44,585 nt of DNA, taken from assembly GCA_903844735.1 (NCBI GenBank), contig CAIMUX010000112.1:1-44585 (forward strand). The letters are read 5' to 3'. This DNA is from Candidatus Eiseniibacteriota bacterium (lineage in GTDB: Bacteria; Eisenbacteria; RBG-16-71-46; CAIMUX01). Below, in pieces: positions 1 to 44,585 of this stretch. Position 1 is the stretch's first letter, and every line of letters starts with the position of its first letter. Made by a program: the position numbers and the translations under genes. Below the pieces are notes generated by a model. It was not told the origin of the DNA and made no database searches. It saw nothing but the letters and a program-made list of their open reading frames with translations.

Positions 1-76
1 ATTCCACGTAGTAGATGACCGGTGCGGTGTCGAGGAACAACGATCGCACGTCGGCGAACGCGTCAACCACCCTCAT
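1..76 (-). CDS. VapC-like PIN-domain toxin, N-terminal part only
   Basis: Reading the minus strand from an ATG at 76, the first 25 codons contain LFLDTAPVIYYVE. This is the first strand and first catalytic Asp motif of PIN-domain ribonucleases (VapC family). The gene runs off the left edge of the window. Its ATG overlaps the stop of the upstream antitoxin as ATGA, the usual antitoxin-toxin coupling. By family knowledge the product would be an Mg-dependent endoribonuclease neutralised by its partner. The other acidic residues lie outside the window, so integrity cannot be judged. Confidence 0.75.
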   Translation of the reverse strand, partial: MRVVDAFADVRSLFLDTAPVIYYVE

Positions 77-327
77 GGGGCTTCGCCCCGGCCGGTTCGC
101 CGATCCTGATCCGCTGTTCGACGCGACCGGTTCACCCATTCCTGTGCGTCCTCACCTTGTAGCAGGTCGGGCGCAGCGCCGGCCAGGGCGCTCCAATCAG
201 GACGCTCCTCGGGGGACTCGCCATCCGCGGCAAGTTCTCGGATGATCTTCTCGACCAGTCTCAGGCGCTCGTTTGCCGAAAGCCGACGAACCTCGTCGTA
301 GAGTTCGTCGGTCCTGCTAGCCTTCAT
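73..327 (-). CDS. VapB-like antitoxin, partner of the PIN toxin
   Basis: An 84-residue protein starting MKASRTDELYDEVRRL. A longer open frame exists, but this ATG at 327 has a good ribosome binding site (GAGGTGA, about 7 bases upstream). Residues 8-33 form a charged amphipathic helix (LYDEVRRLSANERLRLVEKI) typical of small antitoxins encoded before PIN toxins. The C-terminal half is acidic, then Arg-rich (NRSRRTADQDRRTGRG). The last codons overlap the toxin start by 4 bases. It should bind and inhibit the toxin and, with it, repress their own promoter; that role is inferred from family and position. Confidence 0.7.
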   Translation of the reverse strand: MKASRTDELYDEVRRLSANERLRLVEKIIRELAADGESPEERPDWSALAGAAPDLLQGEDAQEWVNRSRRTADQDRRTGRGEAP

Positions 328-365
328 GATTTGGTCACCTCCCTGGAGTATGTCTTCGGTGATTC

Positions 366-743
366 TTGTGCATTCCGGGCCGGATTTCAAGAACGACGTC
401 TCTTCCATCCGCAACGGCCTTTGCCGCCATCGAGAGCCAGCTTTCGAGTGCGGCATCCAAAGGTTGTGCTGATTCGGGGGCCCAGTCGGGGGCCCAGTCA
501 GAGGCCCAGTCAACCGCAGTTCTCCGCGCGCTTCTCGCCCTCCCGCTATCGACGAATGGGCTGGCAAAGGCGCGCGGGCTCAAGAGCAAGATCGGTGCCC
601 TGAAGCGGGCAGTCAGTGAGCTGCTCGGTCAAGGGCTTGTCGAATACACCATCCCGGCCAGACCCGACAGCCGCCTTCAGAAGTACCGTCTTACCGACAT
701 GGGGCGCCAGGCACTTTCATCCGGCGACGGGGGCGAGAAGTGA
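366..743 (+). pseudogene. C-terminal winged-helix remnant of an AlbA_2/RecG-like ATP-binding protein
   Basis: The frame encodes a Gln/Ser-rich repeat (GAQSGAQSEAQS) followed by a winged-helix domain ending LVEYTIPARPDSRLQKYRLT. That ending is characteristic of the C-terminus of AlbA_2 (Schlafen-like) ATP-binding proteins, also called RecG-like C-terminal, and of some Fic proteins. The catalytic or AlbA_2 N-terminal part, normally about 300-400 residues, is missing. Upstream is the divergent toxin-antitoxin pair, so this is probably a 5'-deleted fragment. The first ~38 residues look unlike the family and may be chance reading frame. Confidence 0.65.
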
Positions 744-2347
744 GCAGGCTACCCCGGCGAAGGAGAGACCGATGCCCTGTTCGTGGACGATGCCATTCAC
801 GAGTCGCTGGAGTCCGACAACACGGTCGCCGCCGTGCTCATCGTGGAAGCCTGGACGAATCTGGCCGTAGTACCTGGATCGCTCGATATGCCGCCCGGCG
901 AGTTGCTGATCGGCGACACGGTCACGGTCCGCGCCACGGTGGCGAATCTCCTGCCGGGCAAGCGTGGTCCGGGCAGCGACAAGGTCGGTCTCTGGAACGG
1001 CAAACTCTCCAGAGCGATGACGCCCGGCGCGCCTGCCGGGCAGATGCGAGGGACGATCGATAGCTTGCCGGTCGGTCTCTGCGACGGCACACCCGGGCAG
1101 CCCGGGACCGTTCGCCTCGCGGACTCGGTCATTCCCGTGCTCGCGATGGGACAGGAGATTCAAGTCGCCTTCAGTTGGGCCGACATCGGTCCGGTCGGTC
1201 CTCACCGGTTGTGCGTCTGGGTCGATCCCCAAAGGCGGCAGCGGCAGACGAACCTGGACGATGACGTTGCGTGCGGAGACATCGAGGTTCGCTCGGGGCG
1301 CGACCTGTTCCTGGGGCCGGGCGACCTGACGGTTTCCCCGGATACCCCGGCCGAAGGCGGGTCGCTGCGCGTGGTCGTGCGCGTGAGAAACGTGACCGCC
1401 CGGCGGCGCTCGGGAGACGCTCTCGATAGGAGTGTCGCGGCCGGTGCGGAAGTCGAGACCCGCGTGAGCCCGAAGGCCGCACGCTCGGCAGCCGATTCCG
1501 TTCGAGTTCGATTCTATCTCGGCGTTCCCGGCAGTGGCGGGGTCGCGCAGATGCCGGACCTCATTCTGCCGGACGTACCGGCGGACTCCTTCGCGATCGG
1601 AGAGTACTGGTGGCGCCCGATCCAGATCGGCGGCGCTCAGCAGTTCGCGGCCTGGGTGGACCCGGACAGTCTGATCCGCGAGACGAACCGCGACAACAAC
1701 CGCGCGACGGTGCCGTTCTTTGTTCTGCCCGGCACCACGGCCCCGGCGCCGCCCGACAGCTTCGCGGTGACCCAGTTCGGTCCGCACATCCGACTCTACT
1801 GGCGGGTGCCGACGACGCTTGACTACCGGGGTGTCATGTTCCGCTACGCCCTCGATGCGTCTCCCCTGAGTCCGACCGAAGGGACGGAGCTGGGGTTGAC
1901 GCAACCGTTGCTCGCGACTCGCTGTTGGTTTTCCAGATTTCGGGCCTGATTCTGGAACACGAGTACTTCTTCTCGGCCTTCTCATTCGATGAAGTCAGCA
2001 ACTACAGCGTGCCCGCCACCGGGAGCATCATTCTGAGCAGCGTCGGCATCGTCGAAGGAGTCCTGCCGCGGACGCACGCCCTGTATTCGCCGTTTCCGAA
2101 CCCGGGCCGGGCACCTGTCACGGTCATCTGTGACGTACCGATTCGGCAGAATCTCTCGCTGGACCTGTTCGGGGTCGATGGTCGGGTAATGCGACGCTTC
2201 TTCCATGGGCTCTCGAATCCCGCAAGATACGTGTTTGTGTGGGACGGTCGAGACGATCGGGAGCAGCCGATCCCGAGTGGAGTCTACTTCGTTCGGATGC
2301 AGGCCGGGGCGTTCGAGGCCAGGAGGAAGCTGGTCGTGATCCGTTGA
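744..2347 (+). pseudogene. Secreted CARDB/FN3 protein with FlgD-type C-terminal sorting domain, truncated and frameshifted
   Basis: The frame from 744 continues directly behind the previous remnant and encodes two CARDB-like Ig domains, recognisable by the WVDP-QTNLDDD and WVDPDSLIRETNRDNN motifs at their ends. A fibronectin III-like segment follows. Around 1900-1927 the frame shifts: a second frame picks up with ISGLILEHEYFFSAFSFDEVSNYS (the rest of the FN3 domain, given here as key residues only) and ends in a FlgD-like domain with the signature PFPNP and SGVYFVRM near 2280. There is no signal peptide; the only in-frame start is a GTG at 783 inside a domain. The original product was probably a large exported or surface protein. 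Both the 5' truncation and the internal frameshift mark it as decayed, unless the shift is a sequencing error. Confidence 0.75.
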
Positions 2348-2923
<576 letters not shown>

Positions 2924-2932
2924 GCTGCCCCT

Positions 2933-3286
2933 GTGTTCTTCAAGGTCGACGAGAACCTGCCGGCGGAATTGGTCTCCCTGTTGAACGATGCCGGCCATGA
3001 CGCGAAGTCAGTGCTCGACCAATCCATGGGTGGTGCCGCTGACGCGCGGGTGGCCGAGGTCTGCCGAGTGGAGAATCGAATTGTCGTCACGCTCGATCTG
3101 GATTTCGCCGACATTCGCACCTATCCGCCTGCTCAATCTCCTGGCTTTGTCGTGTTTCGGTTGGCGCGACAGGACAAGCCCCACGTTCTCTTGGTCGCCG
3201 GTCGACTGGTCGAGCTTCTCCGGACCGAATCGCCGGAACGGAAGCTCTGGGTCGTCGAGGAGGACCGTGTCCGGATCCGAGAGTGA
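2933..3286 (+). CDS. DUF5615 PIN-like toxin
   Basis: A 117-residue protein beginning with GTG. It has the DUF5615 pattern: MFFKVDENLPAELVSLLNDA (first Asp in DENL), GHDAKSVLDQ, then VTLDLDFADIRTYPP with the second acidic cluster, and the strand GFVVFRL. DUF5615 is a Mut7-C/PIN-like fold and acts as the toxin partner of DUF433 antitoxins, probably cutting RNA. Length and motifs look complete, so this pair is likely functional. It follows its antitoxin by 9 bases, consistent with co-translation. Confidence 0.88.
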   Translation: MFFKVDENLPAELVSLLNDAGHDAKSVLDQSMGGAADARVAEVCRVENRIVVTLDLDFADIRTYPPAQSPGFVVFRLARQDKPHVLLVAGRLVELLRTESPERKLWVVEEDRVRIRE

Positions 3287-3334
3287 ACGGCAGCGGTGCC
3301 TGATTTCGTCCCCTCTGCCCGACCAGGAGTCCCC

Positions 3335-5899
3335 ATGACCACCGTCACCTCCCTCCTCCGCCAACGCCTCCTCGACCTCCTGGAAGACCGCCGCGTCGTC
3401 GTCTGGTACGACCCCCCCGGCCACTTCCGCGAGTTCATGCGCAAGATCCGCCCCGACGGCGTCGCAAAGATCCTCGCCGGCGACTCACGGCTCAAGGCCC
3501 GCCGCGAAGCCGAAGCCATCTTCGCGCAACTGAACGACGCCGATGCCCCCACCGACCGCAACCGTCACCTCCTGATCTACCTCCCCTGGGCACGCGGCCA
3601 AGATGAACGAAGCCGCCTGGAAGACCCCTTCGAGTCATTCGCGGTGGCCGGGGCCACGTTCGGCGTGGCCGAGTCGGAGACGCTGCAGGCCCTGGCACGA
3701 CAAGCCATGCCGACCCAGGCTGCGGAGATCGACCGCCTCTTCCGCGAAGGCTGTCCGACGCTCGACCTGCTGGACGACATGGCGCGGCGCACTCCGGGCG
3801 TAGCCTATCCGCTCTTGAAGCAAGCCCTGCGCCTGGAGGCGCCCTCGGAGATCGTCGCCGCCGTCCTCTGCCGCGGCGGGGTGCGTGCCGCCCTGTCGGA
3901 AGTCCACGGCACGCGGGAGGAACTCCTGCGCCTAGCGGAGGCCGCGTTGAGTTTCTCGCCGCCGCTGGTCGATGCCTCTTTGGAGATGATCCTCGAGAGT
4001 CTCGGGCGCTTCGTGCTCTTCTCGGAGTTTGTCTTCGACCTGCCCGCCGAACTCCCCGATGCACTCAGTGGCGTCCCCCGGGCAGAGGAGGCTCGCCGTC
4101 AGACGATCTATGACCTCTGCGTCCGCATGCGATCCTCCGATGACACGCGCGATGAATACCTGGATCTGGCGAACCGTGTGGAGCAGGCCCTGAAGCTCCC
4201 GGCCTCGGTTCCGGCGGCAACGCCACTCGGGACGCGCGATACCTTCGCCTTCGAGGAAGGCCGGATCCTGACCCGCGTGGGGGAGGCGGCCTGCCGGGGT
4301 GATCTGCCGGCGGCTCGCCAGCTCGTGATCGATCGGCGCAAGTCCATCTGGGCGCAACGGGACGAACGCGCCATTCTGTGGCAATTGGCCGGCCGCTGCC
4401 TGGATCTTCTGGAGACTCTCGCCCGTCTGCAAGGTGAACTTCCGGCCCAGTCCGCGGCGGCGGGCGCAACCGGCGTCGCCGCGTGGGTGAGCATGTACAC
4501 GCGCCCCGAGGGGCTCCACCGGGCCGACCTGCACGCCCGTCGCGTGGAACAGGGCGCTGCCGAGTGTACCGAGCACGAAGATACGGATGCCCTGGTCGAA
4601 CACTGCCGGAGCCGGTACCAGGAGTTCGCCGACCGGGTGCAAGCCGGGTTCCTGGGGGCTGTCAGCCGGGAAGGGTGGCCGCCGGAGGGAGTCCTGCGGC
4701 AGACCCAGACGTTTGACCGTTCGGTGGCGCCCGCCCTGGCCCAGGGGCGGCGCGTGGCCTTCTTCCTCGTCGATGGACTGCGTCACGAGATGGCGCGCGA
4801 TCTTATTGCCTCGCTTGAGACATTGGGCGAGGTCAGCGTGCAGGCGGCGGCTTCGGTCCTGCCAACGACCACCCCCTTCGGCATGGCGGCTCTCATGCCG
4901 GGAGCCGACGGCAATCTCGGCCACGAGGTCTCCGAGTCCCGCGACGTGGTTCCCACCCTGGGCGGGAAACGGCTGCCGGACTCGAAGTCCCGCATGGATC
5001 TGCTGCGGAGCATCTACGGTGACAGGTTTGCGGACATCACCCTGGGCGAGCTCCTGTCAGCAAGTGCCCGCAGCCTGACCTCGCGCCTGGCCGGCGTCGA
5101 CCTGCTCGTGGTGAAGACGCAGGACATCGACGGCATGGGAGAGGGCTCGAGCGTCTATCACGCGCGAAAGTACATGGGCCAGATCCTCCCGGAAATCAGC
5201 GCGGCGTGCGACCGGTTGGCCCGCCAGGGGATCCAGCGGATCGTCATGGCGGCGGATCACGGTCATGTTCTGCGCCGGGAGATCCTGCCCGGAGAGATCG
5301 TGGCCGAGCCCCCGGGCGACTGGTACCTCTCCAAGCGCCGCTGCCGCCTCGGCCGATCCGCCGGCTCATCCCCGGGGGTCACCGTGATGCGGACCTCTGA
5401 TCTCGGCCTGAACGGGTTGCTGACCGACTTGGCTGTTCCCCAGGGCTACCGGGTCTTCTCGGCCGGCGAGGGCTACTTCCACGAGGGGATTTCACTACAG
5501 GAGTGCATGATCCCTGTCGTCGAGCTGGAGCTGGCCGTCCGTGCGACCGCGGGCGGCCAGGGCGGGCTGGTGATCATCAGCTATCGGGCCGATCGCTTCA
5601 CCAGTCGGGTCATCGGGCTCAAGGTGTCGTACAACTCGATCACGACCCCGCGGCTCATGGTGAAGATCCAGGCGTTCGATGGGCCCGGGGCGAAGGCTGC
5701 GGTGGTCGGCGAGGCGGCCGATTGCGAGGAGCGTGATCCGGCGACCGGGCTGGTGACGTTGGCCCAGGGCGCGATGGCTTCGATTCCGCTGCGGATTGCC
5801 GATGGCTTCAGCGGGGAGGAACTGGAAATCCGTGCCACCGAGTCCAACACCGGCGTCGTTCACAGTCGGTTGCGGCTCAAGAACTCGACGCTGGAGTAG
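3335..5899 (+). CDS. pglZ: BREX phosphatase-like protein PglZ
   Basis: An 854-residue protein. Residues 15-90 match the PglZ N-terminal pattern (RRVVVWYDPPGHFREFM). The alkaline-phosphatase-type core begins near residue 474 with FFLVDGLRHEMA (metal-binding Asp). It continues with LPTTTPFGMA near 509 (the nucleophile region), KTQDIDGMGE near 594 and MAADHGH near 640. FHEGISLQECMIPVVEL near 712-730 marks the PglZ C-terminus, followed by an Ig-like tail. ATG 3335 is preferred because AGGAG lies 5 bases upstream; an in-frame GTG-type start 13 codons earlier lacks one. PglZ is a core protein of BREX phage defence. Its usual partners BrxC and PglX are not next to it: toxin-antitoxin genes lie on both sides, and brxL is 8.2 kb downstream. 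Confidence 0.93.
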   Translation: MTTVTSLLRQRLLDLLEDRRVVVWYDPPGHFREFMRKIRPDGVAKILAGDSRLKARREAEAIFAQLNDADAPTDRNRHLLIYLPWARGQDERSRLEDPFESFAVAGATFGVAESETLQALARQAMPTQAAEIDRLFREGCPTLDLLDDMARRTPGVAYPLLKQALRLEAPSEIVAAVLCRGGVRAALSEVHGTREELLRLAEAALSFSPPLVDASLEMILESLGRFVLFSEFVFDLPAELPDALSGVPRAEEARRQTIYDLCVRMRSSDDTRDEYLDLANRVEQALKLPASVPAATPLGTRDTFAFEEGRILTRVGEAACRGDLPAARQLVIDRRKSIWAQRDERAILWQLAGRCLDLLETLARLQGELPAQSAAAGATGVAAWVSMYTRPEGLHRADLHARRVEQGAAECTEHEDTDALVEHCRSRYQEFADRVQAGFLGAVSREGWPPEGVLRQTQTFDRSVAPALAQGRRVAFFLVDGLRHEMARDLIASLETLGEVSVQAAASVLPTTTPFGMAALMPGADGNLGHEVSESRDVVPTLGGKRLPDSKSRMDLLRSIYGDRFADITLGELLSASARSLTSRLAGVDLLVVKTQDIDGMGEGSSVYHARKYMGQILPEISAACDRLARQGIQRIVMAADHGHVLRREILPGEIVAEPPGDWYLSKRRCRLGRSAGSSPGVTVMRTSDLGLNGLLTDLAVPQGYRVFSAGEGYFHEGISLQECMIPVVELELAVRATAGGQGGLVIISYRADRFTSRVIGLKVSYNSITTPRLMVKIQAFDGPGAKAAVVGEAADCEERDPATGLVTLAQGAMASIPLRIADGFSGEELEIRATESNTGVVHSRLRLKNSTLE

Positions 5900-5961
5900 G
5901 GCGAGGCTTCGAGTGACGGACGATGGGCTTTGTGAGGCACTTGGCGGTCCTTCCGACCACC

Positions 5962-5992
5962 TTGAATCGGACAACAGGGACTCTGCTATGAT
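5962..5992 (+). promoter_or_regulatory. Candidate extended -10 promoter for the antitoxin/MazF pair
   Basis: TGCTATGAT at 5984-5992 is an extended -10 element. A TTGAAT at 5962-5967 could be a -35, although the 19-base spacer is long. It lies about 20 bases before the antitoxin start. Assigned by eye only. Confidence 0.4.
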
Positions 5993-6010
5993 CAGGGATG
6001 GAGGTATCGA

Positions 6011-6232
6011 ATGATCCGGACTTTGGAGGCAGTCATTGATCGGGCAGGCAACGTCCGACTGCTGGAACCCGTTCAGCTTCCCGGATCCCGGCGAGCGTTC
6101 GTCATGATTCTTGACGATTCTCCCTCGATCGATCTGCACGATGCCGCGATCTTGAGTGAGAAAGCGCTGGCCGAGGACTGGGACCGTCCGGAGGAGGATG
6201 CCGCATGGTCTCACCTGCAGCAGCCGCGGTAG
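6011..6232 (+). CDS. Antitoxin of the MazF pair
   Basis: A 73-residue protein, MIRTLEAVIDRAGNVRLLEPVQLP, whose N-terminus looks like a small swapped-hairpin (AbrB-like/DUF2281-like) antitoxin: 'x(A/T)xV(I/D)xxGxVxLLEPV'. The acidic C-terminal tail (LAEDWDRPEEDAAW) is typical of a toxin-binding segment. GGAGG lies 7-11 bases before the ATG. Its last 28 bases overlap the toxin start, so the two genes are coupled. It should neutralise the MazF-like toxin and autoregulate; this is inferred from family and context. Confidence 0.8.
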   Translation: MIRTLEAVIDRAGNVRLLEPVQLPGSRRAFVMILDDSPSIDLHDAAILSEKALAEDWDRPEEDAAWSHLQQPR

Positions 6233-6546
6233 TCCTTGTCCCGTTCCCGTTTTCTGATCTCTCCAAGGCCAAGCTCAGGCCGGCGGTGATTCTTGCCGAC
6301 GCCGGGCGCGGTGACTGGATCCTTTGCCAGGTAACGAGCAATCCCTACGGCGATCCCCGGGCGCTTCCACTCGCAGACGGTCACTTTCGATCCGGTTCTC
6401 TACGCCTGGCCAGTTTTGTGCGGCCCGCCAAGATCTTCACTGCTGAACAGACTCTGATCCTGGCCCACGTGGGGGTGCTCGGCGATGCGTACTTTCGTGA
6501 GCTCATCGCCGCGGTGGTGGCGGTTTTCAATCCGGCACCCGATTGA
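6205..6546 (+). CDS. MazF/PemK family endoribonuclease toxin
   Basis: A 113-residue protein with the MazF core: VVLVPFPFSDLSKAKLRPAV (the loop and strand containing the conserved KLRPAVIL), then ILCQVTSNPYGDPRALPL, followed by GSLRLASFVRPAKIFT, and a C-terminal helix. MazF toxins cut mRNA at short motifs. All core motifs and the usual length of about 110 residues are present, so it looks intact. It overlaps the upstream antitoxin gene. Confidence 0.9.
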   Translation: MVSPAAAAVVLVPFPFSDLSKAKLRPAVILADAGRGDWILCQVTSNPYGDPRALPLADGHFRSGSLRLASFVRPAKIFTAEQTLILAHVGVLGDAYFRELIAAVVAVFNPAPD

Positions 6547-6636
6547 GGATCTGGAGTCAGGGGCTAGCGCGCCACCATTCAGGCGCTCTCATTGCCGGCT
6601 CGGACGGCGTCCGGAAGATCAGGCAGGAGATCGAAA

Positions 6637-6912
6637 ATGAGTAAGCCCCGTCGGAACATAGGCATGGAGATCCTGACCGGCATCCGTCAATTGAAGCGCG
6701 GGGAAGTGGGTAGAGTGATCACGCTTCCGCCGATCGCTGAGATTCGAACGAAGGTCGGCCTTTCTCAGGCCGAGTTCGCGCGACTTCTGGGTGTTTCGGT
6801 CCGGACGCTCCAGGAGTGGGAGCAGGGGCGGAGGGTGCCGTCTGGGCCGGCGCGCACCCTGTTGGCGATCGCGAATCGAAACCCCAAGGTCCTGCTGGAG
6901 ACCGTGGCCTAG
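6637..6912 (+). CDS. XRE-family antitoxin, apparently orphan
   Basis: A 91-residue protein with a helix-turn-helix at residues ~40-75 (IRTKVGLSQAEFARLLGVSVRTLQEWEQGRRVP, listed in pieces: LSQAEFARLLGVS, RTLQEWEQGRR). The C-terminal PSGPARTLLAIANRNPKVLL is typical of HigA/NadS-like antitoxins paired with RelE/HigB toxins. The toxin usually lies just upstream. Here the 90 bases before it hold only a short frame reading GSDGVRKIRQEIENE that stops in ATGAGTAA at the antitoxin start, possibly the last residues of a lost toxin. The start ATG 6637 follows AGGAGA. Confidence 0.8.
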   Translation: MSKPRRNIGMEILTGIRQLKRGEVGRVITLPPIAEIRTKVGLSQAEFARLLGVSVRTLQEWEQGRRVPSGPARTLLAIANRNPKVLLETVA

Positions 6913-6934
6913 CAAGGTCATAATCGCGCTGAGC

Positions 6935-7069
6935 ATATCGGTGGACTTGGCGGTCTGCCAGGGCCGGGCCTGCATTCCCGGCACGAGAGTGTCCTCGTCG
7001 GTTGTGCTTGATAATCTCGCGGCGGGCCATCGTACCGAGGAGACCATTGCGTCCTACTCCTCGCTTTGA
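6935..7069 (+). pseudogene. DUF433 antitoxin fragment, second copy
   Basis: The frame reads [40 protein letters not shown] and YSSL before a TGA. It matches residues 7-50 of the intact DUF433 protein at 2696-2923, and the DNA is also clearly similar. It has no start codon of its own and lacks the final ~25 residues. No DUF5615 toxin follows. It is therefore a decayed duplicate or an independent relic of the same family. Confidence 0.75.
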
Positions 7070-7170
7070 TCTGAAGGCGCACTCGAAACGACCCAGTCTG
7101 GCGGCCATGGTCCGCGAGCCGCGACCGGAACGGCAAGCGGATGGCGTACACGAAGGGAGGCAAGGGAGCG

Positions 7171-7605
7171 ATGGGCGACGATCAACCGAAGTGGGAAGAC
7201 GATTTCCCTCTGCGACAGGAGTTCGAGGACTGCTCCGGCCGCGTGCGTTCTTTCGTCATCTCCTGCCACGAGGGGCCGCTCGGCTACACGGTCCGGGCGA
7301 ACGAAGAGAACGTAGAAAGCGAGGGCTACGAGTTTTCGGTCCACAGCGAGACCAGCGCCTACAACGCGCTGGGTCGCCTCCGACAGAAGATGTGCCGGGC
7401 GCTCTCCACTCGCCACCTGAGCACGTCCGCGAGCGGTTACCAAATGCTGCACGACAGGCTCCGCGGACGGATCTCTTGCGACGAGGATCGGGGCACCCTG
7501 CTCGTCGTTGACGGTCTCGCCGTGGACATGGAGGCACTCGCCAGGATTCTTGCCACGCACGAGGGATGGGACTTCGAGTTGCGGATCAGGAGTTCGCTGA
7601 GATGA
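7171..7605 (+). CDS. Hypothetical small protein upstream of the AAA/TOPRIM-like pair
   Basis: A 144-residue soluble protein with no signal peptide or membrane segment. The start MGDDQPKWEDDF at 7171 follows GGAGGCAAGGGAGCG; an alternative start lies 10 codons upstream. It is predicted to be alpha/beta with a central 'GYTVRANEENVESEGYEFSV' region (20 residues) and a C-terminal half reading GTLLVVDGLAVDMEALARIL, then WDFELRIRSSL. I do not recognise the family. It is on the same strand as the ATPase gene, 184 bases away, and a dispersed repeat lies in that gap. It may therefore be either a third member of that locus or an unrelated neighbour. Confidence 0.6.
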   Translation: MGDDQPKWEDDFPLRQEFEDCSGRVRSFVISCHEGPLGYTVRANEENVESEGYEFSVHSETSAYNALGRLRQKMCRALSTRHLSTSASGYQMLHDRLRGRISCDEDRGTLLVVDGLAVDMEALARILATHEGWDFELRIRSSLR

Positions 7606-7616
7606 AACCGCAACCT

Positions 7617-7674
7617 GCGATGATTCCTCCGAAGTACTGCCCGCAAAGGCCTGCGGCTCGAAGCCCTCATCGTG
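7617..7674. repeat. Dispersed ~58-bp repeat, copy 1
   Basis: This segment, starting GCGATGATTCCTCC and ending GGCTCGAAGCCCTCATCGTG, aligns with 12289-12344 at roughly 80 percent identity by eye, with a few small indels. It lies between the small unknown gene and the AAA ATPase gene. On the minus strand it reads like 'DEGFEPQAFAG'. It may be a relic of a mobile or recombinogenic sequence. Confidence 0.55.
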
Positions 7675-7789
7675 TTGGCGCACGGGTTGGAGGAAGTTGC
7701 ATGAGGAGAAAAGGAGTAAGATCGCTGGAACACGCTTTCCGTGGTCGGGAGGCGCAGGTTGGTGCTCCTTCTTGGGGGAGGGCAAGCTC

Positions 7790-8896
7790 ATGCTGACCCG
7801 TCTATACGTCAACAACTACAAGTGCCTCGTGAATTTCGAGTGGAAGCCGGGGGCCCTGGCGTTGCTTACGGGTCCGAACGGTTCGGGCAAGACATCCGTC
7901 TTGGGCAGCCTGGATCTCCTTCGGCTCTTCGTGTCGGGTGAAGGTAAGACGGACACCTTGTTCGTCGAAGACGACTTGACCCGCTGGGCCGGGGATGCGG
8001 CCCAATCCTTCGAGCTCGGAGTGACCGGCAGTGGCGGGACCTACGCCTACAGACTCGTGACGGAAATGGACAAAGGCAGGGACCGGTCGCGGGCGGTGGC
8101 GGAGTCGCTTCATTTTGACGGGAAACCCCTCTTTGAGATGGCGGATGGGACGGCCCAGCTCTATCGGGACGACTTCTCCGCGGGGCCGCGGTTCCCGTTT
8201 GACTGGACGCGGTCGGGCGTCGGCTCTCTGCACCCGCGGCACGGGAACCAGAAGCTGATGTGGTTTCGGGACTACATGAGCAGGCTGCTTGTGGTGAAGG
8301 TCAATCCATTCGCCTGGGAGTCCGAAAGCGATGGGGAAGCCGAGCGTCCCGATTCCTCCACGGCGAACTTCGCCAGTTGGTACCGTTATCTGTCCCAAGA
8401 ACGACAGGGTGACCTCGCGGCCCTCTTCGCTTCTCTCGGCGAGGTCCTGGACGGATTCCAGAGTCTCAACCTGCCGAAAACCGGCGAGAAGCGACGCGCC
8501 TTGCGCGCGTCATTCCGCGGCGCGTCGAATGGCAAGCCCCTGGAGTACGGGGTGCATGAGCTGTCCGAAGGACAGCGCGCCTTGCTGGTGCTCTATACCA
8601 TGCTGACGCTTTGCGTCCGGAGCGGAAGTACGGTGTGCATTGACGAGCCGGATAACTTCGTTGCGCCGCGGGAGATTCAACCCTGGCTTGTGCAACTCAA
8701 GGAGAAGTGCCTGGACGGAGACGGACAGGTGCTTCTGATCTCGCACCACCCGGAGATCATCGACTATCTGGCGGGTTCGTTCGGCTATTGGCTGGATCGC
8801 GCGCCCAACACGCCCGCTCGAATCCGCGCGCTGGGCGACGAGGAGGGTGAGCTCAGGATTTCCGAACTCATGGCCAGAGGATGGATCCATGAGTAG
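7790..8896 (+). CDS. AAA (AAA_21/OLD-like, ABC-type) ATPase
   Basis: A 368-residue protein. It starts MLTRLYVNNYKCLVNFEWKP, the typical N-terminal strand pair of AAA_21/SMC-like ATPases. Walker A is LTGPNGSGKTSVL at residues ~23-35. The ABC signature-like motif is HELSEGQRALLVLY near 257. Walker B is STVCIDEPDNFVAP near 280, and the H-loop region is QVLLISHHPEIIDYL near 312. The ATG at 7790 has GGGGGAGGG upstream; the longer frame upstream is poor. The stop overlaps the next gene by 8 bases. Such ATPases paired with a small nuclease-like partner are common in phage-defence modules (OLD, PARIS, Septu-like). The role here is inferred. Confidence 0.88.
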   Translation: MLTRLYVNNYKCLVNFEWKPGALALLTGPNGSGKTSVLGSLDLLRLFVSGEGKTDTLFVEDDLTRWAGDAAQSFELGVTGSGGTYAYRLVTEMDKGRDRSRAVAESLHFDGKPLFEMADGTAQLYRDDFSAGPRFPFDWTRSGVGSLHPRHGNQKLMWFRDYMSRLLVVKVNPFAWESESDGEAERPDSSTANFASWYRYLSQERQGDLAALFASLGEVLDGFQSLNLPKTGEKRRALRASFRGASNGKPLEYGVHELSEGQRALLVLYTMLTLCVRSGSTVCIDEPDNFVAPREIQPWLVQLKEKCLDGDGQVLLISHHPEIIDYLAGSFGYWLDRAPNTPARIRALGDEEGELRISELMARGWIHE

Positions 8897-9440
8897 GCGG
8901 AAGGTGCAGGTGGTCATTCTCTGTGAGGGAGCCCAGGACGCGACGTCCGCCGAGAGCTACCTGAAGTCCAAGGGACTGGCCCCCCATCAGATCCGCACAG
9001 TCAAGTCTCCTCCGGGCCGTGGTTCCGGGGAGAGATTCGTTCTTGATCACTACCCGAAGGAATTGGCGGAGCGCCGCAGGGACTCGGTACACCGGTCCCT
9101 GGCAGTCATCATCGATGAAGACGGCCGAGGCGTGGCGACTCGATTGAGGCAGTTGGACCAGGTGTGCGCGGAGCAGGACGTCCCTGCACGGACAGCCGCC
9201 GACCGTGTCGGAGTCTTCATTCCGGCACGTAACATCGAGACCTGGCTGCGATTTCTGGAACATCGTCCCGTCAATGAGACAGACGACTACTCGCCCCCTG
9301 GTTCTCATGCTCCCGTTGGCTGCAAGAGACACGTCCAGAGACTCACCGAGCTATGCACCGGCGATGCGGTTCCAGCCGATGCCCCGGGGCAGCTCAGAGC
9401 TGCGTGTGCTGAGGCGAGTCGGATCCTCGCCGCGGATTGA
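8889..9440 (+). CDS. TOPRIM-like partner of the AAA ATPase
   Basis: A 183-residue protein starting MSRRKVQVVILCEGAQDATS. The 'VILCEG' strand followed by SLAVIIDEDGRGVATRL (near residues 73-90) gives a Glu...DxD arrangement like TOPRIM or DUF4276/DUF4435-type nucleases. A conserved-looking VFIPARNIETWLRFL block lies near residue 111, and a C-terminal CKRHVQRLTELC block near 145. Its start lies inside the ATPase stop region (8-base overlap), so the two proteins are almost certainly made together. By analogy with AriAB/PARIS or OLD systems it could be the effector nuclease. I do not recognise an established name for this exact family. Confidence 0.7.
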   Translation: MSRRKVQVVILCEGAQDATSAESYLKSKGLAPHQIRTVKSPPGRGSGERFVLDHYPKELAERRRDSVHRSLAVIIDEDGRGVATRLRQLDQVCAEQDVPARTAADRVGVFIPARNIETWLRFLEHRPVNETDDYSPPGSHAPVGCKRHVQRLTELCTGDAVPADAPGQLRAACAEASRILAAD

Positions 9441-9555
9441 GGGGAGTCGTCGAAGTCCGTGATCGATGACTCTGCCGAGGCCGACCAGGGCACAGGATCG
9501 CCCCCGCGGGCTGGGTTGGCCGGTGTACATTCCTGTCGGCTCGAGGAGGCAGGAC

Positions 9556-9621
9556 ATGATTCAGACCCTACATTTGCAGGGATATCGCTCGCTCAAGAGC
9601 AACCAATCCGCGGCGGATTGA
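9556..9621 (+). pseudogene. AAA ATPase start fragment
   Basis: ATG at 9556, preceded by GAGGAGG, opens a 21-codon frame reading MIQTLHLQGYRSLKSNQSAA plus Asp and then TGA. 'LHLQGYRSL' is the standard N-terminus of AAA_21/RecF-like ATPases. The reading stops where an IS21-type end begins at 9624. No Walker A or other ATPase motif follows. The rest of the gene was therefore removed, most simply by insertion and later deletion. Confidence 0.65.
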
Positions 9622-9623
9622 TC

Positions 9624-9758
9624 TGTCGGTCGGAACTGAGATCGCCTTTTTGTCGTTTTGGGCCATGGGGGGCACGAGTGATCTTGGCTTTTTGTGCGCC
9701 CGGGCCGAGGGGGGCACAACTGATCTTGGCCTTTTGCGCACGCCGGCGGAGGGGGGCA
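9624..9758. mobile_element. IS21-family-like terminal end with 42-bp repeats
   Basis: TGT at 9624 begins a segment with multiple internal direct repeats. Two full 42-base units start GGGGGGCAC at 9667 and 9709. A third unit begins at 9751, and a related half unit (CTTTTTGTCGTTTTGGGCCAT) precedes them at ~9646-9666. Tandem terminal repeats of this kind with GGGGGCAC cores are typical of IS21-family ends. No istA or istB gene is present, so this is a solo end left after deletion. The family call rests on general appearance, not on a database match. Confidence 0.5.
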
Positions 9759-10112
9759 CCAGATGGCGGCAGGTCTTGAGGCGCCCGCGCGGCCATGGCA
9801 TCCGACATGGTGGTGTTCTTCAAGCCGATCTTCCGGCGGAGGCAGACCTGTCCTTCCCGCCGGGCCCCCTGCTGCGGGGGATCGTGCGAACGGCGCACTT
9901 CCCGGCTAGGGAACGGTTCCCGGAGTGACCGTTCCGGTCGGTTGCAGACGCGGGAGCCGGGCCGGGGCGGCTGGGGATGTTCTTCGGATTCTCCCCCGCA
10001 GGGACACCGCGGGACCGACAAGCTCGATCATGCGATCAGTTTTGTTCGGTGCTCAATTCAGAAGAATTTAGTTGCAAGGCTCAACTCCTGGGTCGAAAGT
10101 TTGGCTACAAAC
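9759..10112. other. Intergenic stretch between the IS end and satD
   Basis: I see no convincing gene here. Short open frames on both strands are Arg/Pro-rich. A 6-base perfect inverted repeat, GGGAAC-G-GTTCCC, lies near 9909-9921. From about 10020 the sequence becomes AT-richer, consistent with a promoter region for the next gene. AGTTG-N7-CAACT near 10070-10086 is another small inverted repeat. Confidence 0.5.
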
Positions 10113-10132
10113 ATTGATTCGCGACAATCAAT
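10113..10132. promoter_or_regulatory. Palindromic candidate operator upstream of the SatD-like gene
   Basis: ATTGATT-CGCGAC-AATCAAT is a perfect 7-base inverted repeat 26 bases before the satD ATG, in an AT-rich stretch. SatD-like proteins carry a C-terminal helix-turn-helix, so autoregulation at this site is plausible. A terminator hairpin is less likely because no T-tract follows. Confidence 0.5.
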
Positions 10133-10158
10133 GACAGGAGCTAAACTGAGGGGGGCGC

Positions 10159-10845
10159 ATGCAAGCCCGTCTGTACTTCGCCATCATCGGTGACCTTGTC
10201 GACTCGCGGGGCTTGGCGGCGCCTGAACGGCGCGCACTTCAGACTAGGCTCTCCGCTCACCTCGGTGCGCTTTCGCCCGCCGGCAAAACCGGGGTTGCGG
10301 CGCGGCCCTTGATCACGCTCGGTGACGAGTTCCAGGCTCTGTTTGCGGCGACAGACGCCGGGATTCAGAGTGCACTCGAGCTGATGACGGCGGTTCTCGA
10401 ACTGGTGCGACCGGCGGCGGTCCGGTGCGGCCTGGGAGTCGGCACGCTCAGCACCGATTTGCAGGAGCAGGCCCTGGGCATGGACGGTCCCTGCTTCCAC
10501 CGGGCGAGGTCGGCGCTCGAGCGCTGCCGGTCCACCGGACTGCTCTGTCAGCTCGAAAGCGACGGCGGCCCGCTCGACTCGCTGTGGAGTGCGCTCGCGT
10601 CCTACGCCTTGCATCAGCGCCTCGACTGGACCGAGGCGCAGCGTGAGGCCATCGACCTGTACGACGAGCTCGGCGCGTGGAACAAAGTCGCAGCGAAACT
10701 GGGTGTCAGCCCCAGTGCCGTGAGTCTGCGGCACCAGGCGGCCGGATGGGCGCTGTACCGCGCGGCGCGTGCCTCGTTGCCGCAGGGCCTGCGGCGCGTG
10801 GTCGAGATGGTTACCGAAGACACCGCACAGCAGGAGCGCGCATGA
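10159..10845 (+). CDS. SatD family protein
   Basis: A 228-residue protein. The N-terminus LYFAIIGDLVDSRGLAAPER is the hallmark of the SatD family ('x(A/V)IIGDIVxSRxL'). TLGDEFQALF near residue 54 and CGLGVGTLST near 93 are further family motifs. Residues ~160-195 (WNKVAAKLGVSPSAVSLRHQ) form a helix-turn-helix. GAGGGGGG precedes the ATG. The stop overlaps the next gene as ATGA. SatD was named from acid-tolerance work in streptococci, but its biochemical function is not established. The HTH suggests DNA binding, perhaps at the palindrome just upstream. Confidence 0.85.
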   Translation: MQARLYFAIIGDLVDSRGLAAPERRALQTRLSAHLGALSPAGKTGVAARPLITLGDEFQALFAATDAGIQSALELMTAVLELVRPAAVRCGLGVGTLSTDLQEQALGMDGPCFHRARSALERCRSTGLLCQLESDGGPLDSLWSALASYALHQRLDWTEAQREAIDLYDELGAWNKVAAKLGVSPSAVSLRHQAAGWALYRAARASLPQGLRRVVEMVTEDTAQQERA

Positions 10846-11498
10846 GCGCCTGGATCACGCTGGCGGTGACTCTCGCGGGCGTGAATCTGGTGCGCGCGAC
10901 GAGGCGCGGGCCGGTCGTAGCCATCGGGTCGGTTCTCGTGCTTGTGGCACTGGCTCTGGTTGGAGGGATCACCGTCGACGGGCCTGGCGCGTTTGCCCTT
11001 TCCGTCGGCATCGTTGGCGCGACCGTCGCGAGCTGGCAACCGCTCGTGCTGCGAGGGGGGCGCCGCCGGATGGCGCTGGGACTGGTCGTTCTCGTGGTCG
11101 GCGGGGCCGCGCAGGTCGCGTTGCTCGGCAACGCCGCGGCCGCGCCGACCGCGGCCTGGGTCTGGGCCTCGGCCCTGCTCTTCCTTGCCGATCCGAGCAC
11201 GCGCTTCCTGCGGTGGATCATGGCACTTATCGGCCGGCCGCTGACGGTAGCCGCCGAGAACTACGGCCTGGGCGAAGCCATCGGCGTCCTTGAGCGCTGG
11301 ATCACCCTCGTCGTGATTGCACACGGCGAGTACGGGGCGATGGGGTTCATTCTCGCGGCCAAGGCTCTCGCACGCCACAAGCGCTTCGAGACCGACGCCG
11401 ATTTTGCCGAGTACTTTCTCGTCGGAACTCTCGCCAGCGTGCTTGTGGCGATCGCGGTTGCGGAGGCCCTGAACGGGTTGGGCCTGGCGCGGCCCTGA
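10842..11498 (+). CDS. DUF3307 family membrane protein
   Basis: A 218-residue integral membrane protein with about five or six hydrophobic segments: residues 2-16, 25-42, 46-62, 75-95, 101-116 and 195-212. The C-terminal block AMGFILAAKALARHKRFETD followed by AEYFLVGTLASVL matches the end of DUF3307 proteins ('AKSLxRFxE...AEYFLIGTLLS'). It overlaps the SatD-like gene by 4 bases. SatD and DUF3307 genes are recurrently paired, so they probably act together. No enzymatic motif is visible. Confidence 0.8.
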   Translation: MSAWITLAVTLAGVNLVRATRRGPVVAIGSVLVLVALALVGGITVDGPGAFALSVGIVGATVASWQPLVLRGGRRRMALGLVVLVVGGAAQVALLGNAAAAPTAAWVWASALLFLADPSTRFLRWIMALIGRPLTVAAENYGLGEAIGVLERWITLVVIAHGEYGAMGFILAAKALARHKRFETDADFAEYFLVGTLASVLVAIAVAEALNGLGLARP

Positions 11499-11621
11499 TC
11501 AGGAGTTTCAGTGCGAGCGCCGCTTCCCGAGGCTTGCTGCGTTGGAACGTAGGACCGGATCCGAGCCGGCGGGGACGCTGATCATCATTATTGGACTATG
11601 GGATATGAGGTCGGAGAAATC

Positions 11622-11858
11622 ATGATCTGCGAAGTTTGCGGGAAGAAGGGGGCTCGCGTTCGGAGGACTACCCGTGCTTGCGGGCGCGGGCTGACGGCGT
11701 TCTTGATCGAGGGGGTGCCTGTCGTCGCGTGCCCGCACTGCGGGGAGAGCTATATGACGGCTGCGACACTTCAGGAGATCGAGAGGATTCGTCTGCATTG
11801 GCGTCAGCTCGTCGTGAACCGGAAAGTCCCCGTCGCGGAATTCAGGGGTGCGGCATGA
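11622..11858 (+). CDS. YgiT-type zinc-finger antitoxin, orphan
   Basis: A 78-residue protein with two CxxC pairs: CEVCGKKG at residues 3-10 and CPHCGESY at ~39-46. This is the YgiT/MqsA-type N-terminal zinc finger. The linker contains FLIEGVPVVACPHC, and the C-terminus has the usual helix LQEIERIRLHWRQ. It lacks the MqsA HTH domain, like the short YgiT-type proteins that pair with DUF4258 toxins. No DUF4258 gene is seen in the 120 bases upstream, so it appears to be an orphan antitoxin. The start at 11622 gives the usual MxCxxC; a longer in-frame start at 11598 is possible. Confidence 0.8.
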   Translation: MICEVCGKKGARVRRTTRACGRGLTAFLIEGVPVVACPHCGESYMTAATLQEIERIRLHWRQLVVNRKVPVAEFRGAA

Positions 11859-12118
11859 CAATCGATTGCTCGCACCGAGCGAAGAGCGGGGCGAAGGGAT
11901 CTGCCTGTCCCGGGCCCGCGGCCAGGGTGAACGAAGCCGCCGTCAACGACCGAGTCGCGGCCCATCTGCGCAGCGTATCGCACGCGCTCGCCGATGTCCT
12001 CCAGTTCGAGTTCAGGGAACTCATCCGCGATTTCCTTGGCAGTCTTGCCGGCGGCCAGGTGCTTCAAGACGAGCGACACGGGAGTCCGCAGGCCCCTCAC
12101 GCAAGCCTGTCCCTCGCA
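11804..12118 (-). pseudogene. DUF433 antitoxin remnant, third copy
   Basis: On the minus strand, the frame from 12118 reads CEGQACVRGLRTPVSLVLKH, LAAGKTAKEIADEFPELELE and DIGERVRYAAQMGRD, a clear DUF433 domain ending near 11960. The frame stays open to 11804, but the rest is Arg/Pro-rich and overlaps the YgiT gene on the other strand, so it is probably not original. No ATG or GTG lies upstream of the domain before a stop. No toxin follows. Confidence 0.6.
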
Positions 12119-12160
12119 TACGGTTGGCTCGGGCGTGGCATTCGTCTTCCCCAGTGGGGT

Positions 12161-12196
12161 AAATCCCTTGCTAGGGGATTATCCCCTAAATAGAAT
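12161..12196 (+). promoter_or_regulatory. Promoter and overlapping operator of the truncated AbiEi gene
   Basis: TTGCTA at 12168-12173 and TAGAAT at 12191-12196 are separated by exactly 17 bases, a strong sigma70-type promoter. The spacer contains GGGGA-TTA-TCCCC (12174-12186). Together with AATCCC just before, it forms alternating inverted half-sites. AbiEi-type antitoxins repress their own promoter through inverted repeats, so this fits an operator. The -10 box ends only 6 bases before the ATG at 12203, so transcription would begin at or near the start codon. Confidence 0.6.
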
Positions 12197-12202
12197 ACGA
12201 GG

Positions 12203-12295
12203 ATGAAGAAGCAGATCGGGCGAATGGAGTTGCAGCTTCTGAACTACGCGCAGATGCGCGGCTGGACGACGATGCGCACCGGCGATGCGCGATGA
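12203..12295 (+). pseudogene. AbiEi-family antitoxin stub
   Basis: The 30-codon frame begins MKKQIGRMELQLLNYAQMRG and ends WTTMRTGDAR. It matches the N-terminus of type IV (AbiEi) antitoxins ('xxLLAYAQMRGLxTVRTGDL'). The normal protein is about 200 residues and is followed by the AbiEii nucleotidyltransferase toxin. Here the frame stops at 12295, where the dispersed repeat (12289-12344) begins. The promoter is intact but the gene is cut. Confidence 0.6.
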
Positions 12296-12344
12296 CTCCT
12301 CTGAAGTCCTGCCTGCAACGACCGGCCGGCTCGAAGCCATCGTG
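12289..12344. repeat. Dispersed ~56-bp repeat, copy 2
   Basis: Second copy of the repeat at 7617-7674, beginning GCGATGACTCCTCTGAAGTC and ending GGCTCGAAGCCATCGTG. It starts precisely at the break in the AbiEi gene. This suggests it was involved in, or inserted with, the truncation. Confidence 0.55.
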
Positions 12345-12912
12345 AGACGGGGGAGTTTTGAAGTCGGCGTTCCTCAGCGCAGCCGTGCAGCCAAAGGCAC
12401 GTTCATGAAGCCCACCGGGAAGCCCCAGGAGCGATCCGTGCGGCCCGGCTCGGGTCCGAGGTCGTGGCCATGAGGTGCCGCTTCGCCCGAGCGGTCGAGC
12501 ACGGGCGCGGCAACACCCACCTGACCTTGACGGCAATCATCGTGCGCACCGTGGAGGAGGGGTGGCCAGCCCGCGGGCATCAAGGGAGGACGGGCTGATT
12601 CCGCCGGATCACGGCGCCTTCCTCGGCGACAACAACCGGCTGGCGGAGGCGATCGACGGTCTCCTTGGCTCGTTTCCGCCGGGCCAGGTGGAGCCCTATC
12701 TCGCCGCTCTCTGTCGCGGCGATCGGGAGACCTGGGGGAGCATCCGCTCCGCCGTGTCGCGACGGAAGGCGGGATTGACGGCTGGCCTTTGACATAACTT
12801 CAAGGGAGTGAACTGGTTGGCGACACCAGGAGTCTTGCAGAATCTCTGAGGGAAACCCGGCAGCCGCTATCGTACTTTACATTTGGATTCACTAGAAGCA
12901 TACTGTGCCTGC
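12345..12912. other. Stretch without a recognisable gene
   Basis: An open frame at ~12590-12792 (plus strand) ends with PPGQVEPYLAALCRGDRETW and GSIRSAVSRRKAGL, which looks protein-like and amphipathic. It has no start of its own and I do not recognise it. Another frame at ~12440-12597 (RLGSEVVAMRCRFARAVEHG) is also protein-like but short. They may be remnants of one or two lost genes. AT-richer sequence around 12790-12900 may contain the promoter of the next gene. Confidence 0.4.
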
Positions 12913-14043
12913 ATGTTCCCAAGACCATTCTGGCAAGCGCGAATCGAACAGGCGTGGGAAGAGGCGCCGATCGCCTGGCTTTGTGGCGTCCGCCGGTGTG
13001 GCAAGACCACGCTGGCGGAAAGCCTGGGGGCAGATCGTGTCCTCTACATCAACTGCGACTTGCCGATGGTTGAGGACATGGTTCGCGATCCGTCGGTCTT
13101 CTACCGATCCTGTACCAAGCCGGTGGTGGTCTTTGACGAAATCCATCAACTCCGCGAACCTGCACGCCTCCTCAAGATCGGCGCCGATGCGTTCCCCGGC
13201 TTGCGGATCCTTGCCACCGGTTCTTCGACACTGGCTGCCACCAAGAAATTCAGTGACACGCTGACCGGCCGCAAGCGCACCGTGCGCCTCGTGCCGGTGA
13301 TGTGGGGGGAACTGCCCACCTTTGCCGTCCCCCTCTCCCAGCGTCTCTTCCTCGGGGGCCTGCCGCCGGCGCTCCTGGCCAGTTCGAAAAAGCCGGCCTT
13401 CTACCGCGAGTGGATAGACTCGTACTTCGCGCGCGATGTCCAACGCCTCTTCGGCTTCCGGGACGTGAACCGGTTCAATGCCCTCTTTGAGTACATCTTG
13501 CGACAGAGCGGCGGCCAACTCGAGGTCACGAAGGCCGCAACCGCCCTGGGCATCACCCGCCCCACGGTGGAAAGCCATCTGCAGGCGCTGGAGATCACCA
13601 ACGCCATCACGCGTGTCCGTCCCTTTCACGGTGGGGGCCGGAACGAACTCGTGAAGAGCCCGAAGATCTATGCCTTCGACACCGGCTTCGTGAGTTTCGC
13701 GCGGGGCTGGGACCCGCTTCGTCCCGAGGATCTCGGCACGCTGTGGGAGCACTTCGTGCTCGAGCACCTGCAGGCGCGCTTTGCCGACACTCTGGTTTCC
13801 TATTGGCGGGACAAGGCCGGACGGGAGGTGGATTTCGTGCTCGTGCAACGCCGTGACGAAGTCGACGCCATCGAGTGCAAATGGGATCCGGGGGCGTTTG
13901 ACAGCGCCGCCTTGAAGGTCTTCCGGACCTATTATCCGAAGGGTCGCAACTATCTTGTTACTCGATCCGGGGAGACCGCCTATGTCAGGCGATTCGGCCC
14001 TCTGGAGGTGATGGTCTGCTCGCCGTCGGAGCTCCGGCCATAG
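12913..14043 (+). CDS. AAA_14/DUF4143 ATPase
   Basis: A 376-residue protein. Walker A is GVRRCGKTTLAESL at residues ~24-37, and Walker B is PVVVFDEIHQL near 73. ILATGSSTLAA near 100 is the sensor-like motif of AAA_14. From residue ~150 (FYREWIDSYFARDVQRLFGF) the DUF4143 domain begins, with its winged helix and a C-terminal nuclease-fold-like end (YWRDKAGREVDFVL, AIECKW). The E/D-V-D-F...E-C-K pattern resembles a PDDEXK core. ATG 12913 is chosen because homology starts there (MFPRPFWQARIEQAW); a frame 10 codons longer exists. It sits 88 bases upstream of brxL on the same strand. Function in defence is inferred from position only. Confidence 0.85.
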   Translation: MFPRPFWQARIEQAWEEAPIAWLCGVRRCGKTTLAESLGADRVLYINCDLPMVEDMVRDPSVFYRSCTKPVVVFDEIHQLREPARLLKIGADAFPGLRILATGSSTLAATKKFSDTLTGRKRTVRLVPVMWGELPTFAVPLSQRLFLGGLPPALLASSKKPAFYREWIDSYFARDVQRLFGFRDVNRFNALFEYILRQSGGQLEVTKAATALGITRPTVESHLQALEITNAITRVRPFHGGGRNELVKSPKIYAFDTGFVSFARGWDPLRPEDLGTLWEHFVLEHLQARFADTLVSYWRDKAGREVDFVLVQRRDEVDAIECKWDPGAFDSAALKVFRTYYPKGRNYLVTRSGETAYVRRFGPLEVMVCSPSELRP

Positions 14044-14131
14044 TCGTCATCAAAGAGCGTACCTGATCGCGATCCGTCGGGATCCGCCGGTGTGGCGCCG
14101 GGAGCTCGAATCTGAACTAACGGAGAACCTC

Positions 14132-16156
14132 ATGGAATTCGACGATCTCGACCGCAAGCTGACCAAGACCTTCGCCGGCAAAGTGGTTCGCAAAGACCTC
14201 CTCCACCAGATCAAGGGAGGCGAGAACGTCCCCTCCTACGTGCTGGAGTTCCTCCTCGGCAAGTACTGCGCCTCCGATGATCCCGGCGAGATCGAGCTCG
14301 GGATCGCCGCCGTGAAGGACACCCTGACCTCCAACTACTTCCGCCACGACGAGTCGAACAAGGCCCAGGCGCTCGTCCAGCGCACCGGGCGCCACCGGTT
14401 CATCGATCGCGTTGAGGTGCGCTTCCTGCCCAGTGAAGACAAGTACTGGGCCACCATGGACAACTTCAACTTCAACCGGATCAACATCCCGGACTCGTAC
14501 CACACCCGCTATGACCGACTGCTCGAGGGCGGCATCTGGGCGATCATCGATGTCGAGTACCGGCCGAAGGATGAAGATCGGGACAGCCCCTTCGAGATCG
14601 TCGAGCTCAAGCCCGTCCAACTCGCCCGGTTCGACTTTGAGGAGTTCTGCGAGGGGCGCCGTCAGCTCTCGACCGAGGAGTGGCTCGACATCCTGATCCG
14701 CAGCACCGGCGTGGAGCCGGCCCGGATGACGCATCGGCTCAAGCTGCTGCTCCTGTCGCGCTTCATTCCGTTTGTGGAGAAGAACTACAACTTCATCGAG
14801 CTGGGACCGCGCGGCACCGGCAAGTCCTACATCTACAGCGAGATGTCGCCCTACTGCATCCTCATCTCCGGCGGCAAGGCCAGCACGGCGAACCTGTTCT
14901 ACAACAACGCGCGCCGGCAGGTCGGACTGGTCGGCCACTGGGATGTCGTCGCCTTTGACGAGGTCGGCGGCGTGAAGATCACTGACCCCGACGCCGTCCA
15001 GATCATGAAGGACTACATGGCCAACGGGCGGTTCAGCCGGGGAATCACCCAAGTCCTGGCCGATGCCTCCCTGGTCTTTGTCGGCAACCTCAACCAGCCC
15101 GTCGAGGCCCTGGTGGCGAACGCGACCACCGACCTGTTCCAGCCGCTGCCGAAGGAGTTCGACCCGGCCATCATGGACCGCTTCCACTTCTACCTGCCCG
15201 GCTGGGAGATCCCCAAGTCCTCGAAGGACATGCTGACCGACCACTATGGGTTCGTGACCGACTACCTGGCCGAGGCGTTCCGGTCGTTGCGGAAGCAGAA
15301 TCGGTTCGACTCCCTGGAGGGCCAATTCCTCCTCGGAGCCCATGTGGAAGGCCGCGACGCCACGGCGGTCAAGAAGACCGTCAGCGGCCTGCTCAAGCTG
15401 CTCCATCCGGGCGGCAGCGCCACCCGGGCCGAGCTCGAGGCGTACCTGGAGTTCGCCCTGGAATCCCGCCGGCGGGTCAAGGAGCAGATGAAGAAGCGGG
15501 CCTCGTTCGAGTTCTACAAGACCAGCTTCAGCTTCATCGACCTGGAGTCGGGCTCCGAGCGGATGGTTGGCGTGCCGGAGCAGGGTGGCAACGGGATGAT
15601 CTCTCCGGATCCTCTTCCGCCCGGTTCGGTCTACACCGCGGCCGCGGACACCGAGGGCAAGGTCGGGCTGTTCCGCCTGGAGGTCAACCTGACCGCCGGA
15701 ACCGGCAAGGTGCGCACGCCGGCCGGGCTGGAGAAGGGGCTCAAGGAATCGCTGAATCGGGCGGTGTCCTACCTTGCGTCCGTGAAGGAGCGGCTCGGGT
15801 TGACGCAGGTGCTGGCGCAGAAGGACGTCACCGCCGAGGCGATCGACCTCTCCGGGGGGAATGTCGAGTGCGCCTGCGGGGTGGCGTTCTATGTCGCCAT
15901 CCTCTCAGCCATCCAGAATCGGCGGGTGATGCCGGGCACGGTGGTCCTTGGGGATCTGACAATTCAGGGGAATCTGAAGGGGTTGGCGTCGATCGCGGAG
16001 CCGTTGCAGGTGATTGCGGACAACGGGGGGCAGCGGGTGCTGGTGCCGATCTCGAACAAGGGGCAGTTCGGGGCGTTGCCGGAGGAGACGGTGGAGAGGA
16101 TTGATCTGATCTTCTTTGGGGATGTGGATCGGGCGGCGGGGAAGAGCATGGAGTGA
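14132..16156 (+). CDS. brxL: BREX Lon-like ATPase BrxL
   Basis: A 674-residue protein matching BrxL along its length. The N-terminus LDRKLTKTFAGKVVRKDLLH leads to the block VPSYVLEFLLGKYCAS near 34. Walker A, LGPRGTGKSYIYSE, lies near residue 224, with the typical ISGGKASTANLFYN after it. Walker B, VVAFDEVGGVKI, is near 271. FVGNLNQPVE near 318 and PAIMDRFHFYLPGWEIPK near 347 are AAA+ motifs of the family. The C-terminal ~130 residues are Lon-protease-like (VVLGDLTIQGNLKGL), but the usual Ser of the 'PSAG' motif is replaced in ECACGVAF, so protease activity is doubtful. BrxL is a BREX effector reported to bind DNA. Its partner pglZ lies 8.2 kb upstream on the same strand. Confidence 0.95.
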   Translation: MEFDDLDRKLTKTFAGKVVRKDLLHQIKGGENVPSYVLEFLLGKYCASDDPGEIELGIAAVKDTLTSNYFRHDESNKAQALVQRTGRHRFIDRVEVRFLPSEDKYWATMDNFNFNRINIPDSYHTRYDRLLEGGIWAIIDVEYRPKDEDRDSPFEIVELKPVQLARFDFEEFCEGRRQLSTEEWLDILIRSTGVEPARMTHRLKLLLLSRFIPFVEKNYNFIELGPRGTGKSYIYSEMSPYCILISGGKASTANLFYNNARRQVGLVGHWDVVAFDEVGGVKITDPDAVQIMKDYMANGRFSRGITQVLADASLVFVGNLNQPVEALVANATTDLFQPLPKEFDPAIMDRFHFYLPGWEIPKSSKDMLTDHYGFVTDYLAEAFRSLRKQNRFDSLEGQFLLGAHVEGRDATAVKKTVSGLLKLLHPGGSATRAELEAYLEFALESRRRVKEQMKKRASFEFYKTSFSFIDLESGSERMVGVPEQGGNGMISPDPLPPGSVYTAAADTEGKVGLFRLEVNLTAGTGKVRTPAGLEKGLKESLNRAVSYLASVKERLGLTQVLAQKDVTAEAIDLSGGNVECACGVAFYVAILSAIQNRRVMPGTVVLGDLTIQGNLKGLASIAEPLQVIADNGGQRVLVPISNKGQFGALPEETVERIDLIFFGDVDRAAGKSME

Positions 16157-16162
16157 CACTAC

Positions 16163-16412
16163 ATGCGCGAGATCAGCCAGAACTCTCGGATGACGGCAAC
16201 CACCAGCGGGTCAGTGAAACGAACACGCGGTCGCTTGGGTGCCCCCCAGAAAGCCGTTCTGGTGACATTTGCCTGCGCGCTGCTTCTCATGGGCTGCAGG
16301 CAGACGGAAGTGGTCACCAGAGTCGTGGATGGTGACACCATCGTGTTGGCATCCGGGAAGAAGGTCCGGTACATCGGCATGGATACCCCGGAAACCGTTC
16401 ATCCACGCAAGG
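16163..16412 (+). pseudogene. Thermonuclease-like (SNase) lipoprotein, truncated
   Basis: The frame starting at 16163 encodes a hydrophobic segment ending in a lipobox-like LLLMGC (residues ~38-43), followed by VTRVVDGDTIVLASGKKVRY and IGMDTPETVHPRK. This is the beginning of a staphylococcal-nuclease-like domain (DGDT motif, then GxDTPE). Homology stops at about 16412, where the sequence becomes the start of a PIN toxin on the other strand. Catalytic Arg and Glu residues further on are lost. Confidence 0.75.
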
Positions 16413-16432
16413 GTGTCCAGCAAGAGATTCAT
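16413..16432 (-). pseudogene. PIN toxin start fragment
   Basis: On the minus strand an ATG at 16432 overlaps the antitoxin stop as ATGA and begins MNLLLDT, the standard PIN-toxin first strand. It then runs straight into the reversed nuclease remnant. Only about seven residues of the toxin survive. Confidence 0.65.
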
Positions 16433-16668
16433 GATTCCGACACTCCGAACGCTTCGGCGATGTCTTGCGGGGATGTGTCAAAATCATCGGCGGTCTTGAT
16501 TTTGCCTTTCAAGGCCCCCGGGATGCGTTTCTTGTCGCTGTGCCCGTAGCGGACGAGGTTGGCCAAGGGCTTTCCGGCTCTCCCGATCACAACCTCTTCG
16601 CCGGCGAGCACCTTTTCGATGAGAGCTGACAGTTGCGTCTTGGCCTCGGAAATGTTGGTGATGCGCAT
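16429..16668 (-). CDS. Phd/YefM family antitoxin, toxin lost
   Basis: A 79-residue protein, MRITNISEAKTQLSALIEKV, then LAGEEVVIGRAGKPLANLVR. This is the Phd/YefM N-terminal DNA-binding fold, complete with the C-terminal toxin-binding segment KGKIKTADDFDTSPQDIAEA. It overlaps the remaining start codon of its PIN toxin, whose body is deleted. The antitoxin looks intact and is now an orphan. Confidence 0.85.
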   Translation of the reverse strand: MRITNISEAKTQLSALIEKVLAGEEVVIGRAGKPLANLVRYGHSDKKRIPGALKGKIKTADDFDTSPQDIAEAFGVSES

Positions 16669-16727
16669 GAGACTCGTGCCTCCTGCAACGACGTCTGACC
16701 AGACCGGATGGTCAAGCTCGGTCGCTT

Positions 16728-19157
16728 TCAGGCAGCCTCGGCGCGATCGCCGGGCGTCATCTCCATGACTACCTCGATCGCCGCGATGAGCTCGTCGGGC
16801 TTGTAGGGCTTGGAGAGGTAATGATCCATTCCGGCCTCGATGCAGCGCTCCGCGTCTCCCTTCATGGCCAGGGCGGTCAGGGCCAAAATGGGAATGTGGC
16901 CGCCCTTCACCCGCTCGTTCGAACGGATCTCCGCGGTCGTCTCGAAGCCGTCCAGAACGGGCATGTGCACGTCCATGAGCACGAGATCAAAGGTGCGCGT
17001 CTCCATGGCCTGCATCGCCATGCGGCCGTCTGCCACAATGGCCGTCTCGTGGCCGTGCTTCGCCAGAATGCGAGCCGCTATCGCCTGGTTCACCTTGTTG
17101 TCTTCGGCGACAAGGATCCGCAGCCGCCTGCCCGGCGCGGGTCGTGAGGAGAAGGCGGGAATCTCCGGGCGGGAAGGCTGTGCTTCCTCGGTGCCGAGTG
17201 CGGTGAGGATCGCGCCGATGAGGGCGGTCTTGCGGATCGGTTTGACTACGCAAGCGGCGATCCCCAGCCCGCGACAGCGGGCCGCGTCCACGTCCCGTCT
17301 CACCGAAGAGAGCATCATGACGGTCACGGCGGCAAGCTCCGGCACCTGCCGCATTTCCGCGGCCATGGAGAAACCGTCCACGTCCGGCATCATGGCATCG
17401 AGGATAACGATCTCAATGGGCCTACCTTCGACCTCGGCCTCCCGGATCTTTTCGAGACCTTCGTGCGCGCTCTTCGCGTCCACGGGGGACATCCCCCAGC
17501 CACGGAGGTGTCCCATGACGATGCGGCGGTTGGTCTCGTTGTCGTCCACCACCAGCACCCGGCGACCGACCAGTTGAGCCGTTGGTGAAGCGGCATCTCC
17601 CGGCCGCTCTTCTGTCATAGACGCCGCGCTCTCCGGCGGCGAACCGAACTGCCCGGTGAAGTGAAAACGCGATCCACGTCCGACCTCGCTGTCGAACCAC
17701 ATGTGCCCACCCATGGCGTTGGCGAGCTGGCCCGAGATCGTGAGGCCGAGCCCCGTTCCGCCGAAGCGTCGCGTGGTCGATCCGTCTGCCTGCACGAACG
17801 GCTGGAGGACGGCCTGGTGTCTGTCGGCCGGAATCCCGATCCCTGTGTCGCTGACGGTGAAGTGAAGCAGGTCGTTTCCTTCTCGGGATTCTTGGGTGAC
17901 CTGCAGCAGCACTTCGCCCTGATCGGTGAACTTGATGGCGTTTCCCGCGAGATTCAACAACACCTGGCGGACGCGCGTCGCGTCTCCCACCACCCGATGC
18001 GGCACATCCGGTGCCACGTGAAGCAGGAGCTCCAACCCCTTTTCATGCGCACGGGGCGCGAGGACGGCGAGTGCATCATCGATCTGGTCTCGAATCTCGA
18101 AGGCGACGGCGTCGAGCACCAGATGCCCCGCCTCGATCTTCGAGAAGTCGAGAATATCATTGATGATCGCCAGCAGCGAATCCGCCGAACTCTTCACGAT
18201 CTTCAGGCAATTCGCCTGGTCGGTCGTCAGCCTGCTCTCCAGCAAGAGATCCGTCATCCCGATGATGCCGTTCATGGGAGTGCGGATCTCGTGACTCATG
18301 TTGGCGAGGAACTCGCTCTTCGAGCGGTTCGCCGTCTCCGCGGCCTCCTTGGCGTGCTGAAGCTCCTCCGCGTGTCGTCGGGCCTGCTCCATGGCGTTGC
18401 CGATGCTCGTCACCATGCCGTTGAAGACGGTTCCGAGCGTGCCGAGCTCATCATCGGCGCCGGCCTTGACGGTGACGCTGTGGTTGCCGCGGGCCATCTC
18501 GCCGGCGGCTCCCATGAGATCGGCCAGCGGCCGTGTGATGGCTTGGGCCTGAAGCCTGGACACGACCGCGAGTAGCAGAAGGCACAGCACGGTTGCCGAA
18601 GCGATCACGAGCAAACCGCGCTTTGCCTGTGCTCGAGATGCCGCGAAGACCTCCGCCATCTCCGTCTCACAAGAGCGGGTGATCTCCGCTAGGGTCGCGT
18701 GGATTCGATTGTACTGGAAAGTCAGGAGCTCCAGCTCTCCGGACAGCCTCGCGTCCTCGGATCCCTCAATCAGGTGCGGCACCGTGCTGAGGGCGCTGCG
18801 ACGGTAGGCGGCCATTTCGGTCCTGAGCTTGGCGACGCGATCCGGTGGGGCGAAACGACGCCGCGCTCCCGAATCGAGTGAGTCCATCAAAGCACCCCAG
18901 AGCAGATCGGTGGCGTCGAATTGATCGAGGTCGGCCGCTGTGGCCGCATCCTCCATCGCGTGTTGGAGTCCGGCCAATCTTTGCTCCAGTCCCCGACTCC
19001 ATTCGAGCGATGGATAGGCGCGATCGCGCATCGCCTCGGCTGTGAGCCGGTTCGATCTTTCGATGCCGGCGCTGACCGCGAAGCAGAAGACGAAGCCTAT
19101 GCCCGCGAGAACAGGGACGATCGCCATGCGACGCCCGATCGGCAGCCGACGGCTCAC
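16728..19157 (-). CDS. Hybrid sensor histidine kinase with two receiver domains
   Basis: An 809-residue inner-membrane protein. Transmembrane segments at residues ~11-31 and ~181-203 flank a ~150-residue periplasmic helical sensor. HAMP spans ~203-258. HisKA carries the H-box [15 protein letters not shown] (His289). HATPase_c has the N-box NLAGNAIKF near 402 and the G-boxes SDTGIGIP near 436 and GGTGLGL near 466. The first receiver (~531-655) has phospho-acceptor Asp587 in [12 protein letters not shown]. The second (~678-800) has Asp729 in [12 protein letters not shown]. There is no C-terminal Hpt or DNA-binding domain, so output must go through another protein. The GTG start overlaps the stop of the upstream periplasmic-protein gene (GTGA), in an operon with the porin. 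Confidence 0.93.
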
Positions 19158-19633
19158 CGCACAGTTCCGAGAAGTTCAAGTACCTTGGTTTTCTCACCGA
19201 GAGCGGTTCCGTTGGACAGGTATCCTATGGCACCCGGGTTCGCTTCCACGTAGCGGATTACCTCGGCGTCGGAAGTCCGCACCGGCGGAGGAAGATCACG
19301 CCCCGAGAAGATGCGCTGCTGCCAGTAGGCCTTGACCGCCGCGATCTTCCGGCGAAGAACCTGACGAGTGAAGGCGGCACGCACGGAAGAATTCTCGGAC
19401 TGATCCACGGGGAGCACCTGTTGGCCGCTCGCCCACGCGGTGACTTTCTTGAGGAAAAGTCGTGAGACATCCTCGGTGGTGAGGGACCTCACCGGGTTGG
19501 CTGTGTTCACCACCACCAGGAAGTCAGGATGGTCCTCGGCGCGAGGAGCGCCGGATGCGAGGAGAAGTGCGATCGCCACGACTCCAAGCACGTAGATCCG
19601 GAGGGAGCGCCCCCGGGCGCGCTCAGAACGCAA
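19154..19633 (-). CDS. Small phosphate-binding-type periplasmic protein
   Basis: A 159-residue protein if started at the TTG at 19633, which gives a good signal peptide: basic [14 protein letters not shown], hydrophobic [14 protein letters not shown], and cleavage after APRA. A GTG at 19591 is the alternative. The mature part ([40 protein letters not shown] and later NPGAIGYL) matches the short 'phosphate ABC transporter substrate-binding' proteins (PBP-like, PstS N-lobe type). These are not accompanied by a transporter. It overlaps the porin end and the kinase start, so it likely works as the ligand-binding partner of that kinase. Confidence 0.8.
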
Positions 19634-20765
19634 ATTGCACCCCCAGCGAGACGAGACGAGTCTGTCGGCGGATCCCATCGCCTGCGATCGCGGCCCGAAT
19701 GTCCTCATCCTCAGGCCACGCAAAGCGATTGCCGTCGACCCGTGACGAGGAGAGCTTCACCACGAAATCGGGGTGGAACCAATAGTTCAGACCGGCCGTG
19801 ATGTCCAGGTGATCGAGGAGCGACGGCGCGGCGCTCGCGTCGACGTCCTCAAGCCGAGTGTCCGAGTGATCCACCCGGCCGGCGATCTGCCAGGAACTGC
19901 CCAGCCGGCGAGCGACCTCGACATAAGCGGCGGCGGCGGTGAGCTTCGCGGACTCCTTCAGAAGTGTGTATTCGCTTCGGAGAGACCATGTGTCGGAAAG
20001 ATACTCGACGTGAGCGCCCAGGCAGGAATGTCGCTCGCAAGCGGACCCTTTCTCGCGTCCGGTGTAGGCCGAAAGCCCGATGCGGACCTCCGGCCCCGGC
20101 ACGGTGATGGTCAGGCGCCCACCCACGAGATCGCGAATGTCCCCCTCACCCGGGGCCTCGGCATCCGCGGTGCCGGAAGAGTCTTCCTCGGTGGCAAAGA
20201 CGGCGGCGATGTCCTGCGCTTCCAGACTCATCTCGCCACCATACAGGTCGTACTCGAAACGCCAGATGCCGGCGGCGAAGACCGAGCCGGTAAGTCCCAC
20301 TCCACGATACGACTCGGCCACGGTGCCGGACGGACCGTACACGCTCTGCGGGAGCCAGAAGAACGGCCTGATGGTCCCCACATCGAAGACTTCGGTGTAA
20401 ATTCCATAAGGGTGCTTCACTTGGCCCATACGCAGGCGAAGGGCATCCGAAACCCTCCATTCGGCGAATGCGCAGTCGACCGTCGCGCTCTCTTCCTCGC
20501 CGGGTTCCGCCTCCCACCAGACCTGCGTGCTGATCCGAACCCGATCGGACGGGCACGAAGCGAGGGCGATGGCCAGATTGACGTATCTTGCGTCGCCATC
20601 TTCGCTTGAGGCGAGATAGCGGTTGGCGTCGGCGTTGCTCCTGCCGTACGACCACCCACCATACCCGTGGATCTCCACGTCACCGGTATCGGAGCCCGCG
20701 ATTGCGGCCGGTGCGAGTGTGAGGATGGCCAGCACGAGGGAGAGCGCGAGTGAGGTTCTTGGCAT
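19623..20765 (-). CDS. Outer-membrane porin-like beta-barrel protein
   Basis: A 380-residue protein. The signal peptide MPRTSLALSLVLAILTLAPA leads to cleavage near AIAGS. The mature protein has alternating beta strands (YVNLAIALASC, LRMGQVKHPYGIYTE) and ends [10 protein letters not shown], the terminal Phe of BAM-inserted barrels. The KHPYGIYTE motif resembles phosphate-selective porin O/P-type proteins ('GxxKxPFG'). ATG 20765 is chosen over longer frames because the signal peptide starts there. It is the first gene of the porin, binding-protein, kinase operon. Confidence 0.8.
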   Translation of the reverse strand: MPRTSLALSLVLAILTLAPAAIAGSDTGDVEIHGYGGWSYGRSNADANRYLASSEDGDARYVNLAIALASCPSDRVRISTQVWWEAEPGEEESATVDCAFAEWRVSDALRLRMGQVKHPYGIYTEVFDVGTIRPFFWLPQSVYGPSGTVAESYRGVGLTGSVFAAGIWRFEYDLYGGEMSLEAQDIAAVFATEEDSSGTADAEAPGEGDIRDLVGGRLTITVPGPEVRIGLSAYTGREKGSACERHSCLGAHVEYLSDTWSLRSEYTLLKESAKLTAAAAYVEVARRLGSSWQIAGRVDHSDTRLEDVDASAAPSLLDHLDITAGLNYWFHPDFVVKLSSSRVDGNRFAWPEDEDIRAAIAGDGIRRQTRLVSLGVQFAF

Positions 20766-21121
20766 GGACAATCGCCTCCCGGTGGCTGTGGTACGTTGAC
20801 GGGCTCCGGCCCGCCGATGCTGGGTCTTGCCCTCGCTCGGATCAAAACCGGAGAGTACGCCGCACTTGCCTTCGAGTTCGGCCGTTCCACGACCGATCTT
20901 GAGTTTCTGGGAAGCAATCAGGGGAGTTGCCCGGGCGGCCGTCATCCGGCATAGTGCCGGGGCGCGCGGATGGCCCTCCCGTCGGGTTTCGCCCGGCGAT
21001 CACGGCGCCGGGGGTCTTCTTCGCGTTCTGTGTTCCCGCCGGGTTGCATCCCGGCGAATTCCGGGTGGGGCCGCGCTGGTCCGCCAGTGACCGGGATCGG
21101 CGGTGCAGGGAGGATTGCATG
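20766..21121. other. Divergent intergenic region, porin operon and argF
   Basis: A 356-base gap between divergently read genes. It must hold both promoters, but I cannot pick convincing -35/-10 pairs by eye. AGGGAGG at 21107-21113 is the argF ribosome binding site. Short GC-rich inverted motifs (such as CCCGCCGGG near 21039-21057) are present without a clear role. Confidence 0.4.
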
Positions 21122-22051
21122 ATGACCGACACGAAGGATTTCATTAGCCTCGCGGACTATACGCGCGAGGAGTTACAGGCGTTGCTCGACCTAGCCGTCC
21201 GGCTCAAGGCTTCGCGGCGCGCAGGACGGCCCGAACCGCGGCTGGTGGGGAAAGTGCTCGGCTGCATCTTCCACAAGCCGAGCCTGCGGACCCGGCTCTC
21301 TTTCGAAGTGGCTATGCGCCAACTGGGCGGCGACTCGCTCTACATCACCGATGCCGAGATCGGCTTCGGCAAGCGTGAGTCGGTCTACGACATCGGACAG
21401 GTGACGAGCCGCTTCCTCGACGGGATCATGATCCGTACCTTCGACCATGCCAAGGTCGTGGAGCTCGCCCAAGCCGCCCCCTCGCCGGTGATCAACGGCC
21501 TGACCGACCCCGAGCACCCCTGTCAGGTGTTTTCCGATCTGCTCACCGTCACGGAGCAGGGGTTGCCTCTCGACGGCATCAAGATCGCCTATCTCGGGGA
21601 CGGCAATAATCTGGTGCACTCCTGGCTGACCGCGACCATGGCCTTTCACTTCGATTTCACCTTCGGTGGTCCCGAGGGATTCGACCCGAGCCCGACCTTC
21701 CTCGACATGGCGCGAGCACGGGCGAAAGGGAAGATCGTGATCTCCCGTGACCCGGCGGAGGCGGTCCGTGGCGCACAGGTGATCTATACCGACACATGGA
21801 CCAGCATGGGAAAGGAAGCGGAGGCGGAAAAGCGGGCGCGTGTCTTCCCGCCGTTCCAGGTCAATCGCAAGCTGTTGGCCCTCGCCGACCCGAAGGCGAT
21901 CGTCATGCACTGCCTCCCGGCCCATCGCGGCCAAGAGATCACCGACGAAGTCATGGACGGGCCGCAGTCGGTCGTATTTGACCAGGCGGAGAATCGGCTT
22001 CACGGCCAGAAGGCAATCCTCGTGCGGTGTCTCGGGGCGCCGACGAATTGA
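21122..22051 (+). CDS. argF: Ornithine carbamoyltransferase
   Basis: A 309-residue protein, the usual length. The carbamoyl-phosphate motif is KPSLRTRLSFE near residue 47 (SxRTR). DPEHPCQVFSDLLT near 125 and the ornithine-specific HCLPAHRG near 263 are present, the last distinguishing it from aspartate carbamoyltransferase. ITDEVMDG and FDQAENRLHGQKAILV at the C-terminus are also typical. It condenses carbamoyl phosphate with ornithine to citrulline in arginine synthesis. Two adjacent ATGs (21119, 21122) share the AGGGAGG site; the second has better spacing. Confidence 0.93.
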   Translation: MTDTKDFISLADYTREELQALLDLAVRLKASRRAGRPEPRLVGKVLGCIFHKPSLRTRLSFEVAMRQLGGDSLYITDAEIGFGKRESVYDIGQVTSRFLDGIMIRTFDHAKVVELAQAAPSPVINGLTDPEHPCQVFSDLLTVTEQGLPLDGIKIAYLGDGNNLVHSWLTATMAFHFDFTFGGPEGFDPSPTFLDMARARAKGKIVISRDPAEAVRGAQVIYTDTWTSMGKEAEAEKRARVFPPFQVNRKLLALADPKAIVMHCLPAHRGQEITDEVMDGPQSVVFDQAENRLHGQKAILVRCLGAPTN

Positions 22052-22124
22052 GCGTGGGCCCGGTTATGGACGATTCGGTTCCGCGGCCCGCGGGGCCGGC
22101 AGCCGGGGTGCAGGAGGAGGGGCA

Positions 22125-23486
22125 ATGAGGACGGTCATACTGGCCGTCCTGGCGGTGACGGCATGCTCCTGCGCCCAGGTCCAAGCTCCCAGCGGCGGAC
22201 CCGAGGATACGCAGCCGCCGCAGGTCACCCTGACCTACCCCGAGTCGGCTGCGGTCAACGTCCCGCTGGGGGATAGTCTGGCGCTGTGCTTCAGCGAGCT
22301 GGTGGATCGGCGTGCTGTGGAGGAAGCGTTCATATTCTCTCCGCCGGTGGACTACCGTGAACGCTCGTGGCAGCGTGACACATGGATTCTCCGACTCCGC
22401 GCGCCGCTCCGCGAGGGGATCACGTACGCGGGGCTCTTGGGTACAGGCGCGAAGGACCGTCACGGCATAGCGCTGAAGAAGGCGTGGACGTGGGCGTTCT
22501 CCACCGGTGACTCGCTCGACGACGGCGTGGTCACCGGCAAAGTGATCGGACAGCGATTCCCGGGGAAGGGCGCTGCCATCTACGCCTGGCCGTGGGATTC
22601 CGCCCTTCCCGACACTACGCAGGAAGGGCCGCCGCCGGATCCATTGCGCGTGGGGCAGGCCGACCCGCAAGGGAGCTATGAGCTGGCCTACCTGCCGCGA
22701 GGACGTCCGTTGCGGATCTGTGCCCTCTACGACCGTGACGCCGACCGCTCCTTCGATCCGGGGGACGACCGTTGGGCACTGCTTGATGAGGCACTGATCG
22801 TGCCGGACACCGGTCGTGTCATGACGGGCGTCGACCTGTTTCTCGCCGCAAGCGACGAGCCGGGGACCGTGGCCGGGACGCTGGCCGACTCGTCCTGCCT
22901 CCGCTCCACCGCGGTCAAGACCTTGCAGGGCGCGCGGGCGCGGCGCGACAGCTTGCGCGGCTGGCTCGACGGCCGCATCGAGATGGCACCGAGTCTTCCG
23001 GGCCGGGCTGGTGGCGGATCGGCCCGGGCAGCCCCCGAAGCGAAGATCGACCGCATGGCGGATGCCGACGCGGCCTTGCCCGCGGAGGCCACGATGGTGC
23101 TGTCACCGGAAGATTCGCTCCTCGTCGGACGCGAGTATGTTCGCCTCGATTCGCTGGAAACAGCGGCTCGCGCCGAGAGCCTCTTGTGCTCCCGGCGCTT
23201 GGTGGTGCGGCTCTTGGAGGGCGACAGCACCCTCGTGCGCGAGTCACAAGAGCCTCGGTTCTCCTGGACCGATGTCCCTCCGGGAATCTATCGGCTCTCT
23301 GGATTTCGCGACCTCGATGACAACGGCCGACCCGGCCCGGAAGAGCCCGCGGTCTCATGGCCGCATCCTCTGGAATTGCTGCCGCTGCGAAAGCTGGACA
23401 ACCTTCTGTTGCAACTGTCGCCGCGGGGAGCGCTGCCGATGGATACGCTCCGCAGCACCGGAGACGCACCGAGGAACCGGAAGTGA
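22125..23486 (+). CDS. Ig-like (Big_5/SbsA-type) lipoprotein
   Basis: A 453-residue protein. The N-terminus MRTVILAVLAVTACSCAQVQ has a lipobox-like VTAC, and then comes APSGGPEDTQPPQV, the 'P-GGP-D-T-PP' opening characteristic of cell-surface lipoproteins with a Big_5 bacterial Ig domain (residues ~30-125). A carboxypeptidase-regulatory-like segment follows (VVTGKVIGQRFPG, ... ICALYDRDADRSFDPGDD). The rest is Ser/Ala-rich and ends with a second such segment (LSGFRDLDDNGRPGPEEP). AGGAGGAGGGGC precedes the ATG. Function is unknown. The stop overlaps dapF as GTGA, so it is co-translated with a lysine-pathway gene, an odd pairing. Confidence 0.8.
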   Translation: MRTVILAVLAVTACSCAQVQAPSGGPEDTQPPQVTLTYPESAAVNVPLGDSLALCFSELVDRRAVEEAFIFSPPVDYRERSWQRDTWILRLRAPLREGITYAGLLGTGAKDRHGIALKKAWTWAFSTGDSLDDGVVTGKVIGQRFPGKGAAIYAWPWDSALPDTTQEGPPPDPLRVGQADPQGSYELAYLPRGRPLRICALYDRDADRSFDPGDDRWALLDEALIVPDTGRVMTGVDLFLAASDEPGTVAGTLADSSCLRSTAVKTLQGARARRDSLRGWLDGRIEMAPSLPGRAGGGSARAAPEAKIDRMADADAALPAEATMVLSPEDSLLVGREYVRLDSLETAARAESLLCSRRLVVRLLEGDSTLVRESQEPRFSWTDVPPGIYRLSGFRDLDDNGRPGPEEPAVSWPHPLELLPLRKLDNLLLQLSPRGALPMDTLRSTGDAPRNRK

Positions 23487-24460
23487 CGCGAAAAGTGAGG
23501 CGGAATGTGCCGCAGAAAGTGCCGCGTGAGGTCGTGCAGCGCGCTCCCGATCGGGCCTGGAACGCCGGAGCGTCGCCGGGCCGGATGGGACCCACCCCTG
23601 GCCTGCCGTTCCTCAAGGTCGACGGGGCCGGCAACGACTTCGTTCTCCTCGACGTGCGTGGCGGCGCCATGCCGCGCCTCTCGCGGGCCACGGTGCGAGA
23701 CCTCTTGGATCGGCATCGGGGCGTTGGGGGCGACGGTCTGCTCCTGGTGGGCGATGGGGCGGTCGTCGGAGAACCGCGCGTCCTCTTCCGCAATTCCGAC
23801 GGAGGCGCTGCTTCGTTCTGTGGGAACGGTGCGCGCTGCGTGGCGCTCGTGCTCCTCGGCGAGACGCGGATGGAACGTGTGGCGTTCAGTCTCGGCCGCG
23901 TGCGGGTGGAGGCCCGCCGATCGCGCCCCGACCGTGTGTCGGTACTGGTCCCGCACCCGCGCTTGCTCCCCGTCCCGGCGGGGCTGCCTCCGGTTCGCTT
24001 TCTGAACGGGGCGCGGCCTCCGCGCGGGGCACGGCAGGCCGCCGCCGACATCTGGTACGACACCGGCGTGCCCCACTGGATCGTCCCGGTCACATCGATC
24101 GACGCCCTCGATTTCGCGGCGCTGGCGCGCCCCCTGCGAGCCTGGTCTGCTCTCGGTCCCGGCGGCACCAATGTCGACGCGGTGGAGATCTGCGGTCGGA
24201 TGTTGCGCGTGCGCACCTGGGAACGCGGCGTGGAAGGGGAGACGCTTGCCTGCGGCTCCGGGCTTGTCGCCGCCGGGTACTGGGCTTCGACCGCGTGTGG
24301 ACTGGCGCTCCCGCTCACCCTCGCCACGGCGGGCGGTGACCGGCTCCGCCTGGACTCCGATCCGGCGGATCGCGGCCTATGGCTGGAGGGTCCTGCTCGG
24401 GTGGTCTTTTCCGGAAGGCTGGCCGGAGACTTTCCGCTGCGGTACCATCGCAGACCATAG
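23483..24460 (+). CDS. dapF: Diaminopimelate epimerase
   Basis: Catalyses LL- to meso-diaminopimelate conversion for lysine and peptidoglycan. The family opening FLKVDGAGNDFVLLD is at residues ~43-57 from the GTG start. The first catalytic Cys is in NSDGGAASFCGNGARC near 112, and the second in ETLACGSGLVAAGY near 254. Both halves of the pseudo-symmetric fold are present. The GTG at 23483 has GAGGAA upstream and overlaps the previous stop (GTGA), but it adds ~34 basic residues not usual in DapF; ATG 23585 would give a standard 291-residue protein. It forms a cluster with dapA and dapB. Confidence 0.9.
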   Translation: MTRKVRRNVPQKVPREVVQRAPDRAWNAGASPGRMGPTPGLPFLKVDGAGNDFVLLDVRGGAMPRLSRATVRDLLDRHRGVGGDGLLLVGDGAVVGEPRVLFRNSDGGAASFCGNGARCVALVLLGETRMERVAFSLGRVRVEARRSRPDRVSVLVPHPRLLPVPAGLPPVRFLNGARPPRGARQAAADIWYDTGVPHWIVPVTSIDALDFAALARPLRAWSALGPGGTNVDAVEICGRMLRVRTWERGVEGETLACGSGLVAAGYWASTACGLALPLTLATAGGDRLRLDSDPADRGLWLEGPARVVFSGRLAGDFPLRYHRRP

Positions 24461-24565
24461 AGTCGGCGGCGCCCGCGGAACGATGACGCGGCCGACCACG
24501 GAGCCGGCGTCGCTCCCGCGGCGCGAGGACGAAGGATTCCGGAACACCCCGGCAGGAGGGAACCG

Positions 24566-25459
24566 ATGTTCGAGGGACTCACGGTCGCCATGGTCACGCC
24601 GTTCCGCGAGGGGCGCGTCGATTGGGACGCGGCCGATCGCCTGCTCGACCACCTGCTGAACGGTGGCGTTGACGGCGTAGTGCCGGCGGGGAGTACCGGC
24701 GAAGGGGCCACCATCACGCTGGAGGAACGGCGCGAGCTCTTCCGTTTCACCCGCCGCCGCTGCGGCACCAAGGCGTTTGTTCTCGCCGGCACCGGCACCA
24801 ACGACACCGCTTCGACCATCGCTTTGACCCGGGCGGCCAAGGAGGACGGCGCCGATGGCGCATTGGTGGTTACGCCCTACTACAACAAGCCGACGCCGGC
24901 CGGGCTTGTCGCGCACTTCCGCCGCGTCGCGGAGGATGGCGGCCTCCCTGTCTGCCTCTATAACGTTCCGGGCCGCACGGGCGTTTCTCTCACTCCCGAG
25001 ACGGCGTGCCGGCTCTCCGAAATCCCCGGCATCGTTGCTCTGAAGGAGGCTTCCGCCTCTCTGGACCAGGTGAGCGAGATCTGTCGCAACACGTCGCTCA
25101 CGGTCCTGTCCGGCGATGACACGCTGACCTTGCCGATGCTGGCTGTGGGAGCGCGCGGTGTGATCAGCGTCGTCGGCAATGTAGTCCCCGCTCCGATGAA
25201 GGCGATGATCCGGGCCTTTGAAACGGGAGAGACCGTCGAGGCACGGCGGTTGCACCAGGCGCTTTTTCCCCTGGGACGCATCCTTTTCGTGGAAAGCAAC
25301 CCGGGGCCGGTGAAGCACGCCCTGGCGAGGATGGGGCTGATCTGCGAGGAGCTGCGGCTCCCGCTGGTCCCGGTTGCCGCGGAGTCGGCGCGAGGGATCG
25401 ACGCGGTGATCGAGTCGCTTCCGATTGAATGGGGCACACACAAGGGCGCCACCCGATGA
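24566..25459 (+). CDS. dapA: 4-hydroxy-tetrahydrodipicolinate synthase
   Basis: A 297-residue TIM-barrel aldolase of the lysine pathway, condensing pyruvate with aspartate semialdehyde. The opening is FEGLTVAMVTPF. The pyruvate-binding motif is PAGSTGEGATIT near 41, with the second residue of the usual GTTGE being Ser. The catalytic Tyr is in VCLYNVPGRTG near 131, and the Schiff-base Lys in IVALKEASAS near 159. SGDDTLTLPML near 183 is also typical. GGAGGG precedes the ATG. The stop overlaps dapB as ATGA. Confidence 0.95.
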   Translation: MFEGLTVAMVTPFREGRVDWDAADRLLDHLLNGGVDGVVPAGSTGEGATITLEERRELFRFTRRRCGTKAFVLAGTGTNDTASTIALTRAAKEDGADGALVVTPYYNKPTPAGLVAHFRRVAEDGGLPVCLYNVPGRTGVSLTPETACRLSEIPGIVALKEASASLDQVSEICRNTSLTVLSGDDTLTLPMLAVGARGVISVVGNVVPAPMKAMIRAFETGETVEARRLHQALFPLGRILFVESNPGPVKHALARMGLICEELRLPLVPVAAESARGIDAVIESLPIEWGTHKGATR

Positions 25460-26298
25460 ACGCGTCGGCCCGACCACGGCCCCTCCGCGTGGCGGTCATC
25501 GGCGCCGCGGGGCGCATGGGGCGACTGCTCTGCGCGGCGATCGAGGCGGCCCCTGATCTTGAGTTGGCGGCGCGGGTCGATGTTCGCAATACCGGCGCTG
25601 GGCTCGGAGACGGGCGTGAACGCGGGGAAGGGGACGGGAGCAGGGACGCTGTCGGATATTCCCCAGGCCTGTTCGCCTTCGTGGCCGGGGGGATTGACCT
25701 CGCGGTAGAGTTCACCCGCGGCGACGCTCCCGCCCGGATCGGTCCGGAGATTGAGAAGCTCGGCTGCGCGTGGCTCTCCGGCACGACGGCGCTGACCGCG
25801 GCGTCGCAGGCGGCGCTGGAATCGGCTGGGCAGAAGGTGCCGGTCCTCTCGTCCCCGAACATGAGCCTCGGCGCGGCCATTCTCAGGACGCTGGTCGAGG
25901 AGGCGGCGCACCTGCTGCCCGCCGACTGGGAGCTGGAGATCGTGGAGTCGCACCACGCAGCCAAGATCGACGCGCCCAGCGGCACGGCCAGGGCACTGGG
26001 TGAGGCCTGGACGAAGGTGCGCGGCGGGAACTTTGTCTTCGGTCGTTCCGGACTCTCCGGACCACGCCCGCCGAAGGAGGTGGGGATCCACGCCGTTCGT
26101 CTGCCCGGTGGCGTGGGAGAGCACCGAGTACTCCTCGGCGCGGCGGCCGAGTCGCTGGAATTGACGCACCGCGCCACCGACCGGGCGGTCTTTGCCGAAG
26201 GCACCTTGACCGCTCTGCGCTGGCTCTCGGGAAAGCCGGCCGGGCTCTACTCGCTGCGCGATTGGGTGGCGGATCACCTCTGCCGCGCAGGGGACTGA
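25456..26298 (+). CDS. dapB: 4-hydroxy-tetrahydrodipicolinate reductase
   Basis: A 280-residue protein. The NAD(P)-binding Rossmann start is RVAVIGAAGRMGRLL at residues 10-24. The catalytic region has SPNMSLGAAI near 134 and the signature ELEIVESHHAAKIDAPSGTA near 158-177 (His-His and Lys, then the substrate-binding SGTA). The C-terminal motif GEHRVLLG near 215 is also seen. It reduces the DapA product toward tetrahydrodipicolinate. The start overlaps dapA by 4 bases. Confidence 0.95.
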   Translation: MNASARPRPLRVAVIGAAGRMGRLLCAAIEAAPDLELAARVDVRNTGAGLGDGRERGEGDGSRDAVGYSPGLFAFVAGGIDLAVEFTRGDAPARIGPEIEKLGCAWLSGTTALTAASQAALESAGQKVPVLSSPNMSLGAAILRTLVEEAAHLLPADWELEIVESHHAAKIDAPSGTARALGEAWTKVRGGNFVFGRSGLSGPRPPKEVGIHAVRLPGGVGEHRVLLGAAAESLELTHRATDRAVFAEGTLTALRWLSGKPAGLYSLRDWVADHLCRAGD

Positions 26299-26399
26299 CG
26301 GTGGGCGCCCGAGGCCGGATCCCGGGTAGCCGGTGTCACAGGGCCGGAGGAGGACGACTCGCGGAGCTGCTACTTGCCGAAAGTCGACCTGCCGAAGGG

Positions 26400-26660
26400 C
26401 TACGCAGCAGCCGCGCGGTTGACCGCCTTCGCGAGGCGGGACTTCATCCGGTCAACGGTCTTGCGGTGCAGGACTCCCTTGCGGGTGGCGTTGTCCAGCA
26501 CGGAGTGGGCCTGGCGGAGGGCTCCAGGCGCCTCTTCCTCACCGAGGGCGGTGCGCAATTTCTTGACCGCGCCGCGGACCTGGGACTTCACCGTCCGGTT
26601 CTTAACTCGGTCCCGCTCGTTCGTCCGCACCCGCTTCTTGGCGGAGGCATGCTGGGGCAT
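26400..26660 (-). CDS. rpsT: 30S ribosomal protein S20
   Basis: An 86-residue basic helical protein. MPQHASAKKRVRTNERDRVK is the standard S20 N-terminus, followed by NRTVKSQVRGAVKKLRTAL and the C-terminal motif LHRKTVDRMKSRLAKAVNRA. It binds 16S rRNA in the small subunit. GAGAGGAGAGAG lies just before the ATG at 26660; the longer upstream frame is not conserved. It is transcribed opposite to its neighbours and convergent with dapB. Confidence 0.96.
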   Translation of the reverse strand: MPQHASAKKRVRTNERDRVKNRTVKSQVRGAVKKLRTALGEEEAPGALRQAHSVLDNATRKGVLHRKTVDRMKSRLAKAVNRAAAA

Positions 26661-26734
26661 CGATCTCTCTCCTCTCGAGTCGGTTCGGCCTCCCAGGGCA
26701 CGGTCCGCCGACCGGCCCCTGCTGGAGACGCAAA

Positions 26735-28576
26735 GTGAAACTGAGGCTAGCATTGCCATGGCCAGGTCGTCAAGGTTCGTGTGCGCGACCCGCTGCCGGG
26801 TCTGGCGAGCGGCCTGGTGCTGGGCCTGGCGCGCCGTCTGGCGCCGGGTCCGGCAAGCGTCCTGGCGCGGGTCCCGACACGTGGTCTCGAATCGGGCTGG
26901 CGCTTCTCTCGGGGCTCATCCTGGCACTGGCCTTCCCGCCGGTCGGCGCGCGGTGGGCTGTGTTGGCCGCCCTGGTGCCGTTGCTCCTGGCCGCGTTCCC
27001 GCCGCGGGAGATCGGCTGGGCCGGCTCACAGGGGCGCCCCCTGGGGGTTCGGCAGCGGTTCCTGCTGGGATTCGTCTGTGGTGTCGTCTTCTTCGCCATA
27101 CTATTGGACTGGCTACTCCTGCTGCCGGGCGAGGAAATGACGATCCCTTGGCTGATGGCTCCGGCCTTGCTCTTCCTCTCGTCGTACTTGGCCCTCTACG
27201 TGGCCGCGGCAACGGCCCTGGCCGGTCTCGCCGAGGACCGGGCGGGAATCCCGGCCCCGGTGGCCTTCCCCGTGACCTGGGTCGTGTTCGAGCAGATTCG
27301 CGGCAGCGGAGTTCTCGGCTTCCCTTGGGGTTGGGCCGGCTATGCCTTCGCGCCGCACCCGGCCGCGCTGCAGATCTCGGCGTGGACGGGGATCGAGGGG
27401 ATCACGCTCTGGGTTGTGGCCGTGAACGCGACCCTCTTTGCGGCAACGCGGGCCTGGATGGACGGCCGGCCGCGGGCCGCGCTGGGCCGCGCGGTAGGTG
27501 CTGTGGCGATCGCCGTGGCGGTGCCGTTGTTCGGCGCCGTGGTTCTCTCACGGGCGCCTCGGGACATGGTGAGCGCGGTCGACGGCGGGAGCGACGCCAT
27601 CTTTGCCCGCGAAGGGAGTTCCGGGAGCGACAGCACTTTCACCCGCAAACGGACCAGCGGGAGCCCCGAGGAGATCGGCCCTTTGGCCATCGCCCTCCTG
27701 CAGGCAAACACGCCCCGGGAGATCAAGTGGAAGCACGGCTATGAGGGAATCGTTGTCGACGACTTGCTCGCCCGCACGCGAAGTGCCGCCGAGGCAGGGG
27801 CCGAACTCGTGATCTGGCCGGAGACAGCGGCCCCCCTCATGATCCTCTGGGATCCTGAACTGGCCCGGCGCGTGCGTGAGAGGGTGGCGGAGGCGGGCGC
27901 GTGGACTCTGGTCGGAACGCTGGACGCGCTGCTGAAGGGCGGCGGCGACTTCGACGCCTTCAACGCGGCGATGCTGTATGATCCATCCGGGAAGCTGCGG
28001 CAGCGGTACTACAAGATGAAGCTGGTCCCATTCAGTGAGGCCATGCCGTTCTCACGAAAGATTCCCTGGATGAACGCCCTCAACTTCGGCCAGTCGGATT
28101 TCCGCGCCGGCGAAGAGCAGACGGTCCTCCACGCGGGAAAGCACCCCTTTGCCGTTCTCATCTGTTTCGAGTCGATCTTTCCCGAGCTTTCGCGGGAGCG
28201 GGTGCGGAGAGGGGCACGCTACCTGGTGAACACCACGAACGATTTCTGGTTCGGCCGCAGCGCCGGTCCGACGCAGCACGCCGAGATGTCGATCGTGCGG
28301 GCGGTGGAGAACCGCACGCCGGTGGCCCGCTGCGCCAACACCGGGATCAGCTTCTTTGTGGATCCGTGGGGGCGCGTAACGCAGCGGACCGGTCTCTTCG
28401 TCGAGGCCCGACCGCTGGCATGGGTGCGTCCGGGCACGGGCGGGTCCTTCTACACACGCCACGGCGGGTTCCTTCCCCGGGCGCTGCGCGCGTCGTTCCT
28501 GCTCATGATGGGGATGGCGGCGTGGAATGGGTGGCGGTCACGCAGGCGAAGGCCCGCGAGAGAGGAGAGGTCGTGA
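26735..28576 (+). CDS. lnt: Apolipoprotein N-acyltransferase
   Basis: A 613-residue inner-membrane enzyme that N-acylates the diacylglyceryl-Cys of lipoproteins. It has about six N-terminal transmembrane segments (residues ~55-265) with the family motif GVLGFPWGWAGYAF near 193. A periplasmic nitrilase-like domain follows (~315-575), with catalytic Glu in LVIWPETAAP, Lys in YYKMKLVPFSE and Cys in AVLICFESIFPEL. Residues ~12-48 are low-complexity Gly/Ala/Arg/Pro repeats (GERPGAGPGAPSGAG), unusual for the family and perhaps downstream of a misplaced GTG start. The stop overlaps the next gene as GTGA. Confidence 0.93.
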   Translation: MKLRLALPWPGRQGSCARPAAGSGERPGAGPGAPSGAGSGKRPGAGPDTWSRIGLALLSGLILALAFPPVGARWAVLAALVPLLLAAFPPREIGWAGSQGRPLGVRQRFLLGFVCGVVFFAILLDWLLLLPGEEMTIPWLMAPALLFLSSYLALYVAAATALAGLAEDRAGIPAPVAFPVTWVVFEQIRGSGVLGFPWGWAGYAFAPHPAALQISAWTGIEGITLWVVAVNATLFAATRAWMDGRPRAALGRAVGAVAIAVAVPLFGAVVLSRAPRDMVSAVDGGSDAIFAREGSSGSDSTFTRKRTSGSPEEIGPLAIALLQANTPREIKWKHGYEGIVVDDLLARTRSAAEAGAELVIWPETAAPLMILWDPELARRVRERVAEAGAWTLVGTLDALLKGGGDFDAFNAAMLYDPSGKLRQRYYKMKLVPFSEAMPFSRKIPWMNALNFGQSDFRAGEEQTVLHAGKHPFAVLICFESIFPELSRERVRRGARYLVNTTNDFWFGRSAGPTQHAEMSIVRAVENRTPVARCANTGISFFVDPWGRVTQRTGLFVEARPLAWVRPGTGGSFYTRHGGFLPRALRASFLLMMGMAAWNGWRSRRRRPAREERS

Positions 28577-30045
28577 ACGAGTCACGCAAGCGGGGAACCG
28601 GCGCCGAGGCCGGCACCGAAGCAGCGGACGATCCGGGCCGCGTAAGCTGGCGCCTGCGCCTGAAGCCGGGGCGGGAGCGTTCGCTCCTCCTGCATCACCC
28701 TTGGGTTTTTGACGGCGCCGTGGCCGACGTGGAGGCGCTTTCCGGCGCCGAGGCCGGGGCCGTCGGCGATGTCGTTGCGCACGATGGAGCCTTTCTGGCC
28801 CGCGCCACCATCCATCCGGATAGCGCCATCATCGCCAGAGTCCTGGCGTGGGAACCACGACCGATCGACCTCGACCTGTTCGTGGAACGCGTGGACCGGG
28901 CCGTTTCGTTCCGTCGCTCCCTTTGCGACGAGACGCGCACCGACTGCTGGCGGGCGATCAACGCCGAAGGGGACGAGCTGCCCGGCCTCGTGGCGGACCG
29001 CTACGGTTCGGTGGTTGTGACGCAGACCCTCACGGCAGGGATGCTGCGGCTGCGTCCGTTCTGGCTGGAGGCGATCCGCCGCGTGCTCGAGCCCGAAACG
29101 GTGATCGAGCGCGGAGAGAAGGCGCGCCGCGAGTCGGTCGAGGACGACGCTGGTTCGGCCGAACCGCTTCTCGGCCCGGCGGTCGCCGGCCCGCGTGAGG
29201 TGCGCGAGAACGGGATGCGCTTCCTAGTCGATCTCGCCTCGGGGCAGAAGACAGGGTTCTATCTGGACCAACGCGAGAATCGCGCGACAGCGAGTGCTCG
29301 GGCCCGCGGTGCCGAAGTGCTCAATCTCTTCGGCTACACGGGGAGTTTCAGCGTGGCCGCCGGCATGGGCGGGGCGCGGCGAGTCCTGCAGATCGAAACA
29401 TCGGCACCGGCCCGTGAACTGGCCCGCGCCAACTGGGACCGCAACGGACTTGACCCCGCCGCGTTCGAGCTCTCCGGCGAGGATGCCTTTCACTTTCTTC
29501 GGACTGACGCGCGGAATTGGGATCTTCTCGTCCTCGACCCGCCGCCGTTCGCCCGGGAACGGGGGAGCGTGGAGCGCGCCGCGCGCGCGTACAAGGATCT
29601 GCACCTCTGGTCGTTCTGTCGGGCGCGGCCCGGGGCGCTGATCTGGAGCTTCTGCTGCTCACAGCAAGTGGACAGCGATCTCTTCCAGAAGATCGTGTTC
29701 GGAGCGGCGCGCGATGCGGGGGCTTCGGTGCAGTGGCTTTCGCGGCTTGGCCCGGGTCCCGATCATCCGGTGCACCTTGATCATCCCCAGGGGGAGTATC
29801 TGAAGGGGCTTCTGCTACGCGTGCTGCGGCCGGGAACGGTGCCGGTTCCGGCGGCGGAACGGCTGGGTGCGGGGGCGCAACTGCCACCGCGGGCGGAGCG
29901 GCGAGATACGGGAGCGCAGTTGCCGGCGCGGGCGGAGCACGGGAGGCGCCCAAATCCGACGGGTGGCGCCGGTACGGCTGCCGGGAAAACGAGAAGGCGC
30001 GATGCCTCGCCTGGAACGCGGAAACACGGACCGATTGTCCCGTGA
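28573..30045 (+). CDS. RlmI-like class I rRNA methyltransferase
   Basis: A 490-residue protein. The N-terminal PUA-like domain (RLRLKPGRERSLLLHHPWVF, residues ~19-38) is followed by the central domain (GDELPGLVADRYG). The SAM-dependent methyltransferase core has VLNLFGYTGSFSVAAGMGGA near 252 (motif I) and LLVLDPPPFARERG near 318 (motif IV). This architecture matches RlmI/YccW, which makes m5C1962 in 23S rRNA. The last ~70 residues are a low-complexity tail with a repeated GAQLPxRAE unit, absent from the usual ~390-400-residue proteins. The GTG start overlaps lnt and follows GAGAGGAGAGG. Confidence 0.88.
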   Translation: MNESRKRGTGAEAGTEAADDPGRVSWRLRLKPGRERSLLLHHPWVFDGAVADVEALSGAEAGAVGDVVAHDGAFLARATIHPDSAIIARVLAWEPRPIDLDLFVERVDRAVSFRRSLCDETRTDCWRAINAEGDELPGLVADRYGSVVVTQTLTAGMLRLRPFWLEAIRRVLEPETVIERGEKARRESVEDDAGSAEPLLGPAVAGPREVRENGMRFLVDLASGQKTGFYLDQRENRATASARARGAEVLNLFGYTGSFSVAAGMGGARRVLQIETSAPARELARANWDRNGLDPAAFELSGEDAFHFLRTDARNWDLLVLDPPPFARERGSVERAARAYKDLHLWSFCRARPGALIWSFCCSQQVDSDLFQKIVFGAARDAGASVQWLSRLGPGPDHPVHLDHPQGEYLKGLLLRVLRPGTVPVPAAERLGAGAQLPPRAERRDTGAQLPARAEHGRRPNPTGGAGTAAGKTRRRDASPGTRKHGPIVP

Positions 30046-30601
30046 TGCCGATACTGCGGCACGCTTCGATTCACGGGGATCCGGCAAGGAGAAGGAGGTG
30101 GAGCGAGCCGTAGGGCACTGAGTGTTGGCGCGCGGCGACGTGGGGCAGGACCTGTGCCACGACGCTGTTGGCTAGCGGACGCGCGGCCTCACTGATCCAC
30201 TTTGCTCTCCGCGCGCCACAGCCTACTCGTTTCGGCAGGCGCGCATCCAGGCAGCGTGCTGGGATGCGATGTCTCGCCGCCTGCGCGGTTTCCCACACAC
30301 CCCGGTCGAACCCAGCCTCAGCCCGCAACCACAAAGCAAGAAACACCATTCCGGCCGGGACCGCCCCACTGCCGCGTCTCTCCCGTGGGGTGAACCACCC
30401 GAATGACCTGCCTGCGGCTCATCTTTCCTGCACTCGCCTTCAGTCTTTCTTTCATTCTTTGGGCTGCGATAACCAACACAAACAGAACAAGATACAGAGC
30501 ACTGCTCGTGTTCTTTGGATCGGATTCCGATCGCGATCAACGGCTTGGCACCGGGCTTGCGCCTCCCCTTCCCGTCGGTGGACACAACGGAGGATCCAGC
30601 C
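30046..30601. other. Intergenic stretch with hairpin-forming sequences
   Basis: I see no convincing gene. An imperfect palindrome at 30139-30161 (CGTGG...CCACG outer stem) and a 7-base stem CGCATCC/GGATGCG at 30242-30268 could fold, but neither is followed by a T-tract. From 30400 to 30520 the sequence is relatively AT-rich and probably contains the promoter of the small lipoprotein gene. A tRNA-like GGTTCGACC on the minus strand near 30300 is not supported by a cloverleaf. Confidence 0.4.
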
Positions 30602-30865
30602 ATGCGTCGTTCCTACCTGGCACTGATCGCCCTCACTCTCGGACTCCTCACGCTCGCTTGCTCAGGTGGCGGAAGCAGCCTTCTCGGACCGGGCGCCGTG
30701 ACGGATTCCAGCCAGATGGGTTCGGAGGCGATCGCGGCCGGCACAGCGGTCCTTCCCAGCGCGACGCCCGGGGAGCCGGGACGGGTCGACACGCCGCTGA
30801 CCGCTGCCAAGATCCAGACGTGGGTTGTTGACTCCAGCCGTGGCGATGTCGAGCCTATCGAGTAG
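30602..30865 (+). CDS. Small putative lipoprotein
   Basis: An 87-residue protein with a signal peptide MRRSYLALIALTLGLLTLAC, the last residues forming a lipobox (LTLAC). A Gly/Ser-rich mature stretch SGGGSSLLGPG follows. GGAGG lies before the ATG. No domain is recognised. The short length and Ser/Ala composition are like many small surface lipoproteins of unknown role. It ends just before a strong hairpin. Confidence 0.65.
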   Translation: MRRSYLALIALTLGLLTLACSGGGSSLLGPGAVTDSSQMGSEAIAAGTAVLPSATPGEPGRVDTPLTAAKIQTWVVDSSRGDVEPIE

Positions 30866-30892
30866 CCCCAACACCCTCCGTACGGCCTTCCC

Positions 30893-30926
30893 GGCCGCCC
30901 TGCCGTCCTCCAGCGGTGGGGCGGCC
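30893..30926. terminator. Bidirectional terminator-like hairpin
   Basis: GGCCGCCC at 30893-30900 pairs perfectly with GGGCGGCC at 30919-30926, with an 18-base loop, followed by TTCT. It lies between convergent genes and could serve both. The T-run is weak. Confidence 0.55.
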
Positions 30927-30933
30927 TTCTGCT

Positions 30934-33159
30934 CTAGGTCCGCTCAAGATCGTCCAGAAACGATCGGACCGCGGGCAGTTGCAGGAAACCGTCTGTTCGT
31001 GCCGCCGTCCCCAGCGACTCCAGCATGCCGGTGAGGATCGTGCGAGCCGTTTCATAGGACGCCAGGGCCTCGCGCGCTCGTCCCGCCGCCTTGTACGCAC
31101 GGGCCAGGCACCAGCGAGCGCGCCACGCCAGCGACCAGCGATCCTGGGCCTCCAGCCCCTCCACCGCCCTCTCGGCCGATCCAAGGGCATCACCGGCAGC
31201 GTGGTCGGCGGCCGGCACGAGCCCCGTCTCCGCCTCGAGTAGGGCAATGACCGAACGGGTGAGTCCGGTGGTCTCGGGGCGCATCGGTTCGATCTCAGCC
31301 AGTCGATCCCGAGCATTTGCGATCCGATCCGCTGCCATCTCCACCAAACCCCACTGCGCGAGTGTGTCCGCTGCGTCGTCGACGGAACCGGTGGCGAGAA
31401 ATCCATCCACGGCTCGGCGAAATCGGGCGCACCCGTCCTCCAACCGCCCTTGGGCGAAAAGAGATTCGCCCAGACTCGCGAGGACAAAAAAAGTGGGGGA
31501 GGGGGCCGTGGCCTCCCACGCGGCTATGAAACGAACGGCCTCCTCTTCCGCCCGGGCGAGGAATCCGCAGCGCGCCAGGATGTGGACATTGTGCTTCGCC
31601 TCGCGCTGCGCGGCGAGCGGATGACCGCCGCGCTCAGCCAGAGCAATGGCGTCACGCATGGCGCATAGCGACTCGCCCAAACGCCCTCGCTCCAGCAGGG
31701 TCATCGCAAGATTCCCCAACACCGTGGCAGCCTCGTTCCAACGCCCCCGCGCCGTCCACTCCCGCAGCAGGTCCTCGTTCCATGCCTGGGCGCGCGAAAG
31801 ATTCCCCTCCGCCAAGACCAAGACGGCGAGGCTGCCCGCGACGTTGAGCCGGTTCACGGTGAACCCCGCGTCCCGCCACAGAGCCTCGGCCTGCGCGAAG
31901 AGTTCCGCGGCCAATCGGAGTTCTCCCCGTCGGTAGCGGATGGACGCCGGCAGATACAAGTAGGTGGCCTGCTCCCCAGCCTCGAGGGCCGGCAGCCGCA
32001 CCGATCTTTCTTCAAGGCGGCCCAGTGCCTCCTCGCTCCGGCCCTCTCTGTCCAAGAACGCCGCCTCCGCGGCGTCGCACCAACCCTGCCTGCGGAGGTC
32101 TGCCGGCGACAGCAGGTCCCGTAGGCTTCGCACCTCCTGCAGTTCATCCGGCGCGCCCCGCGAGCCTGTCGGATCGATCGTGGCCTGAAGCAGGCGGAAC
32201 TTCAGCCAGCCGTGAAAGAACGGGACTCGCGGATCGCCGATCCGGGATTTCGGCGAGAGGTCCCCGGCGGCCTGCAAGGCAAAGGAGGCCCGATCCGGCT
32301 GCTGGCGCCCTAGCCAGGCCCAGGCATCCAAAAGCGCAAGCGCAGCCGAGGCGTCCGGTCGCTTCGGGCCCGCCACGCCTGCCGGCCCGGCGGCGGATCC
32401 GTCCCCGGGCTGGTGCAGGAGCGACCCGGCGCGAGTGCCGAGGCCGAACATGCCTTCGAGCAACCCGAGGATCTCCTGCTCTCCGAGGCCACGAAGCGCG
32501 GCGGGTCCGAGGCGAGAGGCCTCGGCGTGCAGCAGAACCGCTTCCTCGCGGCGCCCCAGGGTCCCGAGCGAGTTCAACGCCCCCGGCAGAGCTGCGGCCA
32601 CCGCGCCAGTGTCGTGCAGCAGCAGGCCAAGCCGCGCACGAGCGACGTCATCTCCGGGCCGATCCAGATCCGCCAACAGATCGCGCCCGATCGCGGCCGT
32701 CCGCGCTTCGTCCGCTTCGACGACGGCCCTGGCCCAGAGACCGAACGACACGCGCCAGTGGTTGTCCGCGTACGCTAACAACCCGCTGCGGGCCGACGGC
32801 TCGAGGACGGCGGGCAACGTCGATGGGCCGAGTGCCGCACCTTCCGGCATGCCGGGCAGGCCGGCCACGCCGGCGCGCAGGAGTGCCGAACCTTCGGTGG
32901 GGGAGAGCCGGCTGAGAAATCTCCGGGACCAATTGAGCCAGGCTGTCGGGACGGGCAGCCGGTCCAGCGTCGCATCGAGTCGATCCTCACCGGCGTGCCG
33001 CGTCGCGAAGTCGATCTCCCTCGGGAGCACGCCGAAAAGTCCCGCCAGAAGACCCGGACTCCCGAGGCATGAGGCTGCGAGCCGCCGACGCAGAATGTCC
33101 GACTCGATCGCGGCAGCGGCCAGGATCCGCACCAGGTCATCCGCCTGCATCGGCTCCAC
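30934..33159 (-). CDS. TPR-rich C-terminal part of the frameshifted kinase-like regulator
   Basis: A 741-residue frame with helical, Leu/Ala-rich repeats throughout, consistent with tetratricopeptide repeats. Recognisable units include YRRGELRLAAELFAQAEALW, ATVLGNLAMTLLERGRLGES, and WRARWCLARAYKAAGRAREA. Near its start, VEPMQADDLVRILAAAA resembles the region after an AAA/NB-ARC-like domain ('L..L.P...D...LL'). The frame has no independent signal or good ribosome binding site at its GTG (33159). It continues the logic of the upstream frame, which overlaps it in another register. I read the two as one gene broken by a frameshift near 33150-33230. PknK/AfsR-type regulators have this kinase, AAA, TPR order. 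Confidence 0.7.
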   Translation of the reverse strand: MEPMQADDLVRILAAAAIESDILRRRLAASCLGSPGLLAGLFGVLPREIDFATRHAGEDRLDATLDRLPVPTAWLNWSRRFLSRLSPTEGSALLRAGVAGLPGMPEGAALGPSTLPAVLEPSARSGLLAYADNHWRVSFGLWARAVVEADEARTAAIGRDLLADLDRPGDDVARARLGLLLHDTGAVAAALPGALNSLGTLGRREEAVLLHAEASRLGPAALRGLGEQEILGLLEGMFGLGTRAGSLLHQPGDGSAAGPAGVAGPKRPDASAALALLDAWAWLGRQQPDRASFALQAAGDLSPKSRIGDPRVPFFHGWLKFRLLQATIDPTGSRGAPDELQEVRSLRDLLSPADLRRQGWCDAAEAAFLDREGRSEEALGRLEERSVRLPALEAGEQATYLYLPASIRYRRGELRLAAELFAQAEALWRDAGFTVNRLNVAGSLAVLVLAEGNLSRAQAWNEDLLREWTARGRWNEAATVLGNLAMTLLERGRLGESLCAMRDAIALAERGGHPLAAQREAKHNVHILARCGFLARAEEEAVRFIAAWEATAPSPTFFVLASLGESLFAQGRLEDGCARFRRAVDGFLATGSVDDAADTLAQWGLVEMAADRIANARDRLAEIEPMRPETTGLTRSVIALLEAETGLVPAADHAAGDALGSAERAVEGLEAQDRWSLAWRARWCLARAYKAAGRAREALASYETARTILTGMLESLGTAARTDGFLQLPAVRSFLDDLERT

Positions 33160-34370
33160 TCGAAGCCTCTTGCAGCCCCGTGGGGAACAGTCCGGCGAGT
33201 CTCCAGGGAAACCGCCGCGTCATCACCCGATCGGACGGCGATCCGCACCGTGCCGCCGCGGGGATGGTGGAGCACCGGCGCGACAGCATCTCCGCTACGC
33301 GCCCACCCGCGGCTCTCCGCTACTGCGCCGAGCCGCGCGGCCAGGCGCCGGCAGCCGATGCCCTCTTCGCCGGAAAGGCCGTATCGTCCGGCGGCGGTCG
33401 CGGGATCCAGCGTGGATAGCCAAGCATCGAAGGCGGCGATCTCCGCATCTCTGCCGATGAACGCGAATTCCTCGCCGCCCATGAGGAACGGCGGAAGCGC
33501 ACCCGCGTCGGCTCGCGGCGCCTGTTCGCGGAGCCGCTGCCAGGTATCGAGCGCCGAACGGGGTCGCGCGGCGGGATCGCCCGCCAACAGCTCTCGCAAG
33601 AGGTCGCGCACCGGCGGAGGAAGCCCCTCTTCTCCCCCTGGGTCCGGCCCCGGTCCCTCCAGTTGCCGGGCCAATACCTCGCGCACCGTGCGGCCGGGAA
33701 AGGCGGGCTGTCCGGTGAAGAGCTCGAAGAGAATCGTCCCCACCGCGTAGAGGTCCACGCGGGCGTCCCAGCCGGAACGCGACTGCAGTAACTCGGGTGC
33801 GATCGATCCCGGTGTTCCACGGACACCGATGGCGGCGCCGAACGGCGCGGCCAAGCCAAGGTCGAGGAGGCGCACGCGGGGCGAGACTTCCGCGACCTGT
33901 GCATCCCATGGCGTCGGCCCTTCGGTGCTTTCCACCAGGATCTGCTCCGGACCCAGATCGAGGTGCGCGTATCCCAGACGGTGCAGGACCTCGAGGCCTG
34001 AAAGAACCTTGTGCGCGACGGAGAGCGTCTCCGGCCACCAGCCGCGGATCGGCCAGCGAGAGAGGGTGACGCCGGGCGCTTCCTCCATCTCGAGGAAGCT
34101 GCCCCCACCAGAGAGCGGTCCGAAACGGAGCGGACGGACCCAGCAGGGATGACGCAAGGCATCGAGGAGGAGGAACTCGCGCCGAAAGGCCTCTTCGTCC
34201 TCGTTTTGGAACGGAGGCACCAGGCATTTCAGAATCCGCGCCTCGCCGGTGTCCACCCGCGCGACACGCAGCACCAGCCTGGATTCGCGGTGCGATAAGA
34301 CCTCGCCCACGCGGTAGTCGGCCGGCAAGGCGAACGCAGTGTCCTTTTCTGAGCCGTCCATGGCACTCAT
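33160..34370 (-). CDS. Kinase-like N-terminal part (probable pseudokinase) of the same regulator
   Basis: Starting at ATG 34370 (or 34361), residues ~15-270 form a Ser/Thr kinase fold. ARILKCLVPP contains a VAIK-like Lys, GYAHLDLGPEQILVE replaces HRDLKPxN, LLDLGLAAPFG replaces DFG, and GTPGSIAPELLQSRSGWDAR with DLYAVGTILFELFTGQPAFP are the activation-loop end and helix F. The catalytic Lys of DLKP is Gly, the metal-binding Asn is Gln, and there is no Gly-rich loop (VLSHRESRLVLRV). These changes point to weak or no kinase activity. An AAA-like segment follows (FIGRDAEIAAFDAWL, then SGEEGIGCRRLAARL in place of a Walker A). The frame runs into the TPR frame out of register. Confidence 0.75.
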
Positions 34371-34706
34371 CCTACGGGACGAGGACGATCCGCGCCGCGC
34401 GCGAAAAGCCGGTGCGCGCCAGGAAGGTCCCGGCTGCCGGGAGAAGGGAGAGGACGCCTGCACCCCCGTGGTCATCCCTGCAGCGGCAACGAGACGTGCG
34501 GCACTCCTTCGGCATGATGCCCCCTCCCGGCGTGGCGTCGCCCGGCGACTGTCGCGGACAACCATGAGCCGACGCGAGGTGAGGATAGCGACTGGACTCC
34601 GCCGCCGGCAATTCTTATGCGACTCGCCGCGCAAGATGCGGGAGATCAGCCCGTCCTGCTTTTTCAACAGATGTCTCTGATCTTCGGCTTTGCTTAGGCA
34701 TTGCGT
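34371..34706. other. Divergent intergenic region
   Basis: A 336-base gap between the kinase-like gene (minus) and the glucanase-like gene (plus). Open frames here are Arg-rich and not convincing. The only clear element is the promoter at its right end. Confidence 0.4.
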
Positions 34707-34734
34707 TTGATTCCACCCGTGAATCTGGTATCAT
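34707..34734 (+). promoter_or_regulatory. Sigma70-type promoter directly before the glucanase-like gene
   Basis: TTGATT at 34707-34712 and TATCAT at 34729-34734 are separated by 16 bases. The surrounding sequence is AT-richer than the rest. The start codon is at 34741, only 6 bases beyond the -10, and no Shine-Dalgarno sequence fits between, so the transcript is predicted to be leaderless. Confidence 0.6.
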
Positions 34735-34740
34735 CGACCT

Positions 34741-37197
34741 ATGAATAATGCATCTATAGCTCGTCACACCCGCATCGTATCGGCCATCGTTCTGGGCTCG
34801 GCAATCCTGGCTGCCTGCCTCGCTCCCGCTGCCGCGCGCGCCCAGGGGGTACGCCTATTCCGCGACGGCACCGGCACGTACTGGGACCTCTCCTACGCAT
34901 TCGCCTCCGGCGGCAGCGCGGTCGAAATGATCAACGGCAGCAAGGCGCCGATCGAGTACACCACACGCTGGCGAGGGACCAGCAGCCTGCGCCTGCGATA
35001 CACGGCGCAGACGGGCGGAGACTGGCTGCTCGGCGTGGCCAACACGGGCTGGGCCGCGGTGGATGGCGCGCAGTTGGACTCGCTGGTGTTCTGGGCGTAT
35101 TCCGGCACGGCACTGCCGGCCGGCGACCTGCCCTACGTATTCATCGAGGACATGAACAACACCCGCACGCCGCGCTATCCGATGGCCCCTTACAATCCGG
35201 CAGGACTGCCGGCCGGCGTCTGGACGCGCCTCGTCATGCCCTTAGCACCGATCAAAGCGGGTCCGGGCAGTGCCGACCTGTCGGTCATGAACAAGACGTT
35301 CTTCGCGCAGACCCCGGCGGGTGCGATGAACGTGCAGCGCACCGTGTACCTGGACGAACTGCGCTGGGTGCGCTCCGACCCCACGCTGCCGCTCACTCCC
35401 AGCGGCGTGCAGGCGACCGCGGGCGAGCGGCACGTGGATCTCGGCTGGGATCTGCCCACGCCGGCTGACGTGGAGTCATACCGGATCGAGCGGTTCACGA
35501 GCGGTGTGTGGACGCCGTGGGTGTGGGCGAGCGCCGAGGACGGCGGCAAGACGCTCTGGACGGGCGCTCCGGGGGTGACCAGCACGCTGCGCGCGGTTAC
35601 CGAGGACTGGAGCTTCCGCGAGTCGGCGCCGACCGCCGAATTCACCGTCACGACCGCGTCGCTCGACGACTCTGCCTTCCTCGATATGATCCAGCGGTCG
35701 ACGTTCCGCTACTTCTGGCAGAGCGCCCATCCGGTGTCGGGCCTCACCCGCGAGCGCTCCTCGTCGGGCGACATCTGCGCCGCGGGTGGCACGGGCTTCG
35801 GCATCATGGCGATCCCTGTGGGCATCGAGCGCGGTTTCATCACGCGTGCCGAGGGCACGGCGCGCTTGCTGCAGGTGCTCACGTTCCTTTCCACCACGAC
35901 GGAGCGGCATTGGGGCGCGTTTCCCCACTGGATCAACGGCGTCACCGGGCAACATGTCGGCTTCCTCGGCCCCGGCGACGATACGGTGGATCTGGTCGAG
36001 ACCTCGTACCTGGCGCAGGGACTGCTCACGGTGCGCCGGTACTGTGACGGTGCGGGGGCGGACGAGATCCAGATCCGCGCGCTCGCGACGCAGCTTTGGG
36101 AAGCGATCGAATGGGACGCGTTCGTCCCCGCGGGCGAGACCGTGCTGCGCTGGCACCGATCTCCCACCACGGGGCTGTCGACCTTCAATGTCTCAGGCTG
36201 GAACGAGTGCATGATCACCTACCTGCTCGCGGTGGCCTCGCCCACGCATCCGGTGGCGGCTTCGTTCTACCACGCGGGCTGGGCCCGCAACGGAGGCATG
36301 CTGCTCGGTCAGAGCTACTATGGCTATCCCCTGTACGTGGGCTATGCCTATGGCGGGCCGATGTTCTTCGCCCACTACTCGTTCGTGGGCTTCGACCCAC
36401 GCTTCAAGCGCGACGCCTATGCCAACTACTACACGCACAACCGCAACCATTCGCTGGTCCAGGTGGCCTACGGAGCCGCGAATCCGCTGGGACGCACCGG
36501 CTACAGCGCGGTGGCGTGGGGCCTCACGGCGAGCGACGACCCGTACGGCTACAGCGCGCATGCCGCTTATTCGAACGACAACGGCACCCTCACGCCGAGT
36601 GCGGCGCTCTCCTCAATGCCGTACGTGCCCCAACAGTCGCTCGCCGCGGCGCGCCACTTCTACGAGGTCTACGGAGCCACCCTGTGGGGATATGAGGGGT
36701 TCCGGGACGCTTTCCACCCCGGCCTCGGGTGGACAGCGAGCGACTATCTCGCGATCGACCAGGGACCGATCGTGCTGATGATCGAAAACAGCCGCACCGC
36801 ACTGCTGTGGGACCACTTTATGGCCAACCCCGAGATCGGGCCTATGTTGACGGCCCTCGGCTTCGTGGCCGACCCGGACCCCGTGGTCGGTGTTCCGCCT
36901 CTCGTGTCCGGTCCGCTGCCGCGTGTACTGCGCCTGACGGTGTCGCCCAACCCGTCGGTGGGAGCGATGTCGTTCATGCTGGAGTCGGCCGTTGCGGGAA
37001 CAGCTAAGGTGGAGGTGTTCGATCTCACCGGTCGCCGCGTGGCCTCGACGCAGTACGGGCAACTGACTGCCGGGCGCCACGTGCTCGCCTGGGATGGCCG
37101 TGGTGCGGATGGCGCCCCGGTGGCGCCGGGGGTGTACCTGGCACGCGCGCGGGCGGGTGATCGGACGGCCGCGACGCGCTTCGTGCGCGTGCGGTAA
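34741..37197 (+). CDS. Secreted glucoamylase-like (GH144-type) protein with C-terminal sorting domain
   Basis: An 818-residue protein. The signal peptide spans residues 1-35 (VSAIVLGSAILAACLAPAAA, cleavage after ARAQG). Residues ~36-215 form a carbohydrate-binding-like beta-sandwich (WRGTSSLRLRYTA, FWAYSGTALPAGDLPYVFIE). An FN3 domain spans ~220-300. The Glycoamylase/GH144 (alpha/alpha)6-barrel runs from ~308 to 715, with TFRYFWQSAHPVSGLTRERS, GTGFGIMAIPVGIERGFIT, GAFPHWINGVTG, SGWNECMITYLLAVASP, YAYGGPMFFAHYSFVGFDPR and GPIVLMIENSRTALLWDHFM. A FlgD-like C-terminal domain (SPNPSVGAMSF, VEVFDLTGRRVAS, GVYLARARAGD) follows. GH144 enzymes degrade beta-1,2-glucans; the substrate here is not proven. 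It is probably exported and attached or released through the sorting domain. Confidence 0.85.
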   Translation: MNNASIARHTRIVSAIVLGSAILAACLAPAAARAQGVRLFRDGTGTYWDLSYAFASGGSAVEMINGSKAPIEYTTRWRGTSSLRLRYTAQTGGDWLLGVANTGWAAVDGAQLDSLVFWAYSGTALPAGDLPYVFIEDMNNTRTPRYPMAPYNPAGLPAGVWTRLVMPLAPIKAGPGSADLSVMNKTFFAQTPAGAMNVQRTVYLDELRWVRSDPTLPLTPSGVQATAGERHVDLGWDLPTPADVESYRIERFTSGVWTPWVWASAEDGGKTLWTGAPGVTSTLRAVTEDWSFRESAPTAEFTVTTASLDDSAFLDMIQRSTFRYFWQSAHPVSGLTRERSSSGDICAAGGTGFGIMAIPVGIERGFITRAEGTARLLQVLTFLSTTTERHWGAFPHWINGVTGQHVGFLGPGDDTVDLVETSYLAQGLLTVRRYCDGAGADEIQIRALATQLWEAIEWDAFVPAGETVLRWHRSPTTGLSTFNVSGWNECMITYLLAVASPTHPVAASFYHAGWARNGGMLLGQSYYGYPLYVGYAYGGPMFFAHYSFVGFDPRFKRDAYANYYTHNRNHSLVQVAYGAANPLGRTGYSAVAWGLTASDDPYGYSAHAAYSNDNGTLTPSAALSSMPYVPQQSLAAARHFYEVYGATLWGYEGFRDAFHPGLGWTASDYLAIDQGPIVLMIENSRTALLWDHFMANPEIGPMLTALGFVADPDPVVGVPPLVSGPLPRVLRLTVSPNPSVGAMSFMLESAVAGTAKVEVFDLTGRRVASTQYGQLTAGRHVLAWDGRGADGAPVAPGVYLARARAGDRTAATRFVRVR

Positions 37198-37296
37198 GGA
37201 TGTCAAGACGCGCGGGTTCGTGAGTTCCCCGCGGCGGCAGATCGCGCTGGATTCCACGCGTCCTGAGGACGAATCGATTCGCCCCCGGGGGAGTCC

Positions 37297-37313
37297 GCGG
37301 AAGGCCTTTCCGC
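37297..37313. terminator. Small hairpin between convergent genes
   Basis: GCGGAA-GGCCT-TTCCGC forms a 6-base stem with a 5-base loop between two convergent stop codons. It has no T-run, so it is a weak terminator candidate. Confidence 0.35.
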
Positions 37314-37316
37314 AGA

Positions 37317-40300
37317 TCAGCGAGTCAGGATCACCCGGGAGGTGCGGACCTGGTCGAGCGCGCGGAGCCGAACGAAATACACTCCTGACCCAACGCCCCT
37401 GCCGCGGTCGTCCCGACCGTCCCAGTCCACCCGGTGCAGGCCGGGATCCTGCGTGCGATTCACCAGCCGCGCCACGCGCCGGCCCTGCAGATCGAACACT
37501 TCCATCCGGACAGCCGCCGGTGCCGGCAGCGTGTAGGCCAGCGTGGTCACCGCGGTCATCGGGTTCGGCCGCGCGGGGATCAGGGCGAGAAGGTGGCTCG
37601 CCTCCTGGTTTCCGTCCGGCGCCTCTTCTAGGTCACCGACGCTCGCCTCCTCGTCACTCAAGATGATCTGATCCGGTCCGGCGGCGTGAATCACGACATG
37701 GGTCACGGCAAAGAAGTTGCCAGAGGTGGCCGCGGGCGTGATCCGAAGACAGTCGGCACCGGTCCCGCTGGTCTGCCCGGGTAGCATGAGCTCCACCGGG
37801 TTCTTCCAGCGGACAAGAAGAACCGGAAGATGCAGGGGTGATTCGACGCTGACCGACTGTTCATCGATCATCGGGTCCGTTCCGGCTCCGGGGGAGGCCT
37901 TGGCGATCCCGTTCGTTGCCTGAGTGGACCCGGCCGGGACACCGTTGAGCGTTGCCTCGTAGAGCAGGAGGGTCTGTCCGGGGATGTCACAGTCGATGGA
38001 AATCTTGGTGCCGCTACCGGGCTCTTCGGAAACGTCGATCGACCCGATCAGCTGATCGTTGTGACCATCGACGTTTCCGTAGAAGACGGTCGAAGTCGAG
38101 GAGTTGTCCGGCATCGGGCTGGGGGGCACCCAACTCGCCCTCCAGTTCCGGTTCCGATTGTCGTCGATGGTGATGGAGACGCCTCGGGACCCGCTCCACC
38201 CGAAACCGGTCATCACCAGGCTGGTATCAGCCAAGTCCAGGCAGAGACCTTCGAGGCCCGTATGCGGAAGGCCGCCGTAGTCCACCGTTTCCGGCAGGCA
38301 GAAGTCCGTCCAGCGCGCGATGTGAGACGAAGAGAATCCGCCGGCGCTCCAGAACTCGCCCGCCACGTAAAGACTCTCCGCCACGGACAGGAACTGCCAT
38401 GTAGACGTCGAGCTCGGATTGTTGTCGAGACCGGAACCTAGGGGGAGCCAGCCGGATCCGTCATAACGGGCGATGTGACTGGCCGGCCCTCCGCCCGCCT
38501 GGGTGAAGGAACCTCCCACGATGAGAGATCCGTTGAAGACCCCCAGGTCACAGACCGCGCTGTCCACGCCCGTTCCGAGCGGCGACCAATGTTGCCCATC
38601 CCAGGACGCGATGTGATTCGCGGCGCTGTCGCCAGCGGACGTGAACCGGCCGCCGGCGACAAGACTTCCATTCCACACTTCCAGGGCCTCGACGATGTGG
38701 TTCGTGCCGCCCCCGACCGGGCTCCAGAGCGTGCCAGTCCAGAGCGCCACGTGGTGCAGCATGGTGGCCCCCGAGGAGCTGAATGACCCGCCTGCCACCA
38801 AGCTGTCCTTGTAGGCAGCCAGGGCGCCGACATCCTCGTTCATGCCCTGTCCGAAGAACGACCAGCTCGACCCGTTCCAGCCCGCTATGTGATTCATGCT
38901 CTGGCTGCCTACTGAATGGAATCTTCCCCCGGCGACCAGCGTGTCGTGCCAAACCAGCAGCGCCATCACCCTGTCGTCCGGTTCGTTGCTCGGATCGAGG
39001 CTGACCCACTGATTGCCATCCCAGCGGGCGATGTTTCGGGGCGACCCGCCTGCCTCGCCGGTGAACTGGCCGCTTGCGATCAATTCGTTGTCGTACATGG
39101 CAAAGGCCGACACGGAGCCGTCCAGGGCTTCCATGGGACTCCATGCGTGCCCGTCCCACTGACCAACGCCGTGGAGCACGGCGTCGCCGGCCTGGGTCGT
39201 CGGACCGGTGCCCACGATGAGCCGGCCGTTGAACCAGGCCAAAGCATAGGCCTCGCCGACCCCCTGGCCAAAGCCGTGCCAGGCCGTTCCATCCCACCAC
39301 GCCGGGCACTCGAAGAAACTCATCTCGCCCCCCACCACGCCACCCGTGAACACGCCGCCCACGAAGAGACTGTCGCCGATCGCTTGCAGGCCCTCTACGC
39401 GGGCGTCAAGGCCGCCGTCACAAGCGGCCCAGTCGGTCCCAGTCCAACGAGCGATGTGGGGTGTGGAAAGCGTTCCCGCTGTTTCGAAATCGCCCCCTAA
39501 GACCAGCTCACCTTCGTCGTCCGCCAGGGCCCAGACATCCGAACCCACCCCTTCGTTCTCCTCGCTGCCCAAGGCGCTCCAAGATTGCGTTTGGTCGTCC
39601 CATCGGGCGACGTGGGACGCGGTCAAGCCGCCTGCGGAGGCGAAATCTCCCCCCGCCACGAGGTATTTGCCGGAGACGGTGAGTGCCCGGACGACGTTCG
39701 ATCCAGAGGTGAGCCCCGAGCCCAGTGCGGACCAGGACGAAGACGAGCTGTCCCATTTCGCAACCAGGTTGACGGACACGTCGCCGGCCATGTTGAACGT
39801 GCCGCCGGCAATCAGATGGTCGTTGTACACCGTCAGGGCGAGAACACACGGGCTCCCCGAAGGGTCCATCCAGATCCCGTCTCCAAGGGGGCTCCACGCG
39901 GTACTGTCCCATCGGGCGATGCTTTGGGCCGCGACGCCACCGGCCGTGGTGAAGTACCCGCCGGCAACGAGGTAGTCTCCGTGAACCGCGAGGGCATGTA
40001 CGCCGGCATCCATCCCACTCCCGAGCGCCCGCCAGGCGCTCCCGTCCCACCGGGCGATGTAGTTGACCGTGTCGCCATCCGCCTCGGTGAATTCACCACC
40101 GGCGACGAGATCACCTTGATAGATCGCGAGGGCGTGAACAGCTCCGTTCATACCTTGGCCGAGCGGCTCCATGCAAAGCCCGTTCCAGAGGGCGATGTTG
40201 TTGGCCTCCAAGCCGGCGATCCACGTGAATTTCCCCCCGATCACCGTTCCGTCGGCGATCTGTGCGAAGGCATACACGTGCTCCGGGTCCGGAGCCGGGT

Positions 40301-40616
40301 TCCAGGTGCCGCGGGTGCCGAATTCCCTGGCCCAGTGGCGATCGTCCTCGGTGGTCCGGGTGAAGACCGGATGGCCCAACCCGGGGCGGAACCGCGCGGT
40401 GTACCCCTGGAGATCGATCGTTCCCTCGAACCCGGAGACCCGAGCGGCCTGAACGTCAAACTCCCCTTCCGGGGTCAGAAAGCGGTCCACACCATAGCTC
40501 GGCCGCGCGTCTGTGGACCCCTCGGCTGCTTGGAGGGGCGACGGAAGCTGAAGCAGGACCGCGATACACAGCGCGGTCACACGGAGGGGGAATTGCCCGA
40601 AACGAGGAAGAATCAT
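37317..40616 (-). CDS. Secreted repeat protein (propeller-like) with C-terminal sorting domain
   Basis: A 1099-residue protein. The signal peptide MILPRFGQFPLRVTALCIAV ends near PLQAAEG. Residues ~85-780 contain about 14 repeats of 45-55 residues with the pattern 'LVAGGxFTxAGGxxxxHIARWDGxxWxPLGxGM' (examples: YLVAGGYFTTAGGVAAQSIA, SLVAGGRFTSAGDSAANHIA). Each likely forms a propeller-type beta blade. A proprotein-convertase/CUB-like beta-rich region follows. The final ~85 residues are a FlgD-like domain (RPNPMTAVTTLAYTLP, MEVFDLQGRRVARLV, GSGVYFVRLRALD). ATG 40616 has GGAGGT upstream and starts the signal peptide. It is a surface or extracellular protein; no enzyme motif is seen. Confidence 0.85.
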   Translation of the reverse strand: MILPRFGQFPLRVTALCIAVLLQLPSPLQAAEGSTDARPSYGVDRFLTPEGEFDVQAARVSGFEGTIDLQGYTARFRPGLGHPVFTRTTEDDRHWAREFGTRGTWNPAPDPEHVYAFAQIADGTVIGGKFTWIAGLEANNIALWNGLCMEPLGQGMNGAVHALAIYQGDLVAGGEFTEADGDTVNYIARWDGSAWRALGSGMDAGVHALAVHGDYLVAGGYFTTAGGVAAQSIARWDSTAWSPLGDGIWMDPSGSPCVLALTVYNDHLIAGGTFNMAGDVSVNLVAKWDSSSSSWSALGSGLTSGSNVVRALTVSGKYLVAGGDFASAGGLTASHVARWDDQTQSWSALGSEENEGVGSDVWALADDEGELVLGGDFETAGTLSTPHIARWTGTDWAACDGGLDARVEGLQAIGDSLFVGGVFTGGVVGGEMSFFECPAWWDGTAWHGFGQGVGEAYALAWFNGRLIVGTGPTTQAGDAVLHGVGQWDGHAWSPMEALDGSVSAFAMYDNELIASGQFTGEAGGSPRNIARWDGNQWVSLDPSNEPDDRVMALLVWHDTLVAGGRFHSVGSQSMNHIAGWNGSSWSFFGQGMNEDVGALAAYKDSLVAGGSFSSSGATMLHHVALWTGTLWSPVGGGTNHIVEALEVWNGSLVAGGRFTSAGDSAANHIASWDGQHWSPLGTGVDSAVCDLGVFNGSLIVGGSFTQAGGGPASHIARYDGSGWLPLGSGLDNNPSSTSTWQFLSVAESLYVAGEFWSAGGFSSSHIARWTDFCLPETVDYGGLPHTGLEGLCLDLADTSLVMTGFGWSGSRGVSITIDDNRNRNWRASWVPPSPMPDNSSTSTVFYGNVDGHNDQLIGSIDVSEEPGSGTKISIDCDIPGQTLLLYEATLNGVPAGSTQATNGIAKASPGAGTDPMIDEQSVSVESPLHLPVLLVRWKNPVELMLPGQTSGTGADCLRITPAATSGNFFAVTHVVIHAAGPDQIILSDEEASVGDLEEAPDGNQEASHLLALIPARPNPMTAVTTLAYTLPAPAAVRMEVFDLQGRRVARLVNRTQDPGLHRVDWDGRDDRGRGVGSGVYFVRLRALDQVRTSRVILTR

Positions 40617-41283
40617 GGCTGACCTCCATGGAAACCTGCGGGTAACGAATGTGAGATGGGGGCTGCCGGTTCCTCTGAACCATGGGTCCGAGGCCACCCG
40701 CGGCCGACCCCCGTGAAACAACCGCGTGGAAAAAATGACGGACGGAGGGCGAAGGCTTGCTCTCAGGGCACCGGAGAGGGACCGGACTCGCGCGCGGGGA
40801 TCGGGGGTCGGGTCCGGCTGAAGGTGCCCCAGGCCCGTCTCGCGAGGGGTTACCGAGTCCTTCAGCGCCGTCGGATCGAGATTCATCCCTTGTCTCCCGC
40901 CTCAGGGAACCGGGTCGACGTTCCAGCACCGGTGGGTGCTGACCCTGGTAGAGCGGTCGTCGACGTCACGCACATCGCATTTTAGGCTTGAAGGTGGCGG
41001 GCTTCCATCGCAATCCGTGGGAGACCCCGTCTCCACTCCCGGGCCGTCTTTGCTTCCCTTGATGCAAGCCGGAGGCAACGGCGGCGGAAAACCCTGCATC
41101 CGCACGGTGTGACACCCCAGACCCGACACGCACAGCGGCAACTTCCTGTTATGTGGCCAGATGCGGGCCGGTTCGGTGAAGGCACGTCGCGTTCCATCCA
41201 GCGCGGGAACGACCGGCAGGGTGGAGGAACGTCCCAGCCCGGCCGATCCTTAAGGAGGTTTCGCTACGCCCGGGGAGGACCGA
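40617..41283. other. Divergent intergenic region before pilT
   Basis: 667 bases between the repeat-protein gene (minus) and pilT (plus). I see no supported gene. A perfect Shine-Dalgarno core TAAGGAGGT near 41251-41259 lies too far (about 25 bases) from the pilT TTG, while GGGGAGG at 41273-41279 is well placed. It must carry promoters for both directions, but none stands out. Confidence 0.4.
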
Positions 41284-42363
41284 TTGGCCCGCATAGACGC
41301 GATCCTCACGATGGTGAAGGAGCAGGGTGCCTCAGACCTGCACATCTCGACCGGAGCACCGCCCATGCTCCGTGTCTCCGGGGAGATGCGCCCGGTGGAG
41401 TCGCCTGAGTTGACCGGAGAGCAGGCGCGGCAGCTTCTCTACGAGATGATGTCCCCCGAGCAGCGCTCCCAGTTCGAACGCGACCGCGACATCGACTTCG
41501 CCTACGAAGTGCCCGGCGAAGTCCGCGTCCGCTGCAACCTCTTCGAACAGATCCGCGGAATCGCCGGCGCGTTTCGCCTGCTCCCGACCCAGATCTACAC
41601 GCTGGATCAGTTGGGCCTGCCCGAAGCGATCCGGCGCTTCGCTGAACTGCGCAAGGGGCTCGTAGTGGTGACCGGCCCGCCCGGCTCAGGGAAAAGCACG
41701 ACCCTCGCGGCGCTGCTGCACTACATCAACAGCACGCAGCACCATCACATCATCACCATCGAGGACCCGGTCGAGTATGTACACCCGAACCTGAATTGCC
41801 TGGTGAATCAGCGCGAGGTGGGCCGGAGCGCCCGGTCGTTCGCCTCGGCGCTGCGGGCCGCCCTTCGGGAGGATCCCAATATTATCCTGGTGGGCGAGAT
41901 GCGGGACCTCGAAACAATGTCGCTCGCCATCACCGCAGCGGAAACCGGACAATTGGTCCTGGCCACGCTGCACACCGCCAGCGCTCCGCAGACGGTGGAC
42001 CGGATCATCGATGCGTTCCCCGATGAGAAACAGGCCCAGATCCGCACGATGCTGGCCGATTCGCTGCGCGGCGTGGTGGCGCAACGGTTGGTTCGGCGCG
42101 CCGACGGCAAGGGACGGTTGGCGGCGGTGGAACTCCTCTTCGGAACGATGGCGGTTGCGTCGCTCATCCGCGAACGGAAAACGTTCCAGTTGGGGACCCT
42201 GATGCAGACCGGGCGCAAGGAGGGGATGGTCCTGCTCGACAATGTCCTCATGCAGTACGTTCGCGACGGGCTGATCACCCCCCGCGAGGCGATGCTCAAC
42301 GCCAATGTGAAGGAGCCGTTCGTCCTTCTGGCCGAACAGGCTCCCCGCGTGCGAGCGGCCTGA
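41284..42363 (+). CDS. pilT: Type IV pilus retraction ATPase PilT
   Basis: A 359-residue protein. The N-terminal PAS-like domain begins MARIDAILTMVKEQGASDLH (ASDLHIS motif). Walker A is VVTGPPGSGKSTTLAALL near 126. The Asp box is IITIEDPVEYVH near 157, Walker B is DPNIILVGEMRDLETM near 199, and the His box is LATLHTASA near 224. The C-terminal PilT motif is ASLIRERKTFQLGTLMQTGR near 297. PilT is a cytoplasmic hexameric ATPase powering pilus retraction. TTG is the only sensible start, with GGGGAGG just upstream. No other pilus genes lie in the window. The next gene starts 2 bases after its stop. Confidence 0.95.
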   Translation: MARIDAILTMVKEQGASDLHISTGAPPMLRVSGEMRPVESPELTGEQARQLLYEMMSPEQRSQFERDRDIDFAYEVPGEVRVRCNLFEQIRGIAGAFRLLPTQIYTLDQLGLPEAIRRFAELRKGLVVVTGPPGSGKSTTLAALLHYINSTQHHHIITIEDPVEYVHPNLNCLVNQREVGRSARSFASALRAALREDPNIILVGEMRDLETMSLAITAAETGQLVLATLHTASAPQTVDRIIDAFPDEKQAQIRTMLADSLRGVVAQRLVRRADGKGRLAAVELLFGTMAVASLIRERKTFQLGTLMQTGRKEGMVLLDNVLMQYVRDGLITPREAMLNANVKEPFVLLAEQAPRVRAA

Positions 42364-42365
42364 CG

Positions 42366-43793
42366 GTGGCGGGCATGACTACGGGACCACACAGCTCGGC
42401 GAGCGCCGCCGCCGCGCCCGCCCTCACCGGAAGGCTGGCGGCGATCTCCCTGTTCGATCTCTGCCAGTTCCTGATGCTGAACCGGAAGACCGGAACACTC
42501 ACGGTTCGTGCTGCCGGCGGTCCCGGCGCCGCCTACTTCACCTTCTTCGAAGGAGAGCTCTGCACGGCACTGGACGACAGCCTGCGCGAGGGTGCGGAGG
42601 TGGTGCTTGCGGCCGTGCAGTGGACGGAAGGGAGTTTTGAGTTTGTCCAGTGGCCGGTGCCGCCCGATCGGCGGATGAACGGCTCGACGGAGAACATTCT
42701 TCTCGATGCTGCCCGCCAGCTCGACGAGATGCAGGAGAAGGATCGATCCGGCGGCGGGAGAGGCGCGGCGAATTCCGCGGAGCAGGCTTTCCGCGACAAA
42801 CAGGCCAGGGCGGCTTCCATCGCCGAAGCGTTCTGCAGCCTTGTGGCGGAGGGCGATCGGAGTCGCACGACCGCGGGATGGCGCGAGGCGGCCAAAACCC
42901 GTCTGCTGGAACCGGCGGTGGAGCGGCTCGTTCTCTGTGCGGATGGGCGGGCAGGGCTTCTCGTCGATGGGCGGTTCGAGGAGATTCCCGAGGCGATACC
43001 CGCCGAGGTCAGTGCCTGGATGGAGCAACTGGCGCCGGTTTCGGCGCGCGCTCCCGGGAAGACCGGCCGTGCCCGTCAAGGGCCACCGGAAGCCAGGCCG
43101 GGACCCGATGATCTCTGGGGCCTCCGCGTGGAGACAACGGACGGCGACCTCGTTTTTGTGACGCGGGCCCGGCGCGCGTGGCCGGAGATGCAGGCCCTGC
43201 CATTGACTCCCGAAGAGGTCGCGGCCCTCGATGCGATTCCCTGCGGCCTGGTGGCGGTGCTTGGTTCGGTCGGAGCGATCCCTTCCGCCTGGCCAGCGTG
43301 GGAGGCGTCGGCGGCCTGGATAGCGCGGCGAACGATGGCCCGGCCCGCGACCGGCTGGATCGTCGAGGAGACGCCGCGCTATCACTGGCCTGGATTGCCG
43401 GGCCGCTGGCGGCGCGTCGCACCCACTCGACTGCGAATGGCAGGCGCGCTGGAGAGCCTGGCCCGAACGAGCCGCCCGTCGGTGCTGGTCTTCGACGGCC
43501 TGCCCCGCCCCGATCTTCTGGAGGAAGCGGCGCGGCTTGGGGCGGCGGGGCTCCTCGTCGTGGTCGTTGATGCGGCCGATCAGGCATCCGCCTGGCTAGC
43601 CGCGGCCGAGTGCCGGGGTTCGGACGCAGCCGCAGGCGAAGACCCTCAATTCGCGGCCACGGCTGTCGTACGCGCGGACCGCTGTTCCGATGGAACGGGT
43701 CGCCCCCAACAATGGACACGGTGGGCCCGCCTTCTTCTTCCCTCGCGCCCCTCCCGCCTGCCCCCGGCCGACACGCCCGCGCTGTCCCGGTGA
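42366..43793 (+). CDS. DUF4388 protein with a degenerate PilT-like ATPase domain
   Basis: A 475-residue protein starting with GTG (or ATG 42375). Residues ~20-115 are a DUF4388 (PATAN) domain: LTGRLAAISLFDLCQFLMLN, RKTGTLTV and YFTFFEGELCTALDD. Residues ~250-415 seem to follow the PilT ATPase core without its motifs. IPCGLVAVLGSVGAIPSAWP aligns with the Walker A strand (lacking GKST), GWIVEETPRYHWPGL with IITIEDPVEYVHPNL, and SRPSVLVFDGLPRPDLLEEA with DPNIILVGEMRDLETM. LLVVVVDAAD aligns with LVLATLHTAS. ATP hydrolysis is therefore not expected. DUF4388 proteins occur in gliding and pilus-regulation loci. Tandem position right after pilT suggests it regulates or binds PilT. Confidence 0.75.
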   Translation: MAGMTTGPHSSASAAAAPALTGRLAAISLFDLCQFLMLNRKTGTLTVRAAGGPGAAYFTFFEGELCTALDDSLREGAEVVLAAVQWTEGSFEFVQWPVPPDRRMNGSTENILLDAARQLDEMQEKDRSGGGRGAANSAEQAFRDKQARAASIAEAFCSLVAEGDRSRTTAGWREAAKTRLLEPAVERLVLCADGRAGLLVDGRFEEIPEAIPAEVSAWMEQLAPVSARAPGKTGRARQGPPEARPGPDDLWGLRVETTDGDLVFVTRARRAWPEMQALPLTPEEVAALDAIPCGLVAVLGSVGAIPSAWPAWEASAAWIARRTMARPATGWIVEETPRYHWPGLPGRWRRVAPTRLRMAGALESLARTSRPSVLVFDGLPRPDLLEEAARLGAAGLLVVVVDAADQASAWLAAAECRGSDAAAGEDPQFAATAVVRADRCSDGTGRPQQWTRWARLLLPSRPSRLPPADTPALSR

Positions 43794-43966
43794 TCGCGGC
43801 AAGCCTGCTCCACGGAGTCGGTCGCGGGCTGGCTGGAGAGATCGGACTTCGCCTCTTTTTTGGCGGCGACCTCATTGACGCGAGAGGGCTTCGGTGCTAC
43901 CGTCACGGGGTCGCACGCGGCGCGCGGCGCCGCGGATGGGTAGGGTCGGAAGGGGGAGTGGCGAAC

Positions 43967-44585
43967 ATGATGCTGAGCTGCCGGAAGCGCGGGTCCCGGG
44001 CCTTGGTCGTTGCCGGAACCGTCATCCTCGTCTTGGTCGCGGCCACCGCGGCCCAGGCTCAGGCGCCCAAGGGTCGGGTCTCGTTCTCCGGACTGGTAGG
44101 TGGCTGTCTTCCCGCGCTCGGCGATGTAAACAGGGACATCCGGCGGGGGAACGTCGTCATTGAAGAACGCAAATGGATCCCGATCAAGGAGATCACCACC
44201 GGCTTCACCTTTACGGGGGATCTGCGGGCCCGCGTCTACGGTCCGCTCACACTTTCGCTCGGCGTCGGCCAGTCCTTCGCCAACACAGAGATCGGCGACT
44301 TCGATCAGGTCATATCGGTGAAACCGAAGGTGGTTTTCTACCATGTTCGGGCTCTCTACGATCTGCCGTTCAAACCGATGCCGAGGATGTTTCTCCGGGT
44401 CGGCGGCGGTCTGGTCGATGCCACCAGCGCACAGGTGGCGGTGCGCCACGAAAAGCGGATCATGCAGACCTTGAATTGGATCGAGTCGGCCACGTTCAAA
44501 GCGAAAGGGTTGGGTGCCCACGCTCTTATCGAGAGCGAACTGATGCTCAACCAACGGACCACCCTGGTCATCGACGTCGGTTACC
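43967..44585 (+). CDS. Outer-membrane beta-barrel protein, 5' part
   Basis: The frame opens at ATG 43967 after AGGGGGAG and runs off the right edge (206 codons seen). The signal peptide reads ALVVAGTVILVLVAATAAQA with cleavage near QAQA. The mature part has alternating strands (RVSFSGLVGGCLPALGDVNR, LRARVYGPLTLSLGVGQSF, MFLRVGGGLVDATS), consistent with an OmpW/outer-membrane beta-barrel domain. The 170 bases between it and the previous gene hold no gene. Function is unknown. Confidence 0.7.
   Translation, partial: MMLSCRKRGSRALVVAGTVILVLVAATAAQAQAPKGRVSFSGLVGGCLPALGDVNRDIRRGNVVIEERKWIPIKEITTGFTFTGDLRARVYGPLTLSLGVGQSFANTEIGDFDQVISVKPKVVFYHVRALYDLPFKPMPRMFLRVGGGLVDATSAQVAVRHEKRIMQTLNWIESATFKAKGLGAHALIESELMLNQRTTLVIDVGY

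Follow-up and report, generated by a model that had tools for sequence, protein, structure and literature searches.

What is the role of a protein that is encoded immediately behind pilT, the gene of the pilus retraction motor, and that appears to be a copy of that motor without its catalytic chemistry? The question is raised by a gene at positions 42366–43793 (forward strand) of the window, by which we mean the whole 44,585 nt stretch of DNA analysed, one entire contig (C112) from an assembly of 5.4 Mb. The ORF was confirmed, with a GTG start lying 2 nt past the stop codon of pilT and a product of 475 aa; this product, a dead PilT paralogue fused to DUF4388, is termed D throughout. The features of the gene pair are as follows:

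41284–42363, forward strand: pilT, an intact PilT/PilU-family retraction ATPase and the partner of D (TIGR01420, 455.2 bits against a cut-off of 319.1; T2SSE, E 3e-49; Walker A, Walker B, Asp and His boxes intact; clades with 27 other partner PilTs).
42366–43793, forward strand: D, dead PilT paralogue plus DUF4388, 475 aa (ORF, DUF4388 match, family profiles and AlphaFold2 model; homologues at the equivalent site in 29 further genomes).
42426–42731, forward strand: DUF4388 domain, aa 21–122 (PF14332, 65.8 bits against a cut-off of 25 bits; 69.5 bits on the genome; block pLDDT 78–91 over aa 21–120).
42753–42893, forward strand: linker, mostly helical in the model, aa 130–176, of low confidence (helices at 136–165 and 170–180; block pLDDT 38–65).
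42894–43190, forward strand: part resembling the PilT N-terminal domain, about aa 177–275 (aligned by hhalign to PilT from residue 7 onward and by VIA-align from model residue 173; block pLDDT 32–70, better in the relative L047).
43191–43628, forward strand: RecA-like core without catalytic residues, about aa 276–421 (profile alignment, PDB profile search and structure matches).
43263–43289, forward strand: former Walker A, GSVGAIPSA, aa 300–308, where PilT has GPPGSGKST (profile and family alignments).
43353–43379, forward strand: former Asp box, GWIVEETPR, aa 330–338, with Glu kept at the position of PilT E160 (alignments).
43473–43511, forward strand: former Walker B, RPSVLVFDGLPRP, aa 370–382, with the catalytic Glu replaced by Gly (alignments).

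The initial annotation had described this gene as a DUF4388 domain fused to a PilT-like domain beside pilT, and the ORF, the PF14332 match, the profiles and the AlphaFold2 model all bore this out. Two additional PilT-family genes (L201 and L200) were found in the window's genome, one of them directly 3' of a PilB-like gene, and the window's pair is thus not the sole retraction ATPase there. Elsewhere in the window, 37317–40886 (reverse strand) encodes a 1189-aa protein of repeat units, whose C-terminus resembles, by eye, an FlgD-type or sorting signal.

For comparisons across the family we used three alignments: A1, comprising window D and 12 relatives (13 sequences); A2, their 13 PilT neighbours; and A3, 14 D sequences (window D and 13 relatives from named records) with no PilT rows. 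DUF4388 was matched in 14/14 members of A3 (limit E ≤ 1), and A1 contained 18 invariant columns, all of which fall within DUF4388 except that of the start Met. A domain-library search of window D found no receiver or other known signalling domain. Of four longer DUF4388 proteins from other bacteria that were tested, L050 and L061 had DUF4388 fused to receiver domains. Further DUF4388 sequences in the window's genome were seen at G000:C119:36240–36695 (clear) and G000:C79:20470–20625 (weak); a plasmid search with the DUF4388 part of D returned no match. DUF4388 is presumably the PATAN domain (InterPro 'PatA-like, N-terminal'). Our literature search found no paper linking these two names, and a single paper on DUF4388, the topic of which, from the part of it available, is nitrite reductase.

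Past DUF4388, window D matched nothing when used on its own. No match was obtained in Pfam outside DUF4388 (E ≤ 1), with TIGR01420 (E ≤ 1) or by single-sequence phmmer against the PDB (E ≤ 10); an HMM of 28 partner PilTs missed it (E 78), and a scan of genome contigs with window D as single query gave zero relatives. For this reason the alignment with the PilT core that had been made by eye for the C-terminal half was tested through the family, in which identity to window D is low (22–32 % among the 13 sequences of A1, vs 58–74 % for the PilT equivalents). By profile–profile comparison of A1 with A2, window aa 177–421 aligned to PilT 7–252 with a probability of 93.4 and an E-value of 2.4e-7. 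Searched against the PDB, the A3 profile matched PilT 5fl3 (E 1.4e-20), PilT 6ojx (1.4e-18) and PilU 9n32 (2.9e-18) over profile positions 152–420, and more weakly DotB (3e-6) and GspE (∼3e-4). The window's own PilT-like part was recognized at E 6.2e-19 when the HMM was built from the remaining 31 members; more generally, leave-one-out HMMs recognized the part following DUF4388 in 31/32 members at E < 1e-3, with 0/32 reversed controls detected. The sole member missed was G005 (E 0.6); membership was defined as DUF4388 plus a PilT-like part detected by full-length profiles.

Direct links to PilT were also present in parts of the family. The HMM of 28 partner PilTs detected eight of 32 D parts at E < 1e-3, and TIGR01420 matched seven of the 14 single A3 members at E ≤ 1 (best 1.9e-7), window D not being one of them. 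Two intermediates, L238 and L243, scored 97 and 100.1 bits on this model, the latter being the best of three D proteins scored and still below the 319.1 bits required, and both passed the PF00437 cut-off of 24.9 (26.8 and 33.3 bits, respectively). Walker A and the Walker B Glu are both retained in L238, which matched PilU by phmmer on its own (E 4.9e-19). In the reverse direction, an A1 search of the 47 genomes of the window's class also retrieved PilT-like ATPases, with E-values down to ∼2e-16 over model positions ∼150–415; the top one, L202, is a full PilT-family protein (TIGR01420, 442 bits), and the window's own PilT was absent among the matches listed for the D profile at E ≤ 1e-9. The part of D behind DUF4388, N-terminal domain as well as RecA core, is therefore of PilT descent, and for window D this homology is established through the family and not through its own sequence alone. 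The alignment by eye accordingly holds, and with it the core of the PilT-like span that had been placed at residues 250–415; that extent was too narrow, as homology begins at about aa 170 and includes the PilT N-terminal domain. A tree of five D cores amongst PilTs, with branches of up to 10 changes per column, gave no resolved point of origin for D.

The structure prediction and superposition on PilT proposed in the initial annotation gave a concordant picture. Window D was modelled with AlphaFold2 from A3 (14 rows, no templates, no PilT rows) at modest confidence (mean pLDDT 64.2, pTM 0.42); by blocks, pLDDT was 70–84 over aa 271–400 except for 45 at 301–310, 32–70 in the part resembling the N-terminal domain and below 50 in the tail past 438. 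The best Foldseek match was PilU 9n32 (E 3.3e-9), with PilT 2ewv at 9.5e-9. VIA-align 2 placed PilU first at Z 17.3 (rmsd 4.3, 269 residues, model 173–461), tied with DotB at 16.7 as rows with Z within 1 count as equal, followed by PilT at ∼16, PilB/GspE types at 13–15 and RadA/KaiC at ∼11. L047, a relative in which the C-terminal helical part is retained, was modelled with a pLDDT of 78.4 and matched PilT4 (Z 22.8; 313 residues, model 163–486), with GspE and PilB at 21–22; the high rmsd of this match (8.4) likely reflects domains that are differently placed. The archaeal structure 5f4h, titled a RuvB-like helicase, scored Z 15.2 with window D and 17.7 with L047. The AlphaFold models alone did not separate PilT from PilB, GspE and DotB; sequence profiles did so better. 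A fold unrelated to RecA-like ATPases, named beforehand as the outcome that would speak against a PilT-like domain, was not seen, the predicted fold being PilU/PilT-like (Z 16–17 for the window, 22.8 for L047). That the C-terminal half is an unrelated fold with a chance likeness to PilT might be argued from window D alone, which matches only DUF4388 in Pfam and nothing in the PDB and is missed by the partner-PilT HMM; set against this are the profile match to PilT at E 1.4e-20, the match of the window part to the rest of the family, structural Z-scores of 17.3 and 22.8, and the 97–100 bits of L238 and L243 on TIGR01420. We regard chance likeness as vanishingly improbable.

The loss of catalytic residues from window D was confirmed by these alignments. 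Walker A, GPPGSGKS in PilT, reads GSVGAIPS; Walker B changes from ILVGEMRD to LVFDGLPR, with Gly in place of Glu; the His-box histidine is gone, and only the Glu position of the Asp box still holds Glu. The claim that Walker A, Walker B and His-box residues are missing is thus accurate for window D (GSVGAIPS, VFDGL, no His), as is the description 'P-loop-less'; as a description of the family the latter fails, because four of 33 D sequences, from 32 genomes with G061 counted as two pieces, keep GxxxxGK[ST] (G028, G069, G243 and G198). Among sequences with a residue at the respective position, the Walker A lysine was lost in 28/32, whilst the Walker B Glu was kept in 6/24, the His-box His in 0/28 and the Asp-box Glu in 11/30. 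No D sequence combines Walker A, the Walker B Glu and the His. The partner PilTs, by comparison, showed GxxxxGK[ST] in 28/28 and intact Lys, Glu and His in 27/28, one row being gapped there. With the catalytic residues lost, D is very unlikely to hydrolyse ATP, although the four relatives that bear Walker A may bind nucleotide.

The pairing of D with pilT is not peculiar to the window. The survey suggested in the initial annotation showed pilT directly upstream of D in 30/30 genomes that have upstream DNA on the contig, with junctions that, where readable, are a short overlap or a gap of < 30 nt. Two genomes with D at a contig edge (G001 and G069) are left out of the 30; in G069 a clade-type PilT ends another contig. 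Besides Candidatus Eisenbacteria, the phylum of the window, at least three further lineages have the pair. In a first set, D and PilT stood on the same strand in 14 of 18 loci from relatives and the window's own genome, 12 of the 14 with gaps of −4 to +12 nt; for L029 and L035 the open frame extends upstream, and the computed gap is no true distance. The other four loci of this set comprised D pieces at contig edges (L036 and L037) and two DUF4388 genes, one being another gene of the window's own genome (L038) and the other a distant one (L039). In a second set, searched with an alignment as query, PilT was directly upstream of D in 13 of the best 80 of 152 loci, one locus began inside D, and 66 held other DUF4388 proteins; two of these 66 loci contained, at some point in the locus, weak or partial matches to the PilT model (L056, a fragment, and L111, E 9e-4). 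Seven genomes were new among these best 80 of 152 loci, labelled by their MAG titles as Gemmatimonadetes/Gemmatimonadota (L041 and L054), Planctomycetota (L043 and L046), Eisenbacteria (L047 and L051) and plain 'bacterium' (L045). A third set added eight more pairs (L197, L198, L238, L243, L244, L245, L246 and L247), with gaps of up to +27 nt.

Full D genes were found in 15 of 47 genomes of the window's class, with a fragment in G001; the phylum consists of the same 47 genomes. Six of seven genomes in the phylum of G063 carried D, as did one of five in that of G065. All three genomes in the class of G060 had it (L043 and L046, labelled Planctomycetota, belong to this class), and D was found in nine of 199 sampled genomes of the phylum of G060 at E ≤ 1e-30, including these three, the 199 being an even draw from a larger group. 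When 20 loci were compared, neighbours other than pilT were common only to subsets (among the matches listed). Long proteins with Ser/Thr kinase-like starts, as judged by eye, are encoded upstream of pilT at L025 2202–5771 and L022 10590–13778; the former shows similarity to something in L022 and L046 (among the matches listed). At L045 4698–7261, pilT and D are both broken by apparent frameshifts in the MAG, which may reflect sequencing error or decay.

D accompanies one lineage of PilT. In a tree of 28 partner and 38 unpaired PilTs, the latter hand-picked from profile hits in these genomes and thus a subset of all their PilTs, a branch with support 99/96 separated the partners from the rest, and the label partner/unpaired required one change on the tree vs 21.7 in shuffles. 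Tandem pairs of live PilT-family proteins also occur in relatives (L202, L213, L214 and L215) and branch near the partner clade with weak support (84/46). We then searched with a partner-PilT query (A5), using limits of 530 and 550 bits, placed by eye where the scores showed gaps. Sixteen PilTs of the window's class reached 530 bits, 15 with D and one, in G039, without; ten PilTs of the phylum of G060 reached 550 bits, eight with D (that of G069 across a contig break) and two, in G256 and G173, without. In an enlarged tree, built by a quick method with SH-aLRT support only, the three PilTs lacking D and that of G069 lay inside the partner clade (32 rows, SH-aLRT 96), next to D-bearing relatives, whereas two PilTs just below the bit limit lay outside it. 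The nesting of PilTs without D inside the clade suggests that D is old there and was later lost, probably at least twice, and the existence of three such PilTs means that this PilT can do without D.

Purifying selection was seen to act on D, which evolves faster than PilT: dN/dS was 0.15 (G059/G068), 0.42 (G032/G033) and 0.45 (G032/G038, C-terminal part) for D vs 0.06 (G059/G068) and 0.14 (G032/G033) for PilT. These values bear on the view that D is a redundant PilU-type copy decaying on its way to loss. Uneven erosion of the catalytic motifs across lineages, the absence of D beside three clade PilTs and the apparent frameshifts in L045, where pilT is split as well, might be read in this way; given ORFs that are intact across several phyla, a dN/dS of 0.15–0.45, the 18 invariant columns of A1 and synteny in 30/30 genomes, we consider such decay very improbable. 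That D is a dead ATPase paralogue tied to pilT, as proposed earlier, is instead supported by the profile searches, two predicted structures and the synteny in 30 genomes, and the regulatory or adaptor role suggested for it agrees with the conserved pairing, with the single clade of partner PilTs and with purifying selection on D. Since several phyla have kept the pair, D probably serves to control pilus retraction.

The closest known counterpart is PilU, the gene of which also lies directly downstream of pilT and which drives retraction only with PilT present, even a Walker-mutant PilT (PMC6762196; PMC6821130, as far as the available text of these papers goes). D is likewise a PilT paralogue encoded directly 3' of pilT, and wherever a contig reaches upstream of D it carries pilT there, which is consistent with a PilU-like dependence on PilT. 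PilU was also the top structural match of the window D model (in Z tied with DotB), third in the search of the A3 profile against the PDB and first in the phmmer search with L238. The two differ in that PilU keeps Walker A and B and requires its own Walker boxes for retraction (PMC6762196, in the part available), whereas D has mostly lost them and carries DUF4388. From PilT itself (TIGR01420), to which it aligns along N-terminal domain and RecA core, D is set apart by the absence of the catalytic motifs, by scores far under the TIGR01420 cut-off where tested and by the DUF4388 in front.

A PilU-like position, descent from PilT and lost motor chemistry lead us to read D as a non-catalytic accessory, and on balance we lean towards one that occupies the position of PilU beside its own PilT, with DUF4388 as a docking or signalling module. 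D would be made together with that PilT and act on it, taking PilU's place by virtue of a gene directly downstream of pilT. It would dock on the PilT ring, either stacked on it as a ring of its own or built into it as inert subunits, and perhaps on PilC too, contributing no ATP turnover; DUF4388 would serve for input or docking and thereby set the time or place at which PilT engages the base of the pilus. Speaking against this reading are the three clade PilTs that do without D, the fast divergence of D, the failure of the partner-PilT HMM to find most D parts directly, the modest confidence of the window D model and the Walker A kept in four relatives. Sensing through DUF4388, as initially put forward, is at this point a suggestion by analogy.

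The same arrangement could also serve as a brake, with D acting as an antagonist, through inert subunits in the PilT ring or competition for PilC, until a signal to DUF4388 releases it. A dead paralogue of a hexameric motor encoded beside the live one, with catalysis gone and fold retained, would suit such a device. PilT and PilU of Vibrio cholerae each assemble into a homohexamer of their own, and the two may form a complex (PMC6821130, in the text available); this argues against mixed rings as the default, and we consider a brake unlikely.

Somewhat doubtful, if less so, is a reading of D as an adaptor for place, in which the dead PilT part would dock on PilC or the PilT ring and DUF4388 would tie it to a polarity or signalling protein. 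Precedent comes from PATAN response regulators, which bind PilB1 and steer phototaxis, PixG also binding PilC and being located at the leading pole in Synechocystis (PMC12288463, PMC7690835; for PixE–PilB1 binding, PMC7690835; available portions of both papers). The DUF4388–receiver fusions of L050 and L061 parallel the PATAN–CheY fusions in the available literature text, and loss of catalysis with retention of the PilT fold is as an adaptor would have it. If the proposed likeness to PixE and PixG is real, DUF4388/PATAN would in both cases act on pilus motor ATPases. Yet window D carries no receiver or other known signalling domain, the equation of DUF4388 with PATAN is presumptive, and docking alone would make the conservation of a two-domain, PilT-shaped body surprising. 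The PATAN–CheY regulators themselves differ from D in having a receiver domain and no dead ATPase and in binding PilB1 (PixG also PilC), PilT being unnamed in the portions available.

FimX offers another parallel to the accessory that we favour, being a catalytically degenerate (GGDEF) regulator of pilus assembly (PMC11656802, in part); its GGDEF/EAL domains are unrelated to D, and the available part of that review treats it with PilZ among cofactors of PilB, not PilT. Our literature searches found no paper joining pseudoATPase and type IV pilus, and no dead PilT paralogue among the best 10–15 results of longer lists, judged by title or the start of the abstract. Paralogues and regulators of pilus motors are a known kind; what appears to be new, not having been found in the literature searched, is that a PilU position, a fusion to DUF4388, the loss of catalysis and broad conservation occur together.

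A second inert motor may accompany D in one class. In G060 (L043 1–1722) and G069 (L285 713–2539), a gene with MshEN and a T2SSE core lies directly upstream of the partner-type pilT. The protein of L043 matched PilF/PilB best in the PDB (E 2e-42 and 3e-36), and at Walker A the two proteins read GHQWEGSS (L043) and GNTPAATS (L285), the lysine of GxxxxGK[ST] being gone; each is a probable dead PilB, a candidate seen in these two genomes, which both belong to G060's class. In G062, another member of that class, the ORFs listed 5' of pilT do not start like the MshEN/T2SSE protein. It is possible, and we propose it only tentatively, that D-type pseudo-ATPases are a switchable clutch of the retraction motor, seated on or in the ring of one PilT lineage, and that in this one class (G060 and G069) the dead MshEN PilB upstream would provide both motors with an inert, signal-bearing counterpart.

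How cells time pilus retraction is an open question, and the control proteins known so far act mostly on the extension motor. A dead PilT kept next to its dedicated PilT would build a point of control into retraction itself, and DUF4388, a domain of unknown function, gains a concrete candidate partner in the pilus motor. Finally, the series of decay across the family, from an intact Walker A in a few relatives to no motif left, represents a natural experiment in the turning of a motor into a regulator.
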